DNA of 64,000 nt, taken from contig WIXG01000264.1 of assembly GCA_009869945.1 (NCBI GenBank), positions 49,041-113,040 on the forward strand. Reading direction: 5' to 3'. The translations under genes were made by a program, and so were the position numbers. Below the pieces are notes generated by a model, which saw only the letters and a list, made by a program, of their open reading frames with translations, searched no databases and was not told the DNA's origin. Numbering within the stretch: the stretch's first letter is position 1; each line of letters begins with the position of its first letter. This DNA comes from Mesaphorura yosii (taxonomy: Eukaryota > Arthropoda > Collembola > Poduromorpha > Tullbergiidae). Below are positions 1 to 64,000 of the stretch, one piece after another.

Positions 1-15
1 GACCTGCAGGCACTC

Positions 16-2337
16 ATGTTTACTGCGCCCGCGACTCCATTCGACAAGGAACAATTCCTGGCCTACCTGAGGGACCAAGTCTTCAACGTCATAGATAACG
101 CCGCACATCAGCAGCTGCTGGAATCCATTAGGCACGAAATTAAGCACAATTTCGATGTGTCCCAACATCACGTTCAAGCGCATGAACTCCGATCTTGCAT
201 CGACGGTCTCTGCTCGGAAGATTACGTGGCCCAAGACAAGAAAACTGCGTTACGACAGCTTCAAGACAATTCCGAGGTGCTCTCCGAAGTCGCGACGCTC
301 CTGACAAACAAAATCCGCCACCTTCACCTTTGGGACTGGTCTGCACCCAATGTGAACGTGAATCTGGAGCTGAGTCGAGGGCTGGCCGGGTACTGGCGTG
401 GTGCCTTGAGCGAAGACGTCATCACGATGCTGCTACTGCGGTACATTGGCGTCCAATGGGGCGCCACATTCAAGAGCGCTTTCCTCCGCCTGTACGACCA
501 AATGTGGAAGAGACCCGGAGCACCGTCGGACGGGGTGGGCGTCTACCGCCCGCACTACATGTCCATCAACAGCTTTCGTGAGACAAACTTCCGTTCCAGT
601 CTTCTGTCGGAGCTGCCCGACTCAATGCATTCGCAGTTGGCGAAGAACCCGAACGAGTACGTGCAAGTTGCTTCCGACTCGAGTGCACTTGACATGATCC
701 TGGAGTACGAAGATGAAGGAAATTGTGGCAGCCTGGCTAGCAATGGCATACCGCAGGGGATGGTAAGGGAGAACCAACAATTTAGCTGCGTGTTCGGAGC
801 TCCTGCTCCACAATTTGCTGCAAAAATGAGTAAAAGAGCCGCGCCAGTCGTACCACAACCTCAGACGCCTCAGATCGACATGCGCCAATCGTTCCTCCAC
901 GTCCTGTCCACAGAAATCAAGCTGAGCCACGCCATTCGCCCCTCCTCGCCCTTCGTCGTGGTACAGTCCAACTACGAGCAGTTCGCTGCCTCTTTGCGTC
1001 ACGAACCTCTGCTGGCCATTCTGGAGTTTTTCCACATGCCGCGCATTTGGCTCGACTTCTTCGCCAAGTTTCTGCGCACTCCTTTCGAGAGCCGCGTCCG
1101 TGTTCGTGGAATCCCCGACTCGCATGTGCTCGGCGCGTTCTTTGGGGAGCTGGCCCTCTTCGTCCTTGATTTCCACATCAATAGAGGGACCAGCATCAAT
1201 TTGTACCGGGTTCTCGACCAATTCTGGCTTTGGGGCAACGACCTTGAGAAAGTGACTGCGGCGTGGCGCATTGTGGAGGAATTTGGCGCTACCCTTGGAC
1301 TTCGGGTGGATGCGAAGAAAAGCGGATCAATCATCACGTACGGCGAAATCAAATTGACAGAATTCTGCACGGCAAAGGGGCTCGCGGCCGATGGACAAGC
1401 ACGCTTGCGAATCGCACCGCCTGCACCGTTGCCGTCCGGCTCCGTTCGGTGGGCCTACTTGGAGCTGGCTACAAATGGCCGGTTTACAATCGACCAGCAG
1501 GCGCTCACGTCGTTCACTGAAGAAATGAAGGGGCTTCTGGACAAGGCGGGCTGCACTCTGCAATTCATCAACGTCTACAACAAATACATGGAGTTCTTCG
1601 TGAGGAATTTCGGCCGCAATGCGCTCGTGTTTGGAGACCAGCACGTGGAGCAGATTGTCGACGCCCTGCGACAGATCCACGAGCAGCTTTTCGGGGCACC
1701 GGGGAACGTCGTGCAGGGACTCAAGTCCAAGACGAAATTCGGGCAGCTCCTGACGGGCGGTGCAGAGATCGTGGACGTTTGGGTTTACTGGCCACTCGAA
1801 CGCGGGGGTCTTGGACTCGTGAATCCTTTCTTGGAGATCATGGCGCTGCACGCGACGTACAAGAAGACTTATCCGGACACCGGTGCCCGTGACCGTGAGC
1901 TCGAATTCACGCCGCTGCTGCTGCAGGACAAAAACAACTACGACGCGCACATCAAGGCGATTGAGGAACGCAACAAACGGCGGGCAGACAACTTTGGCGA
2001 TGCTAGAGGGCTGGAGAAAGTGCCCACGTTCGACGAGTACTGCGAGGATCGTGAGTCGGGGGCGGGATTCGGGCACTGGTTCTCTCGCTACGTGAAGCTG
2101 CTTGAGCGTCCGTCGTGCCTCGACCCGCCGACCATCGCCAACGGAGGCTCAGCAGCTGATGCGTTTTACGCCGTGGCGCTGCACGACAACCAGACCGCCA
2201 ACAAGCACATGCAGTGGGTGTACTCGTACTACGAGCCCCAACTCCTTCGCCATTTTGGAAGTATCCAGTTCATCAACACGGAGCTGCTCCCAATGAGCAT
2301 GATTGGCAACATTCGCAAGAGTAAAGTCAAACACTAA
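16..2337 (+). CDS. rvt-type reverse-transcriptase-like protein, single exon, 5' end possibly outside window
   Basis: A 773-residue intronless frame. The frame is open to base 1, so Met at 16 may not be the true start. The central part matches my recall of the single-copy cellular 'rvt' genes known mainly from fungi, bacteria and rotifers. Residues about 317-345 (SNYEQFAASL then LAILEFF) sit at the fingers/motif A position. RGIPDSHVLGAFFGELALF follows at the motif B position. LYRVLDQFWLWG (about 396-407) is at the YxDD-like motif C, and AWRIVEEFGATLGLRVDAKKSGS is the region after it. Fungal relatives, as I remember them, have Asp in motif A and Asp-Asp in motif C. Here these are Asn319 and Asp401-Gln402, so polymerase activity is doubtful. 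AATAAA lies at 2467. The lack of introns beside intron-rich genes could mean horizontal acquisition or a retrocopy. No terminal repeats or endonuclease domain are visible. Confidence 0.72.
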   Translation: MFTAPATPFDKEQFLAYLRDQVFNVIDNAAHQQLLESIRHEIKHNFDVSQHHVQAHELRSCIDGLCSEDYVAQDKKTALRQLQDNSEVLSEVATLLTNKIRHLHLWDWSAPNVNVNLELSRGLAGYWRGALSEDVITMLLLRYIGVQWGATFKSAFLRLYDQMWKRPGAPSDGVGVYRPHYMSINSFRETNFRSSLLSELPDSMHSQLAKNPNEYVQVASDSSALDMILEYEDEGNCGSLASNGIPQGMVRENQQFSCVFGAPAPQFAAKMSKRAAPVVPQPQTPQIDMRQSFLHVLSTEIKLSHAIRPSSPFVVVQSNYEQFAASLRHEPLLAILEFFHMPRIWLDFFAKFLRTPFESRVRVRGIPDSHVLGAFFGELALFVLDFHINRGTSINLYRVLDQFWLWGNDLEKVTAAWRIVEEFGATLGLRVDAKKSGSIITYGEIKLTEFCTAKGLAADGQARLRIAPPAPLPSGSVRWAYLELATNGRFTIDQQALTSFTEEMKGLLDKAGCTLQFINVYNKYMEFFVRNFGRNALVFGDQHVEQIVDALRQIHEQLFGAPGNVVQGLKSKTKFGQLLTGGAEIVDVWVYWPLERGGLGLVNPFLEIMALHATYKKTYPDTGARDRELEFTPLLLQDKNNYDAHIKAIEERNKRRADNFGDARGLEKVPTFDEYCEDRESGAGFGHWFSRYVKLLERPSCLDPPTIANGGSAADAFYAVALHDNQTANKHMQWVYSYYEPQLLRHFGSIQFINTELLPMSMIGNIRKSKVKH

Positions 2338-2466
2338 ATTGCGAATTTCCGGCTTCATCGTCAAATGAAAGTATTGGCAAATAATCATTGTGGCTTTAAC
2401 TTAATTTTAACTGTGATTAACGAATTGTGGCATTGTCTTAAATTTTGTTGACTAATGACTAACTTG

Positions 2467-2472
2467 AATAAA
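2467..2472 (+). terminator. polyadenylation signal AATAAA of the rvt-like gene
   Basis: Canonical hexamer 130 bases after the stop codon of the rvt-like frame. The remaining sequence to 2861 is AT-rich and I see no gene in it; it should hold the upstream region of the GST gene. Confidence 0.5.
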
Positions 2473-2861
2473 CTTCAATTTATTGAATCCATCGCCAGTT
2501 CTTTTCTTACTGTCAATTCTGTTGAGATCGATCCTTGCAGAGCAGTGCTTGAAACTCGAGTCGAGTTGAGTTGCTGAGACCGGCAAAAGCTGTAAACTTC
2601 AACTTTAATAGAGGTCATATTTCTTGGATACTCGTACTCGTGTAGTAGTTGTATTATCTGGTCGCATTACATAACTTACATCATAAATCGATAAGCTAAA
2701 GACCGTACCCACAAAAAGAGCTGATCTGAAGTCCAAATCAAACGTGAGTGAACTAATCTAGTTGTCCAGTAAAGTGCAAACCAGCAAAGTGCCAGTAAAA
2801 GTTTACCGATTTGTGTTTATTCAGCGCTTCTAATTTGTAGTTTTCCTAATTGAATCCGAAC

Positions 2862-3723
2862 ATGGCGCTCTCTCTGTACCTGGACAAAATGTCACAACCA
2901 AGTCGGGCCTTGCTAATGTTTCTCCGTCTGAATTCGGTCCCGCATAAAGAGGTGCCCGTGGCATTAAGGAAAGGTACGTCAGACTGGAAGAAATAATTCA
3001 TATCTCCTGTGTATTTACTTTGATCCGATTTTCGCCACAGGTGAGCATCTGACCGAGGACTTTGAGAAGTTGAACCCCTTCAAACGAGTGCCATTCGCCA
3101 ACCACAATGGACAACTTTTGGTTGAAAGGTAATCGCAAATCGCCAGTTGATTCCAAAATCAACAGACCAAGAGGGACAGTCATAGGAGGACGACAGACTC
3201 GGTATTCGATGCTTATCATCATTATTGCTTTTATTCCAGTGTTGCCATCATGCACTACGTGATCCGCACATTTCCGGACCTCATCGCTCCCAACTGGTAC
3301 CCAACCGAGAGCAAACGGCGGCAGCAAGTCGACGAATATACGAACTGGCAGCACTTGGGGCTACGGGCTCCGGCCTCAATGTACTTCCAACAGAAGCTGA
3401 TCGTTCCCCGACTCACCGGCAAGCCCGTGAACGAGGCCGAGGTCAAGCGATGGGAAAAGGGCCTGCAGCGGTCGCTGCAGGAGCTGCAAAACATTTGGCT
3501 GAAGGGGCAGCCGTACGTTGCCGGGCCACAGATTTCCATCGCCGATCTTCTCGCTGTGACTGAGCTCGAGCAGCCCGTCATGGTTGGGTATGACATCGCG
3601 GGTGGATACCCGAAAGTGGGCGAGTACATGGAGCGAGTCAAGAAGGAGACACAGCCGCACTACGACTACGCCCATGAGTTTGTGTACAAGGCACGGGAGA
3701 AGTTTGCGGCTGGGAAACTTTAG
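2862..3723 (+). CDS. glutathione S-transferase, theta class
   Basis: Three exons: 2862-2973, 3041-3128 and 3240-3723, all GT-AG, giving 227 residues. The N-terminal thioredoxin-fold half begins MALSLYLDKMSQPSRALLMFL; the Ser of SQPSRA (about residue 11) is at the theta-class catalytic serine position. NPFKRVPFANHNGQLLVES is the cis-Pro and glutathione gamma-glutamyl binding region, followed by AIMHYV. The all-helical C-terminal half contains YVAGPQISIADLLAVTELEQP, the N-capping box/helix alpha-6 region. Length is normal for a cytosolic GST. Expected role: glutathione conjugation and detoxification in the cytosol. Confidence 0.92.
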
Positions 3724-5018
3724 TCTTCGCATCCGCCTTACTTCGGGCAGATTCCAATTTCCGGCCTGCTGCGCCGCTGGCATCTTTATCGATTCATTAA
3801 ATAATGGATAATGGAGGTCAGAGTTCAGAGTTTTGTGAGTTATGTATTTTTCTAGTTATCGAGAAATGCTTCGATTTAGGGTGCTTTCAAACAACAGCAA
3901 CTGCTGAATAAATCATTTCATGAAGAGATTCATCAGTTGATCTTCGTTCTTGTTTACCACCAGTTTCCATTCACTTCGATCATCTGTTCACCGAATCTTC
4001 AAGTAGACAAATACGAAAAACAAAATGCAGCATACCGTCTTAGGATAAACGATAAAGAACATCAATTAGCGCATCGTCTTGCTCCTGCCCCATGGTCTAT
4101 GGTCAAGTCATCAACAGCCTTGTGCCTGTGCCTTGTGTTGCACGTGCACGAGACAATCAAGAGGATAAAAGAGCCGTGAGCGAAGCCAGGAGCTTGTTGA
4201 CCTTACCAACGAGTAAAGTAAATGTCTAAATGTAAAAGTACGAGTACGGCGATGCTGTACGGTCTTGTGCTCCTTGAGCGAGCAGTGTAAAATCTCGTTC
4301 ACCTTCAACTTACTTCACTTGACGTAGTGAGCACAATTAGCGTAAGCGGTAAGCCGAAGCCGAAGCCCAGCCAAGCTTTAAAGTGGTTTTGGACGGGACG
4401 GACGAAAGATTCGATTCACGACTCACCTTCAACACCGGTTTTCCGTGCACCTTCTCAGTTCTCAACTGCTGCAACCAGAAAAGGCTTCGTGTGTCACTAC
4501 AATTCGCCTGAATCAAGGATTTTGTAAGCTTTTCGCCGTAAATTCGACAATTAGCGAGTGCCATTGCGAGTGATTTTCTAGTGATTAGTGTTAATTTAGT
4601 CATTAACTTGAGCAGCGCAAGAGTACTTGTGTTCTTAATAGAAGCTAATTAGAGTAGATTCAGTGAATTGCTTTTGCGTAAACAGAAGAACCGTGTGTAG
4701 AGATCGAAGGCCAGTAAATCTCAGCGGCCTTTCCTTGCAGTTGCAAATAAACATAATGCCAAATTAGTAAAGTAAAGTAAATTTGACTGAGGCTGAGGTG
4801 ATGACATTGAGTCGCGTGAGAATGAGCACGATCACAAGACGCGGATAAGCAAATACGTTGCAATACGTTATCTAAATAGCAAACGAATCAGGCGAGACAG
4901 GCGTGTGAATGGCGAGTGAGTCAAGAATCCTCGTCACAGTCTTTCCGCTGGCGTGATGCCGTGAAGTAAAATACTAAAGTAACGCGAAGTGCAATGAAGT
5001 GAGGCTTTGAATTGTGAA
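3724..5018. other. intergenic, no supported gene
   Basis: 1.3 kb between the GST stop and the acyltransferase start. Short frames occur on both strands without splice-supported extension or recognisable domains. The final few hundred bases should contain the 5' UTR and promoter of the acyltransferase. Confidence 0.5.
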
Positions 5019-7199
5019 ATGGCAATGGAGTCTCCCGATTCGCCATCACCGTCGCCGTCCAAGCCTGACGGCGCGGGTGCGGAGTTTTTGACGACCCGCA
5101 TGCAGTATTTCGAGCAGGAGCTCATCCAATCCATCACCGACCTCGTCAAGAACGTCAGCGAGTACTTCCAGCTCGCGAAGGCGAACGGGGCCTCAACGAG
5201 CAGTTACAGTCACAATGCTAGCGCCAGCGCCAATGCCAGTGGCGGCAGTGTTCTCCGCTTCATTCCTAATTCGTATTTCATCTGGCCCGCAGCAAATGGC
5301 ACGAGTATGAGTGAACAGGAAACGACGCCAGCGCCAGCCTCAGCTGACGTCAGCCCCGGTTTTGGTTTTGGTCGTCTTGACTCGCTGCTCAGGACGTATC
5401 TCTCGTGGGACGACGTCTTCGCTCAACTTCTGCTCCTTCTCAGCCTCGCATTCGTACTCTGGCTCGTGAATCGCCGATTCCTTCGCTGGACGGCACTTGC
5501 GACAGTCACCGAAGTCCTGCTCAGCTGGGCCGTGACCCTCGTCGTCTCTCCACTCGCCCTTCTCGTGTTGGGGCCCATCCTCATCGCACGCGCATGCATC
5601 AGCACCTACCTGCGCCTGTCCGCGAGCGCGTCTCGCGTCTTCCTGGCCAACCCATTCGAGTCAGTCTGGAGCTTCGAGGCCCCGAACTCGCCTTCTTCCT
5701 GCGTCTCTCTCCTGCTCATCGAGGGCGAGTGCGACATGCAACAGATTCGCTCCGTCGTTCTCCGTCGTCTCGTACTGCGTCAAGTCGACGGCGTGTACGT
5801 GAACGACTGCTTTCGTCGGAGACTCCGCACTATCGCGGGATTCGTCGCTTGGGAGCGCGTGGAGCACTTTGACATCACGAATCACGTGCGGACTGCCGCC
5901 GAGCCCGACCGCGTGTGGACAGAGGACGGTGTCTTTCAGGAGCTCGCCGCTCTACATGAAGCGAGCCTCTGCGACCTGCACACTCAGCTCGGGCTGCCGG
6001 AGCGAATCCCGCCGTGGGAATTTCTGGTCTTCCCCAAAATTGTGCAAGGCGACCGGCAATGCTACGGCCTGGCTACTCGCGTCCACCACTCAATGATGGA
6101 CGGAATCTCGATGGGGAACCTCCTCCGGGACTGCCTCGCCGATCGCCCCTTCAAGTTTTCCGTCGACCCCTGCGCTGCTCCTCTCCGCGTCCCTTTCCTC
6201 AAACTCTGCGTGGGCCACGTCCTCTCCATCGTCGCACTGCCACGAATCACGTTCGGAAACCTGTTCTTCTTCGAGAAGAACGCCTTCCATGGGCGCACGT
6301 TGACTGGCCCGAAACACTACGCGTGGTCGAGGCCGCTGCGGATGGAGACCCTCAAGCAGCTGAAGAATATCACGCACACATCCGTGTTTGCTGTGCTCCT
6401 GGCGTGCATCGGCGGCTCCCTGCAGAGACTGTACACGAAGAGGGTGCCCGGCAAAGTGCCAAAACTCATGCATGCGTGTCCTCCAGTTGGTAAATGAAAC
6501 CACCAGTCGCAGGTGTATAAATGGAGACTTTAACTGACAAGCTCGTGACTTTTTCGTTTTCAGCTATACTTCCTTATCCTGATCGCTACCCACGTAACCG
6601 TTTCTCGATCGTCCTCTACCCCGTCCTGCTGGGAGGTGCCAAGACGGCGCTGCACCGCCTGACGCAAGTCTTCGCCGATTCCAAGTCGCTTGCCACGTCA
6701 CCGGACGTTCTCAGCAACTACTACATCGTGTACATGCTCGGTCTGCTCCCGGCCCCGCTCCTGAACGTGCTGGCGCCGCTCGCGCACGCGACATTCACCT
6801 TCAGTAAGTTTCTGCTGCTGTTGTTGCTGTTTACCAAGCGCCGAATTTAATAATTCAAATCGTGGATTCATTTGAATTCGTATAAATCTTTCGTCTTTTA
6901 GTAAAACAAGTGTGTAATAACTTGCAGGCAACATTCCAGGCCCCGCCGAGCCCGTCGAAGTCTTTGGCGGTCATCGCCTGCTAGACATTGGCGCCTGGCT
7001 CCCGATCAAGAACCGTATTGGCATCGGCACGGCGCTGTTCAGCTACCAAGACCGGTTGCGTGTTTCCTTCATCGCGGACAAGGCGGCACTCGCCAATGCT
7101 GACGACGTGGCGCTCCTGCGCGACGGTTTCGAGGACGAAATGAGCGACCTGACTCTGAGCTTGCAGCTTAAATGTGATAAACTGTTCATGGATGAGTGA
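5019..7199 (+). CDS. WS/DGAT-type O-acyltransferase (wax ester synthase-like)
   Basis: Three exons: 5019-6489, 6564-6803 and 6928-7199, 660 residues. The first ATG is at 5019; the upstream frame has no earlier ATG. Two hydrophobic segments near residues 130-190 (LLLLLSLAFVLWLV and a following LLSWAVTLVVSPLALLVLGPILIA) suggest membrane anchoring. The catalytic HHxxxDG signature is present as HHSMMDG near residue 355. A PRNRF motif begins exon 2 and a C-terminal DRLRVSF segment lies in exon 3, both typical of the family. Such enzymes esterify fatty alcohols or diacylglycerol with acyl-CoA at the ER. In arthropods wax esters could serve the cuticle, but the substrate here is unknown. Confidence 0.85.
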
Positions 7200-7323
7200 A
7201 CGGTGAACGTGAACTTGCATTGCAATTCGCAACAACAGACGAACTTTAATATTGTGCTCAAATGTTGCTGATTGATATTGAATTAACTAGTTAACAATGA
7301 ATAACATGAGGTGTTTATACGTA

Positions 7324-8128
7324 TTAGAAGGTCGCGTGTCGAAGGTTTCTTGTCTTGGTCACCATGAAGCTGCGAGATTCTGGCGATGCTGCTTCGTTTT
7401 CGTTGACCGTCCTTGTATTCTCAATTTTAGCGTTGGCGTTCTCGCTTTCGGCCCCTGACACCGCCACGGCTGCGGGTACTTCGACGGCGCCGCCGTCAGT
7501 GCCAGATTTCTGCCCGAGACCAAGGAACCTGTTCACATTCTGCTGCAGGCTGTTGATCCCCTGCACGGGGTTGACAACAAACTTTCCGACGTTCTGAATC
7601 TGGTGCGTGAGATTAAAAAGTGAGTCGTTTCGGTTCCCGACAACGGCGAGCAGCACGTCAGCCGCAACCCGAACAATGGATGGACTGCGCACTGGCCCGA
7701 CGAGGTCCTCTTCGTCTCCGTCCTCCTGCCGGCGAGCCAGACGGATTTGGGCAGCCTTCGCTTGCTGCTTCTTGTCATATTCTTCGGTCCATTCTTGAAT
7801 TGCCTGAAGCAGATAGCCAAGTCAAAGAATTATTAGCCGTTAACGAGAGTTCAGTTGACGCTGACGGACACGTGCGTGCCTGTGCTAAACTTACGTGCAC
7901 AAAGATCGGATTGATCCTGACTGGCAGATTCGGGAGCGTCGTGTAGTCCTGCGTGTAAGCCTGGATTCGACCGATCCAGTTCTTGGCCTTCTCCAGCAGC
8001 ATCTCCGAAGTTTCCTCCGCAGTCTTGCCGTTCCCCAACTCACGTCCAGCTCGTGACCGCTGCGACTGAGAAGCCGTTAATGCGAAAGAGGTGAAAAGAA
8101 AGGCTAGGACGAGAATCTGTTGCCTCAT
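7324..8128 (-). CDS. secreted protein of unknown function
   Basis: Two exons on the minus strand: 8128-7895 and 7803-7324, joined in phase 0 across a 91 bp GT-AG intron, giving 237 residues. The start MRQQILVLAFLFTSFALTASQ is a clear signal peptide with cleavage near residue 20. The rest is polar: an acidic stretch QEDGDEEDLVG, a more hydrophobic middle (SIVRVAADVLLAVVGN), a Gln/Asn-rich part, and an Ala/Glu-rich low-complexity tail. No cysteine framework and no domain that I recognise. It lies tail-to-tail with the acyltransferase, 124 bp from its stop. Confidence 0.6.
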
Positions 8129-8599
8129 TTTGAAATCTTATCTTGCTCTTTTGAGTACCGCTCCAATGACAATATTATAATTAATGGAATACCGCTGTTC
8201 GCTGAATGAATGCTTGTAATTCAGAAACGAACGACGATGTAACTGTGGGAGGATTTTCGGTGTGATGGCTTTTTATACAAATTCTAAACGACGCTTTCAC
8301 TTTCGTCTATTGTCGATTACGAAACTCTCTCCAGACGCCAGTCACTCCAGTGCTGCTTTATGAATATTCAGTACACGATTGAATAGATTCATCAGATACA
8401 GGCGCAGTGATTTGATTGTTTTTATTGTGATCGCAATTCAGTGAATAGTGAAATTATCTCTTGCCAAGTGGAAATGAGTGCATTCGAATTTCGATTACGT
8501 GTCACGTCAAAGTTGCCTTACGTGACGTACGTGAGGTTACTGGAAAGGAATCGAGTAATTTAATCAAGCAAATATCTAAAGCGTGAGTGTGAGTATGAT

Positions 8600-9742
8600 T
8601 TAGGCTGTTTCCCCGCAGCTTTTCGTATGGAGCCAGTGTCTGAGCTTGTACACACCCCAGTTCAGGCCAAGGTGCGCGATTGCGATGACGACCAGACCTA
8701 ACGCGCATGTGCCGGCTGAGGAGCCCGGAGAATTCCTCCAGTCGAGCATCTTGTAAATGTACTCTGACGTCCCAGAGTAGTCTCCGTTCCACGATTCGTA
8801 CAGGATCCTGGCAAGTAGAAACATTGATCAATTTAACTGATAACTGTTAAGGGTGAAGCAATCGAGCTTGAAATCGAATGCTCTGCAACTTACGAGTAAA
8901 GCATATACAAGAATCCGTAAAAGATGGGGAAAACCATGTGACTGATGCGGATTGGAATTGCAACGACCCACGCGTCCAGGAGAGCCACGACCGAGTTCAG
9001 GGCGTGGACAAAGTAATCGTGCACTTGGGCACAGGTTGGATTCTTCGAATCGATTTCTAATATCAGTAGTTGATGAAAATTTACACGGTTCATGATTCAT
9101 AACATAGCTCGAAAATTGCAAATTACCTGCATCGTAAAGAAACACCCAGTAAATAATCGTAACTCCGTACGGAATCACGTTTACCACATTAAAAAAAATC
9201 CAGATGCATTTTTCCAGCACTGACAGGCTTCCACCGACACGGATGTTTGTGTATGCGTTCTCGTCGGCACTGCCGATGCCTACATGCACGGCGGTTGTCG
9301 GTGTTTGTGAGCTGAAGTTTGAGTTTGGCTCCACGGGCACGGCACTTTTGTTCTTCTCGCTGTCGTTTTCCTTACCGGTTGGTCCTGAAGACCGGAAAAA
9401 TTTGCTCCACACCACATTTACGTATTGGGCAACCGCATAAATCAGCTGCATCGCGTAAGTCCAGTTTGTGAGAAAGAGAAAATAGTAAGAGAGCCCCTCG
9501 GAGTCGGTGTTGGCCCCACAGATCATGTTTGAGATGGTCGATGACAGGAAGTATGACATAAACGCGAGTCGGTACGTGAAATAAGGCCAGGAGACGGACA
9601 AAGATAGTGAATTCGTGCCATTGCCAGCTGCGGGCTGTGGCCCAGGCTTTATTTCCCACTCCGAACGCAGGAAGTAAATGGGTGAGACGGAGCTGAGGCT
9701 GAAATCAGCCTTGATCCGCCTGAACACGGAGGAAATCTTCAT
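8600..9742 (-). CDS. rolling stone-like multipass membrane protein
   Basis: Three minus-strand exons: 9742-9127, 9056-8894 and 8807-8600, 328 residues. Family features: an N-terminal SEWEIKPGPQP-like region, then hydrophobic segments including YFTYRLAFMSYFL and YYFLFLTNWTYAMQLIYAV, where the FLTNWTY motif is typical of rolling stone (rost) proteins. A polar Ser/Asn-rich loop follows (about 110-160), then more membrane segments (ALNSVVALLDAWVVAIPIRI, FPIFYGFLYMLYS, ALGLVVIAIAHLGLNWGVYKL). Drosophila rost acts in myoblast fusion; whether this paralogue does is unknown. Confidence 0.8.
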
Positions 9743-10864
9743 CCTGGTTAGGCGAGCGTGAATGCCGCAACGTGACTAACAAGCTTTCAATTAACTACGC
9801 AATGTGCATTTACAGGATGCGCTCTTATCATGACCCAATACTCTTTTATTGTAATGTTATCAGTCGCTGATAACGCAAACTTGTGTATGTGTTCTAACAA
9901 TTGGAAGCGTCGTACCTCATGCGTATGCCATAGAGTCGGTACAAAATTCAATACTGCACATGTGTGAAGAAATAATGAAACATTATCATCTCGTCTGCTG
10001 AAGATGAGCTCACTATTGTCGTCATGCATGATTACTTTGGCAAATTAAGTCGAAATACATTACTGCATCGCATCGAATGAATGATGATCTGACACAATTC
10101 AGGCCATTCGGTCGCCTTTGACTTTGGTCTTTCGATAAAACGCTTTAAATTGAATTGATTGATTGTTTCGGTAGAATTTTCGGCTGGACTCGGCTCGTCA
10201 CGGCCTTCAATCCTACAATTAGTCCTCATTTTTGACACACCAATCAAAGAACGATGCTGATCTTGCGTTCAAGATTGAGTGTCATGTCTGATTTGCCATA
10301 CTTTCTTTAAAAGACAGCATCATGGTGTGAAAATGTAATGAAGATCACTGAGGCTACACCTCACAGCAGCTCGCTAATTTCCTGATGTCTCGAAGTAAAC
10401 ACGACACTTCGTGTCAGCAATTAGCAGCTCGTCACGTTGGTGTTGGTGGTCTTGTGAATCATTGATAAGTGATAATTCGATAATTCATAATCACAAAAGC
10501 ACTAAACATACAACTACGCAATTTGTAATGCAACTTTCAGTTCCACTTATCCGCTTCCACGATCATGAACGCAAAGAAAACAAGTCCGTAGATCATTAAC
10601 AATTAAGATGAATGAAGAATTATAATAATTCAAGCAAGAATTCCTTTCTTTATAAGCAGAACAGCGTGATCGACGTGTGACCAGTTTGTTAAATGCTAAT
10701 TTTCCATTTGCACTAGCGTGGTAAACTAATCCGTCTGCTTGCTTTATCCGTCTGTTATCAGTCTGCTAATTTCTAGCGTGGTCCACTCGAGTTCGATGTA
10801 TTTAAATGCAGGTCGCTCTGGAACCGAGTTTTAGTCGCCCAACTGCGGCCGACACTTTTCCAAA
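9743..10864. other. intergenic between divergent rolling stone-like and otopetrin genes
   Basis: 1.1 kb shared 5' region of two divergent genes, AT-rich, with no convincing coding frame. It presumably contains both promoters. I see no definite regulatory element. Confidence 0.5.
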
Positions 10865-13581
10865 ATGAGTAACAAGATGCTCGACCAAATCGCCAGCATG
10901 CTGGCCGAAGGGAGGCGCAATTCAGCGACGCGGATCTTGACGCTCACCAAAATTCGATCCGGCTCCAATTGCTCCTTGCCTGGCTCGGGACCGCCCAGTT
11001 CTCCGTCGTTGAATCGAAGGGAGTTTAACAGAAGCTTCTCGCGGGTCGACGAGGAAGCGCCAGAGCCATCGCCAGACGATGACCCCACCGAACAGGGCGT
11101 CGGCGCCGGAGTGACAATGCTCGTGGCATCACCCGGCGCGGGCGCCGGCGTGTCAGACGTGGAGTGTCCACTTGCAGTGGCAGATTTCTGCTCGGCGATC
11201 GAAATCAAGCACGATAAAATCCGGGTGTACGATCCAGACCTCTGGCGATGGCAGGGCAAGTAAGTTTAGCCATCAGTTGGCTAAAAATTTAAGTAATTTT
11301 CTAACTGAAAACCTGCCCGCCAGTGCCAATGTTGGAAACACGGTCTCCGCCCTTTATGCCAAGGTGATTGTGATCATGGGCATGACGTTCCCGATGGCCG
11401 AGACGATTTCCACTCACATTCCACCTTCTTACTATGAAGTAAGTTGAACTCTGCATGAATTCTGCAGTTAGTTAGCAATTAATTTACTAGCTAATTCGCT
11501 AATTAAGAATTTCTTCCATCACAATTACTAAACAACCATTAATAAATTCACAGGGTTTCTACCTCTACTTGTACCTTGTGAGTATCTTCGTGATGGCCTA
11601 CCTCTTTGGGCAAATGTTTCACTTCCACCGCAAACTGCATCAGCTGAGCCACAACTGCAGATGCTGGACAAGGAAACTGAGACGCCTGCTGACGTGCAGC
11701 GCCAGCTCAAAGAACTCAGGCACGGACACAGATTGTCAACATCATCACAACCACGATCACTATAGCAGTGACGACGATCATGATCACGACATGACCAGAA
11801 ACGACCTGATTCCAACCATTTACGTGGAAGACACATCTGAACCGAACGACCCGGAAGCGGGCGAAAACGCAAACGTCAGGCACGAGGCCGAAGTCGACGC
11901 GGCCATCGACAATTTTCAGCTGCAGTTGCAGTGCATTCACAAAATTAACGGGCTCGTCCCGAGGAATGCTGCAGGCTGTCAACTGTGCGAGTATCTCGAC
12001 AAGAATGATGCGAGAAGGCTAACTGCTATGCATCGCGGAGGCCCACGCACGAATTTCGGGAGTTTTTACCTGCGGGTAGGAGCAATCGGTACATGACTCG
12101 CGAAAACTTGCGGTTATCCTTGCTTACCTAATGCAAACCCGAAGTCATTGATCGTCCTTGGTTTTTGCTTTGCCCTTTCAGCGTTCGGACTTGGCAGCGT
12201 GATTTACAGCGCGCTGGAATTCGGTCAGTATTTTGAGTTGAAAGACGACTCACGCTGCTACAATACCATGCAGGCGCTCACGCCCGCAGTGCGGATGGTC
12301 TTCACTTTCATGCAGATGTACTTCATTTTTCTCAACTCAAAAGTGGACGTGAGTCGCACGAGTCTGCTCACAGAATTCGGGATGATGCACATGATCGGCA
12401 CGAACCTCGCTGTGTGGCTGAATGTGCTCGTACAGGAGACGAAGCACGAAATCCTGCATTTTTATGATCCGGCCACTGGCACGGTGATTCCGCATGGACA
12501 CGACGGTTTTATGGACCACGCCCACCACGAGCGAACAAGACGAGGCCTGCAGGGCCCTTACAACATGTACGAGTGCAGGCGATCAAATGTCATGGGCTCG
12601 CTCGTGGCCAACGCGTCTCCGTTCCTGTTTCCGTGCACGATCGAGTACTCGCTCATTTGCGCCGCCATCTGTTATGTGATGTGGAAAGAGATGGTCGAAC
12701 GCCGCCTAGCAAGTATTGCCACTAAGCGACTCAGCCAGGCCCCACAGTTTCAACCCACGGTTACGGCAACGGCAGGGCAGCATTCGACGGCAGCAGCAGC
12801 AGCACAGAATCACGGCTCGGACCATTCACATTCTCATTGCCGCTCCCCAAACCAGTACACGGTCGACTGTTCGGGCTCGAACAAAGGCCTCTTCATCGGC
12901 CTCCTCCTTCTCGTCTTCACTATTGTAAGCGTGCTCGTGAACTTCGTACTCCTCAAGCATCGCGAGTACTCCAAGCTGGCCGCCGTCGAGATGCAGGTGA
13001 CCGAACTCATTCTGTGCACCACGTCGACGGTCGCCGTCCTCCTGGGCATGTGGCAGATGCGCCGGTTCCGGTACGAGTCGGAGAAGAATCTGGAGCTCGA
13101 CAACATTTTGCTGCTCGTGGCCCAGTCAGGCTCCGTGCTATTCGACGTCTTTTGCATCATTGGCGAGCAACTTTTCGAGCCATCGGATGGAAGCGGTCGC
13201 GAACACGAAGGCGATCGAGATCCATTCCGCCTCGGACTTGCGATCCCGATCCTCTCCTTCTCGCAAGTCATTCTTCAAACTCTGTTCATTCTCGACGCTT
13301 CCAAGCGCGTGGTCGTGACAAAGAAGCAGGCGAGGAGGAAACCCGGCCGAGAAGTCGTCACATTCCTGCTCGTCTCGAACCTGGCCATGTGGCTCATCAG
13401 CGCCTTTGCGAAGGGCAACAGCGCCTCGCACCCGCATCAGCTCGATTTCTACGGAGTCTGGGCCTGGACGATCATCGCCGACGTCTCCATGCCGCTGGCC
13501 ATCTTTTACCGCTTTCATTCGTCAGTGTGCCTCTGCGAAATCTGGAAAAAGGCTCACAAGCTGAAGACGTACGCGATCTAA
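10865..13581 (+). CDS. otopetrin-family proton channel
   Basis: Four exons: 10865-11259, 11324-11438, 11554-12088 and 12182-13581, 814 residues. A cytoplasmic Ser/Pro-rich N terminus precedes the first membrane helices (NVGNTVSALYAKVIVIMGMTFPMAE and GFYLYLYLVSIFVMAYLFGQ). A long loop rich in His/Asp follows (HHHNHDHYSSDDDHDHD, about residues 232-248). The diagnostic join is FYLRVGAI-AFGLGSVIYSALEFGQYFE across intron 3, followed by RMVFTFMQMYFIFLNSK and a C-terminal set of helices ending in FYRFHSSVCLCEIWKKA. Otopetrins conduct protons across the plasma membrane and serve acid sensing in insects. A second His-rich loop (HSTAAAAAQNHGSDHSHSHC) separates the two halves. Polyadenylation is probably near 13820. 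Confidence 0.92.
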
Positions 13582-15238
13582 AATCGACCGAGAAGCACGC
13601 GCAAATGGCGATTGGCGCTCGGCAATTAAGTACTCTTGTAGATTTGTACACTTGGAAATAAGGGTCTACAGTCAGATACTCCATTTCTATTTGCTCCCGG
13701 CACCTTTTCTCCACGGTCATTTATTACACTGGGACGAATGCTCGAACACCTTTGCTCCAAAAGTATCCCGTTGTTCCAATGTTCAAGTTTTACAAGGAAA
13801 ATAACGTCGCACAAATTTAAAATAAATAAATGTATTCAAAAGTTAAGAAATTCAGTCGTTAATATGCGAACATCTTTGAACAATTCTTAAACGTGCTATG
13901 TAGTCACGTTTTACATGAAGTCAATTTCTGCGGCAAAAAATCGTAAGTGTCTTGGCCTTGGTATTGTATATATATATTCCTTAACTCATACGCGATCACC
14001 TTCTCGCGATTCAGTAGTTGGTTAACGAGCGAGTTAAACCAGTAACCCACTTAACGTTTGTCGTGAATGACAGCAGCGTAATAATTGCGACGTGTGTATT
14101 ACGTTCTAACGCATTTATCTGCTGTGTATACCAAACACACTCTCACTGGAGGAAGCCAAAATAGATTGTGCGACTATGACTCATTGTGGTCAAGACTAAA
14201 TTCTAGCATACGAAAGGGTTCTTCCAGGCACGCGTTATCTGTAAACCGCAAACATGATTCAAATTATAAGACACGACCCCAGACAAAGATGTCCATTCTG
14301 TTTCTGTGTTCCCTAGCCCAGTTGACAGTTGCAGACGTGCATACTATCAGAATCCAGATACGCAATTCATGAATAACGACGTGCGGAGTCCCGTCGTGGT
14401 CATGGTAGATGACTGTGAATCATCTTCACAGGAAGTCTCGACCTACGTTATCACGTCGTCGTCGTCGTGCTGGTTTTGGTCGCTTATTTATTGATTGAGT
14501 GGAGGATTTTGTTCTCATTTTGTCAACTCAGCTTCCTGTCATGTCCTCGTCCGCCCTCATCTGCTGCTGCTGCAAAACTGAAGGCAAAGTGTCAACTCGT
14601 GACCTTTTTTGCTCCGCTCCGGTTTGAGCTGTGAGGCAGCTGCGGGCTGTGGCTGTAAGAAATTGTCACCTTGTCAATGTCGAAACTTCACTTGCGCCGT
14701 GCGCTTACAAACACGGGCATTTGTCATACCACGGCACGACAGTCACGGTTACGACGGACAGACGAAACCACGAATTTCAGCACAAAAGGCAGGAGGAATA
14801 TTGAATCGACCTTGAGTAACCTTAATAATGAAATGATGCGCGTACATACATAATGGAATAATCAATCGAGAGACTCTATACAAACCATTCCTTACAAATG
14901 AAACATTCCATTTACGTATAACTGCTGGTATTACGTGCACTTGAATCATATGATCGCATCAACCCTCGTGCCGTACTTCTTTCTTCCTCTGCAACTCTGC
15001 TTCTTTCGCATTGGCTTCGTACGGCTTCGTGTACGACTAATCAGTCTAGCCGTGGATCAATGTCGGCTCCGAGTGCAAGATGAAATTCCCCTTCCATTCC
15101 TATTCACTCCGGCAGCAGCACTGTTCTATTTTTAATACTCACTACTCTGCTCGGTCCCGATTCTTTCAGTCTTAAGCCGAACAGTGCATGGCGCAGTTTG
15201 AGTTTCCGATCCTGCATTCATATTCTTCTGCCGGTGAT
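13582..15238. other. intergenic, no supported gene
   Basis: AT-rich sequence after otopetrin. The first 250 bases are its 3' UTR region. Remaining frames are short and lack splice-supported continuation. Confidence 0.45.
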
Positions 15239-15475
15239 TTAACGCTTGTGCAGTGCCGGAATCAGCTGGCTTGGTTGCAGTGAATTACTGATAATTAGGG
15301 CATTTATCGGGTAATTTAAGGTAAAAAGTGCCGACTTTTGCTGTAGATTGACTGTTTCATGGATGCTGAGTATTTGAGTCGAGTCGGAATTTGGCAATTG
15401 GCATCCTTTCAGCAAGCAGCAAGAGCAAATAAACAGGAGAAGCAGACCCAAGCCAGAGCGTGAGACATTCAGCAT
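15239..15475 (-). CDS. candidate small secreted peptide
   Basis: A 78-residue minus-strand frame with a true ATG. It begins MLNVSRSGLGLLLLFICSCCLLKGCQLPNS, which reads as a strong signal peptide with likely cleavage at KGC-QL. The remaining 50 residues (DSTQILSIHETVNLQQKSALFTLNYPINALIISNSLQPSQL) show no family. It is divergent from the cysteine-rich gene, whose ATG lies 105 bases away. It could be a real small gene, the first exon of one, or a chance frame. Confidence 0.3.
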   Translation of the reverse strand: MLNVSRSGLGLLLLFICSCCLLKGCQLPNSDSTQILSIHETVNLQQKSALFTLNYPINALIISNSLQPSQLIPALHKR

Positions 15476-15579
15476 CTGTGTCAGTAGCAGGCTTTGGAAG
15501 GGAATAGCAATATCAGATTAGTGCAAATTCAACTATTGATAGCTTTATATCCTTGGAAGGTTGGAGAGCAATAATCTCA

Positions 15580-16884
15580 ATGGCGAAGAAGATTCCAATT
15601 CCAAGCTCGATATTGGTGTTGATCTTGCTTCTCACCGTCGCCTACCCAGCACTCATTCTTCCATCAGCCTCTGCCTTTTCTTCTGGTCGCACTATCTCAA
15701 ATGCAGTCGACCCTTTCTCCAGTTCCGAAGACAGAGTGCTGGATCGTAACATCGGTGCCGGTGGTCCAGGCTTCTCCGGAGTTTCACCGGACGAAGCAAT
15801 GCAGATGTTGAACTCTATCATTATACAAATGGCCGAGGACTTTGCGGAAGACGCCACGAAAAAGTGCGCCGCTTTACGCACTCCAATCGACTACAGCGCT
15901 GTTGTAAGTAATGTTTCATTTTTCAATTACTTGAAAATGCACGCACAGCACTGGCAATTTTGCAAACACTTGTGGTTATTGATTACTGGTTTGTTCCAGA
16001 AAACGGACCTGGTTGATTGTCTGCAGAGCACTGTTGAAATCATTTCCGCTAAGGTGATACAGATTTCCATGTCCTTCACATCGAGGCAGGCAGACTTTGA
16101 GAGAGAGATACAAGGCATCCAGCAGTCGTTGGTGCTGCAGAATCCTCTGACGGACCAGCAAAAGCGGTTCTTGACAAAAAATTTTTTCAACCCATTCTGC
16201 ACTACGCTGTTGCCCGTGATGTCGGAGTGCGACGCTCCAAAGTACGAGACCCTGGCGAAAGCGAACAAGTGCAAGCCGGATGCTGAGCGGGATGCAGAAG
16301 AGTACGTTCGCAAGTTCGTCGGCGATGTTTGCAGAAACGATGGGGCATGGATTTTCGGTAAGAATGCCATATCATACCAAATGCAGAGTTAATCTGGAGC
16401 GATTTAAACATTTACGATTCGAATGCAGATTTTCTGGATGCCCAGCCGCAAAAATGTGCCGGTGAATATCAGAAAGCCATGAAAAGTGACAACTGGCAGC
16501 AGTGTGAACGGTACTTTGACGACTACAAAGTGGAGAAGACTCGACCTGGCCAGTCAAAGAGACTGGATTCCGGATTGGACTTTTGCAAGTAAGTGCAAAC
16601 GCAAGCAACATTAATCGAGTCGAGGCTCAGGCCAAGGCTAACTACAGTTTTGCTGATTTGTCTACAGCTTCACTGGCAAGGCTGGCGACTGCATGGGGGA
16701 CATTCTTGTCAACTCGTGCAAGGAGAATCCAAAACCTGGCCAGATTCTCCTGAGCGCCTTCAAAGATACTCGGAACTTCTGGAGCGCCACGTGTGGAGCG
16801 TCTGCCACGTTGATGTTCTGGCCACTTTTGGCCATATGCTTGCTGGGTCTGCTTCCAAGCTGGGGCTGGCCCAAGAACTTGTGA
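15580..16884 (+). CDS. tandem secreted Cys-rich paralogue A, novel family
   Basis: Four exons: 15580-15903, 16000-16357, 16429-16588 and 16668-16884, 352 residues. A signal peptide (ILVLILLLTVAYPALILPSAS) is followed by AFSSGRTIS. The ectodomain has regularly spaced cysteines: KKCAAL, LVDCLQ, FCTTLLPVMSECDAPKY, NKCKPD, DVCRNDGAWIF, KCAGEY, DFCNFTG, GDCMGDI, NSCKENPKPGQILLSAFKDTRNFWSATCG. The C terminus is hydrophobic (ATLMFWPLLAICLLGLLPSW), so the protein may be membrane- or GPI-anchored. Exon 3 is 160 bp and intron phases are 0, 1 and 2, exactly as in paralogue B. Intron 1 (96 bp) is stop-free and in frame. I recognise no named family. Confidence 0.75.
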
Positions 16885-17134
16885 GCTTTGTTATGTATTG
16901 AGTCGTGACTCACTCTATCAACCCAGTCAATTTGTCTGATTGCTTCATCAAATACATCATATATTAGACATTAGCAAGGCTGAAAATATTATGCAGTTTC
17001 AATTTTAGATTTATGCATTCAAAACTGAATACTATGCAAGATTATGTTTTATTCTGCAAACAATTTAAGATACTTTAAAACAGGCGATATTCTTCAATAA
17101 TAAGGTTACAAAATTCATAAAAACCCAGCTGTAC
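16885..17134. other. 3' flank of paralogue A
   Basis: AT-rich sequence between the stop of paralogue A and a transposase remnant. Nothing else is seen. Confidence 0.4.
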
Positions 17135-17305
17135 TTAATTCTGAATGTCGTCGTCACTTTCCAGATCAATATTTATGTCTGTTTTAAAATTATATGCGAT
17201 TTTTAAATGAATTCCTAAATTTTCATCAGTCAAGCTGTTATGCAGTGATGTAAAAACTCGTTTTAGCAATGAGAAGCTTCTTTCCACTGATGTCACATTA
17301 GTCAT
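17135..17305 (-). mobile_element. hAT-family transposase remnant (C-terminal dimerisation domain)
   Basis: The minus strand reads MTNVTSVERSFSLLKRVF, then TSLHNSLTDENLGIHLKIAYNF, and ends at a stop after an acidic tail (DLESDDDIQN). SxERSFSxLKRxxTxLHNSLTxENL is the hallmark of the hAT C-terminal dimerisation domain, as in hAT transposases and ZMYM1/zf-MYM-like relatives. Only about 57 codons remain open. Further minus-strand frames at 17554-17936 could belong to the same decayed element, but I cannot link them to the family. No terminal inverted repeats or 8 bp target duplication were identified. Confidence 0.65.
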
Positions 17306-18841
17306 ATTTTTGCCGAATTATGAATTATGATTAACTTCCCTCCTGAGGTTAATGTTTACTATTCCACTCGTGCAGGAATCAGGTGATCGAAATACACAAT
17401 ACAGGAATTAGATATCACGTTAATTATATCTGCAATAAATTTATTAAATGAGTTCTAATCCGATTCGGATTTTCCAGTGACCGTCTTTATATTATTTAGT
17501 TCGCGTTTGCGTTCGTACAGTGCGAGTAATTGAGTGTTTAGTGAGTGTAATCGTTATTTAAACCGGGGCAAAATGAGAGAAACATAAGCTAAAAGTTCGT
17601 AAACGTATGTCCAAAGTCTTTTTAATTCGTTCCGCGACGACCTTCCATTGTTTTGAGTTTTGTCACCCTTACTTTCCCATGTGTTCGTAGGGGTCAACGC
17701 AAGATATGTTCTTATTAATGACAATAATGCCGCAATTAAGGATGCTTTTATCTGGCATAGAGAGTTCTCCATGCGCAGGCGATTCTTTCAGCATTAGACA
17801 GACGATCAGCAATTCCAGAACAATGGTGTACAGTGTGGAAACAACAAATGTGTAGCAGCCACTTTTTGTGAAATGCAGTCCCGAAATTCACAACAACGCT
17901 GCTTCCCAAAAAGTACGACTCTTTTCTCATTGCCAACTTTCCTTTTCGTTTGTGATGATGTCTGGACGGCGATTGCGAGAGCAGTGACAGTTCCAGTAAA
18001 GGAAAACGCCGGACCGCCTCACTGCTTCGAGTCGAGTTTAGTGTGGTAAACCATTAAATAATCTGCGTGGAACATATTTTTGCTCTCGTACGCATAGCGT
18101 CTTTGTTTTCTGGGTCGTCCGTGACAAGATAAACCAGCGTTGCAAATTCTTGATTGTGGTTTCTTTTACATGAAGTGTTCAAGACACGGCCTATCGATTG
18201 TGACTTTCCTGCATGCATGGAAGGGAACACGTGATGACACTCGTGAACTTTTTGCCGACGAGAACTTCGAATTTGGTCATTGGTTTTAATAAATGTGTCC
18301 CAACTTCTGTTTGCAGGCTTTCCTGGTGTATTTGACGACGATTAGCACAGAATTCTCAGAATTGATGGTCATTCTGCGACCGTAATCCGAATTAACATGA
18401 TAAGAAAGCGACTAGAAGTGCACTGTGACATAAAACAGACACAAGCTGTTTTTTATTGCGTCGATGAGGTGAAGAGGTGATAACGACCATAAATTTGTCA
18501 CCCAAGCAAGCAAGGCAAAAGATAAATCTCCAGATCTCGTGAGAATAAATCGTCGTCGTCAATAGCGAGTAGCTGGCTCGCTACTCGCTGGTACGAATCG
18601 TTGCGCTTTGGGAGTGATAATTCGCATTTCGCACTGTGCTGGTGGCAATGACGTTGACGGCGACTGGCCACTCATTCACTTCTTTCTGACTTCTGCGACT
18701 GTGACGTTGTCACCTTCATCCTTCATCTTTTTGCGTTCTTACATTACATTGCATTAAGCAATCAGTCTGACTTGCTTGATTTCTGATTTAGTTAGCAATC
18801 TTCTTGTGATAATCAAACTTGCTTAAGCAATTACGATAATA
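17306..18841. other. intergenic between tandem paralogues
   Basis: Mostly AT-rich. It has two short minus-strand frames at 17554-17772 and 17748-17936 with no family assignment. The last part is the upstream region of paralogue B. Confidence 0.4.
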
Positions 18842-20195
18842 ATGGGCAAGATATTACGACTGCCCGCTTTGCCTGGCCCAATCTTCTTTCTAATCGCTTC
18901 CTGTCTTCTGCCCCTGCCGCAAGTTTCTGCCTTCTCCTCCGGCCGCATTTCGGCCGACTCTGTTTCGGTGCAGCAGAAGCAGCGGAACCACCATCACCAT
19001 CAGCATCACGTGGGTCTCTTCTCCAGTGAAGAGGCTGGCGCTGGCACTGACGAGTTGATCAATGAGCTCCGCCATGAGATCACGGACTCACGAACCGGTG
19101 GCGGCGGAGGTCTCCACTCGATGAGCGACGTAATGAGGAATGTGGCCACGGTGGCGGAGGAAATGGCCGAAGAGGCCGTGAAGAAATGCCATACGATGCA
19201 GGTGGCTATTGATTACGACTCACTGGTGAGTGACTATTAATTCGGCGCAGTTTCCCTCAGCAATAAAACCCTTTCTTTTCTTTATCCCACAGAAAAACGA
19301 CTTCCTCAAATGCTCCACAAGCATAGTGTCTCAGATAACTACTCGGATCGCTCTTACGTCAACGATCGTGAATGCCAAGCAAGCCGAGCTGGACAACATT
19401 CAGAACGCCGTGCTAAGCGAGCGGCCTCTGACGGACGAGGAAGAGCGGTTTTTGACAGACAATATTTTCGGACCAGTCTGCACCACGCTCGTGCCCGCCA
19501 TGTCCGAGTGCGACGATCCAAAGTACACCACGCTGACAAAGGCAAGCCAGTGCAAACCGGAATTCGAGAAGGACGCTGAAGAGTTGTCCAAGACTGTCGT
19601 GAAGGATTTGTGCAGAAACAACGGAGCTTGGATCTTTGGTGAGTTGTTCAGCTTGTGTTGGTTACGATAGTGGCGGTGAATTTGAAATCATTTTGTATCT
19701 GGTTTTAGAGTACTTGGATTCGAAACCGCAAATATGTGCCAATGAATCACTTGCCGCAAGTCGAAGCGAAGAACACCAAAACCGCCTGCAGTACCTGCGC
19801 GAGCTCGAAGTGGACAGGAAACAAGCCGGGCGCCCTCGGATGCTGGAGTCGCATGTTGAACTCTGCAAGTAATTCGTCAATTCATTCTCACTACTTACTA
19901 TTACGCTGGGTTTTAGGCTGCCACTTGCATTAAAGCGTTGGCACTCTGATCTGCACTACTTTTCAGTATCACGGAGACAATCGGCCTCTCCTTTTCAAAT
20001 CTGCTGATCACCGCGTGCAAATACAATCCTCGACCCGGTGAGATTCTACTTGACACCTTCAAGGACACTCGCAACTTTTGGAATTCCAAGTGCGGCAGCG
20101 GCGCTGCAAGGCCCGCTGCTCCCGTGTGGATGTCAGTCTGGATCCTGTGTCTGGGTTCCGTCGTGGTTAAATGGAGTCAGAATTTTCTCCATTAA
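18842..20195 (+). CDS. tandem secreted Cys-rich paralogue B, novel family
   Basis: Four exons: 18842-19225, 19293-19638, 19709-19868 and 19967-20195, 372 residues. The signal peptide ends at QVSAFSSGRIS, the same mature start as paralogue A. A His-rich linker (NHHHHQHH) and Gly run precede the conserved part: AEEMAEEAVKKCHTM, FLKCST, PLTDEEERFLTDNIFGPVCTTLVPAMSECDDPKY, SQCKPE, DLCRNNGAWIF, ICANE, ELCNIT, TACKYNPRPGEILLDTFKDTRNFWNSKCG. The C terminus again ends in a hydrophobic segment (VWMSVWILCLGSVVV). Exon boundaries fall at the same residues as in A. B lacks two cysteines present in A (QQCER and GDCMG). Function is unknown; a cell-surface or secreted extracellular role is inferred. Confidence 0.75.
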
Positions 20196-20469
20196 TAAGC
20201 GAGGAAGCTACTACATTCTCAGATTAACTTGTTTAGAGATGTGTGCGGTGCCTACAGGCGAATTAAATCTGTGCCGATGCGATGAAAGAATAAATCTCTT
20301 ATTGCTATCTACTTAATTGTCACTCCTAATTAAGGCGGTCGTGCGCACAAATTCCGAATTTCGAAAGCTATGAAGGATGTGCAGAGCAGAAACTGATTTC
20401 ATGTTGGACTTTAAAATATTATTTTACTTGAATTGAACGTGGAACCACGAACGAACGTTGAATTGAACC

Positions 20470-22178
20470 TTAGATTATAAGGAAATAAATCTCAGGCATT
20501 TGTCCATGGCTCAATTTGTAGCCTACTTGGCCCTTGGCGTTCATAAATTCCCAATTCACTACGTGGTCGCCAGCAACGCCGTCGCCAATCGCGTATTGCC
20601 TGACCCCTCCTATGCCGTACGGCTTTACCGGTCCCTGGAAAATGCAAGACCCACTTTATCAACCAAGATACATTAAGAGACGCCTTTAAGGTAAGGCCGG
20701 ATTTGCGTCTTTCCACAACTTACGTGGACTGTGACCTCGATCGTGTACTTGACTTCGGGCTCCACGGGCACAGGCTCAGGAAATTCGATTCTAAACACGC
20801 CCGAAACACTTGGGAGTTCCACTTTGTCTACAAACTGACCGACCACGAAACTCTCGTCATCATAACTGACGATTTTGACCTCCACAACAACTGTTGAGCC
20901 GCTGGCGTTCCCCTCGCCGGACCCGTACAGGCCCAACCCTGTTATTTCCAGGCTCCTATCAACCTTGAAGCTGATCATGTCCACCTCTGGCTCGGTGTGC
21001 CAAAATGCGTCCGGATTGTCAATCATTTGTTTGTACCGGACCAGCGTGAGCTCTGCTTCTGCTTCTGCTGGTGTTGGTGATGAAAGCATATTCAGGGGGA
21101 AAGGCGAAGATGCAAGGGAATTGCCGGTTGTGGTCATTGAAAGATCCATCAGAATTTCCAAAGTCTTCTTCTCAGGCAGGACTTTTCTTTTGGCCACGTA
21201 TACGACGAATTCCTGATGCGTAAACTGCTTAAAGTCGATGTGGTCGATGGATGGAGACAGAATGTCACGCAATTCACCCGAAATACTTTGTAGGAATTCT
21301 TCGGTCAGCTCCGTGTTTGGATTTGATGCAAGGTCACTGTGACCATGACCGTTCCCACCACACTCACGCTTGTATTCAGCACAACCCCACCGCAGCAGCG
21401 CGTGAAATGCCTCCACCTCACCCACGCGCCGTTGCGGTTGCGATGATTCCAGCAGCACACTGACACTTTGACTGCTCAGTTGCAGGAACCCAGCAGACTT
21501 GAACACCAGACGAGCGTGTTCCAGAATGTACTCCTTTGCCTTCTTCTCCAAAGCTTCTTCACTGTATTCACGGCTCTTCTCGAAAATGAATGCGGCATTC
21601 TGGACCCGAATTCCACCTTGGATTCGGTCCGTACAAATTCTCACTAGCGGGCCGATTTCAAAGTCACGGGCGGCCTTAAGCACGGAGACTGCGTCTTCCA
21701 TCCCAAAGTCGTAGTGTTCGTTGTACAAATACTGAAATACAAGAAAGTAGCCAATTACTTTCAGTGAAAGCCAATCTGTGGTTGATTCGTTGAACGCTTG
21801 GATGCAAAAACTTACTCGAAGGAAGTATCGAAATGGCTCGGGCTCAATCCATCGCATTTCGACGACCAGCGGGTCTTGCTCTGTCGATGGAAATTCGCCG
21901 TATTTGGCAGCAAACGGCCGCGACTGGAGTTTTAGGACTAGTGAATGACATTTGACAGGAGTCCGCTTGCGCCCGACGACACAAATCAGGTCCGAGTAGC
22001 GCCCATGCTCCAGGACAAAGTCCCACTTGCTGGCTATTGTCGGTTCATTCTCACGCCAATCCGGTTCTTCTTCGGAGTTTTCATCGGTCGTCTGGCACGT
22101 CGCCGTGCTGGCGCAAGAGTTAGCGCTGGTATTGATTGACAGCCCGTTGTAATAAGCGCCGAGCTCGTCGTTATCCAT
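20470..22178 (-). CDS. BTB-BACK-PHR domain protein (BTBD6/BTBD3-like)
   Basis: Three minus-strand exons: 22178-21816, 21731-20724 and 20634-20470, all phase 0, 511 residues. The order is: an N-terminal Ser/Thr-rich leader; a BTB domain (GRYSDLICVVGRKRTPVKCHSLVLKLQSRPFAAKY, about 58-150); a BACK-type helical region (ENAAFIFEKSRE-like segment and following, about 165-290); and a C-terminal PHR domain with ITGLGLYGSGEG, FRIEFPEPVPVEPEVKYTIEVTVHGPV and the closing HGQMPEIYFLII. BTBD-PHR proteins act as Cullin-3 substrate adaptors. The 84 bp first intron is a multiple of three and contains no stop, so unspliced RNA would encode 28 extra residues inside the BTB/BACK junction. Confidence 0.88.
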
Positions 22179-23405
22179 TTGGGGAATTTGGCTTAGAAAT
22201 TAGAATTAGAATCGGGGATAATTTATTTTATTTTATGCAGCAGGTTCAGTGCAATTTTATTAGAACCGAAATGACTCACCACTTGAATTTGAATTCTCTT
22301 ATCAGATTCTGCTGTGGGTTGGTCTCGGAGTAGAATTCATTTTGCAAAGCTGCAATGTGTTATGTGTAGCAATTTCGCAATGGAACATGAAAATACAAAT
22401 ATCGCCGTTTATCATTTGATTTATTTGCTTCTGTCAATATGCAACTTGGCATCAGTCAATCGGGCTTTGCCGGTTTATCAGCATGCCTGCTCGATAGGAG
22501 ACAAATTACATACAAGTCAAAGCAAAGTAGGTTTAAACCGGAATGTTTTCTCTGCATCTCGCATGCATCCATGAAGGATGAGTCAGTCACAATAAGAAAT
22601 TCTTCACTGATTTGTCTGTTTGGTCGGACATTTCGCAGTCACAGACAGGAAGTTACATTTTTTCATTTAGCAATCATAGACTGGAAACCTGGCTTGACCC
22701 AAATCTCAAATGGGCTCAGTGCTCAGTTTGAGACTTCTCCCATCCGAATTGAGCAGAATGTCGATCGTTTCTGTGTGGTTTCCGTTCCAGATTCCAGTTT
22801 CCAGTCGTCGCTATTTCCAGAGTCGCAGTTCGTAGCCTTCAGCAAAGCAGTTCAGCAGAACTTGCCTTGGAAAACTTGTGAACTAGGGTGCTGGAAGCTT
22901 GGAACTTGTAATCTGGTAAAAAACAATAAAATACGCCACGCCACAAGCCACAAAGCGCGCAGGCCAAGGAGTCAAACAGAGCAGTAAAGCCAAAGAAACT
23001 GGAGGCCACAAGCCAGGCCGGCCAACTTTTCCTATTACTCTATTTCACTTTGCAAATATGCTGCTGCAAACTTCTGCTTCGATTCGATCTGTAATCGAGC
23101 GTCGCAATCTGCAAATCTGCACTGCACTGCGATGAAATGAAGTGAAAGTGAATCCAGCCTGGCGTCCGCAGCAGGGCACAACCACGACAGAAGAGATTAC
23201 AATTTCAAATGATATCATTTCGAGAACATTTCATTTATCATTGCCTTTGTCGTTTGTCACACTGATTCGATTTATGATTCACACGCATAAGGAATCATGG
23301 CATAATGGCTTAATCGTGTACAATTAAAAAGCTTCGACTTTGTAGCGCCCGACAAGCGGATGAAGCACGCAAGAGATTTACGCAATTGTTTAACGATTTA
23401 ACACG
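22179..23405. other. intergenic between divergent BTB-PHR and adhesion GPCR genes
   Basis: 1.2 kb with both upstream regions. A plus-strand frame (22439-22987) has no features of a protein family and is judged spurious. No regulatory element is identified with confidence. Confidence 0.45.
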
Positions 23406-26400
23406 ATGTTGGACCCTTCCTCCCTCCATTTGGTTCACTCACGAAAGGCATTAAAAATGGAAAAACCTTCTCGTCTCTCACAAGGTCTCGTGCCTGTGCT
23501 CATCGCCCTGGCCTTCACGACGATGCCGGTGCCGGTCCGAGGACTCCGCTTCGTCCATACCGGCTTGGACCTGCCAACCGAGTGGTGCTCCCCAGTCCGC
23601 GTTTCTGTCGTGTACAAGCCAGGCCCTCTGATTTACGTGTTCTGCAAGACCGCCGTGCTCAAGTATGACCTGTCCATCAGAACTCTAGTGCATCTGCTCG
23701 TCTTACCCGTCTCCTCCAAATCCCAAACTTCAGTGGGGGTAAACGGTGACGGAATCTACTTTTTTGCAGGCGACGCCAACCTCACGGGTAATTTGTCCAT
23801 TTGGACGGTGTCGCCGATGGAGGCTGTCTGGGCGCGCGTCGTCGACTTGCCTGACCAGAAGCTCGCGGACGGGGCAGTCGCAGTCTGGAGCTGGGAACCC
23901 CTAAACCACGTGTACTTGTTTGGAACGAGCCAGAAGGACGCGACGATCTGGAAGTTTTCGGTGTACGAGCAGGCGATGACGGAAGCGGGCCGGTCTCAAG
24001 GACCGATGACGGGGGTCGGGGTGGTCTGGGTCTGGGAGGAGGGGTGCGCGTACATATTTGGGGGTTTTACCGACCCCGCTGGTTCAGACACCGACTCCAC
24101 GTCTCCTGAAGTGTACAGGTACGACCCGGCCACAGAGACCACGGAGTGGTACGCCAACCTGTCCGTGGGGGTGGCCAACCCAGCCGTCGTGTGGACCGGC
24201 TCGGCTTTTTATCTGCTCTGCGGTGTCAAAGGCGGAGCCGAAGGTCGCAAGCACAATTTCCTTCGGTTCGACATTGACACGTGTGAGACCACGGTGGAGG
24301 CCGTCGAAGGTTTCGAAAACGTCACGTGCAACGAGGCAGCTGCTGTGTACGTGCAGCAATTGAACCGTGTGTACGTGTTTGGCAACATTTTCGACTTTGA
24401 ACAAATGATCTACATCGCGTACATTGAACTGGACGACGATGATCCACCCAAATCTACTCCCCCGTCCACGCCAAAGCCCACAAGTACCCCGATCGGAGGC
24501 GGCCTGCAGCTCGTCATCTCGGACAACGTGAAGCTCCGTGACTCCTGCCGAGGCATTTTCTGGTACGCGATTTCTGCCGTGTACGACGGCGACGACACGG
24601 CCTACATTTTCTGCCCGGGCGTCCTCTACACGTACTCGCTCTCAGCGGATACGTTCACGTTCATCGGCGGTCTTGCTCTCTGGCCAGGGCACGCCACCTC
24701 TGTAATGGTGGACAGCGGGAAGATTCTGTACTTCAGGAACGACTACGGCCCTTCGTCGTTGGCCTCACCCTTGGGAAAAGTTTGGGAACTGGACACGGAC
24801 GACTTGATGAATTGGAGGCCCGTCGCCGAAATACCGCACGAGTGGAACGCCGGAACCGCCGTTTGGAACGGCGCCGCCGACGTGTACGTGATCCACCCCG
24901 GCGACGGTGACTCGTACGGCATCAAGATACTTTCATTGTATGATTACACCTGGACCAACTCCGCGTCGTTACCAGACCGTTTGGACCGCTTTTCCGCTGT
25001 TTGGGCTCCAGGTCTAGGTGCAGTGGCTCCAGGTGCCTTCATTTTCGGTGGCAGCAGCACGGACTGGATCACAGACCATATTCTTTGGTATCACCCGGCA
25101 ACTGAAAACGTTTCGCATTACGGACACTTGCCAGTGACTGTCGACCGGCCTGGTGCCGTCTGGACAGGTACGCATGTGTATTTGACATGTGCGGGCTATC
25201 TGACTGATGACCCGGCATCGAATTTCATACGCTTTGACCCCGCACTGCCTAAGGCAACCGTGGAGCCGGTGAACGGTTGGGATTTCAAGTGCCACACCAC
25301 AGCCGCTATCTACTCGGACAAGCTGAAAAGGGTCTACGTATTTGGCGGTGAATTCGATGGTGAGACGAACGTCAAGTACATCGATGTGTCGGCGTTTGAG
25401 GGGACGCCGGGACCGGGTACGACAACGACGACAACGACAACAACAACAACAACGACCACGACCACGACCACGACCACGACTGAAGCGTCTGCGACAACGG
25501 AAGAATCGACAGCGAGCACCAGCAAGGCTGGAACTAAATCGCCAAGACCAGAGCCTGAACCTGACCCTCCAACGACTCTGGGGCCAGGTTGCAGCGCCGT
25601 CGACAAGTACGGGATGCTGTACGAAGCTTCGGTGGGTCAAAACGCAACCAATCCTTGTCCCGGGCGCGTCACAAATGGGACGGCGACCTGGTTCTGTTTA
25701 GCTGAGGACATTTTCGCAGGCGCTAATCCCAACTACCGTGAATGCAGGAGCGGGTGGCTGGAGGCGATCAAGGATAAAATGGACAAAGTCGAGGTAAGGC
25801 AATTTTACTTTACTTCTTCAAAGCAACCCGAATTGAGCGTGAAGAGAGTGATCATGGTATTTGACGTATCTCCAGGCTGGTGGTCCCATGAACGTTTCCT
25901 ACGCGTACACCATTCTGCATGACATCCAGGCCCATGTACGGGAGGCGATGGGCCCAGGAAATGTCTATGACACGAGCAGCAGCGGGAGCAATAAGACGAC
26001 GTACTTTGGCCATGAAATCCAAACGCTTTTCGAGATCGGGAAAGGAATTCTGATTTTGGTGGAGCCAAACTGGTTGTCTGAGGCGGAGGGGCTTACGACA
26101 ACAACGTTCGGCATTTTCCATCAGGTTCTGACGCACGCAAGTCCGTGGGAAGAACTTTCCCAGGTAATAAGGAGATTTCTGCGGTGAACACCGAGAAAGA
26201 TTGTCGATTTGAGCATAGACAAGGAACTGAGGTATTTTTGCCTTTACCGTTTTCTTGCAGCGTGGGCGAGCCGAAACCGGCGTCTCTTTCTTACGAGCCT
26301 CTGACCAGGCTTCGCTGCAGTTGGGACACCGTTTTCAGCCATGGGCACGGCCGCAGACGGAGACACGGACGAGGGATCCCAGTCGAGGCTCCTCCGGTTA

Positions 26401-28180
26401 CCGACAGCCTTTCGACGCCTTTTCAGAATTTTGCGCCCTCTCAGGCGCCGAACCCGTTGGCAGCGGGAAGAGGATCACTTTTCCAGACCAGTTCAGAGCC
26501 AAATCCAACTCGTACATCGAAGTACCACGAAATTGGGCTCAATATTTTTCTGACGAGGAGTACGTGGCGTTTTCAGGCTTCCAGCTGAAGCGTGCGCATT
26601 CGGAGTACTTATTTCCAGCAGTAGCCTCAGACTCAGATTCAATTCAGCGAGTTGATCTGGACTTGGACGGCTCAACGGTGGCAGAAACGAAGAAAATACT
26701 GAACGGGCCCTTGATGGGGTTTACGCTGGTAGGCGGTAGCGGCGGATCGGCCGCCGACACCGACCCAGGGCTCAATTTCACGGACGAAGGCGTTCTAATC
26801 ACGTTCCAGCATGACGTCCCCGCCTTCGGACCAGGTCGGACGGAGCTTCGTCGGCGGCTTCACGGCAGCGAGCTCCCCAAAGCCGTTCTGGGCTCGGGAG
26901 TCTGCATTTATTTCGACGAGGCGGCATTAAACTGGTCGCCAGACGGCTGCCGCCTGATTTCTTCCACGCCCGATCGCACAATCTGCGAATGTAGTCACTT
27001 GACAGCCTTCGCAGTGATCATGGACCTGCACGAATACGTTGGCAAGACCCTCGCGCTGGAGGTGCTAACCTGGATCCTCTGCTCACTGTCCATCCTCTGC
27101 CTCGTGGCCACCATCGTCGTTCTTGTTTTCAGCCGGTACAAGAAAAAACTGCTGAACAAGCATCCGCGCAACGATCTGACTCTGAATCTATGCATTGCAC
27201 TGCTCCTGGTCAATGTCCTGATTCTCGTTACAATGGACAAGCACAATCTCCATCTGTCTGATGGCGCATGCGTCGCGGCAGCCATCGGGCTTCACTACGT
27301 CCTACTTTGCGCCTTTGCATGGATGGTGCTTGAAGGAGTCCTGCTCGCGAAACTCGTTTTCATCGACGTATTTTCATCGGGAAGGGAGCACGCGACGCTG
27401 GAGCGGATCGGAGCCTTCGCTGTCCCGGGCGTGGTCGTTGGAGTGACCTGCGCCGTTAATTTCGCACGGGGAGACCACGCGTATGGGAACGATGCATTGT
27501 AAGACACACACATATTTCGAAGCAAGGACACGCCATAGCCTTTATTTTTTAAAAATTGCTACGCGGCTAATTGCCTAATAATCTTCAAAATTTTCAGTTG
27601 TTCCCTGCATGGAGGTTATTTGTGGAGCTTCATCGGCGTCGTGGCGGCCGCTCTTATCGTAAGTCAAGTGAATTCAAAATTAAAATTCGTAATTGCGAAT
27701 ATTGGCATAATGTTTGCAAAATTCTGCTCCGCTCCGCAGTTCAACGCGATCGTGCTCGTGATGTCGATCCGGAAGTCATATCTGCTCGCTGAGAACCCGA
27801 GCCGAGCTTCTACCGTCATTCGCAAAGCGAAATCGGCGAGTTTCTGGATCCGTGGTGCGCTGAGCCTGACGATGATCATGGGCCTGACTTGGATCTCAGG
27901 ATTCCTCATGCTCGTGGACCACCCGACGACTGCGAACGTCGCGGCGTACATTTTCACGGTTGCATCAGCATCGCAGGGCATCTTTATCTTCGTCTTCCAC
28001 GTTGCGTCGAGCAAAAAAGTGCGGTCGCACTTCCAGTCGATCACTGCTTTCTCGACTACGAGGTGGACTGCGGGGACTGGGACTAGAACGGACACGACGA
28101 AGGATGCGAGCATCAGCGGGATCCAAACTTCAAATACTGCTATTCAAGGAGATGAGAAGAAACACAGGAAGAAACACTGA
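23406..28180 (+). CDS. adhesion GPCR with duplicated kelch-like ectodomain
   Basis: Five exons: 23406-25793, 25876-26163, 26261-27498, 27598-27658 and 27740-28180, 1471 residues. The likely functional start is Met18 (23457), directly before a signal peptide ending PVPVRG. Residues about 45-340 and 355-665 are two homologous kelch/propeller-like halves. A run of 21 Thr follows (about 672-692), then a HormR-like cysteine domain (about 729-790, with ATWFC and ECRSGW), and a GAIN-like region of about 330 residues. The GPS (about 1107-1150) reads VCIYFDE, NWSPDGC and CECSHLTAFAV, keeping the HL/T cleavage site at Leu1139-Thr1140. A class B2 7TM region follows (about 1155-1425), with a short Thr/Lys tail. 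The 7TM resembles latrophilin/CIRL. The ectodomain does not: latrophilins carry lectin/olfactomedin modules. The ligand is unknown. Confidence 0.87.
25419..25481 (+). repeat. ACN trinucleotide repeat encoding 21 Thr
   Basis: Pure threonine codons (ACA, ACG, ACC mixed), so the protein run is conserved better than the DNA repeat. It forms a mucin-like stalk between the kelch-like halves and the HormR domain of the GPCR. On the other strand it creates a spurious Arg/Cys-rich frame. Confidence 0.9.
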
Positions 28181-28499
28181 AAAATTAGCGAAAAGATTTT
28201 CCATTCCAAAATTCATATTCCACGTTTTGCAAGATCGAGTTTATTCAAATTAGATGACATTAGTTCTAATCTGTTCATGTAGTGTTCCGTTTGAATGAAT
28301 TCACCTCAAGTCAAGTACAAGTTTTCAGCTGACAGCGTAGTAGATTAATCCTAATTAAATTTTGAATGAGATCAGAGAATTTGGTGCAGTTTTGGTCACC
28401 GCAGCGTGGCCGTGGCATGGGGCATGGCAGTGGCAGGATGCATTGAGGACTCCATGAATCCCAGTTGGGAAGCTCGTGTCAGTTTGCTTCGGATTTTGT
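28181..28499. other. 3' flank of adhesion GPCR
   Basis: AT-rich sequence with no gene seen. It lies between the GPCR stop and a broken minus-strand reading frame. Confidence 0.4.
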
Positions 28500-28990
28500 A
28501 AGCCGCTGACTGCCTCGCCAAATCCCCAATCGTGCCGTATGCACGCTCGAAAAGGCAATCGAGCTCGGATTTCCTGGCGTGTAGAGCTTGGACGCGAATG
28601 TGCGTGCGGTCTCGATCAACTGTTCCACTTCGGCTGGAGTCATGCAGAGCTTCTCGTCGAATCCGTTCTCAATCACCATGTAGCACTTGTCAATCGCGTT
28701 TATAACAGGATACAGGTTGGAAGATGTTCGCTGATACGCTGTTCAAGGTTCTGCTTTCCTGAAGACTCCAGAGTGCTGGCAGAAATTGTGTATTCTCTCA
28801 AAAACTTCTCTGTCCGACCCCGGATGCTGGGAATTAGGAAACATTTGAAGTGTATGTCTGCCACCAGAGTGGACGTGAATTTGAGGAAAGCACTGCTGAA
28901 CGGCTGCGGCGTTCTCCTGCTCCTGCCACATCTCGTCAAAGTTCTGTACCGCCTGCATCAGTTTCGAGCCTCAGTCCACTCTACTGCACT
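28500..28990 (-). pseudogene. frameshifted minus-strand coding remnant, unknown protein
   Basis: Protein-like sequence is spread over three minus-strand frames in order. First comes a segment with FLKFTSTLVADIHFKCFLIPSI and FLREYTISASTLESSGKQNLEQRI. It is followed in another frame by VINAIDKCYMVIENGFDEKL and CMTPAEVEQLIETARTFASKLY. A third frame then has CLFERAYGTIGDLARQSAAY. Each piece has amphipathic helical character and the frames hand over without splice consensus, which suggests a decayed gene or retrocopy. No family is recognised. Confidence 0.4.
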
Positions 28991-29471
28991 GTAATGCAAG
29001 TTAATTAATTTGGTTCAAGCCAATGTAATCGCTGAAAACGGATATCCTGAAAAGCATTTCACAGAGTTTCTAGTTTACTGATTTGTATTTTCCACCCGAA
29101 ATTCTACATGTGATCTACTTACATATTTAATCCAAACACCAAGCTGCTATCAACTGCCTGCGAAATGAGCTTGCTGATAAGGTGAGCAAAAGCACCTCAT
29201 GCTCATGCTGGCACAGATAAAGGCAGAAATCAAATGAATCAGCGGCAATCTGACTAGATTATCGAGTGAAGAGAACTGCAAATGTAATAATTGACGGGTA
29301 TGATTAGTGATATGATTAGTGGGTATGATGAGTCATATCAAACAAGTTCAAATCATACGCAATTCGCACTTTACTTTTAGGGACGATCAGTCAGTCAATG
29401 AACATTTCTTTTTATTTACTCGGAGCCGTACGCGTACCTTAAACTTTAAACTAGTCTAATAAATATCTAAA
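28991..29471. other. intergenic, no supported gene
   Basis: AT-rich, containing a short imperfect direct repeat of a TGATTAGTG(A/G)TATGA-like unit near 29299-29330. No coding frame or RNA gene is recognised. Confidence 0.4.
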
Positions 29472-30224
29472 CTATGAAAAGTAGCATAAAAAAGCTTCTT
29501 CTGTTGATTCATTACCCGTCGCCTTATCTCTAGCTTTCTTCACTTCAGCATTTGCCTCGTCGGCTACGGAAGATGTTACAAGAAGACTATGGGTCGGGTA
29601 AATCGGTTTCATGGCGGCTTCTGCTCTTAACTTTGGCTGCTTGAGCTTAAGCTTTGCTGAGGTGGCCGTGGGCGTTGGCAAGGACGACCCCGGCGGCGGT
29701 TCCAGCGTCTCGTACGTATTGACCGTCGGGTTCCGCGCCCTCCCACTCTGCTGGCGTACTTCTATTTCATGCTCCAGACTGTCCAGGTGCAATCTGATGT
29801 TGCTGTTGTACAAGGAAGAGTCGCAGTCGCGACCCGTCGCCGTTTCGAAAGCTGCTGCTGGAGTCGTGTGATTGAATTTGGGCTTGGGCTTGCAGTCATC
29901 ATCGCCAGCAGCGCCGTGAGTCAGTAGCCTCGTCCCTTCTTCGTCGCCACCACCGCCCACACCCACTCCGTTATTTTTATAGCCACGGTCTCGAGGATTT
30001 CCTTCACCGCCTCGTAAGTCATCTGCCTTCGCCTTGGCCCTCGCCCTCACAGGCATCTGCTCAATCTGGTGGCTATTGTCTTTGTACTTCCTGCGACACT
30101 CGGATCGATGACACTCACAACCTTCCTCATGACGCCTCGAATTGAGCCACATTCCCACGACAATCAGGATCAGGACGAGTACCCCGAAGGCTAGGGCACA
30201 CCACAGTAAAGTGTACGTTAGCAT
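29472..30224 (-). CDS. single-pass membrane protein, unknown function
   Basis: An intronless 250-residue frame with a true ATG. Residues 1-30 (MLTYTLLWCALAFGVLVLILIVVGMWLNSRR) form one membrane helix followed by basic residues. Then comes a small cysteine/His patch (HEEGCECHRSECRRKY) that could bind a metal or be palmitoylated. The rest is a long low-complexity, probably disordered cytoplasmic tail. The tail contains Gly-rich (GVGVGGGGDEEGTRLL) and Pro-rich segments and several Tyr sites (NTYETLEP, MKPIYPTHS). The topology resembles a small adaptor or regulator, but I recognise no family. Confidence 0.55.
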   Translation of the reverse strand: MLTYTLLWCALAFGVLVLILIVVGMWLNSRRHEEGCECHRSECRRKYKDNSHQIEQMPVRARAKAKADDLRGGEGNPRDRGYKNNGVGVGGGGDEEGTRLLTHGAAGDDDCKPKPKFNHTTPAAAFETATGRDCDSSLYNSNIRLHLDSLEHEIEVRQQSGRARNPTVNTYETLEPPPGSSLPTPTATSAKLKLKQPKLRAEAAMKPIYPTHSLLVTSSVADEANAEVKKARDKATGNESTEEAFLCYFS

Positions 30225-30746
30225 CTCAGAGTCACGATTTCACATACACTTTAAACATGCAGCTGAACTAAAGCTGCTTCTGGTTGGTCATGGTCGTTGG
30301 ACGCAAGCGAAGCCAAAATACAGAAATGAAATGCCAACCGTCAAGTTGGAGCATCTGCATCGTAGTTTATCAGGGCGCAAGGCGTAAGTGGCTGATGAAC
30401 TCGATGTTTGCTATTGCTCGCTTCGCTGACGTGTTGTTACGAGTGAGTAACCAGTGATTACATCGAAAATATGCGCAGTTTTGTGAATGGGAATACATCT
30501 AATCTTATTTATCTTATCAGTGATGATCAAGCGAAACGTAACAGAATTTCACTCAACTCACGATCAACTACACTTAAACGACCATGGTTGGTACATGAAT
30601 CAGTCAATCACAAAAGATTTAATTAATTATGCTCGTCTTGAAGGTAAGTTTGCAAAAAACGTTAACAATACACAAAAATTATAGCTTCCAATAGAGTGTG
30701 CCACCAAACGTGAGCACACTCCTAAGTCACGATTCTCCATGTCCGT
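30225..30746. other. intergenic, no supported gene
   Basis: Upstream region of the single-pass membrane protein gene plus AT-rich sequence. No supported feature. Confidence 0.4.
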
Positions 30747-31560
30747 CTAGCTTTGTTTGTATTTTCGCTTGGTGCATGCTTTGCCCTCCTTCAGGATGGG
30801 GACGAGATCGGCTGCGTTCCCGACGGTTGTGCGAGTTTGGTCGATGACCTCAAGAGCCTGCATAGAATTCAAAGCCGGAGGGAATTGATTTTACTAATGT
30901 TCAACGTTGATTCCAACTTTCCAACCGTTTGATTGAATTGCTCTCGCTAACCTAACCTTAAGCATATCCATAGCTTCCTTACTGAGTTACTGAACGTCAT
31001 CCGATTCTTGTGTCAATTCATCAATTTTTTCAGGTGCCTCAGGAGTGTATAACTTTGCTACCTGAACAAAAACAAGGTTACGGTTATGATTTCCGTTTTT
31101 ATTTCTTAACTAGTCAGCTTTGACCACAAACTTCTTGATAAGAAACCTTACTAATTCTTAGCCGAGCTTGTCCGTTCTTATTTATTCGAGTTATTTTATC
31201 TTGTTTTCCAAGAAGTCCACTTCAGCTACTGATTCGAGCAAGTGTTTAGCAACAAATTCCTCATGATCCGTCTTCAATTACTCTTGGCCACATTGAGTTG
31301 AGTTGATTCTGCAGCTCAAAGCCGGTTGCTCCTTAAAATTATTGTTACCGGAAGAACGAAATGTGGACTGTTTCCAATCAACAGTCGCTGCAATTCCGCA
31401 ATGCAATGGAATGACTTGCGAGGATGAAGAATTCGTTCTTTGTTCAGACTCATCGTAGTTCCAGTTTTCACAAGCTCTAGTTCGCAGCTGCATTTTCTTC
31501 GTCTTTCTTTGCCGAAATTCAGCTCACGTGTACAAATCTTCACTAAATTCTTATCTTTTC
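30747..31560 (-). pseudogene. decayed multi-exon minus-strand gene, unknown protein
   Basis: A clean 3' exon reads ALEVIDQTRTTVGNAADLVP ... KRKYKQS and a stop at 30747, preceded by an acceptor (ctatgcag). The upstream piece at about 30960-31065 reads VAKLYTPEAPEKIDELTQES but then carries an in-frame stop before LSKEAMDML. A further piece (HEEFVAKHLLESVAEVDFLE, about 31205-31275) is cut by stops. The helical, charged composition suggests a coiled-coil protein. It could also be a live gene with exons I have placed wrongly. Confidence 0.4.
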
Positions 31561-31593
31561 GACCAAGCTCGAGGAATTAACTGAGGAATCAAG

Positions 31594-32201
31594 ATGTCTT
31601 GTGGTCGCCCGAATCAGAATTCAGGCCCACCGCCATGCTGTCCGCCACGTTGCTGCCCTCCAGCTTGCTGCCCAGTACGTTTCATTCAACCTGGAGAACA
31701 ATTCGAAGTTTACGCTATGAGTTGAATTTTATCTGTGATCTGTCCCTCTAGCCGATCGTCATTCGCACCAAAGCTCCGAATCAACAAGGCCAATGCTGTG
31801 TTTTCCAGCTTCCTCCTGTTAACATTGTTTGCGGCAAGTTTATCTTCATCCATTTAATCACTTTCCCTTTTGGCGAAAGTTTCAATGAGAATTCTCGTTT
31901 CTTCTCTCAGAGATTCCACCTCCGCCAAAGAACCAGAACCCACCAAAGGTTTGCTGCATTCCAATCGTTTGCTGTGAGGATGATGGCGGTGATTCTTCTT
32001 CTGGCTACCCTCCACAATGCCCACCACCAGGTAAACAGTGTGGAGACAATCTTTCCTAAATCCCTTCCTCAGCTATCAGCTTCCACCTTCGATTTTAACG
32101 CACGTGTTTTTGACTTTTTTGGTTTTGTAGGATGCTGCATTCCAATGAACTTTGGCTGCCCACAACAAGGAGGTCGTGGCGGTGGTGGACGTCGGTGCTA
32201 A
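31594..32201 (+). CDS. small Cys-Cys/Pro-rich protein with a GC-AG intron
   Basis: Four exons: 31594-31674, 31752-31833, 31911-32030 and 32131-32201, 117 residues. The protein starts MSCGRPNQNSGPPPCCPPRC and is rich in CC doublets (PPCCPPRCCPPACCP, QCCVFQLP, KVCCIPIVCCEDDGG, GCCIPMNFGC), ending in a Gly-rich GGRGGGGRRC. No signal peptide is seen, so it is probably intracellular or structural. The second intron appears to use a GC donor (TGCG/gcaagt), which alone keeps the frame; the others are GT-AG. The repeated CCIP motif in exons 3 and 4 suggests internal duplication. Family not recognised. Confidence 0.65.
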
Positions 32202-32780
32202 ATGCTTCTACTTCTACGCGATGACTGGAACATGAGCCAAAATTTTCACTTCCCAATGTGATACTTTAAGCAATTCGCTCAATAAAATTTAATTATGATT
32301 GCCACCAAATGCTTAAAATTATGAAATAAAATGCAACGATAGAATTTCAAAATGAAGATTTCTTGTGTGTATTTATTTCGTATTCGCACTAAAACTAAAA
32401 ACCACACTTCTTTTCTACGACTAATCAGTAATTACGCTATTTACGTATTTAAGGTCAGATCAGGCTTTAGAACTGAGATTCTTACAATGCAATTTTGTAA
32501 AGCTAGTAAATTCTTGCTGTCTTATCTTTCAATTCCTTTCCCTTATCTGAATATGGAATGTTTACGTTGATTTGTTTTGGTTCCCGTTCACTGGATATGA
32601 ATCATTCATCACAATAATTCTTCATTTCAAATACACGTTACCGTCACTATTTTATAGCGTAATGTACAACAAAGGGCTTCAGCTTAAATTCTTCTAAGAA
32701 ATTAAAAACTCTGTTCGTCTCGTCAGTTAAGTAAAAATGATAAGCATTAGTATCTTGTAAAATAAGTGACGCTAGCTTTT
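32202..32780. other. shared 3' region of convergent genes
   Basis: Contains AATAAA signals for the Cys-rich gene near 32280 and the 3' UTR side of the nucleoside transporter. No coding frame. Confidence 0.45.
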
Positions 32781-34939
32781 TCACAACGCCATTAATGCGA
32801 AGTAGGAGAGAGTGACTCCGAGCGACAAACCAATGCCGAGTCCCATCGTCACGATGCTATTTGCGTCTTCCTGCTCGTCACGCCCAACAAGCCTGCAGAA
32901 AGTTGGATCGAAAATAAATACATACATTGACTAAGGCAAATGAAAGATAAAGAAAATATCATAAGTCAGGGCAAAACTTACTGTGGAGCATTGATAAAAA
33001 CAATATTACACAAGTAGCCATTTCCAAACCCAAACAGGTAGTTGAAAATTCCAAACTCAATATCCGAGCCGAAGATGACGGGTAGGCTTCTGCGTGGGTG
33101 CAGATTGCAGAGCATCAAGAGTGGAATGAAGCCAATACGAAGGAAGCCGAGGATGAGTGCCCACCAGCTGTCTTTTCGGGGCTGCAAGAAAAATGATCGC
33201 AATTGGAAAATGAAGGCGTTCTTATTCTCAGAGGAGTTAATCAATGCCGTGACCCGTGCGCATGCTTACCCAATGCGTGTAGCCAGCTACAATTCGCCCC
33301 AAATAGTCACCGATTGCAAACACCAGAAATCCGACGACAGCGACGTAATATTTGTCTAAAATCAAATTCAGTCATGATAAACGATGTTCCAGCGAATTTG
33401 ATTAGATTAGAGTGACGCCAGAATTCATGAGTTGCTCACCATTCCACACTGACGGTACATTATCGCTGACGACGAGCACAAGCAACGCGGGCAGCGCAGT
33501 GAGCGTGACTAGAAACGTAAGAAGAGCCGTGAAAGTTTCCTTCCACACCTTCGCAAACACCGTCCAAAGCGCACTTTGCCGCACTGGCGGCCTGATGAGA
33601 GCTTCTGGAGGATAATTCTCTATCCAGCGGTAAATACTTTTCTCGCCAATGTGAAACCGGTAAAATAAAAGTTTCGGGAGCACGAACGAAACGATAAGGA
33701 ATGAGATTAGGAGCGAGGCGGAGCCCAACATGAAGTAGATGCATGCCGATGTCGTTTCGTCAGCTGCGAGCACGATGGAGATTATGTTTGCAACCGCCGC
33801 AAAAATTCCACCCAGCGCCTGGCCAGACATTGTCGCAGTTGTGTACGAGTGTGGAAACTTTCCAATGACGGCAAACAGTCCACATTGAAAGAAGGAGCAG
33901 AACGAGTTCATGAGGACGCATGTCACCATTGTAATGCGAAAGAATGCAAGTTGCCCTAAAGAACGAAATACAATTACAAAGGGATTAATTGGATTACTAA
34001 TGAGAATCTTGCCAAAAAATAGTCGGCAGGGATTAACTTACATGAGTCCGTGTCAACCTTCACAAGGACAGTTTGTGACACAAAAAATATGAGTGTGATG
34101 GCCAGCGACGCGATCATCCTCGTCTTGGCTGCGATGCTGAAGCGTAAAGTTAAGGATTAGGAACACTTGTCGAGCACTGAGCAGCCGAGCGACCCAGTAC
34201 ATTCCACTAAGCACAAGTTACTGCTACGGACTTACTATTTAGCAACAAACATGTTGATGACGAAACAGATTGTGGCCGGGACATTGCTGGCAATAGCCAA
34301 GTACGACGTGAAGGACGCCTGGAACTCTGTTTTGCCATGTGGACTCGACAACAATGACATTGGCGATGAGGCGTTCGTGTCGTTGATGCTCGATGCGTTA
34401 ACGTCCCGGAATTTGTACATCCAGTACTGGAAAGGAAATTATGAAATCGATCAGTACAACTGACAAATCTACGGAAATGAGCTGGGTCGATTTATTAAAG
34501 CCTTCCTCACCTTATCTGCATTGATGAAAAAATTCCACGGCAGGAGCGTCGTAATTCCCAGGAAGTAAAACGCGAGATAAACAACCCAGTACCTATCCCC
34601 TGGCGAAATGACTACATCCACGTCCACGAGCGGCTTGTCGTCCTCGGGATTGTCGGGGAGGACGAAGGAGTGATCATCGAAAAGATTTTCGTCGTCATCG
34701 TCTGCGATCAGTTCGTCCTCGTTCTCCTCACGAATGTAATCGTCTGGATCGACGTTCAGACTAACGCCCGCCGTAGGCGGGAGATAATGACTAGATCCAT
34801 CTGTTTTCCTTGTCGTTTTGAGTATTCCTCGACGTGGACCTCCGGGCGTAGTGGACGACGACGAAGCGCCTGCAGTGCCGTTGACACCGGACTCAGGTAC
34901 TTCACCGCCTCGATCACGATCATTCTCTTCGTTGGTCAT
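32781..34939 (-). CDS. equilibrative nucleoside transporter (SLC29 family)
   Basis: Seven minus-strand exons: 34939-34511, 34427-34237, 34136-34042, 33955-33440, 33355-33270, 33181-32982 and 32892-32781, 542 residues. Family marks are DRYWVVYLAFYFLGITTLLPWNFFINADKYW in the first helix, FFQCGLFAVIGKFPHSYTTATMSGQALGG in the middle, VFAIGDYLGRIVAGYTHW near helix 8, LGFLRIGFIPLLMLCNLHPR, and a C-terminal ANSIVTMGLGIGLSLGVTLSYFALMAL. The N terminus is long and acidic (DDDDENLFDDHSF). The frame stays open upstream of Met 34939 to 35383 without another ATG, so an upstream coding exon is possible. Role: facilitated diffusion of nucleosides across the plasma or organelle membrane. Confidence 0.9.
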
Positions 34940-36821
34940 CCTGGCGTTGATCCTACTGCTACGACTACGAGCGCTCTTACTGCTGCTGCCTGTCTCAGTC
35001 TTAATTCGGTTCTTAATGGTCGTTGGTAGTATCAGTTCAAAGTGGACATCCTCCTCTTCCTGTTGTTGCCCGGCTGTTGCCTGGAACTGACTAACATCGT
35101 GCAGCGGATGGTTGCTCGTGATCTCAATCCATTCGGACGCAGATGGTAATGGTCTGCCTCTTAAGTCGAGCAAATCCCTTGATCTCCGTCTTGAGGATGG
35201 AACAACTGTTTCCACTATTAGAGCCAGACTGACTAGATGTATGGAAATGACTTGAAGCTTAAAACCACTGCCAAATAGCAAATGTAGCGGTAGTTGAAAG
35301 ATGAATAGTAGAACAGTAGTTAATCTTGTTTTTCTTGCGGTTAGGTTAGCATTGTTCGTGCCCGTAGTTAGTTCAATGTGCACATGGTGAGATCATTCCT
35401 TTTCTTAATACTGTTGCTTGCATCAACATTGCAGTAAGTAGTGGATCTTGGATACCGTCACATGTTCAGCATCGCCAATAGCGTCTTATTCCTTTACAAA
35501 CCAGAAAATCGAGAAGTATTAGTTTAACACGGTTCACATACCAAGAGCAAGGTCTTCTTCTTTAACAAGAAGAGTGCCAAGATAAGACCCTCACTGGACT
35601 TGACTTGACTTATGGGTCTTAGCTTTGACTTTAGCAATGACTCATACTAACCCCAGGATGGGACGGGTTTTATTTATTAGTCACTTACGAAATGCTGTTA
35701 ACGGTAACGACGGCGAGTGCTTCTAGTCCGATGAGTAACCAAGTCTAACTGTCCAACTCCACGATAATAAGAACCATAAAGTACAACAACTGTAGACTAA
35801 GTGGACAGTGGTCAGTGGACAATGAAGAAGAGCGGATGCGAACTGAAGATGTAAATAAGAATTTGATTATTTATGCTGGCCTGCTGCAGAAAGGCAGCAG
35901 GATGACATCACTCTTGTTTCAGTTGACTATTTGTTAATTTACTGCAGACGCGACTCAAACACTGCAATGGAATGAAATTAATTACGATGGTTCAATGGAA
36001 CGTGCAATATGGAATGTCGCCCTTGACCTGCACACGAAGTAGTCTTACAAGGCGACAGACTACTTATAAATATGAAGAGCGTGTGCGGTGCGGTGAGAGA
36101 TCTCAATCTATTCAGAAGTCGAATTCGGAGCAGATGAGGATGAGGTAATAAAGTAGGATTGGTCGGCCTTTGTACAGCTAACCCACAGCCAGTCGGGAGA
36201 ACGAATATCGGATCGTGAATCGTGTGTGCTGAACAAGAATTACGGCTACGGGCAAGAACCAAAGCAAAGCCCAATAATTCAATGCACTGGCAGACTGGTT
36301 CCACCAGATGATCAGGACATAAAGTCAGTACTTTAGTACTTTCTCTTCCGTCATCGTTGTCTCAATTTGGTTATTTGTATTTAGCACGCGGTAAAGGCAT
36401 CTCTGACACAAAGCAACAGGCAAGGCATCATCATCAAAGCATCAGGCGTTAAATGCTTCATTTTACTGGCTATCTCATTCTTATCCTCGTTCAGTCTTAG
36501 TTTTAGCCTTCGACTGTTAAAACATATTTGTAAGACCAAAACTACTTGCATTTCTTTCATTGAAAGAATTCCGAGCTTTGAAGTTTTCTGATCTGCCCCA
36601 GTAGATTGGCAACCTTCGCAGAATGGAGCCCATGGAGGACAACCGGAACGTCGGGGCACTCACCCTGTCTGGAAATGCGTCATACACACTAAACAACAAC
36701 ACGGATCTTATTACTTGTGTTCTGGTGGCCGTTTCAACTGGGGCGGGTGGAGTGAATGGAGCCGCGGCCACGAATACTTCTACTCCCCAGCAACTCATGA
36801 CTTCAGGCGTTTCTCCACTAG
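34940..36821. other. 5' region of ENT and unassigned sequence
   Basis: The first 440 bases are an ATG-less minus-strand extension of the ENT frame (possible 5' exon or UTR). The rest is AT-rich. A plus frame at 36623-36821 has no domain and cannot be joined convincingly to the RING exon that follows. Confidence 0.4.
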
Positions 36822-37052
36822 CAACTGCTCAGCCAACTTAGCCGCAACGTCAATGATCCACATCAGACGAACGAATCAGACAATTATACTGCTTCAGCTG
36901 GGCCGACACCACCTTACAGCATTTGCCTGGAACGTAAGCGTAAGATTGCGTTCACATGTGGACACACTGCCTGCCGAACGTGTGCCCAAGCAATCAATAA
37001 CTGTCACATCTGCCGTGCACAAATCACTCAGCGAATCAGATTGTATGAGTGA
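36822..37052 (+). pseudogene. orphan C-terminal RING-finger exon, first zinc ligand changed
   Basis: After an acceptor (ttctccactag) the frame reads QLLSQLSRNVND, then TPPYSICLERKRKIAFTCGH, TACRTCAQAINNCHICRAQI and TQRIRLYE with a stop. This is a C-terminal C3HC4 RING of the kind found in RGLG- and MIB-type ubiquitin ligases. CGH, HTAC, CRTC and CHIC supply seven of eight zinc ligands. The first Cys of the CxxC pair is Tyr (TAC at 36915-36917). An in-frame stop precedes the acceptor and no substrate-binding domain is found upstream, so this looks like a stranded exon or decayed fragment. A distant upstream exon cannot be excluded. Confidence 0.5.
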
Positions 37053-37964
37053 TGAATTAAATGTGGCCAATCCGTCTAAAATGTGCTTTCCGTCCGTCAG
37101 GGTCATGTCATTAGTTCGAGAGTTCAACAGTTGGCTGAATTTTAGGTTTGAGTAAAAGTGATTGCGAGAAATTTCTATGAATAGTTTTATTATCTTCGTC
37201 CAAATAAGTACTGCACTAACTAATTAACTAATACTTCTCCTTCATGTCCGTAGTGTAAGGCTAGCCGCTAGTTGCTAATTAGTCACGTGCATAAGTATAC
37301 ATATCAGCTAAATGCTAAACCCCTCCTAATTAATTATTACTTGCATTTTATTCTATAAATTGCCTAACTTTTAACTCAACTGCGTATTCAATTAATAAAT
37401 CCGTACACGAGCGGGAATTAAACAACTGTAATCTAAATGTAATTGGTCATCTCATTTCTCTTGTTACAGTCATATCAGGGAAAAGCTCATTGACAATGCA
37501 GCAGTGTAAATATGTAGTGAGACTCACTCAGCACTCACGGCACAGCATACAAAATCCATTCATTCGGGGACTTCAACACAAAACTCACATGAAGTACGTG
37601 TGTTTAACCTTAATTATCTTATCTTAGCGCACTTAACACTATGAATTTTACCGCTCTGCCCTCCGAGACGAGTTTAGAAAACTCTACGTGTAATTTCACT
37701 AGAAATTCTTGCTCTAAGCCTTGACCTAAGCTTGTGTAACAAAAATAGTGTCTTAACATAAAAATCTTAGCTCAAAGCATGAAACACGAAAATACAAAAT
37801 ACTGCAACAATTTACTTAACTAATCAAGAGTTAACTAATAAACAGCCAGCCGATCAAAATCAAACTCGAACTCCAACTTCAACCAGTGAAACAGAAATCC
37901 GTTAACAAAAATAGAATCTCATGCAAATATTTAATACTCACTAATTAGGTTCCTAGTATAGCGT
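37053..37964. other. AT-rich intergenic / 3' UTR of dusky-like
   Basis: About 900 bases, strongly AT-rich, downstream of the minus-strand dusky-like gene. Probably includes its 3' UTR. No coding frame. Confidence 0.45.
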
Positions 37965-40900
37965 CTAGCTTACTGATTGCTTCAAATACTCTGTGCTGTC
38001 ATACCCCGAAACGACGGGGCCCGCATAAACTGCTGTTTTCCGATGAATTGAGCGGACGCGCACAAAGAGGAAGGCGGCCACGAGGGAGGCGACGACGAGG
38101 AGGAGAAGGAGCATCACGAGCCCACCGACAAAAGAAGAGACTGACATGCAGATCCCGTCGATCTCGGCTCCACGCAGAGAACTCTCGACGACAACAGAAT
38201 CCTGCTGTTCCTCTTCAGCAGAGCCAGAGCCGGACGAGCCAGAGTTTCCGTTCAAGTTGAAGGCAACGTCGCCTGGAGCGACGACCTGCAAGCAGCAACA
38301 AATTCACATTAGAAAAATGCTAAATGCAACCTCGCAGTGCAAGCATGAAAATTCGCGTCGGCGTCTGCGTATTTCTTACCTGAATCACTCGCGTAGTCTC
38401 GACATCAGTCATTTCTTGAGCCTCTCGCTTGTACACGTGCGACATGTGCACCACGAAGTACCGATCTTGGTCCTGTCCTTCGGCCGCTGCTGATCGCTTC
38501 ATTCTCTGCTGACTGCTGTCCTTGTCAAAGTCGACTGAGCGTGGTCGTCCGCCCAAAGCCGCAAACGAGGGCTCCTCATCTTCGTCATCCTCGTCGTCCT
38601 CTTCCATCAATTCGTCTTGCTTCCCATTTCCATTCGCAGCATTACCATTGCCATTATTGATTTCATCGTCCAGAATAACGCCTTCACGCTTGACGGACGA
38701 ATAGCCCGGAGCCGGCATTGGAGGCAGCATGATCGTGCTGGGGCTGCCAGGCAGGGGCATCGGGGCGAGGATCGGTTTGTTGTACGGGTGGCCGTGACCA
38801 TGGGCGTAGCCCTGAGGTGGTGGGAATGGGCGTGGAGGTGGTGGACCACGCATTGGCTGATGCTGATGCTGTGGATGGTGGTTGATAATGTACTGCTGTT
38901 GCTGCTGTTGCTGCTGTTGCTGCTGTGGCTGCTGTGGCTGTGGAGGCTGAGGTGGTTGGACGATTGAGTTGGAAACCGGCTCCGAATTCTGGCCGTGTGG
39001 TTCTGGAATCGTGGACGGTGGCGCCGCGACGGTCTCCTTGGCCTCAGAGTACGCTCCGTGTGGAACTCGTGGATCTGAAATGCAAATTCAGAATGAAGGA
39101 CTCCTCTTTCTAGTGCGCCAAATAAATTTTTCAGCCTTGCAGGCAATTTTAATACGTACCAGGCACTCCGGGCCCACCGAGCGCGTACACATCTTCACCT
39201 CCGCACTTGGGCTCTGGGCATTGAAAGCGGCAGACTTGGATCACGCATTGGAAGTGGACGTTCATCGAATCCGGGAACTTGAACGCCTGGAAGTAGGCAT
39301 AGCTCACAACCGAGGCGGAAGCTCCGAAATTCTTAATTTTGTGGAATCGAGACATGATCTTTGGTCGAGTCACACAGCCGTACGCGTCCACGAGCTGAAT
39401 GGGCGCTCGCTTTCCGTCATGAGCCACGCAGTTGCGGACTAGCATGTCGAACTTGTTCTCGTCGTCCTTAATTGCCAGCACCATCGTCATTGTTTGGCCG
39501 ATTTTGACGATTCCAGAAACTTCAGAAGCCCACGGGCCTTTGCCGACCTGAAAGGCGAGCGGGTTCATTAGCAAAGATGCTTATAACTGTATACAAGAAA
39601 TAAAAAGCCTTCATCGTACCTGAATTTGCATCCAACACTGTAAGTTGTCGCCCAAGAAGTTGGCTGTGACTGCATGGAGCATATCAACTTGGAAGGGGCG
39701 GAACGTGACCGACTTCTCGTAAAAGTCGTACCACGTGCAGCGCAGTTTCCGTGCCTGATCCCAGACTTCTTGCACCAGCGGGTCGTACTGGATGATGATC
39801 GTGTTCTCGACGAAGGTGCCGGATGGGGCTGGCCCATAGATTGAGTTGCCATTCGCAGACGAAGACATGCCACACGCATCCAAGTACACATCGAACGTGG
39901 CTGAGAGGTGGCCGGAGCCCGGGGCGAGATGCACGCAGTGAGGGTCCGAGTAGTAGCCCTTGGAGAAGATCATCCCGTAGAACGGACGGTCGAACTCGAT
40001 ATTCACTCGCATGTGACTCTTTTCGCACTGCACTTGCAGAATTTTGATTTGCGGCATGTCGTGCGCCGTCTGCAGTGGCCAATTGTCGTCAGCGCCGTAC
40101 CCCGGCGGAATTCCTCCGTGCCCGATTCGGTGTTCAGCGGCCATCGCGATCTGGTCCGGAATGTTGGCAGGGTTGGCGGAGCTCCCGCCCACATTGTGAT
40201 TGTTGAGGTTATTGCTGGTGATTGAATTGTCACAAGAAACGATCTGAAAGACACAAAATTGCATTCGCAAAATCTTAGAATTTGGCAGGTCGGAGTCCAA
40301 AGTAAGCTAGGATTTTGAACTTCATCGTTTCGTGCCGCATCGTGTTTGATAACATGCATTACATTTTAAGTGCAGATTGCTCTAAATTCTTTAGACTGAG
40401 GCCATTGTTGGACGTTGGGCCGCACAACAACAATGAATTCTCGCTCGTTCGCATGTCAGCCTTAATCCAAATTATTAAATTTGTTGTGTGATTTCGCGAT
40501 TGCGATTATTATTGTTCTCGGTCATGCAAGCTTGGTCAACCAGCAAAGCGAAGCAAGGCGGCGGCATCGCCGCACTGACTTAGTTTTGGTTTTGTGTAAT
40601 AATTACGCGCCTGTGCTTGTGCTTAGTGCTGCTTAGTGCTTGATGCCTAAGAAAGTAGTGCGTGCATTTCATTGTCTTTACTCGCACTGAAAAAGTCCAG
40701 TTATAAAATTGCTATCTCAGTTCTGCAACTCAATTCAAGCAAATTGAAGCAAGAATTTTAAAGAAGACCTCATTTCCAACAGCGTATTGCATTGCATTGT
40801 GTAATAAATTCTTAATTAAGAATTCTGACCGACCAGACCAAAGCAGAGAGCAAGCGATTCAGAAGCAACCAGCAAAGTAAGTAAACAGTAGTCAGAGTCA

Positions 40901-43900
40901 TTAACGTACTAAATAGAATGAACACATAATAATAGTCATAATCGTGGTTTAATCTAAATAGATCATCTTTGTGGTCCTTTTACTGGCTGGCAAAGTAAAG
41001 CAAAGCAATCATCTTCTTGGCTTTGATTTGGGATGCTGCTGGCAGGCTCCTTTGTTCTTGGCCACCAGAACACAAACGCAAACGCGAACCAACGAAATGA
41101 GACTTCAATCGTAATTGTAATTCTATATTTACGTGTTTGCAGTTTGCTGTTTGCAGTTTGCAGCGAAGATGAAGATGAATTTGTAGCTGGGTTCATCAAT
41201 CATCTAGTTCATTCGCAAATAATCAACAATCGCCGCCTGCGCCTGCCCCGTCACAAAGCAAAAGCAATGCGGGGCAGTGCATTTGAGTGATAAATTGATG
41301 CACGAGCTATCTCCGGGCTCAATCTTCAGTCTCAATCAAGACAAAGCCATACTTGGCATTTTGATTAAGTAAGCGAGCGGACTGAGTCGGGCTACTTTCA
41401 AGCCTTTTAAGTTTTAAAGTACCTGCGAGTTGCGACGATGTTCAAGTCAAAGTAATTGAAACTTACAGAGCAGCCCTTTCTTAGACTGAGCCTGAACCGA
41501 GCTCAATTGAATTTTGGGCCATTTTTATAAATTTTGATAAAGCCTGAGCCTGAGTGAGGTTGGCTAATTGCATTGCAGCGGTTAATTTGTGGGCCTTATG
41601 CAATGAATACGAGTAAATCAAGTCAAAATTAGACAATACAATGCAGTAATTTAATACTCGCGGATCTGACTTTTGGCTTAATGCACGTGCGTTGCGTCAG
41701 ACCGCGTCTGATTTCAATGAATTTCAAGAAATATCAAGGAAACGTCCAAGTCTGCCTGTGCTCTGCAATTCTTCAATGTAATGCAATCGAATTTGAATTA
41801 ATTTCAGACCAGGACTCAAGATCATCGTCAGAGACAAAGGGCCCAGGCCCAAAGACAACAACGACAAAGTCATCGAGAGTGGCTGGCTGAGCTGAGGGTC
41901 TCCACCTTTCTTTTGTGCGGCAATTGCAATTGCAATTTCAATTTCTATTCATTGTCTCCACACAATTTGTCATTCATTTAGCGCACTCAACCATGCCCTG
42001 CCATCGCTATCAACTTTGTACTTTGTACTACGTTTCTGTGCTTATGTGTTGTTTTGCGTTGCGTTTTGGGGTTTCCAAATAATTGCGACTGATTTAATTT
42101 CAATTTCTATTCTCATTACGCATATCATACGCCAGGCCAGGCAGGGCGTAATTATTCTTAATTCCTCACGGCAGCCGAGCTTTCTCTTTCTAGAGCACGC
42201 GATTTTGGACCAAAATTTCGCATATTTGTAATTCGCGAGTGACTTTCATCAGAGGAATTAAATTAGCGAGTTATAATGCGAAAGCAAATATAAATGCAAA
42301 TGCAGGAGGATGAAATTAACATTGAATTCTGAAACGCGTGTCGAAAATTAGCGACTCGTCACCGCCACTCGACTCGTCGTTATTGGCATTGGCATCTTGC
42401 ATTGTACGCGAAAATGCTCGAAATTCCGCTGCAGACTTTCCTTCTTCACTGTTCGCGTAATTTGTACGTTCTCGCACGAAATTGAGACAAATTTGTATGT
42501 GCATACTAATCACACGTTATGAATTATGAAAAGTGTGTGCATTTTGCGTTGGAATTTTCTTCTGCGTCAGCACCAGCGTCACGCATTTCTTCAAGTGCTC
42601 AAGTAAAATATGAGAATTCGAATGAGAAAGAAAACGGAAACGGAGCACTTTCGAAGGCAAAGGTAAGGTAAAGGCTTAAGGGATTGTGTCCGGTCCACTG
42701 CACTGACGAACGACTCACTGCGCGAGGCCGGACTGGCAATAAACGATAACGGAATTGCGAATGGACTCTTTTGCCTTTTTCTTTGCACTGCACTGCATTT
42801 TATTTCCGAAACTGACCTAAATTCCAGCCCGACTGGGACGGACGAAGACGAAGACGGAAACAACAGTTTTTCGCCTTTGGGGCCATTGCAGCGTGGCGAG
42901 CACAACAATGCAGTGTGGTAAACACTGACTGTAATTACCTGCCTACCTGAGCTGTGGTTCAATAAATGTCGAATGTGGTAAATGGTAAATGCGAGCGTAC
43001 GTACGCGTACGTAGGCAAATGTCCAATCAATCATACACACACATAAACAATGCTATTGAAATGTCAGTCCATACGAGTACAGCAATGTTAATGGGTATAA
43101 TGTTGAATGTATGGCAAAGACAACAATCCAATTTCAAACTTGGTCGGGCTTGGACCTTTTGGAGTAACGGGAATTATGCATCCTTCAAAGAGGCGACGGT
43201 GAAATTAGTGCCAGACCAGGCTAGGCAGTCACGGTTACATTGGGCAGTGGGCACTGATCCTGAATAATGCGATCTACGATCATGTAATGCAGACTCAAAT
43301 TCGAGATTCCACGACCGACGATGACGATGACCAGCTTATGCTTATGCAAATACTCATTTAGAACAGCAGCAGCGGCTGCGGACTCTTCCAAGGTAGAATT
43401 TACATAATAATAATGCTGCCGTACGCGTACGCATATTTTATAATTATGGGATGTCATTCTTAAGAATCTCGTAATTATTACATGTGTTCTTGTATGTGAT
43501 GGAGATCAGACCGGCGCAAGCGCAAAGTACCGTAAAATGCAAAATCCTCGTGGGCCAGCACGGGCCTACGGGTTGAGTTGAGCTGAGTTTTAGTTTGAGC
43601 CTGGCTGAAGTGGTACAATTAACAAGTGTAGAGTGTAAAGTATGCAGTGTAAACAGAACAGATTAAACGAATAAATCTCACATCTCAATACAAAAATACA
43701 GGCTGAAGCTGAGAAAAGGCGATAAAAATAAAAATTGGGTCTTTGCCTCTGACAAGAGAGACAAGAATCTCTGCTTGTAAACTTCACAGCAGCTCAGCAG
43801 CCGCAACAGGCAATGACAATCGTACATGGCCCACATTCGGCAGGCAGTGGCAAGTGCACAACAATGCGACAACGATAAGGATAACGAGAAATGGAAACTA

Positions 43901-44607
43901 TAACTAATGGCTCGCTGCGAACGAGATCAAATGATCAAAAGCCTTTTGCCTCCAATTTGGCTTTGCCCGCTGCGCCGCTGTTTCTGTTGCTGCCGCATTA
44001 CGATTCTCATTCTCACAATAAAACAGATCTCAATTTCAATGAATTTCGCGTACGAATGCAAACTGAGAAAAGAGAAACTTGCGACCTGCAATTTCGGCAT
44101 TCGCAGTGCAATTTGACGATGGAAAAACCTGCAAAAGAGGCAAAAATGCTTGTTTGGACTTACGCTGATGAAGATGATGACTAGTAAGACGGAAGACTGT
44201 GCGAGCAATGAAGAGGGGTTGAATAAGGACAACAGAGTGGTCGAGGAGGGTCGTGACCCTTTCCGATTTGACACATTACTGGGACTGCTGCTGCTGGCTG
44301 CGGATCCGGCCGCCGTGGCTGCAGCCGAGGCCGAGACCGTCGTCTTGGTCGTGCACTTATTTACGATTAGATTGAGCATTGTCGTGGCTCTGGACTGCTG
44401 CTTGGAGGGTGAAGAGCCGACGCAGGTCTGTGAGCAACAATCGCTGGGACGTGGGGCTGTGCTGTCACTGCGACTGGAGCCGTGCTTGCCGTTGCCGTTT
44501 CCGCCGGCGGAGGGACAGACTCGCGAGTACGTGAACACGGAGTTGTTGTTGGCGTCGGTCTCGATGCTCGTCGTCAGCTGATGCAGCGTGTTGGTGCTGC
44601 TGGTCAT
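37965..44607 (-). CDS. dyl: dusky-like ZP-domain cuticle/apical matrix protein
   Basis: Five minus-strand exons: 44607-44164, 40243-39620, 39547-39160, 39074-38380 and 38285-37965, 823 residues. Exon 1 ends in a hydrophobic stretch (SSVLLVIIFIS) that continues across a 3.9 kb phase-0 intron into IVSCDN, making a delayed signal sequence. A near-canonical ZP domain follows: VQCEKSHMRVNIEFDRPFYG, CVHLAPGSGHLSATFDVYLDACG, VQEVWDQARKLRCTWYDFYEK, QVGKGPWASEVSGIVKIGQT, LVRNCVAHDGKRAPIQLVDAYGCVTRP, MNVHFQCVIQVCRFQCPEPKC. Then a Pro/Gln-rich linker, an acidic run, a furin-type site RMKR-SAAA near 38495, and one membrane helix (SSFVGGLVMLLLLLVVASLVAAFLFV). The family shapes apical extracellular matrix and cuticle in arthropod epidermis. 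Exon 1 is inferred from phase and signal content. Confidence 0.9.
38893..38940. repeat. CTG/CAG-rich repeat encoding poly-Gln in dusky-like
   Basis: Imperfect CAG/CAA repeat on the coding (minus) strand within dusky-like exon 4. It encodes a Gln run with Pro interruptions between the ZP domain and the furin site, and is a likely site of length polymorphism. Confidence 0.85.
42998..43013. repeat. 16 bp perfect palindrome of alternating TACG
   Basis: The 16-mer TACGTACGCGTACGTA is its own reverse complement. It lies in the large first intron of dusky-like. Related TACG/CGTA words recur near 43421-43432 and 47812-47823. Possible protein-binding or simply cryptic simple sequence. Confidence 0.6.
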
Positions 44608-47600
44608 GGTTGAGGTTCTGACAAAACGTGATGGGATTGGTGTTTGGCACTGGCGACAAACGACGAGCTCTCAAGGCATGAATGTCAATGCCGGACGCAC
44701 TTTCTAATATTCCTTCTTAGCGTTGGTGTTGGCGTCTCTTGGACCCTGAAATGCAAATACAGAAAATGCTTCAGAGGAAATGTGGCAATTAGCAATTAGC
44801 ATTTAGCATTTAGTCAATATTTAAGGAATTTGCGCAAGAAGGTAGTGTCTTTAAATGGAATCCCGGACGCTGGGCTAGACGACTGGTGACTGACCGACTT
44901 TCACTTGGACGCAGGTAGGCGAGGTTGAATGATGAATAGTGAAATGAATGAACTGTGATGTCATCGCGTAAGTGCGCGAGTGTACGAGTATGAGATCATA
45001 CAGGTCAGAATTCATAACTCAAACAGGTGGATTTTCAAGTTCCCTTTCATAAAGCGGTAGTGAGTATCAATGAATTGACATTTGACTCGCAGTGTAGTAA
45101 AAAAATGAATCGGGACTTTCAGACTGGTTTGACCACTTGCCTTGCGCTTCGGCAGTCTGGCTCGTGCCAATGCTATGTCTTTTTTTGTATAACACTTCTC
45201 ATTGTTGTTGTTGTCTTTTCCTCCTCGTTAAAGGAAAAAGTAAGTTTTAAGGCAAAAAATCCAATTGCGCGTAGTATCGATTCGATGGACGTGCGTTTCG
45301 AATTTGCCAGTCATCGATCATTGCGTTCCTTGAATTATCTCCACTTTTACCGATTAACTCAATTTGCTATTTCTGAGCTGTACCCAAAAATAGCGCGGTG
45401 CAGAATTGCAAAATCGCAGCGGCACGAGTACAATAAAATATGCGAAACGAGACGAGAGCGGCTGCGTCTGCGATTGACAGACTCAGTCAACCACAACCGT
45501 GTAATTCAGTTGACAAGTCAATCAATTTGCTCCGTTGTGTTCCACTGCATAATGCTTAATTTTGAGTAAAGACAGTATGAATTGGGCTCGCTGTCCATCA
45601 AATCGGCTTTCTCAAGTCCAAACGTCCCAAATATTGTTGAAAATTGAATTTTTTCAAGCTAATTGTGAATTTAAGTCAATTAATTTCAACGCTGGCACTG
45701 TGATTCTCACCTGGAAATCCAAATTCTCCAAAATAGGTTACAAAATTTCTCAGAATTTTGCCGAAATGTAAACTGAATTCCTGTACTCTCAATTTAACAC
45801 AGGATGCATTCACTTCTCGACTCACGACGTCTTTCTTAATTCGTCACGAAAAACACTGCTTTAATTTTCTTTGCACACTGACCCAGTGGGCCTTTGCAGT
45901 CTCCTTCCGGGATCAGAAACACTGAGACACTGTCACCGTTCTGTTCCGTGCCTGCCCTGACTACGAGTCGAAGAAAGTAAACGGTTCACTTTTCCTGTCA
46001 CTGTCACCGCAGCCCCGTCACAATTGTCCAAAATTAGGTTGGTTGGGTCCTGACTGCCTTACTGCCTTTCTTGCGCCAACGTCGAGGTATGACTGACCCA
46101 GAGACGCAGGCGGCTCAGAATTTTACTATCATGAACCCATTCTGCCCAACTCAGGCTGACGCTGCTATGCACTACTAATGCTGCCACGCTACCGCCAAGC
46201 CGCCTCGCCATACCAAGAATTAAGATTAAGAATATGGTACAACAATCATCGCCATCATCAGCATCACGAACCAAAACCATGCAGCATGGGCTCGCTGCTT
46301 TATTACTATTGCTTTATTATTAATACTTAAACAGGATGTACGAATTCTTGTAGCACTGAGTGCTTGTGCAGTGCAATCCCAATGGTAAAAGTAGAATTCT
46401 CGATGCTGCGTACAGTGTTTCGTTTTCCTTTCGTACCACCGCAATTATAAATTCATTTGGTCGTTCGTCGTTCGGGGAAGAATCCCAAACCAAAACCGAG
46501 CCAAGACCACGACCAAGGCGAAGATGCCAACACTAACCTACATGCTTTCTCGCGTACGGCATGGCGCAGGCGAAAATGGGAAGACAGGTAGAAGACTCAT
46601 TAAGAGAGGTACTACATTAACACTCTGCGTCTTGCGTCTTACGTGAGCTTGTGTTTGCATGTGAGCCTTACCTGCGTAGAATGAAGGTATGCAGTATTTA
46701 CAGAAATAAATTGGGCAAAAAATAGATCCACATGCACACACACATGAAAGAGTCCCGTTAGTTGGGTAGTGTGTCAGTGTAATTCATGCAATGCACTGCA
46801 TCTCATCGCTCATCGGAGGGCTTCGCGGGGCTCATAAAATGAAAATCTACGACTGTAATCGTATCGTACAATTAAATGCCAAATACGTAAGCCTCACAAT
46901 GGCAATGCAATAGCAAGTCACAGTCGCAAGAAGAGACGGGGCGATGATTCGCGATTCGCAATGTTACAGGTGTAAAAATTCTGAGATACACACAGTGAAA
47001 AGAGATCAAAGATTATGTTATTTACTGCAGTGCATTGCAATGCAGTGCAGGATCTGTAAGAAGTTCTTTATGAATTCGCAATCCATTCTTCCATTACACT
47101 GACTATTTGTGCTCACGGCTCACATTCACATCATTTTTGTATTCGCTGCCACCACGATGACGATGAGCAAATATTAATAATGCGAAGAGCGAATGCGATT
47201 TCATGTGTAAATACGCAAAACGCAAGAAATGAGATGAGGTGCCTACTGCCCTAATTCCGGTGCTTGCTTGCTTCTCGGTAAATACGCGACTTCGAATTCG
47301 AAGCCAGTCGTGCTCGTAATGAGTGATTAATGACACTGACTCCGAGAAACGTCGCGTCAGCGTGAAGACGAAGGTGAGTGGCGTTGATGAACACGAATGA
47401 TGCCCGCAGCGACGCGCTCAATGCCCGCAAAAGGCAAAACACAACATTTTGGTCGCCAAATATTGAAAACAAAACACGGCTGAAGAAATACGGAAAAAGC
47501 CTGCCCACTGCCAGGCTTTTTTGTGGCATGGCTCGCACGAGCGAACGTAAATCTTGTTTTGCACGTAATCGCACTTATTCTCGGTCGTACGTGCTCCACA

Positions 47601-50600
47601 TTATCGTTCCCCAGATTATTACATAATTATTATCGCATTTTGTGGGATTTTTACGACCCTCGCATTCGCACTTCCTCTGAAGCAGCAGCAGCCCGCCTTG
47701 CCATGCCATGCAATGGTAAATGGCAACGGTTCTTCCTGAAATTGCAGGAATTAAAAATGTGGAGCAGATACCAAAAAATGGTGCGATACAGGAATTCACC
47801 CTAAAAAATACGTACGTACGTTATGCGATTATGTGGTACGTGAGAAATGCAGTGCAGATTTTTGCCAGCTATGCTCCGTGAATTAAAAAATTGTGGCTCC
47901 CAGTTCGGCAACTCGCAAATCGGGAGCTTTGAGTCCTCTTCAGATTGACTTTTCACTTTACTCTACGTTACGCCACACGTTTTCCAATTAATTCGTCTTT
48001 TGCTTTGCGAAATTACTGCATGTTTTGATTTCGAATGGCCACTGAACGCAGTAGGCAGCAGCAGCATTTAATTGCAATTTGCAGTGGGCAAAGTTAAATT
48101 AAGAACGGTGCCGGTTTGCAGTGCTCTGGCGTGTGGTAATGAGAACGAATCTGAATCTAAATGCTAAACTATGTCACATAGCACGGTTAAATTCTTCTTT
48201 TCATCCCCTGCAACCTGCTTAATGATGATATCATTATAATTTGATTGTCATGCTTGGTTTAATTAAATGTCATGCCTCAGCCCTCCACTTTAGTCTTAGA
48301 CACTGCACTGCCTTGCCTTAGACTGAATGAGTGACAAGGTTCATTATTCTCAACTGGCATTGCATTGCATTGAGTCTTTCTTGTTTCGTCGTTTTCAGAG
48401 TATATAAATTTAGCCACACAGCGACTGCGACTTTGACTGCATGATTTACTCTTTTCTTTTACTCCGCCATCGTCGTCGTCATCTTCATCCTCATTAACAG
48501 GGATTAAAGCGTCTGTCTCTTGGCTGTGATCATGACTAACGAAGAATGGGACGCGAAAAAGGTTAATCGGTTGACTAAACTTGAATGAAGTCAATCTGCT
48601 CTGCTGTCTTGTTTATCTTTTATCTTGCTTGATCTTCATCTTCAAGTCTTCATTATCGAAGCTCCTTTCCAATGAAACGGTAACCGCTTCGACGGCAGGC
48701 AGCTCTCAGTGACATAAAAGTAAAATTAAGGAAATTCAAAGCGCCAGGAGTTGATCAGCTGATTCTCCGATTGTGTACAAGCTTGTGTTTATGATCAAAA
48801 ACAAGATTTCGAGTGACTAAGCAACTCAGCTGTTTGAAGGCAGTGCGGTCGACGCGGTGTGGCCTGGAATCCGAATTCGTGTCCGCAATTTGCCAATCAA
48901 ACCCTTTGCCTGATTTTCGCACATTAATTTGCATTCAGGGTCGACGCTCACGTCCGCCTGCCTGCCAATGTGCCAATTCGTCAATCAATCGTCAAACCCG
49001 AACTCTGCGAGCGAAATGAGCGAATCTCGGCCGTGGAAATTGATTGAGTCGTGCCGTCGTCATCGCCATTTCGCCATCACATCGTGCTCTTCGTGTTCCT
49101 AATGCTAAGTTCGTAATAAGTCGTAACTTGTAACACGTAACTTATTCACCGTAACGGAGATTAATACCTTCGCCATTGACATTGCTAATGCGTGGCGTGT
49201 TTACACTAAGACTCGAGCACCAGGCAGTTAAGCTATTGACAGCCAGCAACAATGGAGTGCAAGAATGTGGGATTATGTGCTGTGCATGCGAAATGCGAAA
49301 TGTGAGTTATGATCCCCTGCCATCGCATCCCATTCGTGTCGGTGCAGCGTGGATTACAATTTGCGCTTGCGATTACAAATAAAGACAATTCACACAATCA
49401 CAACAATTCAATACACAAAGCATTGAGATTACGTGCAAATACAAGATTTATGACCCACAACCAAAGCAGTACAGGCAAAACACTTTTAACCAAGTTAATA
49501 TTTGAGTTGAGGATTCTGAAAGGATTACAAATTTTAAATTCTGCTTTTCCACGGAATGCACTTCAGCGCGGTTATTAATTACAATTTAAGACTGTGAAAA
49601 ATTGCAAAATGCAAACTCATCGTGAAGTAATTAGCTCGACTCGTAATCCAGATTTCTTTTGTTCGTGCTCGCCGTTCATACTTCGCGCTCGCGCTTTCGA
49701 CTTGACAGGTGATCAGGCGCACTGCCCAATTCCGAACTCGAGTTTAGCATTCAGCTTTATTTGCAGATGCAATTAAATGTTGACCGACCAAGATTTGCAT
49801 TTGCACGACGCGCTTGCTTGCGAATTGCGAATCGCTGCAGGGTCCGCCGCATCCGCGTCGCATCCTTCATTCATTCGTAATTCATGGCCGGGCCGAGCAT
49901 GAGGAAGTCGACGCTCGCTGCGTGTGTAAATGGGTTAAATCACTACTGACAGTACTGACGGACGGGACGAGCAAGACAGGACCAAGACACAAAATATGAA
50001 TGCAGATGAGTCTGAGAAGATGATCATGCGAATATTTAATAAATAATAATATGAATGTCAACATTATAATACAGAATACAAAGCGTGTACGAGTCTCCTC
50101 TTGCATCCGAGTTAATGACTTGCTAATTATTAGTAGCAGAATGCAGAGTGCAATGCCGAGCCGGAGCCGAGAGTCGGATGAAGATGAATACCACAGTGAG
50201 GGATCCTGCTGGTGTACAGAATAAATTGGGTCAGTCATCAATGCTGTGCTGGTGCTGGTGCTGGCTGTTAATTAAGTAAATAAATGACCCATTATTTATT
50301 ACCACCAACAAACACCAAACCCAAGCCCAAGCCATCATCAAAGGGAACATAAACCCAAATACATGCACCACGCACCGCGAACTTGAAATGATGAGCCTCC
50401 GCCTTGTTGCTTTTGCTGCTGCAGCAGGTGACCAAGATACCAATCCAAATACAACAAAGCCGTGTCCGTGTGAATGATGAAAAGAAGATCATAAATTTTT
50501 GGTTTTCATTTCTTTTTTACTACCGCGCAGCGTTGTGTCAGGCTGAGCTGGGCTGGGCCGCTTGGCGTACTTGGGGAGTGAGCAGTGAGCGTGTGCCACA

Positions 50601-53600
50601 AACGCGGGCAGGCGGACAGGACAGCATCGGACGCGAATGGCGAACGGCGTATGGCGAAAAGTAAACATGGGAGTACAATAGCCAATTGTTGTGGCGTGGT
50701 TGGTGAAGGTGAAGATGAGGCATCGTACAAGTGCAGTGCAAGATGACGATGACCTAATAAACATTAATTATACAATAAAACAAAACAATATGGCCAGGCC
50801 ACGCGGCTTATGTCACACCCTCATTAACAACGGCGACGTTGTCGAGAAGCGTTCGCATTCGTCTTCATCCTGAAGAAGCCTAATTATTAACAGGCATAGG
50901 CCTAATTTAATTGAGAAAGCCAAAAGTGTAATCACGCCATTGACTCATTTTAAAAATACTCAAAAATGGAATGTAAGTCTAAGCAAGTTTCGTGGTAGCT
51001 TGAATGTTAGTGATTTAAGTTGTATCGATTGGCTTCTGATATGAAGCCGATAATACTGTGATTGAAATTCGCGTCACATGGAGACGCACCGCAGCGCAGG
51101 GCAGCAACGATCGAGTCAGTGCTAAACTCAGGCGACCGGGCCAATTGTGGGTCACTCGTCATTCATTCAGTGTGAGTGCAAATTCGTCAGTCGTAAATTG
51201 TGATTGTGGTAATGAAAAATGATTATCATTCAACTGTGGGATTATTAGTCCATGTTGGGTGCCAATGGCGATGGCGATGGCGATGGTAATAAACACCGTA
51301 CAAGTACACGCATGAGATGCAGATCATTGTCATTATTTTCATTATTATCATTAACATAAGCAGAACAGAACTCGGTTAAGGATAAGGCTGTGAATTACGA
51401 TTAGTGGCCATTGTCAAGTGTTTGGCTTGGCGCAGCGCAGGGCGATTTTGTTCTTGTTCTAATTTCACTTCGACTCGACTGTTCGAAACTGCAATCAAGC
51501 AGCGACAAATGCCAATTCAAGCAATGATCTTGCACTTGACTCAATCTGAATTGAGAATTGAGAGCATCGATCGATCTTGGACTTGGACAACGTGAATTGT
51601 GAATTGCAGATTGCAATTAGAAATCAAAATCAAGAGCACTCAATCACAATCACACGCTGAATTAAATCCCAGCGAGACCCCGACCGAGTGTGGTCCAATT
51701 CAAGACAACGACGTAGCATGTTGGCCAATGCATGCCAACACCGGAATGCAGCGGCAGGTGTCAAATTGTAGCTCACAGCGACGACCGCGACCAACAAGAA
51801 GACCATCAGCAAGCCAGTAATGATAATGAATTAATCGTAATTCGCAGTTCGCAATTTATTGTCACAGGAGAAAAGAAACAAATCACGTCCACGTCCACGT
51901 TATTTTGCTTGAGCTTTGGTCGTGCCTTTGGATCCGAATCTGTGTCAGTTGTTAGCCCATTCATTCATTCTCACAATTAAGACACTTCCTTGTGTCCGTG
52001 CATGCTCGTGATCTTGATTTGAATTAAATTCGCAGTGCTTACGCTTTAATTAAGATCTTGTACCATTTATCATGCAAACACATGCATTTGAGTCAGCTGA
52101 CATTTTGCGCTTGGGAAATCTTGAATCGTGAACGGAACGACAGGGACAACGACAACGAAATGATGAGCAACAAAGACAATCGTCACTTTCCACCGGATAC
52201 TCAAACTTCTGTTGTGTTTGGCTGTCGAGTTTAATTTCAAGTTTGAGTACGCTAAAATGGAATTCTGAGATCTCGCATTCACATTTGGCATTTTCAACGT
52301 CAAGAACAACTTGACTTTGCTTTTTTGGTAGTTTGTATGCATAAAATGATGCACCAATTCCCAGCAGCGGAATAAAGCGAGAGAAGCCATTGTTGTCGCC
52401 GCACGCATTCATTACATTGTTGCCGCGCCATAATATTGTGATCCTGACGAACTGCCTGTCGTTCGCAAGTATACAGTAAGAGTAAGGTAGTGAAAGGGTT
52501 CAGCATTCAACATCGTTGCCACCGCCATTGTTGGCATCCTTAAACGAGTGCAATGCGAATGCGAAAGAAACTAGAAATGAAACTCCTTCCAAGATTTATG
52601 CCAAGTGTCACCGAAAGAATGCAAATATGTAAATGCAGGCGGAAAACAGCAAAAGGCGAATACGAAATGCGAAATGGGAAATTGGGTGTTTCTTTTCTCG
52701 ATGATGATGACGACGCAGCGCAGTGCAGTGCAATGGCAAAGATTTGAAAGTACCGGAAAAATGAGTCAGCAGAAATTCTGATACGGCGCGGTGGCATGAA
52801 ATTGGCTTTGGTCGGACCTTTCTGGGGTTCGTACGTGGCAAGAATTCGGTCATGTGTCAATGAGTGAAACGAAGTCGACATCTGCACCATTGAAACTTGA
52901 AACAGAATCGAACGGATTCTGATCTTATCCATATTCTTATTGTCGACTGCGGCTCCGTCGGGCTCTTTTTTTTCGCTTGGATGTGAGATCTAAATCATCA
53001 TGATTCGGGCACCTGTTTCGTCCTGCGATTCACAAATCCACGTATTATCATTGTTGTACAAGAGTACAAGTGTCTTGTCATAAAATCTTGCATGTCCCAT
53101 CGTGTAAGGCGCTTTGCCGCTTTGGCTCGTAATTAACCCGGTCTGCTTGGCTATTTTTAGGTTTATTGCCTTGTTGAAAGTAAATCAGGTTGACTTGATT
53201 TGACAATTTGACTGGTCGGACCGGGCTGTAAATTTCCGTGCGTCGGCTGTCGGTAGTCAGTGGGTCGAGCATTTCGGCGGTGTTCCCTTTGTATTGTCTT
53301 CCTGTATTTGTTTCTGGCTCTTGCCCACACCAATGCCAAGTCCAGTTGCTGACAGGACAGCACGGCGACAGCGCATTGGCGGTGGAGTCACAATCACAAA
53401 GCAGCGGAACCGAACAGCACAGCAGCCAGCCGGGCGCAGAGGAAAATTCCCAGGCGACCAAAATGAAACTGAAATGAATCCAGACTCCCGTTACGAGAAA
53501 TTCTGCCGCTGCCGTTGTATTTGCATTTGCCTCTCGCCTGCCCTGCAACTGCAATTGCCATTGTTATTCTGTGTGCTGTGCCGTGTGAGTTAATTTCGTG

Positions 53601-56446
53601 TTTCCGTTTCACGAATGACGAACTCTGAATTCCCATTGCGTCTGCGTCTCGCGTCGAGTGAATCTGCCGTGCCGACGCCGTGATGGCGAGTGCAAATTGG
53701 CATAGTAAATATGATGCTTGATGCCTGATGCTGAAGCATGAATTATGAGTTATGAATGCCGGCGTGCCGCCGCTGGCTCGACTGAGCGCACATTTAGTTC
53801 AGTCGGTTACTCGCAATTTGCAACACTCTTCCCATTCGCCATTCAATTTTTTGTTTGACAAGCTAAGCCAAGGCACAGGCACAATGTATGAAGCTTGTTG
53901 AGGATCTCCACGTTGATAATTGGGACAAATTGGATCACCATCCAGCGGACTTCTTGGGTTTCTTTGCCTTGCCGGACTGACCTTTTATGACATTCCATCA
54001 ATTCTATAAATTCTTGCCCCGAATTCAACAATAAATTCACCCTTTGATGGGATTAACCCTTTGAAGCGACCCTCGAAACTGTTGAAATGGGAATCCGGAA
54101 CTAAAAAATCGAGAATCGCGCTTCGAGCAGGCCCTCGACTCAGTCATAAACTAAACTCAATCCGATATGCCTGCCACGACTGTCAGACAAGACAAGCAAT
54201 AAGCAGCAATTTGTATCCACACTTGTACGCACGCATGACGCATATTTTGAGGTAGGCGGAGGGCAGAACATCGGAGCGAGGCACTAAATAGCTTCTACAC
54301 AAGAAAAAAATCCAAACAGCAAACGCAAACAGGATTCATGACCAAGACCAAAGACCAAATTCACTTATCGCATTGTTGTGCTGGTATTTGCATTGTGTGC
54401 GGAAGAATGGACTTACTGGCCGTTTCTTTTGTGTGCGCAGTGTAAACGATGATGGTAAGTGGGCAAAAGCAGCACGACTACGGCTACACGACGGCTCGGC
54501 GTCATCGTCTTCGTCTTGGCGTGGCGTGCCCTACTTTCCGGTTTGCGTTCGACATGCGTATTTTTAGATGAAAACGACAGGTTGCAAGCAGGTTCCCTGC
54601 GAACAAAAGGAAGGGTTCGGAATGAATTACAAGGGATTAAGCAATAAACTGGATGTGGATGCTGGAGAGACGGACGGACGATCTTGGCCGCGACCACGAC
54701 CACCACGTTCTTGTGGGCTAAATAGAGGCCAATTGGAGCGATTCAGTCATTTACTATTTACCAAGCAGCAGGTTTCCGGATTGAACCCAATTTCTGCTCT
54801 ATTCTTATTTCTGGACCGTGCGTCTGTCGCGTCTGCTCTGCGTGACTTACGTAAAGCGTGAATTTGTTCCAGTGCATTAGCTTGAATCGTCCTGCCTGCT
54901 TTGTGTCTTCGATTGCAATAAGCGAGAAGCGATTGGGCTCGGCATTGAACCGGGCCAATGTCAGAGACCGAAGATATTTGGGGATTTGAATGAAAAATCG
55001 ATGCATGCAAATGAACAAATCCCAAATGCCCACTGCGTCCAGAATCACACGCTCCAATTCCCTAAACCCCTACCGGAACAAGACGAAACGTTTCAGAGTC
55101 TAGCAACGTCAGCTGAAGTAACGCCAGTCCTTCAAAGCAAGCCCAGTATTCATTACAGATGACTGACTGTTTACAGATTTAATCTCGTTTGGAGTTTGAA
55201 AACGGAAAAACAGTTCAGCGTAGCAGCTTCTTAATTTCATGAATCCATTAATTCATCAGACGGGAATGACGAATGACAGCAGGAAATAAGCTTAATAATA
55301 AACATGCTCAGCGCTTAATCTCGAATGATAATTGTTTTGGGTGTGCAGTCTGGTGAAATTTCACCGTTTCACCCAAATCAGCTGAGCGGGCAGACAGGGC
55401 AGGCTAGAATTACAGAATTAGAAATTGAAACTTCATTCCGCGTGCATCTTAATCACAATCACAAAGTCGGCATCTGTTCGTGTTCGTGTTCACAGTTCAG
55501 TTCAAGCTCACATATGGCATTGTTATCCCTCAACAATAAAACCCAAACATTGTTGATGATTCGTGCCTTACGCTACTGATGTCGAATATAATCATCGACA
55601 TAAACGAATTCGCTGTTCAGCGCAGGCGCTGATCACATGAATGAGCAAGAACAGTCGAGTTTCAAGTTTCGACGCTCGGGTGAGACTTTCTTCGCAAATT
55701 CGCAATTCTGTCGCGACTCGAGAGTAATTCAAGTAGTTCAGTGCAGTAGCAGTTTATGACCGCCCGACAATGAGCTGATACAATTACGATCTTGTCAAGT
55801 CGACAATAAATGGGCTCCAATTCCCTACCGTGCTGCTGCGATTACGATTATTGTTACGATTGTGTAGGAGAGGGTGTAATTCCATTGTTATGATGCGAAA
55901 AGCAAGAGCAATGAAAATAGTGAAAGCTGACTGCTGACTCGCAATTCGCAATTTGCGAATTGGAGCCAAACAAAAGTCATGACTTCAATAATGCAGCAAA
56001 TCAATTCCTTTATGAAATGGGAATCAATTCAATGTCCTATCTTACTTATCTTTGGCCATTATTGATTTTTTCACGTCTGGTTTTAAAATTCGAAGAGATA
56101 AAGACATAATCCAGCTTCAGAGCCAAGCAGCTTGGTTGCAAGACCAGAAAAGAACTCAAAGCCCCATCTGCAACAGAAGCAGCGCTCATGATCCTCTTTC
56201 AAAACTCGGATGTCGCTTATAAATTGAATTTAGACCACTTTAGTGAAACGTAAACTTTTGTAGATGTTCGCGAAGAATTGTCGCAGAAATTCCAGTGCGT
56301 TTGGCATATAGATTAATTTGTAAAATCATTCCCATCATTTTATGACAGAATTCGCACTGGATTTGAGTCAATTATAAAATTATAGCTAATAAGTGTGAGT
56401 CCCGAGTTACCAGCCCCAGCATCTGCAATCCGATTTTGGTTCCACG
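44608..56446. other. about 11.8 kb non-coding region upstream of dusky-like
   Basis: No frame here has recognisable domains or splice-supported extension on either strand. The sequence is rich in short cryptic repeats of GCA, TTG and GCAATTGC type words. It includes the 14 bp palindrome TGCATTGCAATGCA at about 47031-47045 and a GATGGC-type hexamer microsatellite at 51265. It separates the 5' end of dusky-like from SELENOT. It probably includes regulatory DNA of dusky-like, by analogy with developmental genes, but no element can be named. Confidence 0.5.
51265..51286. repeat. ATGGCG hexamer microsatellite
   Basis: Three and a half copies of the hexamer ATGGCG inside the large non-coding region. 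Short and not coding. Confidence 0.7.
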
Positions 56447-57336
56447 ATGGACAAAGCAAATATTCTAGTCATTATTGTGCTACTGGCTGCAGTCATTGCC
56501 AGAGATTTCTACAACATCAGCTGGAAAACCGCGCCTAGCTCCTCCAGTGCCAGCACATCATCGAATCTGTATGAAAGCGACGAAGTAGCCAATAATGCAG
56601 AAGATAAGAAGAAAGAGCGATCGCCAGTACCACCAGTCGTCATTGACACAGGTCCAAATAGTCCAGGCTCCAGAATATCAAAGGGAATGGTAAACGGGCC
56701 TCTTGTTAAATTTATTTACTGGTAAGTGTACCAATTACAAGTAAGTATGCTATCCCGGATGCTGATAACGTGTTTCCCTTTGATTTTTCAGTACCTCTTG
56801 CGGCTACTACAATTCGTTTCAGCAATTTAAAGACTTTATCCAAGAACATCATCCAGAGCTGACGGTGGAAGGCTACAATTACCCACCGACACCGTTCAGG
56901 AAAGCTGGTGCTCAGATATTTGTGAGTTTCCAAACACCGATGTCAATCTCTAATCAAACCTTGTCCAAGCACTGATTTCATTTGTGCTTTTCAGAGTGTC
57001 CTAAAATTCTTGATAATTGGCAGTATTCTGCTAAGCAGCTACAGTTTCTTCAACATTCTTCGACTTCCACAGGGCGTCATTCAGTGGATGAATGAGAATA
57101 AGACGTACGCAGCTCTCATGACGTTCTTCCTATGCAATTTCATCGAAACCCAGCTCGTGTCAACGGGTGCGTTTGAAATCTACTTTAACGATGTGCCAAT
57201 CTGGTCGAAACTGCAAACCGGCCGTCTTCCGTCGCCATCCGAGCTTGAGCAGATGCTGCAGAATCAGATCAAGATGGGTGGTGTGGGGGCAGCAGGCTCA
57301 TCCCTCCTGCTGGAGCGTTTCGACACCGCATTCTGA
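56447..57336 (+). CDS. SELENOT: selenoprotein T homologue, cysteine form
   Basis: Three exons: 56447-56721, 56792-56921 and 56995-57336, 248 residues. A signal or anchor sequence (ILVIIVLLAAVIARDF) precedes a Ser/Lys-rich spacer, then the thioredoxin-like Rdx fold. The redox motif is spliced across intron 1 as FIY-CTSC-GYYNSFQQF, so the selenocysteine site of vertebrate SELENOT (CxxU) is Cys95 here. ELTVEGYNYPPTPFRKAGAQIF and the hydrophobic VLKFLIIGSILLSSYSFFNIL insertion follow. The C-terminal NFIETQLVSTGAFEIYFNDVPIWSKLQTGRLPS is strongly conserved. An ER-membrane oxidoreductase role is expected. Arthropods commonly carry this Cys form, so no SECIS element is needed. Confidence 0.93.
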
Positions 57337-57797
57337 ATTAAGGGCTCCGTCAGCAATCGAGGATCGAGTCGAGCATCTCAATCAACTCACCGTTGTTATC
57401 CATGATTTCAATATTCCATTTTTGTACTGATTTATAGAACTCATATCCTGGCTGAAACCGTAATCTTGTCAAAGTCGCAGTCATGTCAAAAGTCAAACTC
57501 TACACTCTACAACTAAAGATATGCAATTTGTTGATATTACGTATACAAAATTCAAAGCTTTGACTATTTTTAGTGAGCAACTGATTAAAATGATTGTTGA
57601 AGCTGAAACTCTAAGGCCTTGCCATGAAAAGTGATTAAGAATGATTCACATTCATTTTGCGTGCTTTCTTTTGAAAATAGTGGGAATCTCAAATTCGCTA
57701 AATTGCAAACGGTATTTTCTGAGTTTGGGAATTTGGGTCAGCTTGATTTGGAGCATCGCACATCGTTCGTCGTCTAATTCTAATTCATTGGCACGTC
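57337..57797. other. intergenic between SELENOT and CRIPT
   Basis: 460 bases with the SELENOT 3' UTR and the short CRIPT promoter region. Nothing else is seen. Confidence 0.5.
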
Positions 57798-58218
57798 ATG
57801 GTGTGTGAGGCGTGCCAGAAGAAGCTCGGAAAAGTAGTAACTCCTGACCCTTGGAAGGCAGGAGCCAGAAATACGACGGAAGGCGGAGGAAGGAAAGTAA
57901 GTATAGCACATGATACAATTATCCTAGCTAAAAATCAGTTTCAGGAGCTCCGAGCTCGGAATTTCTAACGTGCTTTTTGCTTAATGTGATGAATTTCTCC
58001 TGGTTTAGGTCGGAGAGAATAAACTGCTATCAGCCAAGAAGTCACAGTCACGATTTTCTCCGTATCAGTCAAAATTCGAGCCCTGTCGGATTTGCAAGCA
58101 GAAGGTTCACCAAGTTGGGTCCCATTACTGCCAACCCTGTGCATATAGCAAAGGCATCTGTGCCATGTGCGGGAAGAAACTGCTGGAAACCAAAAACTAC
58201 AGACAATCTTCAACCTAA
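57798..58218 (+). CDS. CRIPT: CRIPT, cysteine-rich PDZ-binding / minor spliceosome protein
   Basis: Two exons, 57798-57896 and 58009-58218, 102 residues, matching the usual length of about 101. It reads MVCEACQKKLGKVVTPDPWK, GARNTTEGGGRK, a short variable middle, then FEPCRICKQKVHQVGSHYCQ and GICAMCGKKLLETKNY, with all CxxC zinc-binding pairs intact. The C terminus ends QSST rather than the QTSV-type PDZ ligand I recall for vertebrates. CRIPT is highly conserved; the family is linked to PSD-95 binding in vertebrates and to the minor spliceosome. The single intron is phase 0. Confidence 0.96.
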
Positions 58219-58527
58219 CCAGGCCACCATTCAGCAGCTCCATTAATTTAATTGGGTTAATACGCAGTGTGCAAGTTTTAGAGCCGTCTTACTTATAAGT
58301 TTTTATTTATGTGAAACTTCGTTTTATTACGCTCTTCATCGTTCTGAAACTTAAACCGATACTGTATACGAAATATAAATAAACAATAGATAGCCGAGAA
58401 TAAATGCTAGGATAAACATGCGTACAAACAAACTGTATTAAATTCCTTAAAGAGTAGCAGTAATGAAGATTCCTTTACATGAGATTTGTGAACATTTTAA
58501 ATTATGAATAATGACCAGAATCATGAT
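58219..58527. other. shared 3' region of convergent CRIPT and ITFG1
   Basis: AT-rich sequence of about 300 bases between two stop codons on opposite strands, with AATAAA-like signals near 58376. No gene. Confidence 0.5.
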
Positions 58528-60618
58528 TCAGGCTAGCCGCACAGCCAACCCCATCGGCTTATTCCTCTGTTCCTCGTCAAACCGTTTGTCCTGCCGGCGC
58601 TCTTTCAGCCAAAGGTAAAAGATAACGGTCCCAATCAGCGAGCAAATGCCCATGAGCGCATGGAATGTTTTCACCGCTCCTCGGACGCTGGGCACCAGCA
58701 ACGTCTTGACTTGCCACGGAGCGCCAGACCCTGGGCTGGGCGGCGTGGCGATGAGGATGGAGTTCGGGATGATTTGCGTCTTGCTGAAGGTCGTGGATCG
58801 CATGACTCCAAAGCTGACGGTTTCAATAAAGTTAGACGACGTTCCCGTGCCCATGACTGTGTACGGGAAGTCGAGGGCGAAGTGGGAGCGGATGGATTGA
58901 GTGGCCCGGCTCATTTGCAGCCGAATGTTGAGATCCGTCGTGGAGTACATCATCGACGCACCCGGCGCACGCACGCCATTAAACTGTGGGCATTCGCCAC
59001 TTCGACCGTCGCACACAGCCGTAGTCACGATCCACTTGACAAAGTATGCGTCGTACTCGGGAATATTCTGGAACGCCGACACAAACTCCTTCCTTGGCTC
59101 CTTGTCTTTCTTGCTCTTTCCCTTGGACGACGATGACGGTTGAGGGTTACGGCCTCTGCCGACCATCACCACGTCCAGCAGCCCATCTTCCTGAAGGTCG
59201 AAGAAGAACGTGCACCTCGTCTCGGAGTATTCTTCTAAGAATTTGAAGTCTGGCACAAACTGACGTCCTCGCCCGTGGCCTTCTTGGCAGTCCCCGCTCT
59301 CCGTCTTCAGTGCGCACGGCGTGTTCTTGAAGAGTACAGCTCGTTTCATCGCCTGAGACTCGGAAACTTGCGTCTGGAGCAGAGTTCCAATGAGGTCTGG
59401 GTATCCGTCCAGGTTGTAGTCGCCCACGTAGAAGTTGATCGACCTTCCGTATATCGGATCCGCCTCCTTTGTCATGAATCCGTACGTGCGTCCAGCAGCG
59501 TCGGCCAATTCCGTATTTGCCGCACGGAGTCCGTCGTGCAGATCATAAAGCAGGAAATCCGATCGCTTGCACTTGCCATCGTAGCAAACTGGAATCAGAA
59601 GACTAAGTTGCCCGCTCAAAGCAATGTCCAACGCGATTGGGTTTCCGATTCGATTCAGGGGCTTGGGCAGGGTGATGACTGGCTCGAGAGGGTGCAGGAA
59701 AACGAAACGGTTGTAGGGGTCCGTCTGAGTTATCTGCAGGATGAGCAGGTAGTGGTCTGGTTCCGGATCGTGCACGGGTTTCCCGTCAAAGATGAGCACG
59801 AGCTCCGGTGAAAAGTCACCGTTCATGTCCACAAAGCCGTTGGAGTTTGGCTGGGTGAAGTCGAGACTTAAAATTTGTTTATCACAGTCACTGCACTGAA
59901 AAGCGTACTCCTGCGGCCCAGCGCCAGCACCAAAGATCCAAAATTTGCGCTTGCCCTCCAGTGTTTCCCCGAAGAGATCTGCGATCGTGTCGCCGTTCAC
60001 GTCAACGACAAGCGGCTCTCCTTTCAGCTGCAAGTAGGACGTGCTTCCATTCAAATGCAGGGCGGACGTCTGACAATCGAATGCGGCGTCCACGCTGCCT
60101 TTGAAGATTTGTACAAATGTGATCTGGTCATGCTTCGACTTTGACGGCGATCCGCTGCTGCCGTCACTGTGCACCGTGAAACTTACACAAATGTCACTGA
60201 CACTGTCGCCAGTAAAGTCTGCCATAACAATTCCCGTGATTTTCACCGGCAAACTCGCCGCGTTCACGTTCTCCACAAACTGCATGTGGCATTGGTGGAA
60301 GTTGGATTTGGTACTCATGTAAGGGGCAAGATTGGACCCAAAGTACACGTCGAACGTTGACGAGTCATTTCTTATCACTGCCATGTCGGTAAGTTTGTCT
60401 GAGTTATAGTCGCCAAAGGCGGCAGGGTATACAAACTCATTGAGACCCTTCGCAAATGCGGCGGACGTGACATCCTCGGCTTCGGTCGGGATGGACAGGA
60501 AAGGAATGACGAGAACGAGGACGGCGAGCGGCAAAGCAAAGACGAGTTTGGCTAAATTGGTCGTCAAGAACATCAGCAACGTGCTAATTGGACGATATGA
60601 GCTTGATTGGAGGGCCAT
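58528..60618 (-). CDS. ITFG1: ITFG1 / T-cell immunomodulatory protein homologue (FG-GAP membrane protein)
   Basis: An intronless 696-residue frame. The first true ATG is at 60618 (MALQSSSYRP); the frame extends upstream only via a GTG. A hydrophobic leader (LAKLVFALPLAVLVLVIPFLSIPTEA) is followed by FG-GAP-type repeats with calcium-loop-like D-x-N-x-D motifs: AAFGDYNSDKLTDMAVI, MADFTGDSVSDICV, VVDVNGDTIADLFG, FVDMNGDFSPELVLIF, VGDYNLDGYPDLIG, FFDLQEDGLLDVVMV. A C-terminal helix (FHALMGICSLIGTVIFYLWL) precedes a short basic tail, giving a type I membrane protein. The missing introns are notable next to intron-containing neighbours. Confidence 0.93.
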   Translation of the reverse strand: MALQSSSYRPISTLLMFLTTNLAKLVFALPLAVLVLVIPFLSIPTEAEDVTSAAFAKGLNEFVYPAAFGDYNSDKLTDMAVIRNDSSTFDVYFGSNLAPYMSTKSNFHQCHMQFVENVNAASLPVKITGIVMADFTGDSVSDICVSFTVHSDGSSGSPSKSKHDQITFVQIFKGSVDAAFDCQTSALHLNGSTSYLQLKGEPLVVDVNGDTIADLFGETLEGKRKFWIFGAGAGPQEYAFQCSDCDKQILSLDFTQPNSNGFVDMNGDFSPELVLIFDGKPVHDPEPDHYLLILQITQTDPYNRFVFLHPLEPVITLPKPLNRIGNPIALDIALSGQLSLLIPVCYDGKCKRSDFLLYDLHDGLRAANTELADAAGRTYGFMTKEADPIYGRSINFYVGDYNLDGYPDLIGTLLQTQVSESQAMKRAVLFKNTPCALKTESGDCQEGHGRGRQFVPDFKFLEEYSETRCTFFFDLQEDGLLDVVMVGRGRNPQPSSSSKGKSKKDKEPRKEFVSAFQNIPEYDAYFVKWIVTTAVCDGRSGECPQFNGVRAPGASMMYSTTDLNIRLQMSRATQSIRSHFALDFPYTVMGTGTSSNFIETVSFGVMRSTTFSKTQIIPNSILIATPPSPGSGAPWQVKTLLVPSVRGAVKTFHALMGICSLIGTVIFYLWLKERRQDKRFDEEQRNKPMGLAVRLA

Positions 60619-61329
60619 ATTGCCTAATTCACTGATCACTTTAGTCACTAATTGATTATTGATTCACTTAATCGTGTCGAGTTGTCGAATTGAAGTCCCA
60701 TCGGGCTTCGGCTCTTCTACTTGGCAGAGGCAGGCCTTCGTCTTCGTCAGTGTCAGCGTTAGTTAAGACATGATGTAAGTCCCCTCCAAGTCGGTCTTCT
60801 CGTCTTCTGCAAGTGACATAAAAATTGATTATACCAGCAAAACTTATCAAAATGAATTATGCATGAGACTTAAGTGCCCGGAGGAATTATCAGCTTGAAC
60901 AGTTTGCTTACAGAATATAACGATGACAGTCTTTAATACCTGTTTCTCGAGTTGAGTTAATTTGTTAATTGTCTGAATTCACAAACGGTGCTTTAATTCT
61001 TCGCTTTTTTTTCCATTACGATGCTACGCGTTTCTCATAAGAATTAAGGAGGAGAAATACACGTACTGTAGCATGTGAAACCTGTAAAAACCAAGTTTAA
61101 AACTTCCGGCCGTTCCGGTCCCTCCCGTGCTTCGCAGCATCCATGCAATAAACAAAGTTGCAGCTCGAGAAATCATCCAGCAGACGAATGTGGTAAGTGG
61201 TATTGAGTAATGAACTGGAGAAGGCATTATCCAGCGACGCACAAGAAGCAAGAACAGATTGACAGAATCACAAATCCTAACGTGCACGAGTACGCGTGCG
61301 TCAAAACTCCTTGGAACAAGTATAATAAT
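60619..61329. other. intergenic, no supported gene
   Basis: Upstream region of ITFG1 and downstream region of the unknown minus-strand gene. Short frames only. Confidence 0.45.
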
Positions 61330-62582
61330 TTATTCAAGTACCTCAAGTGCCACAGTTTCAGTCCAGACAGCCTTCGACAACTTCGACTCCTCCACTGCAC
61401 CTTCAGCATTGTGCCCTTCCTTCTTGTCGATGTCTAGCAACTTCTTCAGCGAGAACTCGCACGCAGTGACCACCAAATCACGTCTGGAGCTCAGGCTGAG
61501 CAGGTGGTCAACAGTGCTCGGGGTTTTGACGCCCCAAATAATGTGCGCCATGCTCCGATCGCCGATTATACGGCCAAGAGTGGCTCGAGCAAAGTCATCG
61601 TTCGGTGCGTTCTCCACTTTGAACAGGTTAGTCTTGATCTTTTCTGGTTTCATGAGCCTCTGGAAGATTTGCTCTCTCGGGTTGATGTCCGCGACGGGCC
61701 ACATCGTGGGAATGAGCACGTACACTTTGTCCCACTCCTCCTCGCCCATTTCCAGCTTCCACTCCAGGATTGCGGGGTACACGTGGTTGACTTGGGTCTC
61801 GGCAGCCTCCTTCATCGCCTCTTCCAGGTATGGCACCATCTCCTCGGCAAACTCCATGAAATGCTTCTGCTGGACGTTCTTCTTCTCCAGGCACCGTTCC
61901 GTGTATTTTATCGCGAGCCGCAGCATCTTCTTGGCGCGGTGCAGCTCCTCCTTCGTCAGGTCGTCGTCCGAGCCTTTTGGGCTTGACTTGGCTGCTTTGA
62001 CGGCCTCCAGCGAGTCCCTCAGCTTCTCTTGATACCGACTGATTGCTCCGTGCCAGGCTGGCGACGTGGGGTAGTTGAAGTAAGAGGACACGATCGTGAA
62101 AAGAGCCAGTGGAATGTGGGCCAGCGCCTTGTTCCGTTCGTACGAGCCCGGCACGGGTGCGAGGTGCTTCACAGTCCCATCACGAAGAAACAGCTTGAAC
62201 GTGCTGCCGACACCAGCAAATCCGGGCTCGTAGTCCGAAGCAAGGATGAGTGGGAACAAATTGCGGCCGACTCGGTCCATAAAGCCGTTGTAGCTCTCCC
62301 GCATTGCGAGATTCAGGTCACGAAGGGTCAGTTGCAGTGTGGGCTTCGGATCCGTCTTCTTGAAGGGAGCCACGTTGTTGATGAGCGTATCCCACGACTT
62401 GTCGCGTTGGGAGATGATGGCCAGAAGCTGTTCATAGTCGCCCCACTTGGGCATCGGGTACTTGGACGACTTCTTGCTGACGGAGCCTGGCCCAGGCTCA
62501 GGCTGCTGCTGCTCCGTGTCGCTGTCGTTGCCGCTGAAGCTGGAGTCAGGGGCGGCGTGGGCGGGAGTGTGAAGGAGTCCTA
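61330..62582 (-). CDS. unknown conserved-looking soluble protein, 5' exon not found
   Basis: A long minus-strand exon starts after an acceptor (ttttcacag) at 62582 and is open to a stop at 61330, 416 codons. The first internal Met is at 62454. It begins with an Ala/Ser/Gln-rich linker, then a globular part: PMPKWGDYEQLLAIISQRDK, YNGFMDRVGRNLFPLILASDY, TSPAWHGAISRYQEKLRDSL. A charged helical stretch with KEELHRAKKMLRLAIKYTERC follows, then WDKVYVLIPTMWPVADINPREQ and IGDRSMAHIIWGVKTPSTVD. No signal, membrane helix or catalytic motif that I recognise. Codon use and integrity suggest a real gene. A first exon ending in phase 1 must lie upstream; a candidate near 62740 has the wrong phase. Confidence 0.6.
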
Positions 62583-63278
62583 CTGTGAAAATTACTCAAT
62601 TACAATAATTTACCAATTAATTTGTAAGTTGTAACACATTGAAATTTGAAAGCAAAAGGCAAGAAGCCAAAACACATAAATTCCATACCCAAAAGAAGAC
62701 TTGAGCAAGCCACAAGCCGAAACAAAACCCTTCATATTCTTAAATACACACAAAGTAAAGTTATTGCAGATAATGAACAAGTGTAGACGTGGTCGCACTC
62801 CTCTCCTTGATGGAATCTGATTTCTTGCAAGCGTGTTTGAAGATTCTCGCTCACGCCTTTGCGAACGCCAACTGATTTGACGATTGATTGGAAAATTACT
62901 TTAACTCGCCTACTTTGCTTAGTGTTTACTGTCCTACAATCAAGACGTCGATGCCCTCTCCCGGTCCAGGAAGTAGAATTTCCGAGGAATTAAGCTAAGT
63001 TAGAACATTTCCAATCCAAGTCCAAGTCGACGTGCTGCAGTTCATTGACATGGCCTACATTCAAAACTCGCTGCCTGTCTGACGGCAGTCCAAAAAATTT
63101 GCACATGGGGTAATTGAAGACAAACAGACAGACGCGGAGAAAGGAAGAAAGAGTGTTCTAGAACATTCGATTAGAATAATTTATTAGTGGATTGTCAATC
63201 TATCAATTTCAACGAGTAACAAAATTATGTACATTATATTAATGTAATACTCAATGGAATGATGGAATCGGTCGCATT
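62583..63278. other. intergenic or intronic, no supported gene
   Basis: AT-rich. May hold the first exon of the unknown gene to the left. No recognisable feature. Confidence 0.4.
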
Positions 63279-63437
63279 TTAGTCGAAGTCTTGCATTGTC
63301 ATCTGCTTGAGTTTCTTGGGAGTAGGCGGTGACTCCTCGGCGTTGACGGCGACGGATTGGGCTGAGTCTGGGACTGGTGAATTAACAGCTGCTGTCTCTG
63401 GCGTTGGATCGACTGATTGCGTGTTTGTCGATGCGGG
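63279..63437 (-). CDS. candidate 3' terminal exon ending in KKLKQMTMQDFD
   Basis: After an acceptor (ttccgaccag) the minus strand reads 52 codons rich in Pro, Ser, Thr and Val (PASTNTQSVDPTPETAAVNS to EESPPTPKKLKQMTMQDFD), then a stop. The Lys-rich end followed by QMTMQDFD loosely resembles a PIP-box-like or other short linear tail, but the aromatic pair is incomplete. It may be the last exon of the gene entering from the right edge, by splicing from GGGGTTGGA/gtgaga inside that exon. Confidence 0.35.
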   Translation of the reverse strand, partial: PASTNTQSVDPTPETAAVNSPVPDSAQSVAVNAEESPPTPKKLKQMTMQDFD

Positions 63438-63636
63438 CTGGTCGGAAGTTATTTACTTGCACTTTTCCATATTAGAGATTGGGCTAAAGGAATTTACGAC
63501 TTAAAACTATAGCGGACTAAAAGTAAAAGTTAAATACTAAGAATTGGAGAATAAAGTTACGCTAATAAAAGAATTACTGGAAGGTGGGACTAAAAAACCG
63601 TAGTAAAAGCACTCACTAAAACCATGTAACACCGCA

Positions 63637-64000
63637 TTACAATAAAAATATCTCATAAAATCTTTCCCCACGTGGCAACGTTCCAAGCACTGCAGCCACA
63701 TTTCCACGCTGAATCGCCAAAGACATACGCTGCAGAAGAAAGGCCGGTGCACGCTTTTCCCCAGTCGTTACTGCAACTCTCACTCCAACCCCCGTCACGT
63801 CTCCATCCGCCAATTTCGCCTCTACTTTCTTCGGGTCGAATTTGGCGGTGGGCGGCTTTCGTCCTTTTCGCGGCCGCGGGTGGGGCACGGCGCTGGCATG
63901 GTCCTCCTCCCAGCGACGGACATTCACCTTCACCCACGTGGTCAAATTCTCAACGCCGTCAGCCTTTTCCGGCACCCTGAGCACTGCGTACGGGAAGAGG
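63637..64000 (-). CDS. partial gene running off the right edge
   Basis: A minus-strand frame open at base 64000: LFPYAVLRVPEKADG, VENLTTWVKVNVRRWEEDHA, a basic PRPRKGRKPPTAKFDPKKVEA linker, then LADGDVTGVGVRVAVTTGEK, LLQRMSLAIQRGNVAAVLGT and a stop at 63637. The segment near MSLAIQRGNVAAVLGTLP looks like a folded domain end, but I cannot name it. An internal GTGAGA donor gives an alternative in which the frame joins the 63437 exon. Confidence 0.5.
   Translation of the reverse strand, partial: LFPYAVLRVPEKADGVENLTTWVKVNVRRWEEDHASAVPHPRPRKGRKPPTAKFDPKKVEAKLADGDVTGVGVRVAVTTGEKRAPAFLLQRMSLAIQRGNVAAVLGTLPRGERFYEIFLL

Follow-up and report, generated by a model that had tools for sequence, protein, structure and literature searches.

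The rvt genes, reportedly described by Gladyshev and Arkhipova in 2011, are said to be non-mobile reverse transcriptase (RT)-like genes with a long N-terminal part. In the excerpted text of PMC5718144, rvt is the only RT group present in both bacteria and eukaryotes and carries a loop, 2a, before motif 3; the excerpt of PMC10680173 describes single-copy genes under purifying selection through which bacteria, fungi and rotifers better withstand starvation and certain antibiotics, a relief of stress for which intact catalytic residues are needed. The three gene copies considered here, one of which runs into the start of the window (the whole 64,000-nucleotide stretch of Mesaphorura yosii DNA that was analysed), share with rvt the non-mobile RT-like gene, the long N-terminal part and the purifying selection given in the second excerpt (PMC10680173), together with a variable stretch before motif 3 that lies where the first (PMC5718144) places loop 2a. 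They differ from rvt in lacking the motif A Asp and the second Asp of motif C, and in being three where the excerpt of PMC10680173 gives a single copy.

Other known systems are also similar in part. The RT_UG37 profile of PADLOC, a bacterial unknown-group RT, resembles copy A along almost its entire length (E=1.8e-66) but, unlike the copies, favours Asp at the two positions where they have lost it; at 546 and 610 its preference is for Met and Asn, respectively. The DRT9 proteins (PDB 9ioa and relatives) have palm motifs that align with the copies, the alignment being limited to the palm, and differ in having FDF and YADD. The RT-like domain of Prp8 has an RT fold without polymerase function and acts in the spliceosome. 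It is a case of an RT fold kept in eukaryotes for non-catalytic RNA handling (see PMC5678591), as is proposed for the copies; Pfam gave no match to a Prp8 family in any of the three, and a separate origin is assumed. The “RVT” genes of PMC4920403 were rejected as rvt, being in the excerpt of that paper transposons with endonuclease, RNase H or integrase domains. Among the matches listed in a search of the open-licence literature, none described catalytically altered arthropod rvt genes, and a prior mention is possible.

Gene structure and surroundings

The initial annotation placed an open reading frame of 773 codons at 16-2337 (+). This frame is present, but it is a fragment only; it stays open through window base 1 and is the 3′ part of an uninterrupted gene of 951 codons, copy A, inside whose coding frame the window opens. 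From the ATG that follows the upstream in-frame stop, the gene runs from window -518 to 2337 (+; L009:4482-7337) and encodes 951 aa in a coding part without intron; its portion within the window (1-2337, +) was assigned to the rvt/UG37 type on the basis of the ORF, the RT_UG37 profile and the reading of the contig. With random base order at the G+C content of the window, ~2e-15 frames of at least this length would be expected in the genome.

Around the gene are a TATAAA upstream (L009:4111), a candidate 5′ UTR intron that would run from GTAAGT (L009:4377) to a CAG acceptor (4451-4453), and a candidate polyadenylation signal, AATAAA (2467-2472, +), ~130 bases 3′ of the stop codon; all three are sequence matches and no proof of transcription. 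A scan for bacterial promoters around the start codon was negative, which has no bearing on an animal gene, and an Rfam scan of the window gave no match.

The neighbours of copy A look like animal genes, to judge from their sequence. They are a BTB-domain gene upstream of the window (L009:54-638, by Pfam), a chemosensory receptor candidate upstream of copy A (7tm_7, 25.0 bits, just below the cut-off of 26.6) and a glutathione S-transferase downstream of it. TTAGG repeats and an insect-type chemoreceptor are arthropod traits and suggest an arthropod host; TTAGG arrays occur in the genome, with 21 overlapping matches spread over five contigs, and the reversed control gave none. Further along the window lie an ORF resembling the wax ester synthase/diacylglycerol acyltransferase family, which is best known from bacteria and plants (5007-6497; WS_DGAT_cat, 27.6 bits, cut-off 23.6), an Otopetrin gene whose domain match is nearly full-length (12148-13581; E=2.6e-143) and a BTB-BACK-PHR gene (20673-22178, -).

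Copies and family assignment

A protein search of the 93 Mb genome (1127 contigs) found three loci on separate contigs: copy A in the window, copy B (C540) and copy C (C1093). Copies A and B are 61% identical, A and C 62%, and B and C 80%. No fourth copy was found by protein search, with the UG37 profile or with copy C as the query; in these searches the best candidates were scored and introns ignored, and a split copy is possible. Copy A alone is seen complete. Copy C has 637 open codons and is cut by the contig end; in copy B an in-frame TAG (L013:5156-5158) precedes an open frame of 781 codons. The frame upstream in copy B that ends at this TAG (L013:4655-5158) has, by eye, a hydrophobic start like that of a signal peptide.

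The gene is therefore not single-copy, and from its flanks, domains and repeats it does not look mobile. By blastn the flanks of copies B and C show no similarity, the match stopping at the coding end; a search of the 9-10 kb surrounding each copy revealed no direct or inverted repeats of at least 25 bases; and no integrase, RNase H or endonuclease domain was found in the three copies by Pfam at E up to 1. The marks of a retrotransposon RT, namely such domains, flanking repeats and many copies, were thus not found.

The RT_UG37 profile also matches copy B (E=9.8e-56) and copy C (E=3.6e-47), and in a search of the genome copies A and B together accounted, piecewise, for its positions 9-772 of 778, the N-terminal part included. 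By way of this profile, the RT motifs and the similarity to a bacterial counterpart extend over the whole protein; from length, architecture and the RT_UG37 match we infer that UG37 may be the bacterial face of rvt, and we likewise place the copies, by inference, in rvt proper. After RT_UG37 the next profile for copy A is DRT9 (E=1.3e-4), and the sole significant PDB sequence match is a DRT9-type RT chain, 9ioa_A (phmmer E=1.5e-4 with one copy and 5.2e-8 with a three-copy profile).

Searches for bacterial rvt/UG37 relatives added none. In viral contigs 23 stretches fitted a pattern derived from the alignment and none proved to be a relative, while tblastn of plasmids and phages gave nothing at E up to 0.01. 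A motif C pattern had no match in viral contigs; the two genome-contig stretches that did match it were judged to be chance, lying in overlapping frames of other genes, and neither genome has an RT_UG37 match. RT_UG37 was not found in 396 genomes of the phylum of one Bifidobacterium genome (limit 1e-30) or in 40 genomes of one class of that phylum (limit 1e-15), neither of which is proof of absence.

Catalytic and other core positions

In the frame within the window, the position of the catalytic Asp of motif A is held by Asn319 (AAC, 970-972, +; Asn497 of the full protein), and the Asp-Asp pair of motif C is replaced by Asp401-Gln402 (GAC, 1216-1218, and CAA, 1219-1221, +; Asp579-Gln580). The codons read as the initial annotation had them, and its proposal that Asn319 corresponds to the motif A Asp and Gln402 to the second motif C Asp is borne out by phmmer, hhalign and MAFFT, run on natural sequences, which agree. 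In the phmmer alignment to 9ioa_A, SNYEQF falls on FDFSDF (motif A, moderate confidence) and VLDQ on YADD (motif C, high confidence). When the three copies were aligned by hhalign with two DRT9-like proteins taken from viral contigs, the columns were identical (E=3.8e-5, probability 70.8), and MAFFT likewise paired N497 with the motif A Asp of DRT9-type RTs and D579-Q580 with their Asp pair. Catalytic Asp residues elsewhere in the protein were looked for as a refutation, and neither profile nor pairwise alignments placed them so.

The departures are common to the copies. Motif A reads QSNYEQF in copy A and QSSYKQF in both B and C, with Ser at the catalytic position, and motif C reads VLDQFW, VQDQFW and IHDQFW in A, B and C respectively. 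The catalytic Asp set is thus not intact in any of them, motif A having N/S/S and motif C DQ in 3/3 copies. Sequencing error as the source of the altered residues was rejected, as three separate loci agree, and the shared change suggests that the common ancestor of the copies had already lost both Asp residues. The view that HDD is the norm of the family was not confirmed: before the Asp pair, His, Ala and Tyr each score lower on the UG37 profile than the native Leu, and HDQ is present in one of the three copies (copy C).

Two further positions are of note. The motif B region, RGIPDSHVLG (1105-1134, +), contains Asp368 (Asp546; 1117-1119), a position at which the UG37 profile favours Met or Gln, and the motif D region, DAKK (1309-1320, +), contains Asp432 (Asp610), at which it favours Asn; both are invariant in the three copies. 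Lys435 (Lys613) of motif D is Lys in A and B, and copy C has Arg at one neighbouring position.

These positions were probed by scoring 19 single-residue variants of a 152-aa fragment of copy A against the UG37 profile, the native fragment scoring 78.4 bits. Five of the variants raised the score (Q580D by 3.6 bits, D610N by 3.4, N497D by 3.2, D546M by 2.2 and D546Q by 0.9) and 14 lowered it. When Asp was tried at seven positions (495-499, 580 and 581) the score rose only at N497 and Q580, and fell at 495, 496, 498, 499 and 581. Furthermore, N497D and Q580D also raised the DRT9 and UG4 scores, and replacement of Lys613, His548 and Asp579 cost 3.8, 3.4 and 3.1 bits. On these scores Asn319 and Gln402 are the correct residues, and D546 and D610 are two further core positions, at which an Asp goes against the preference of the family. 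UG37 itself, to judge from the probes, retains the standard Asp set. The missing Asp set speaks against the copies being ordinary rvt enzymes but leaves descent from rvt untouched. AlphaFold gave unusable models both for the window protein on its own (pLDDT 33.8) and for the palm supplied with two DRT9-like rows (34.6).

Selection among the copies and alternative explanations

The estimates of selection come from comparisons among the paralogues of a single genome rather than across species, with dN and dS by NG86 and LWL85; whole comparisons use the copies as aligned, copy B being without the part upstream of the TAG. Over the whole, pN/pS is 0.36 for A-B (0.32-0.40), 0.34 for A-C (0.30-0.39) and 0.30 for B-C (0.25-0.36). 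In the palm it is 0.28 for A-B (bootstrap 0.21-0.37; dN 0.22, dS 2.04), 0.24 for A-C (0.18-0.32) and 0.28 for B-C (0.20-0.40; dN 0.15, dS 0.74), and for the C-terminal part A-B gives 0.34 and A-C 0.33. The values are lowest in the palm, with overlapping intervals. Synonymous change has reached saturation between A and either of the other copies (dS by NG86 at least 2.0 or not computable; by LWL85 ~1.7). Purifying selection is thus seen in the whole, palm and C-terminal comparisons (pN/pS 0.24-0.36), with two exceptions. The first is the variable, poorly conserved stretch ahead of motif 3 (alignment columns 400-470; motif 2 was not placed by a profile), which is under little constraint, dN being 1.15 (A-B) and 1.15 (A-C) against dS of 1.68 and 1.24. 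The second is a tract in which B and C have 90-100% nucleotide identity per 30-column block (columns 300-480). Since dS is 0.08 in this tract and 0.73 after it, gene conversion between B and C over the fingers and the variable stretch is likely (L013:5624-6110 and L014:9270-9751); within the tract pN/pS is 0.39, with an interval (0.15-1.10) too wide to inform. A frame full of neutral substitutions, which would have spoken against constraint, was looked for and is not what the three copies show, the variable stretch excepted. As non-synonymous change is well below synonymous, except in that one stretch, the genes in which the Asp losses occurred are under constraint.

All active RTs have the motif A Asp, and catalysis has therefore presumably been lost; in an RT without the motif A carboxylate, and with Gln in the motif C pair, two-metal nucleotide transfer should be abolished. 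The earlier suggestion of constraint without polymerisation is supported by the presence of both departures in 3/3 copies and by the purifying selection, the loss of activity being predicted from the residues, and it is probable that the copies are constrained and without two-metal polymerase activity. The best reading is an old, duplicated rvt pseudo-polymerase that would act non-catalytically, and it is also the simplest, because constraint extends to the remainder of the core and to most of the chain. An arthropod host gene of the rvt kind, in three dispersed copies, would have lost two of the three metal-binding Asp residues, the copies since being retained by purifying selection. The RT body and the remaining pocket (the first motif C Asp, the motif D Lys and the motif B Ser-His) could then still hold RNA ends or nucleotides, or form multimers, and the protein, no longer joining nucleotides, would serve as scaffold or sensor. 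Taken by itself, this binding or scaffold role has somewhat less than even odds. It is less likely again, and only a tentative proposal, that the rvt site has been rebuilt in an arthropod lineage, two Asp giving way to Ser/Asn and Gln and two other Asp becoming fixed at motifs B and D, to yield a nucleotide-sensing pseudo-polymerase family of three members or a relocated-metal enzyme with a new reaction.

Alternatively, the copies could still be active polymerases or terminal transferases with relocated carboxylates, Asp546 of motif B and Asp610 of motif D holding metal with Asp579. This is tenable because these two residues are extra acids near the site; two Asp are lost and two gained in one core in 3/3 copies, and Lys613 and His548, so costly to replace (3.8 and 3.4 bits), are kept in copy A. 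It is nevertheless improbable, given the motif A Asp of all active RTs and the standard set kept by UG37 in the probes; further, the residue at the motif B position in known RTs contacts the sugar of the nucleotide rather than metals.

The lost catalytic residues and the TAG in copy B could also be taken as signs of a decaying family, with three relic copies becoming pseudogenes, but 781 codons in B and 637 in C stay open and B-C pN/pS is 0.30 (0.24-0.36) outside the converted tract. Copy B is not visibly running free, because its unique residues (31) are similar in number to those of C (34; columns 478-973), and we give decay little chance.

Least of all do we expect another RT-derived gene, such as a domesticated transposon RT, merely resembling rvt, and an ordinary transposon RT is rejected. 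In favour of such an origin, RVT_1 matches the copy A protein, below its cut-off (15.2 bits against 29.6), and has 19 loci in the genome, of which those read (L001, L002, L004 and L005) look like retrotransposons. Against it, none of the 19 is among the three copies, the RT_UG37 match runs along the protein with the N-terminal part included, and the copies have unrelated flanks and neither the repeats nor the domains of such elements.

On the pseudo-polymerase reading, the copies should lack the rvt role in stress, since in the excerpt of PMC10680173 that role needs intact catalytic residues. If a lineage keeps and multiplies rvt after losing its catalytic residues, the protein would have a second, non-catalytic job, and such a lineage would be a natural means to separate the catalytic from the non-catalytic job of rvt.
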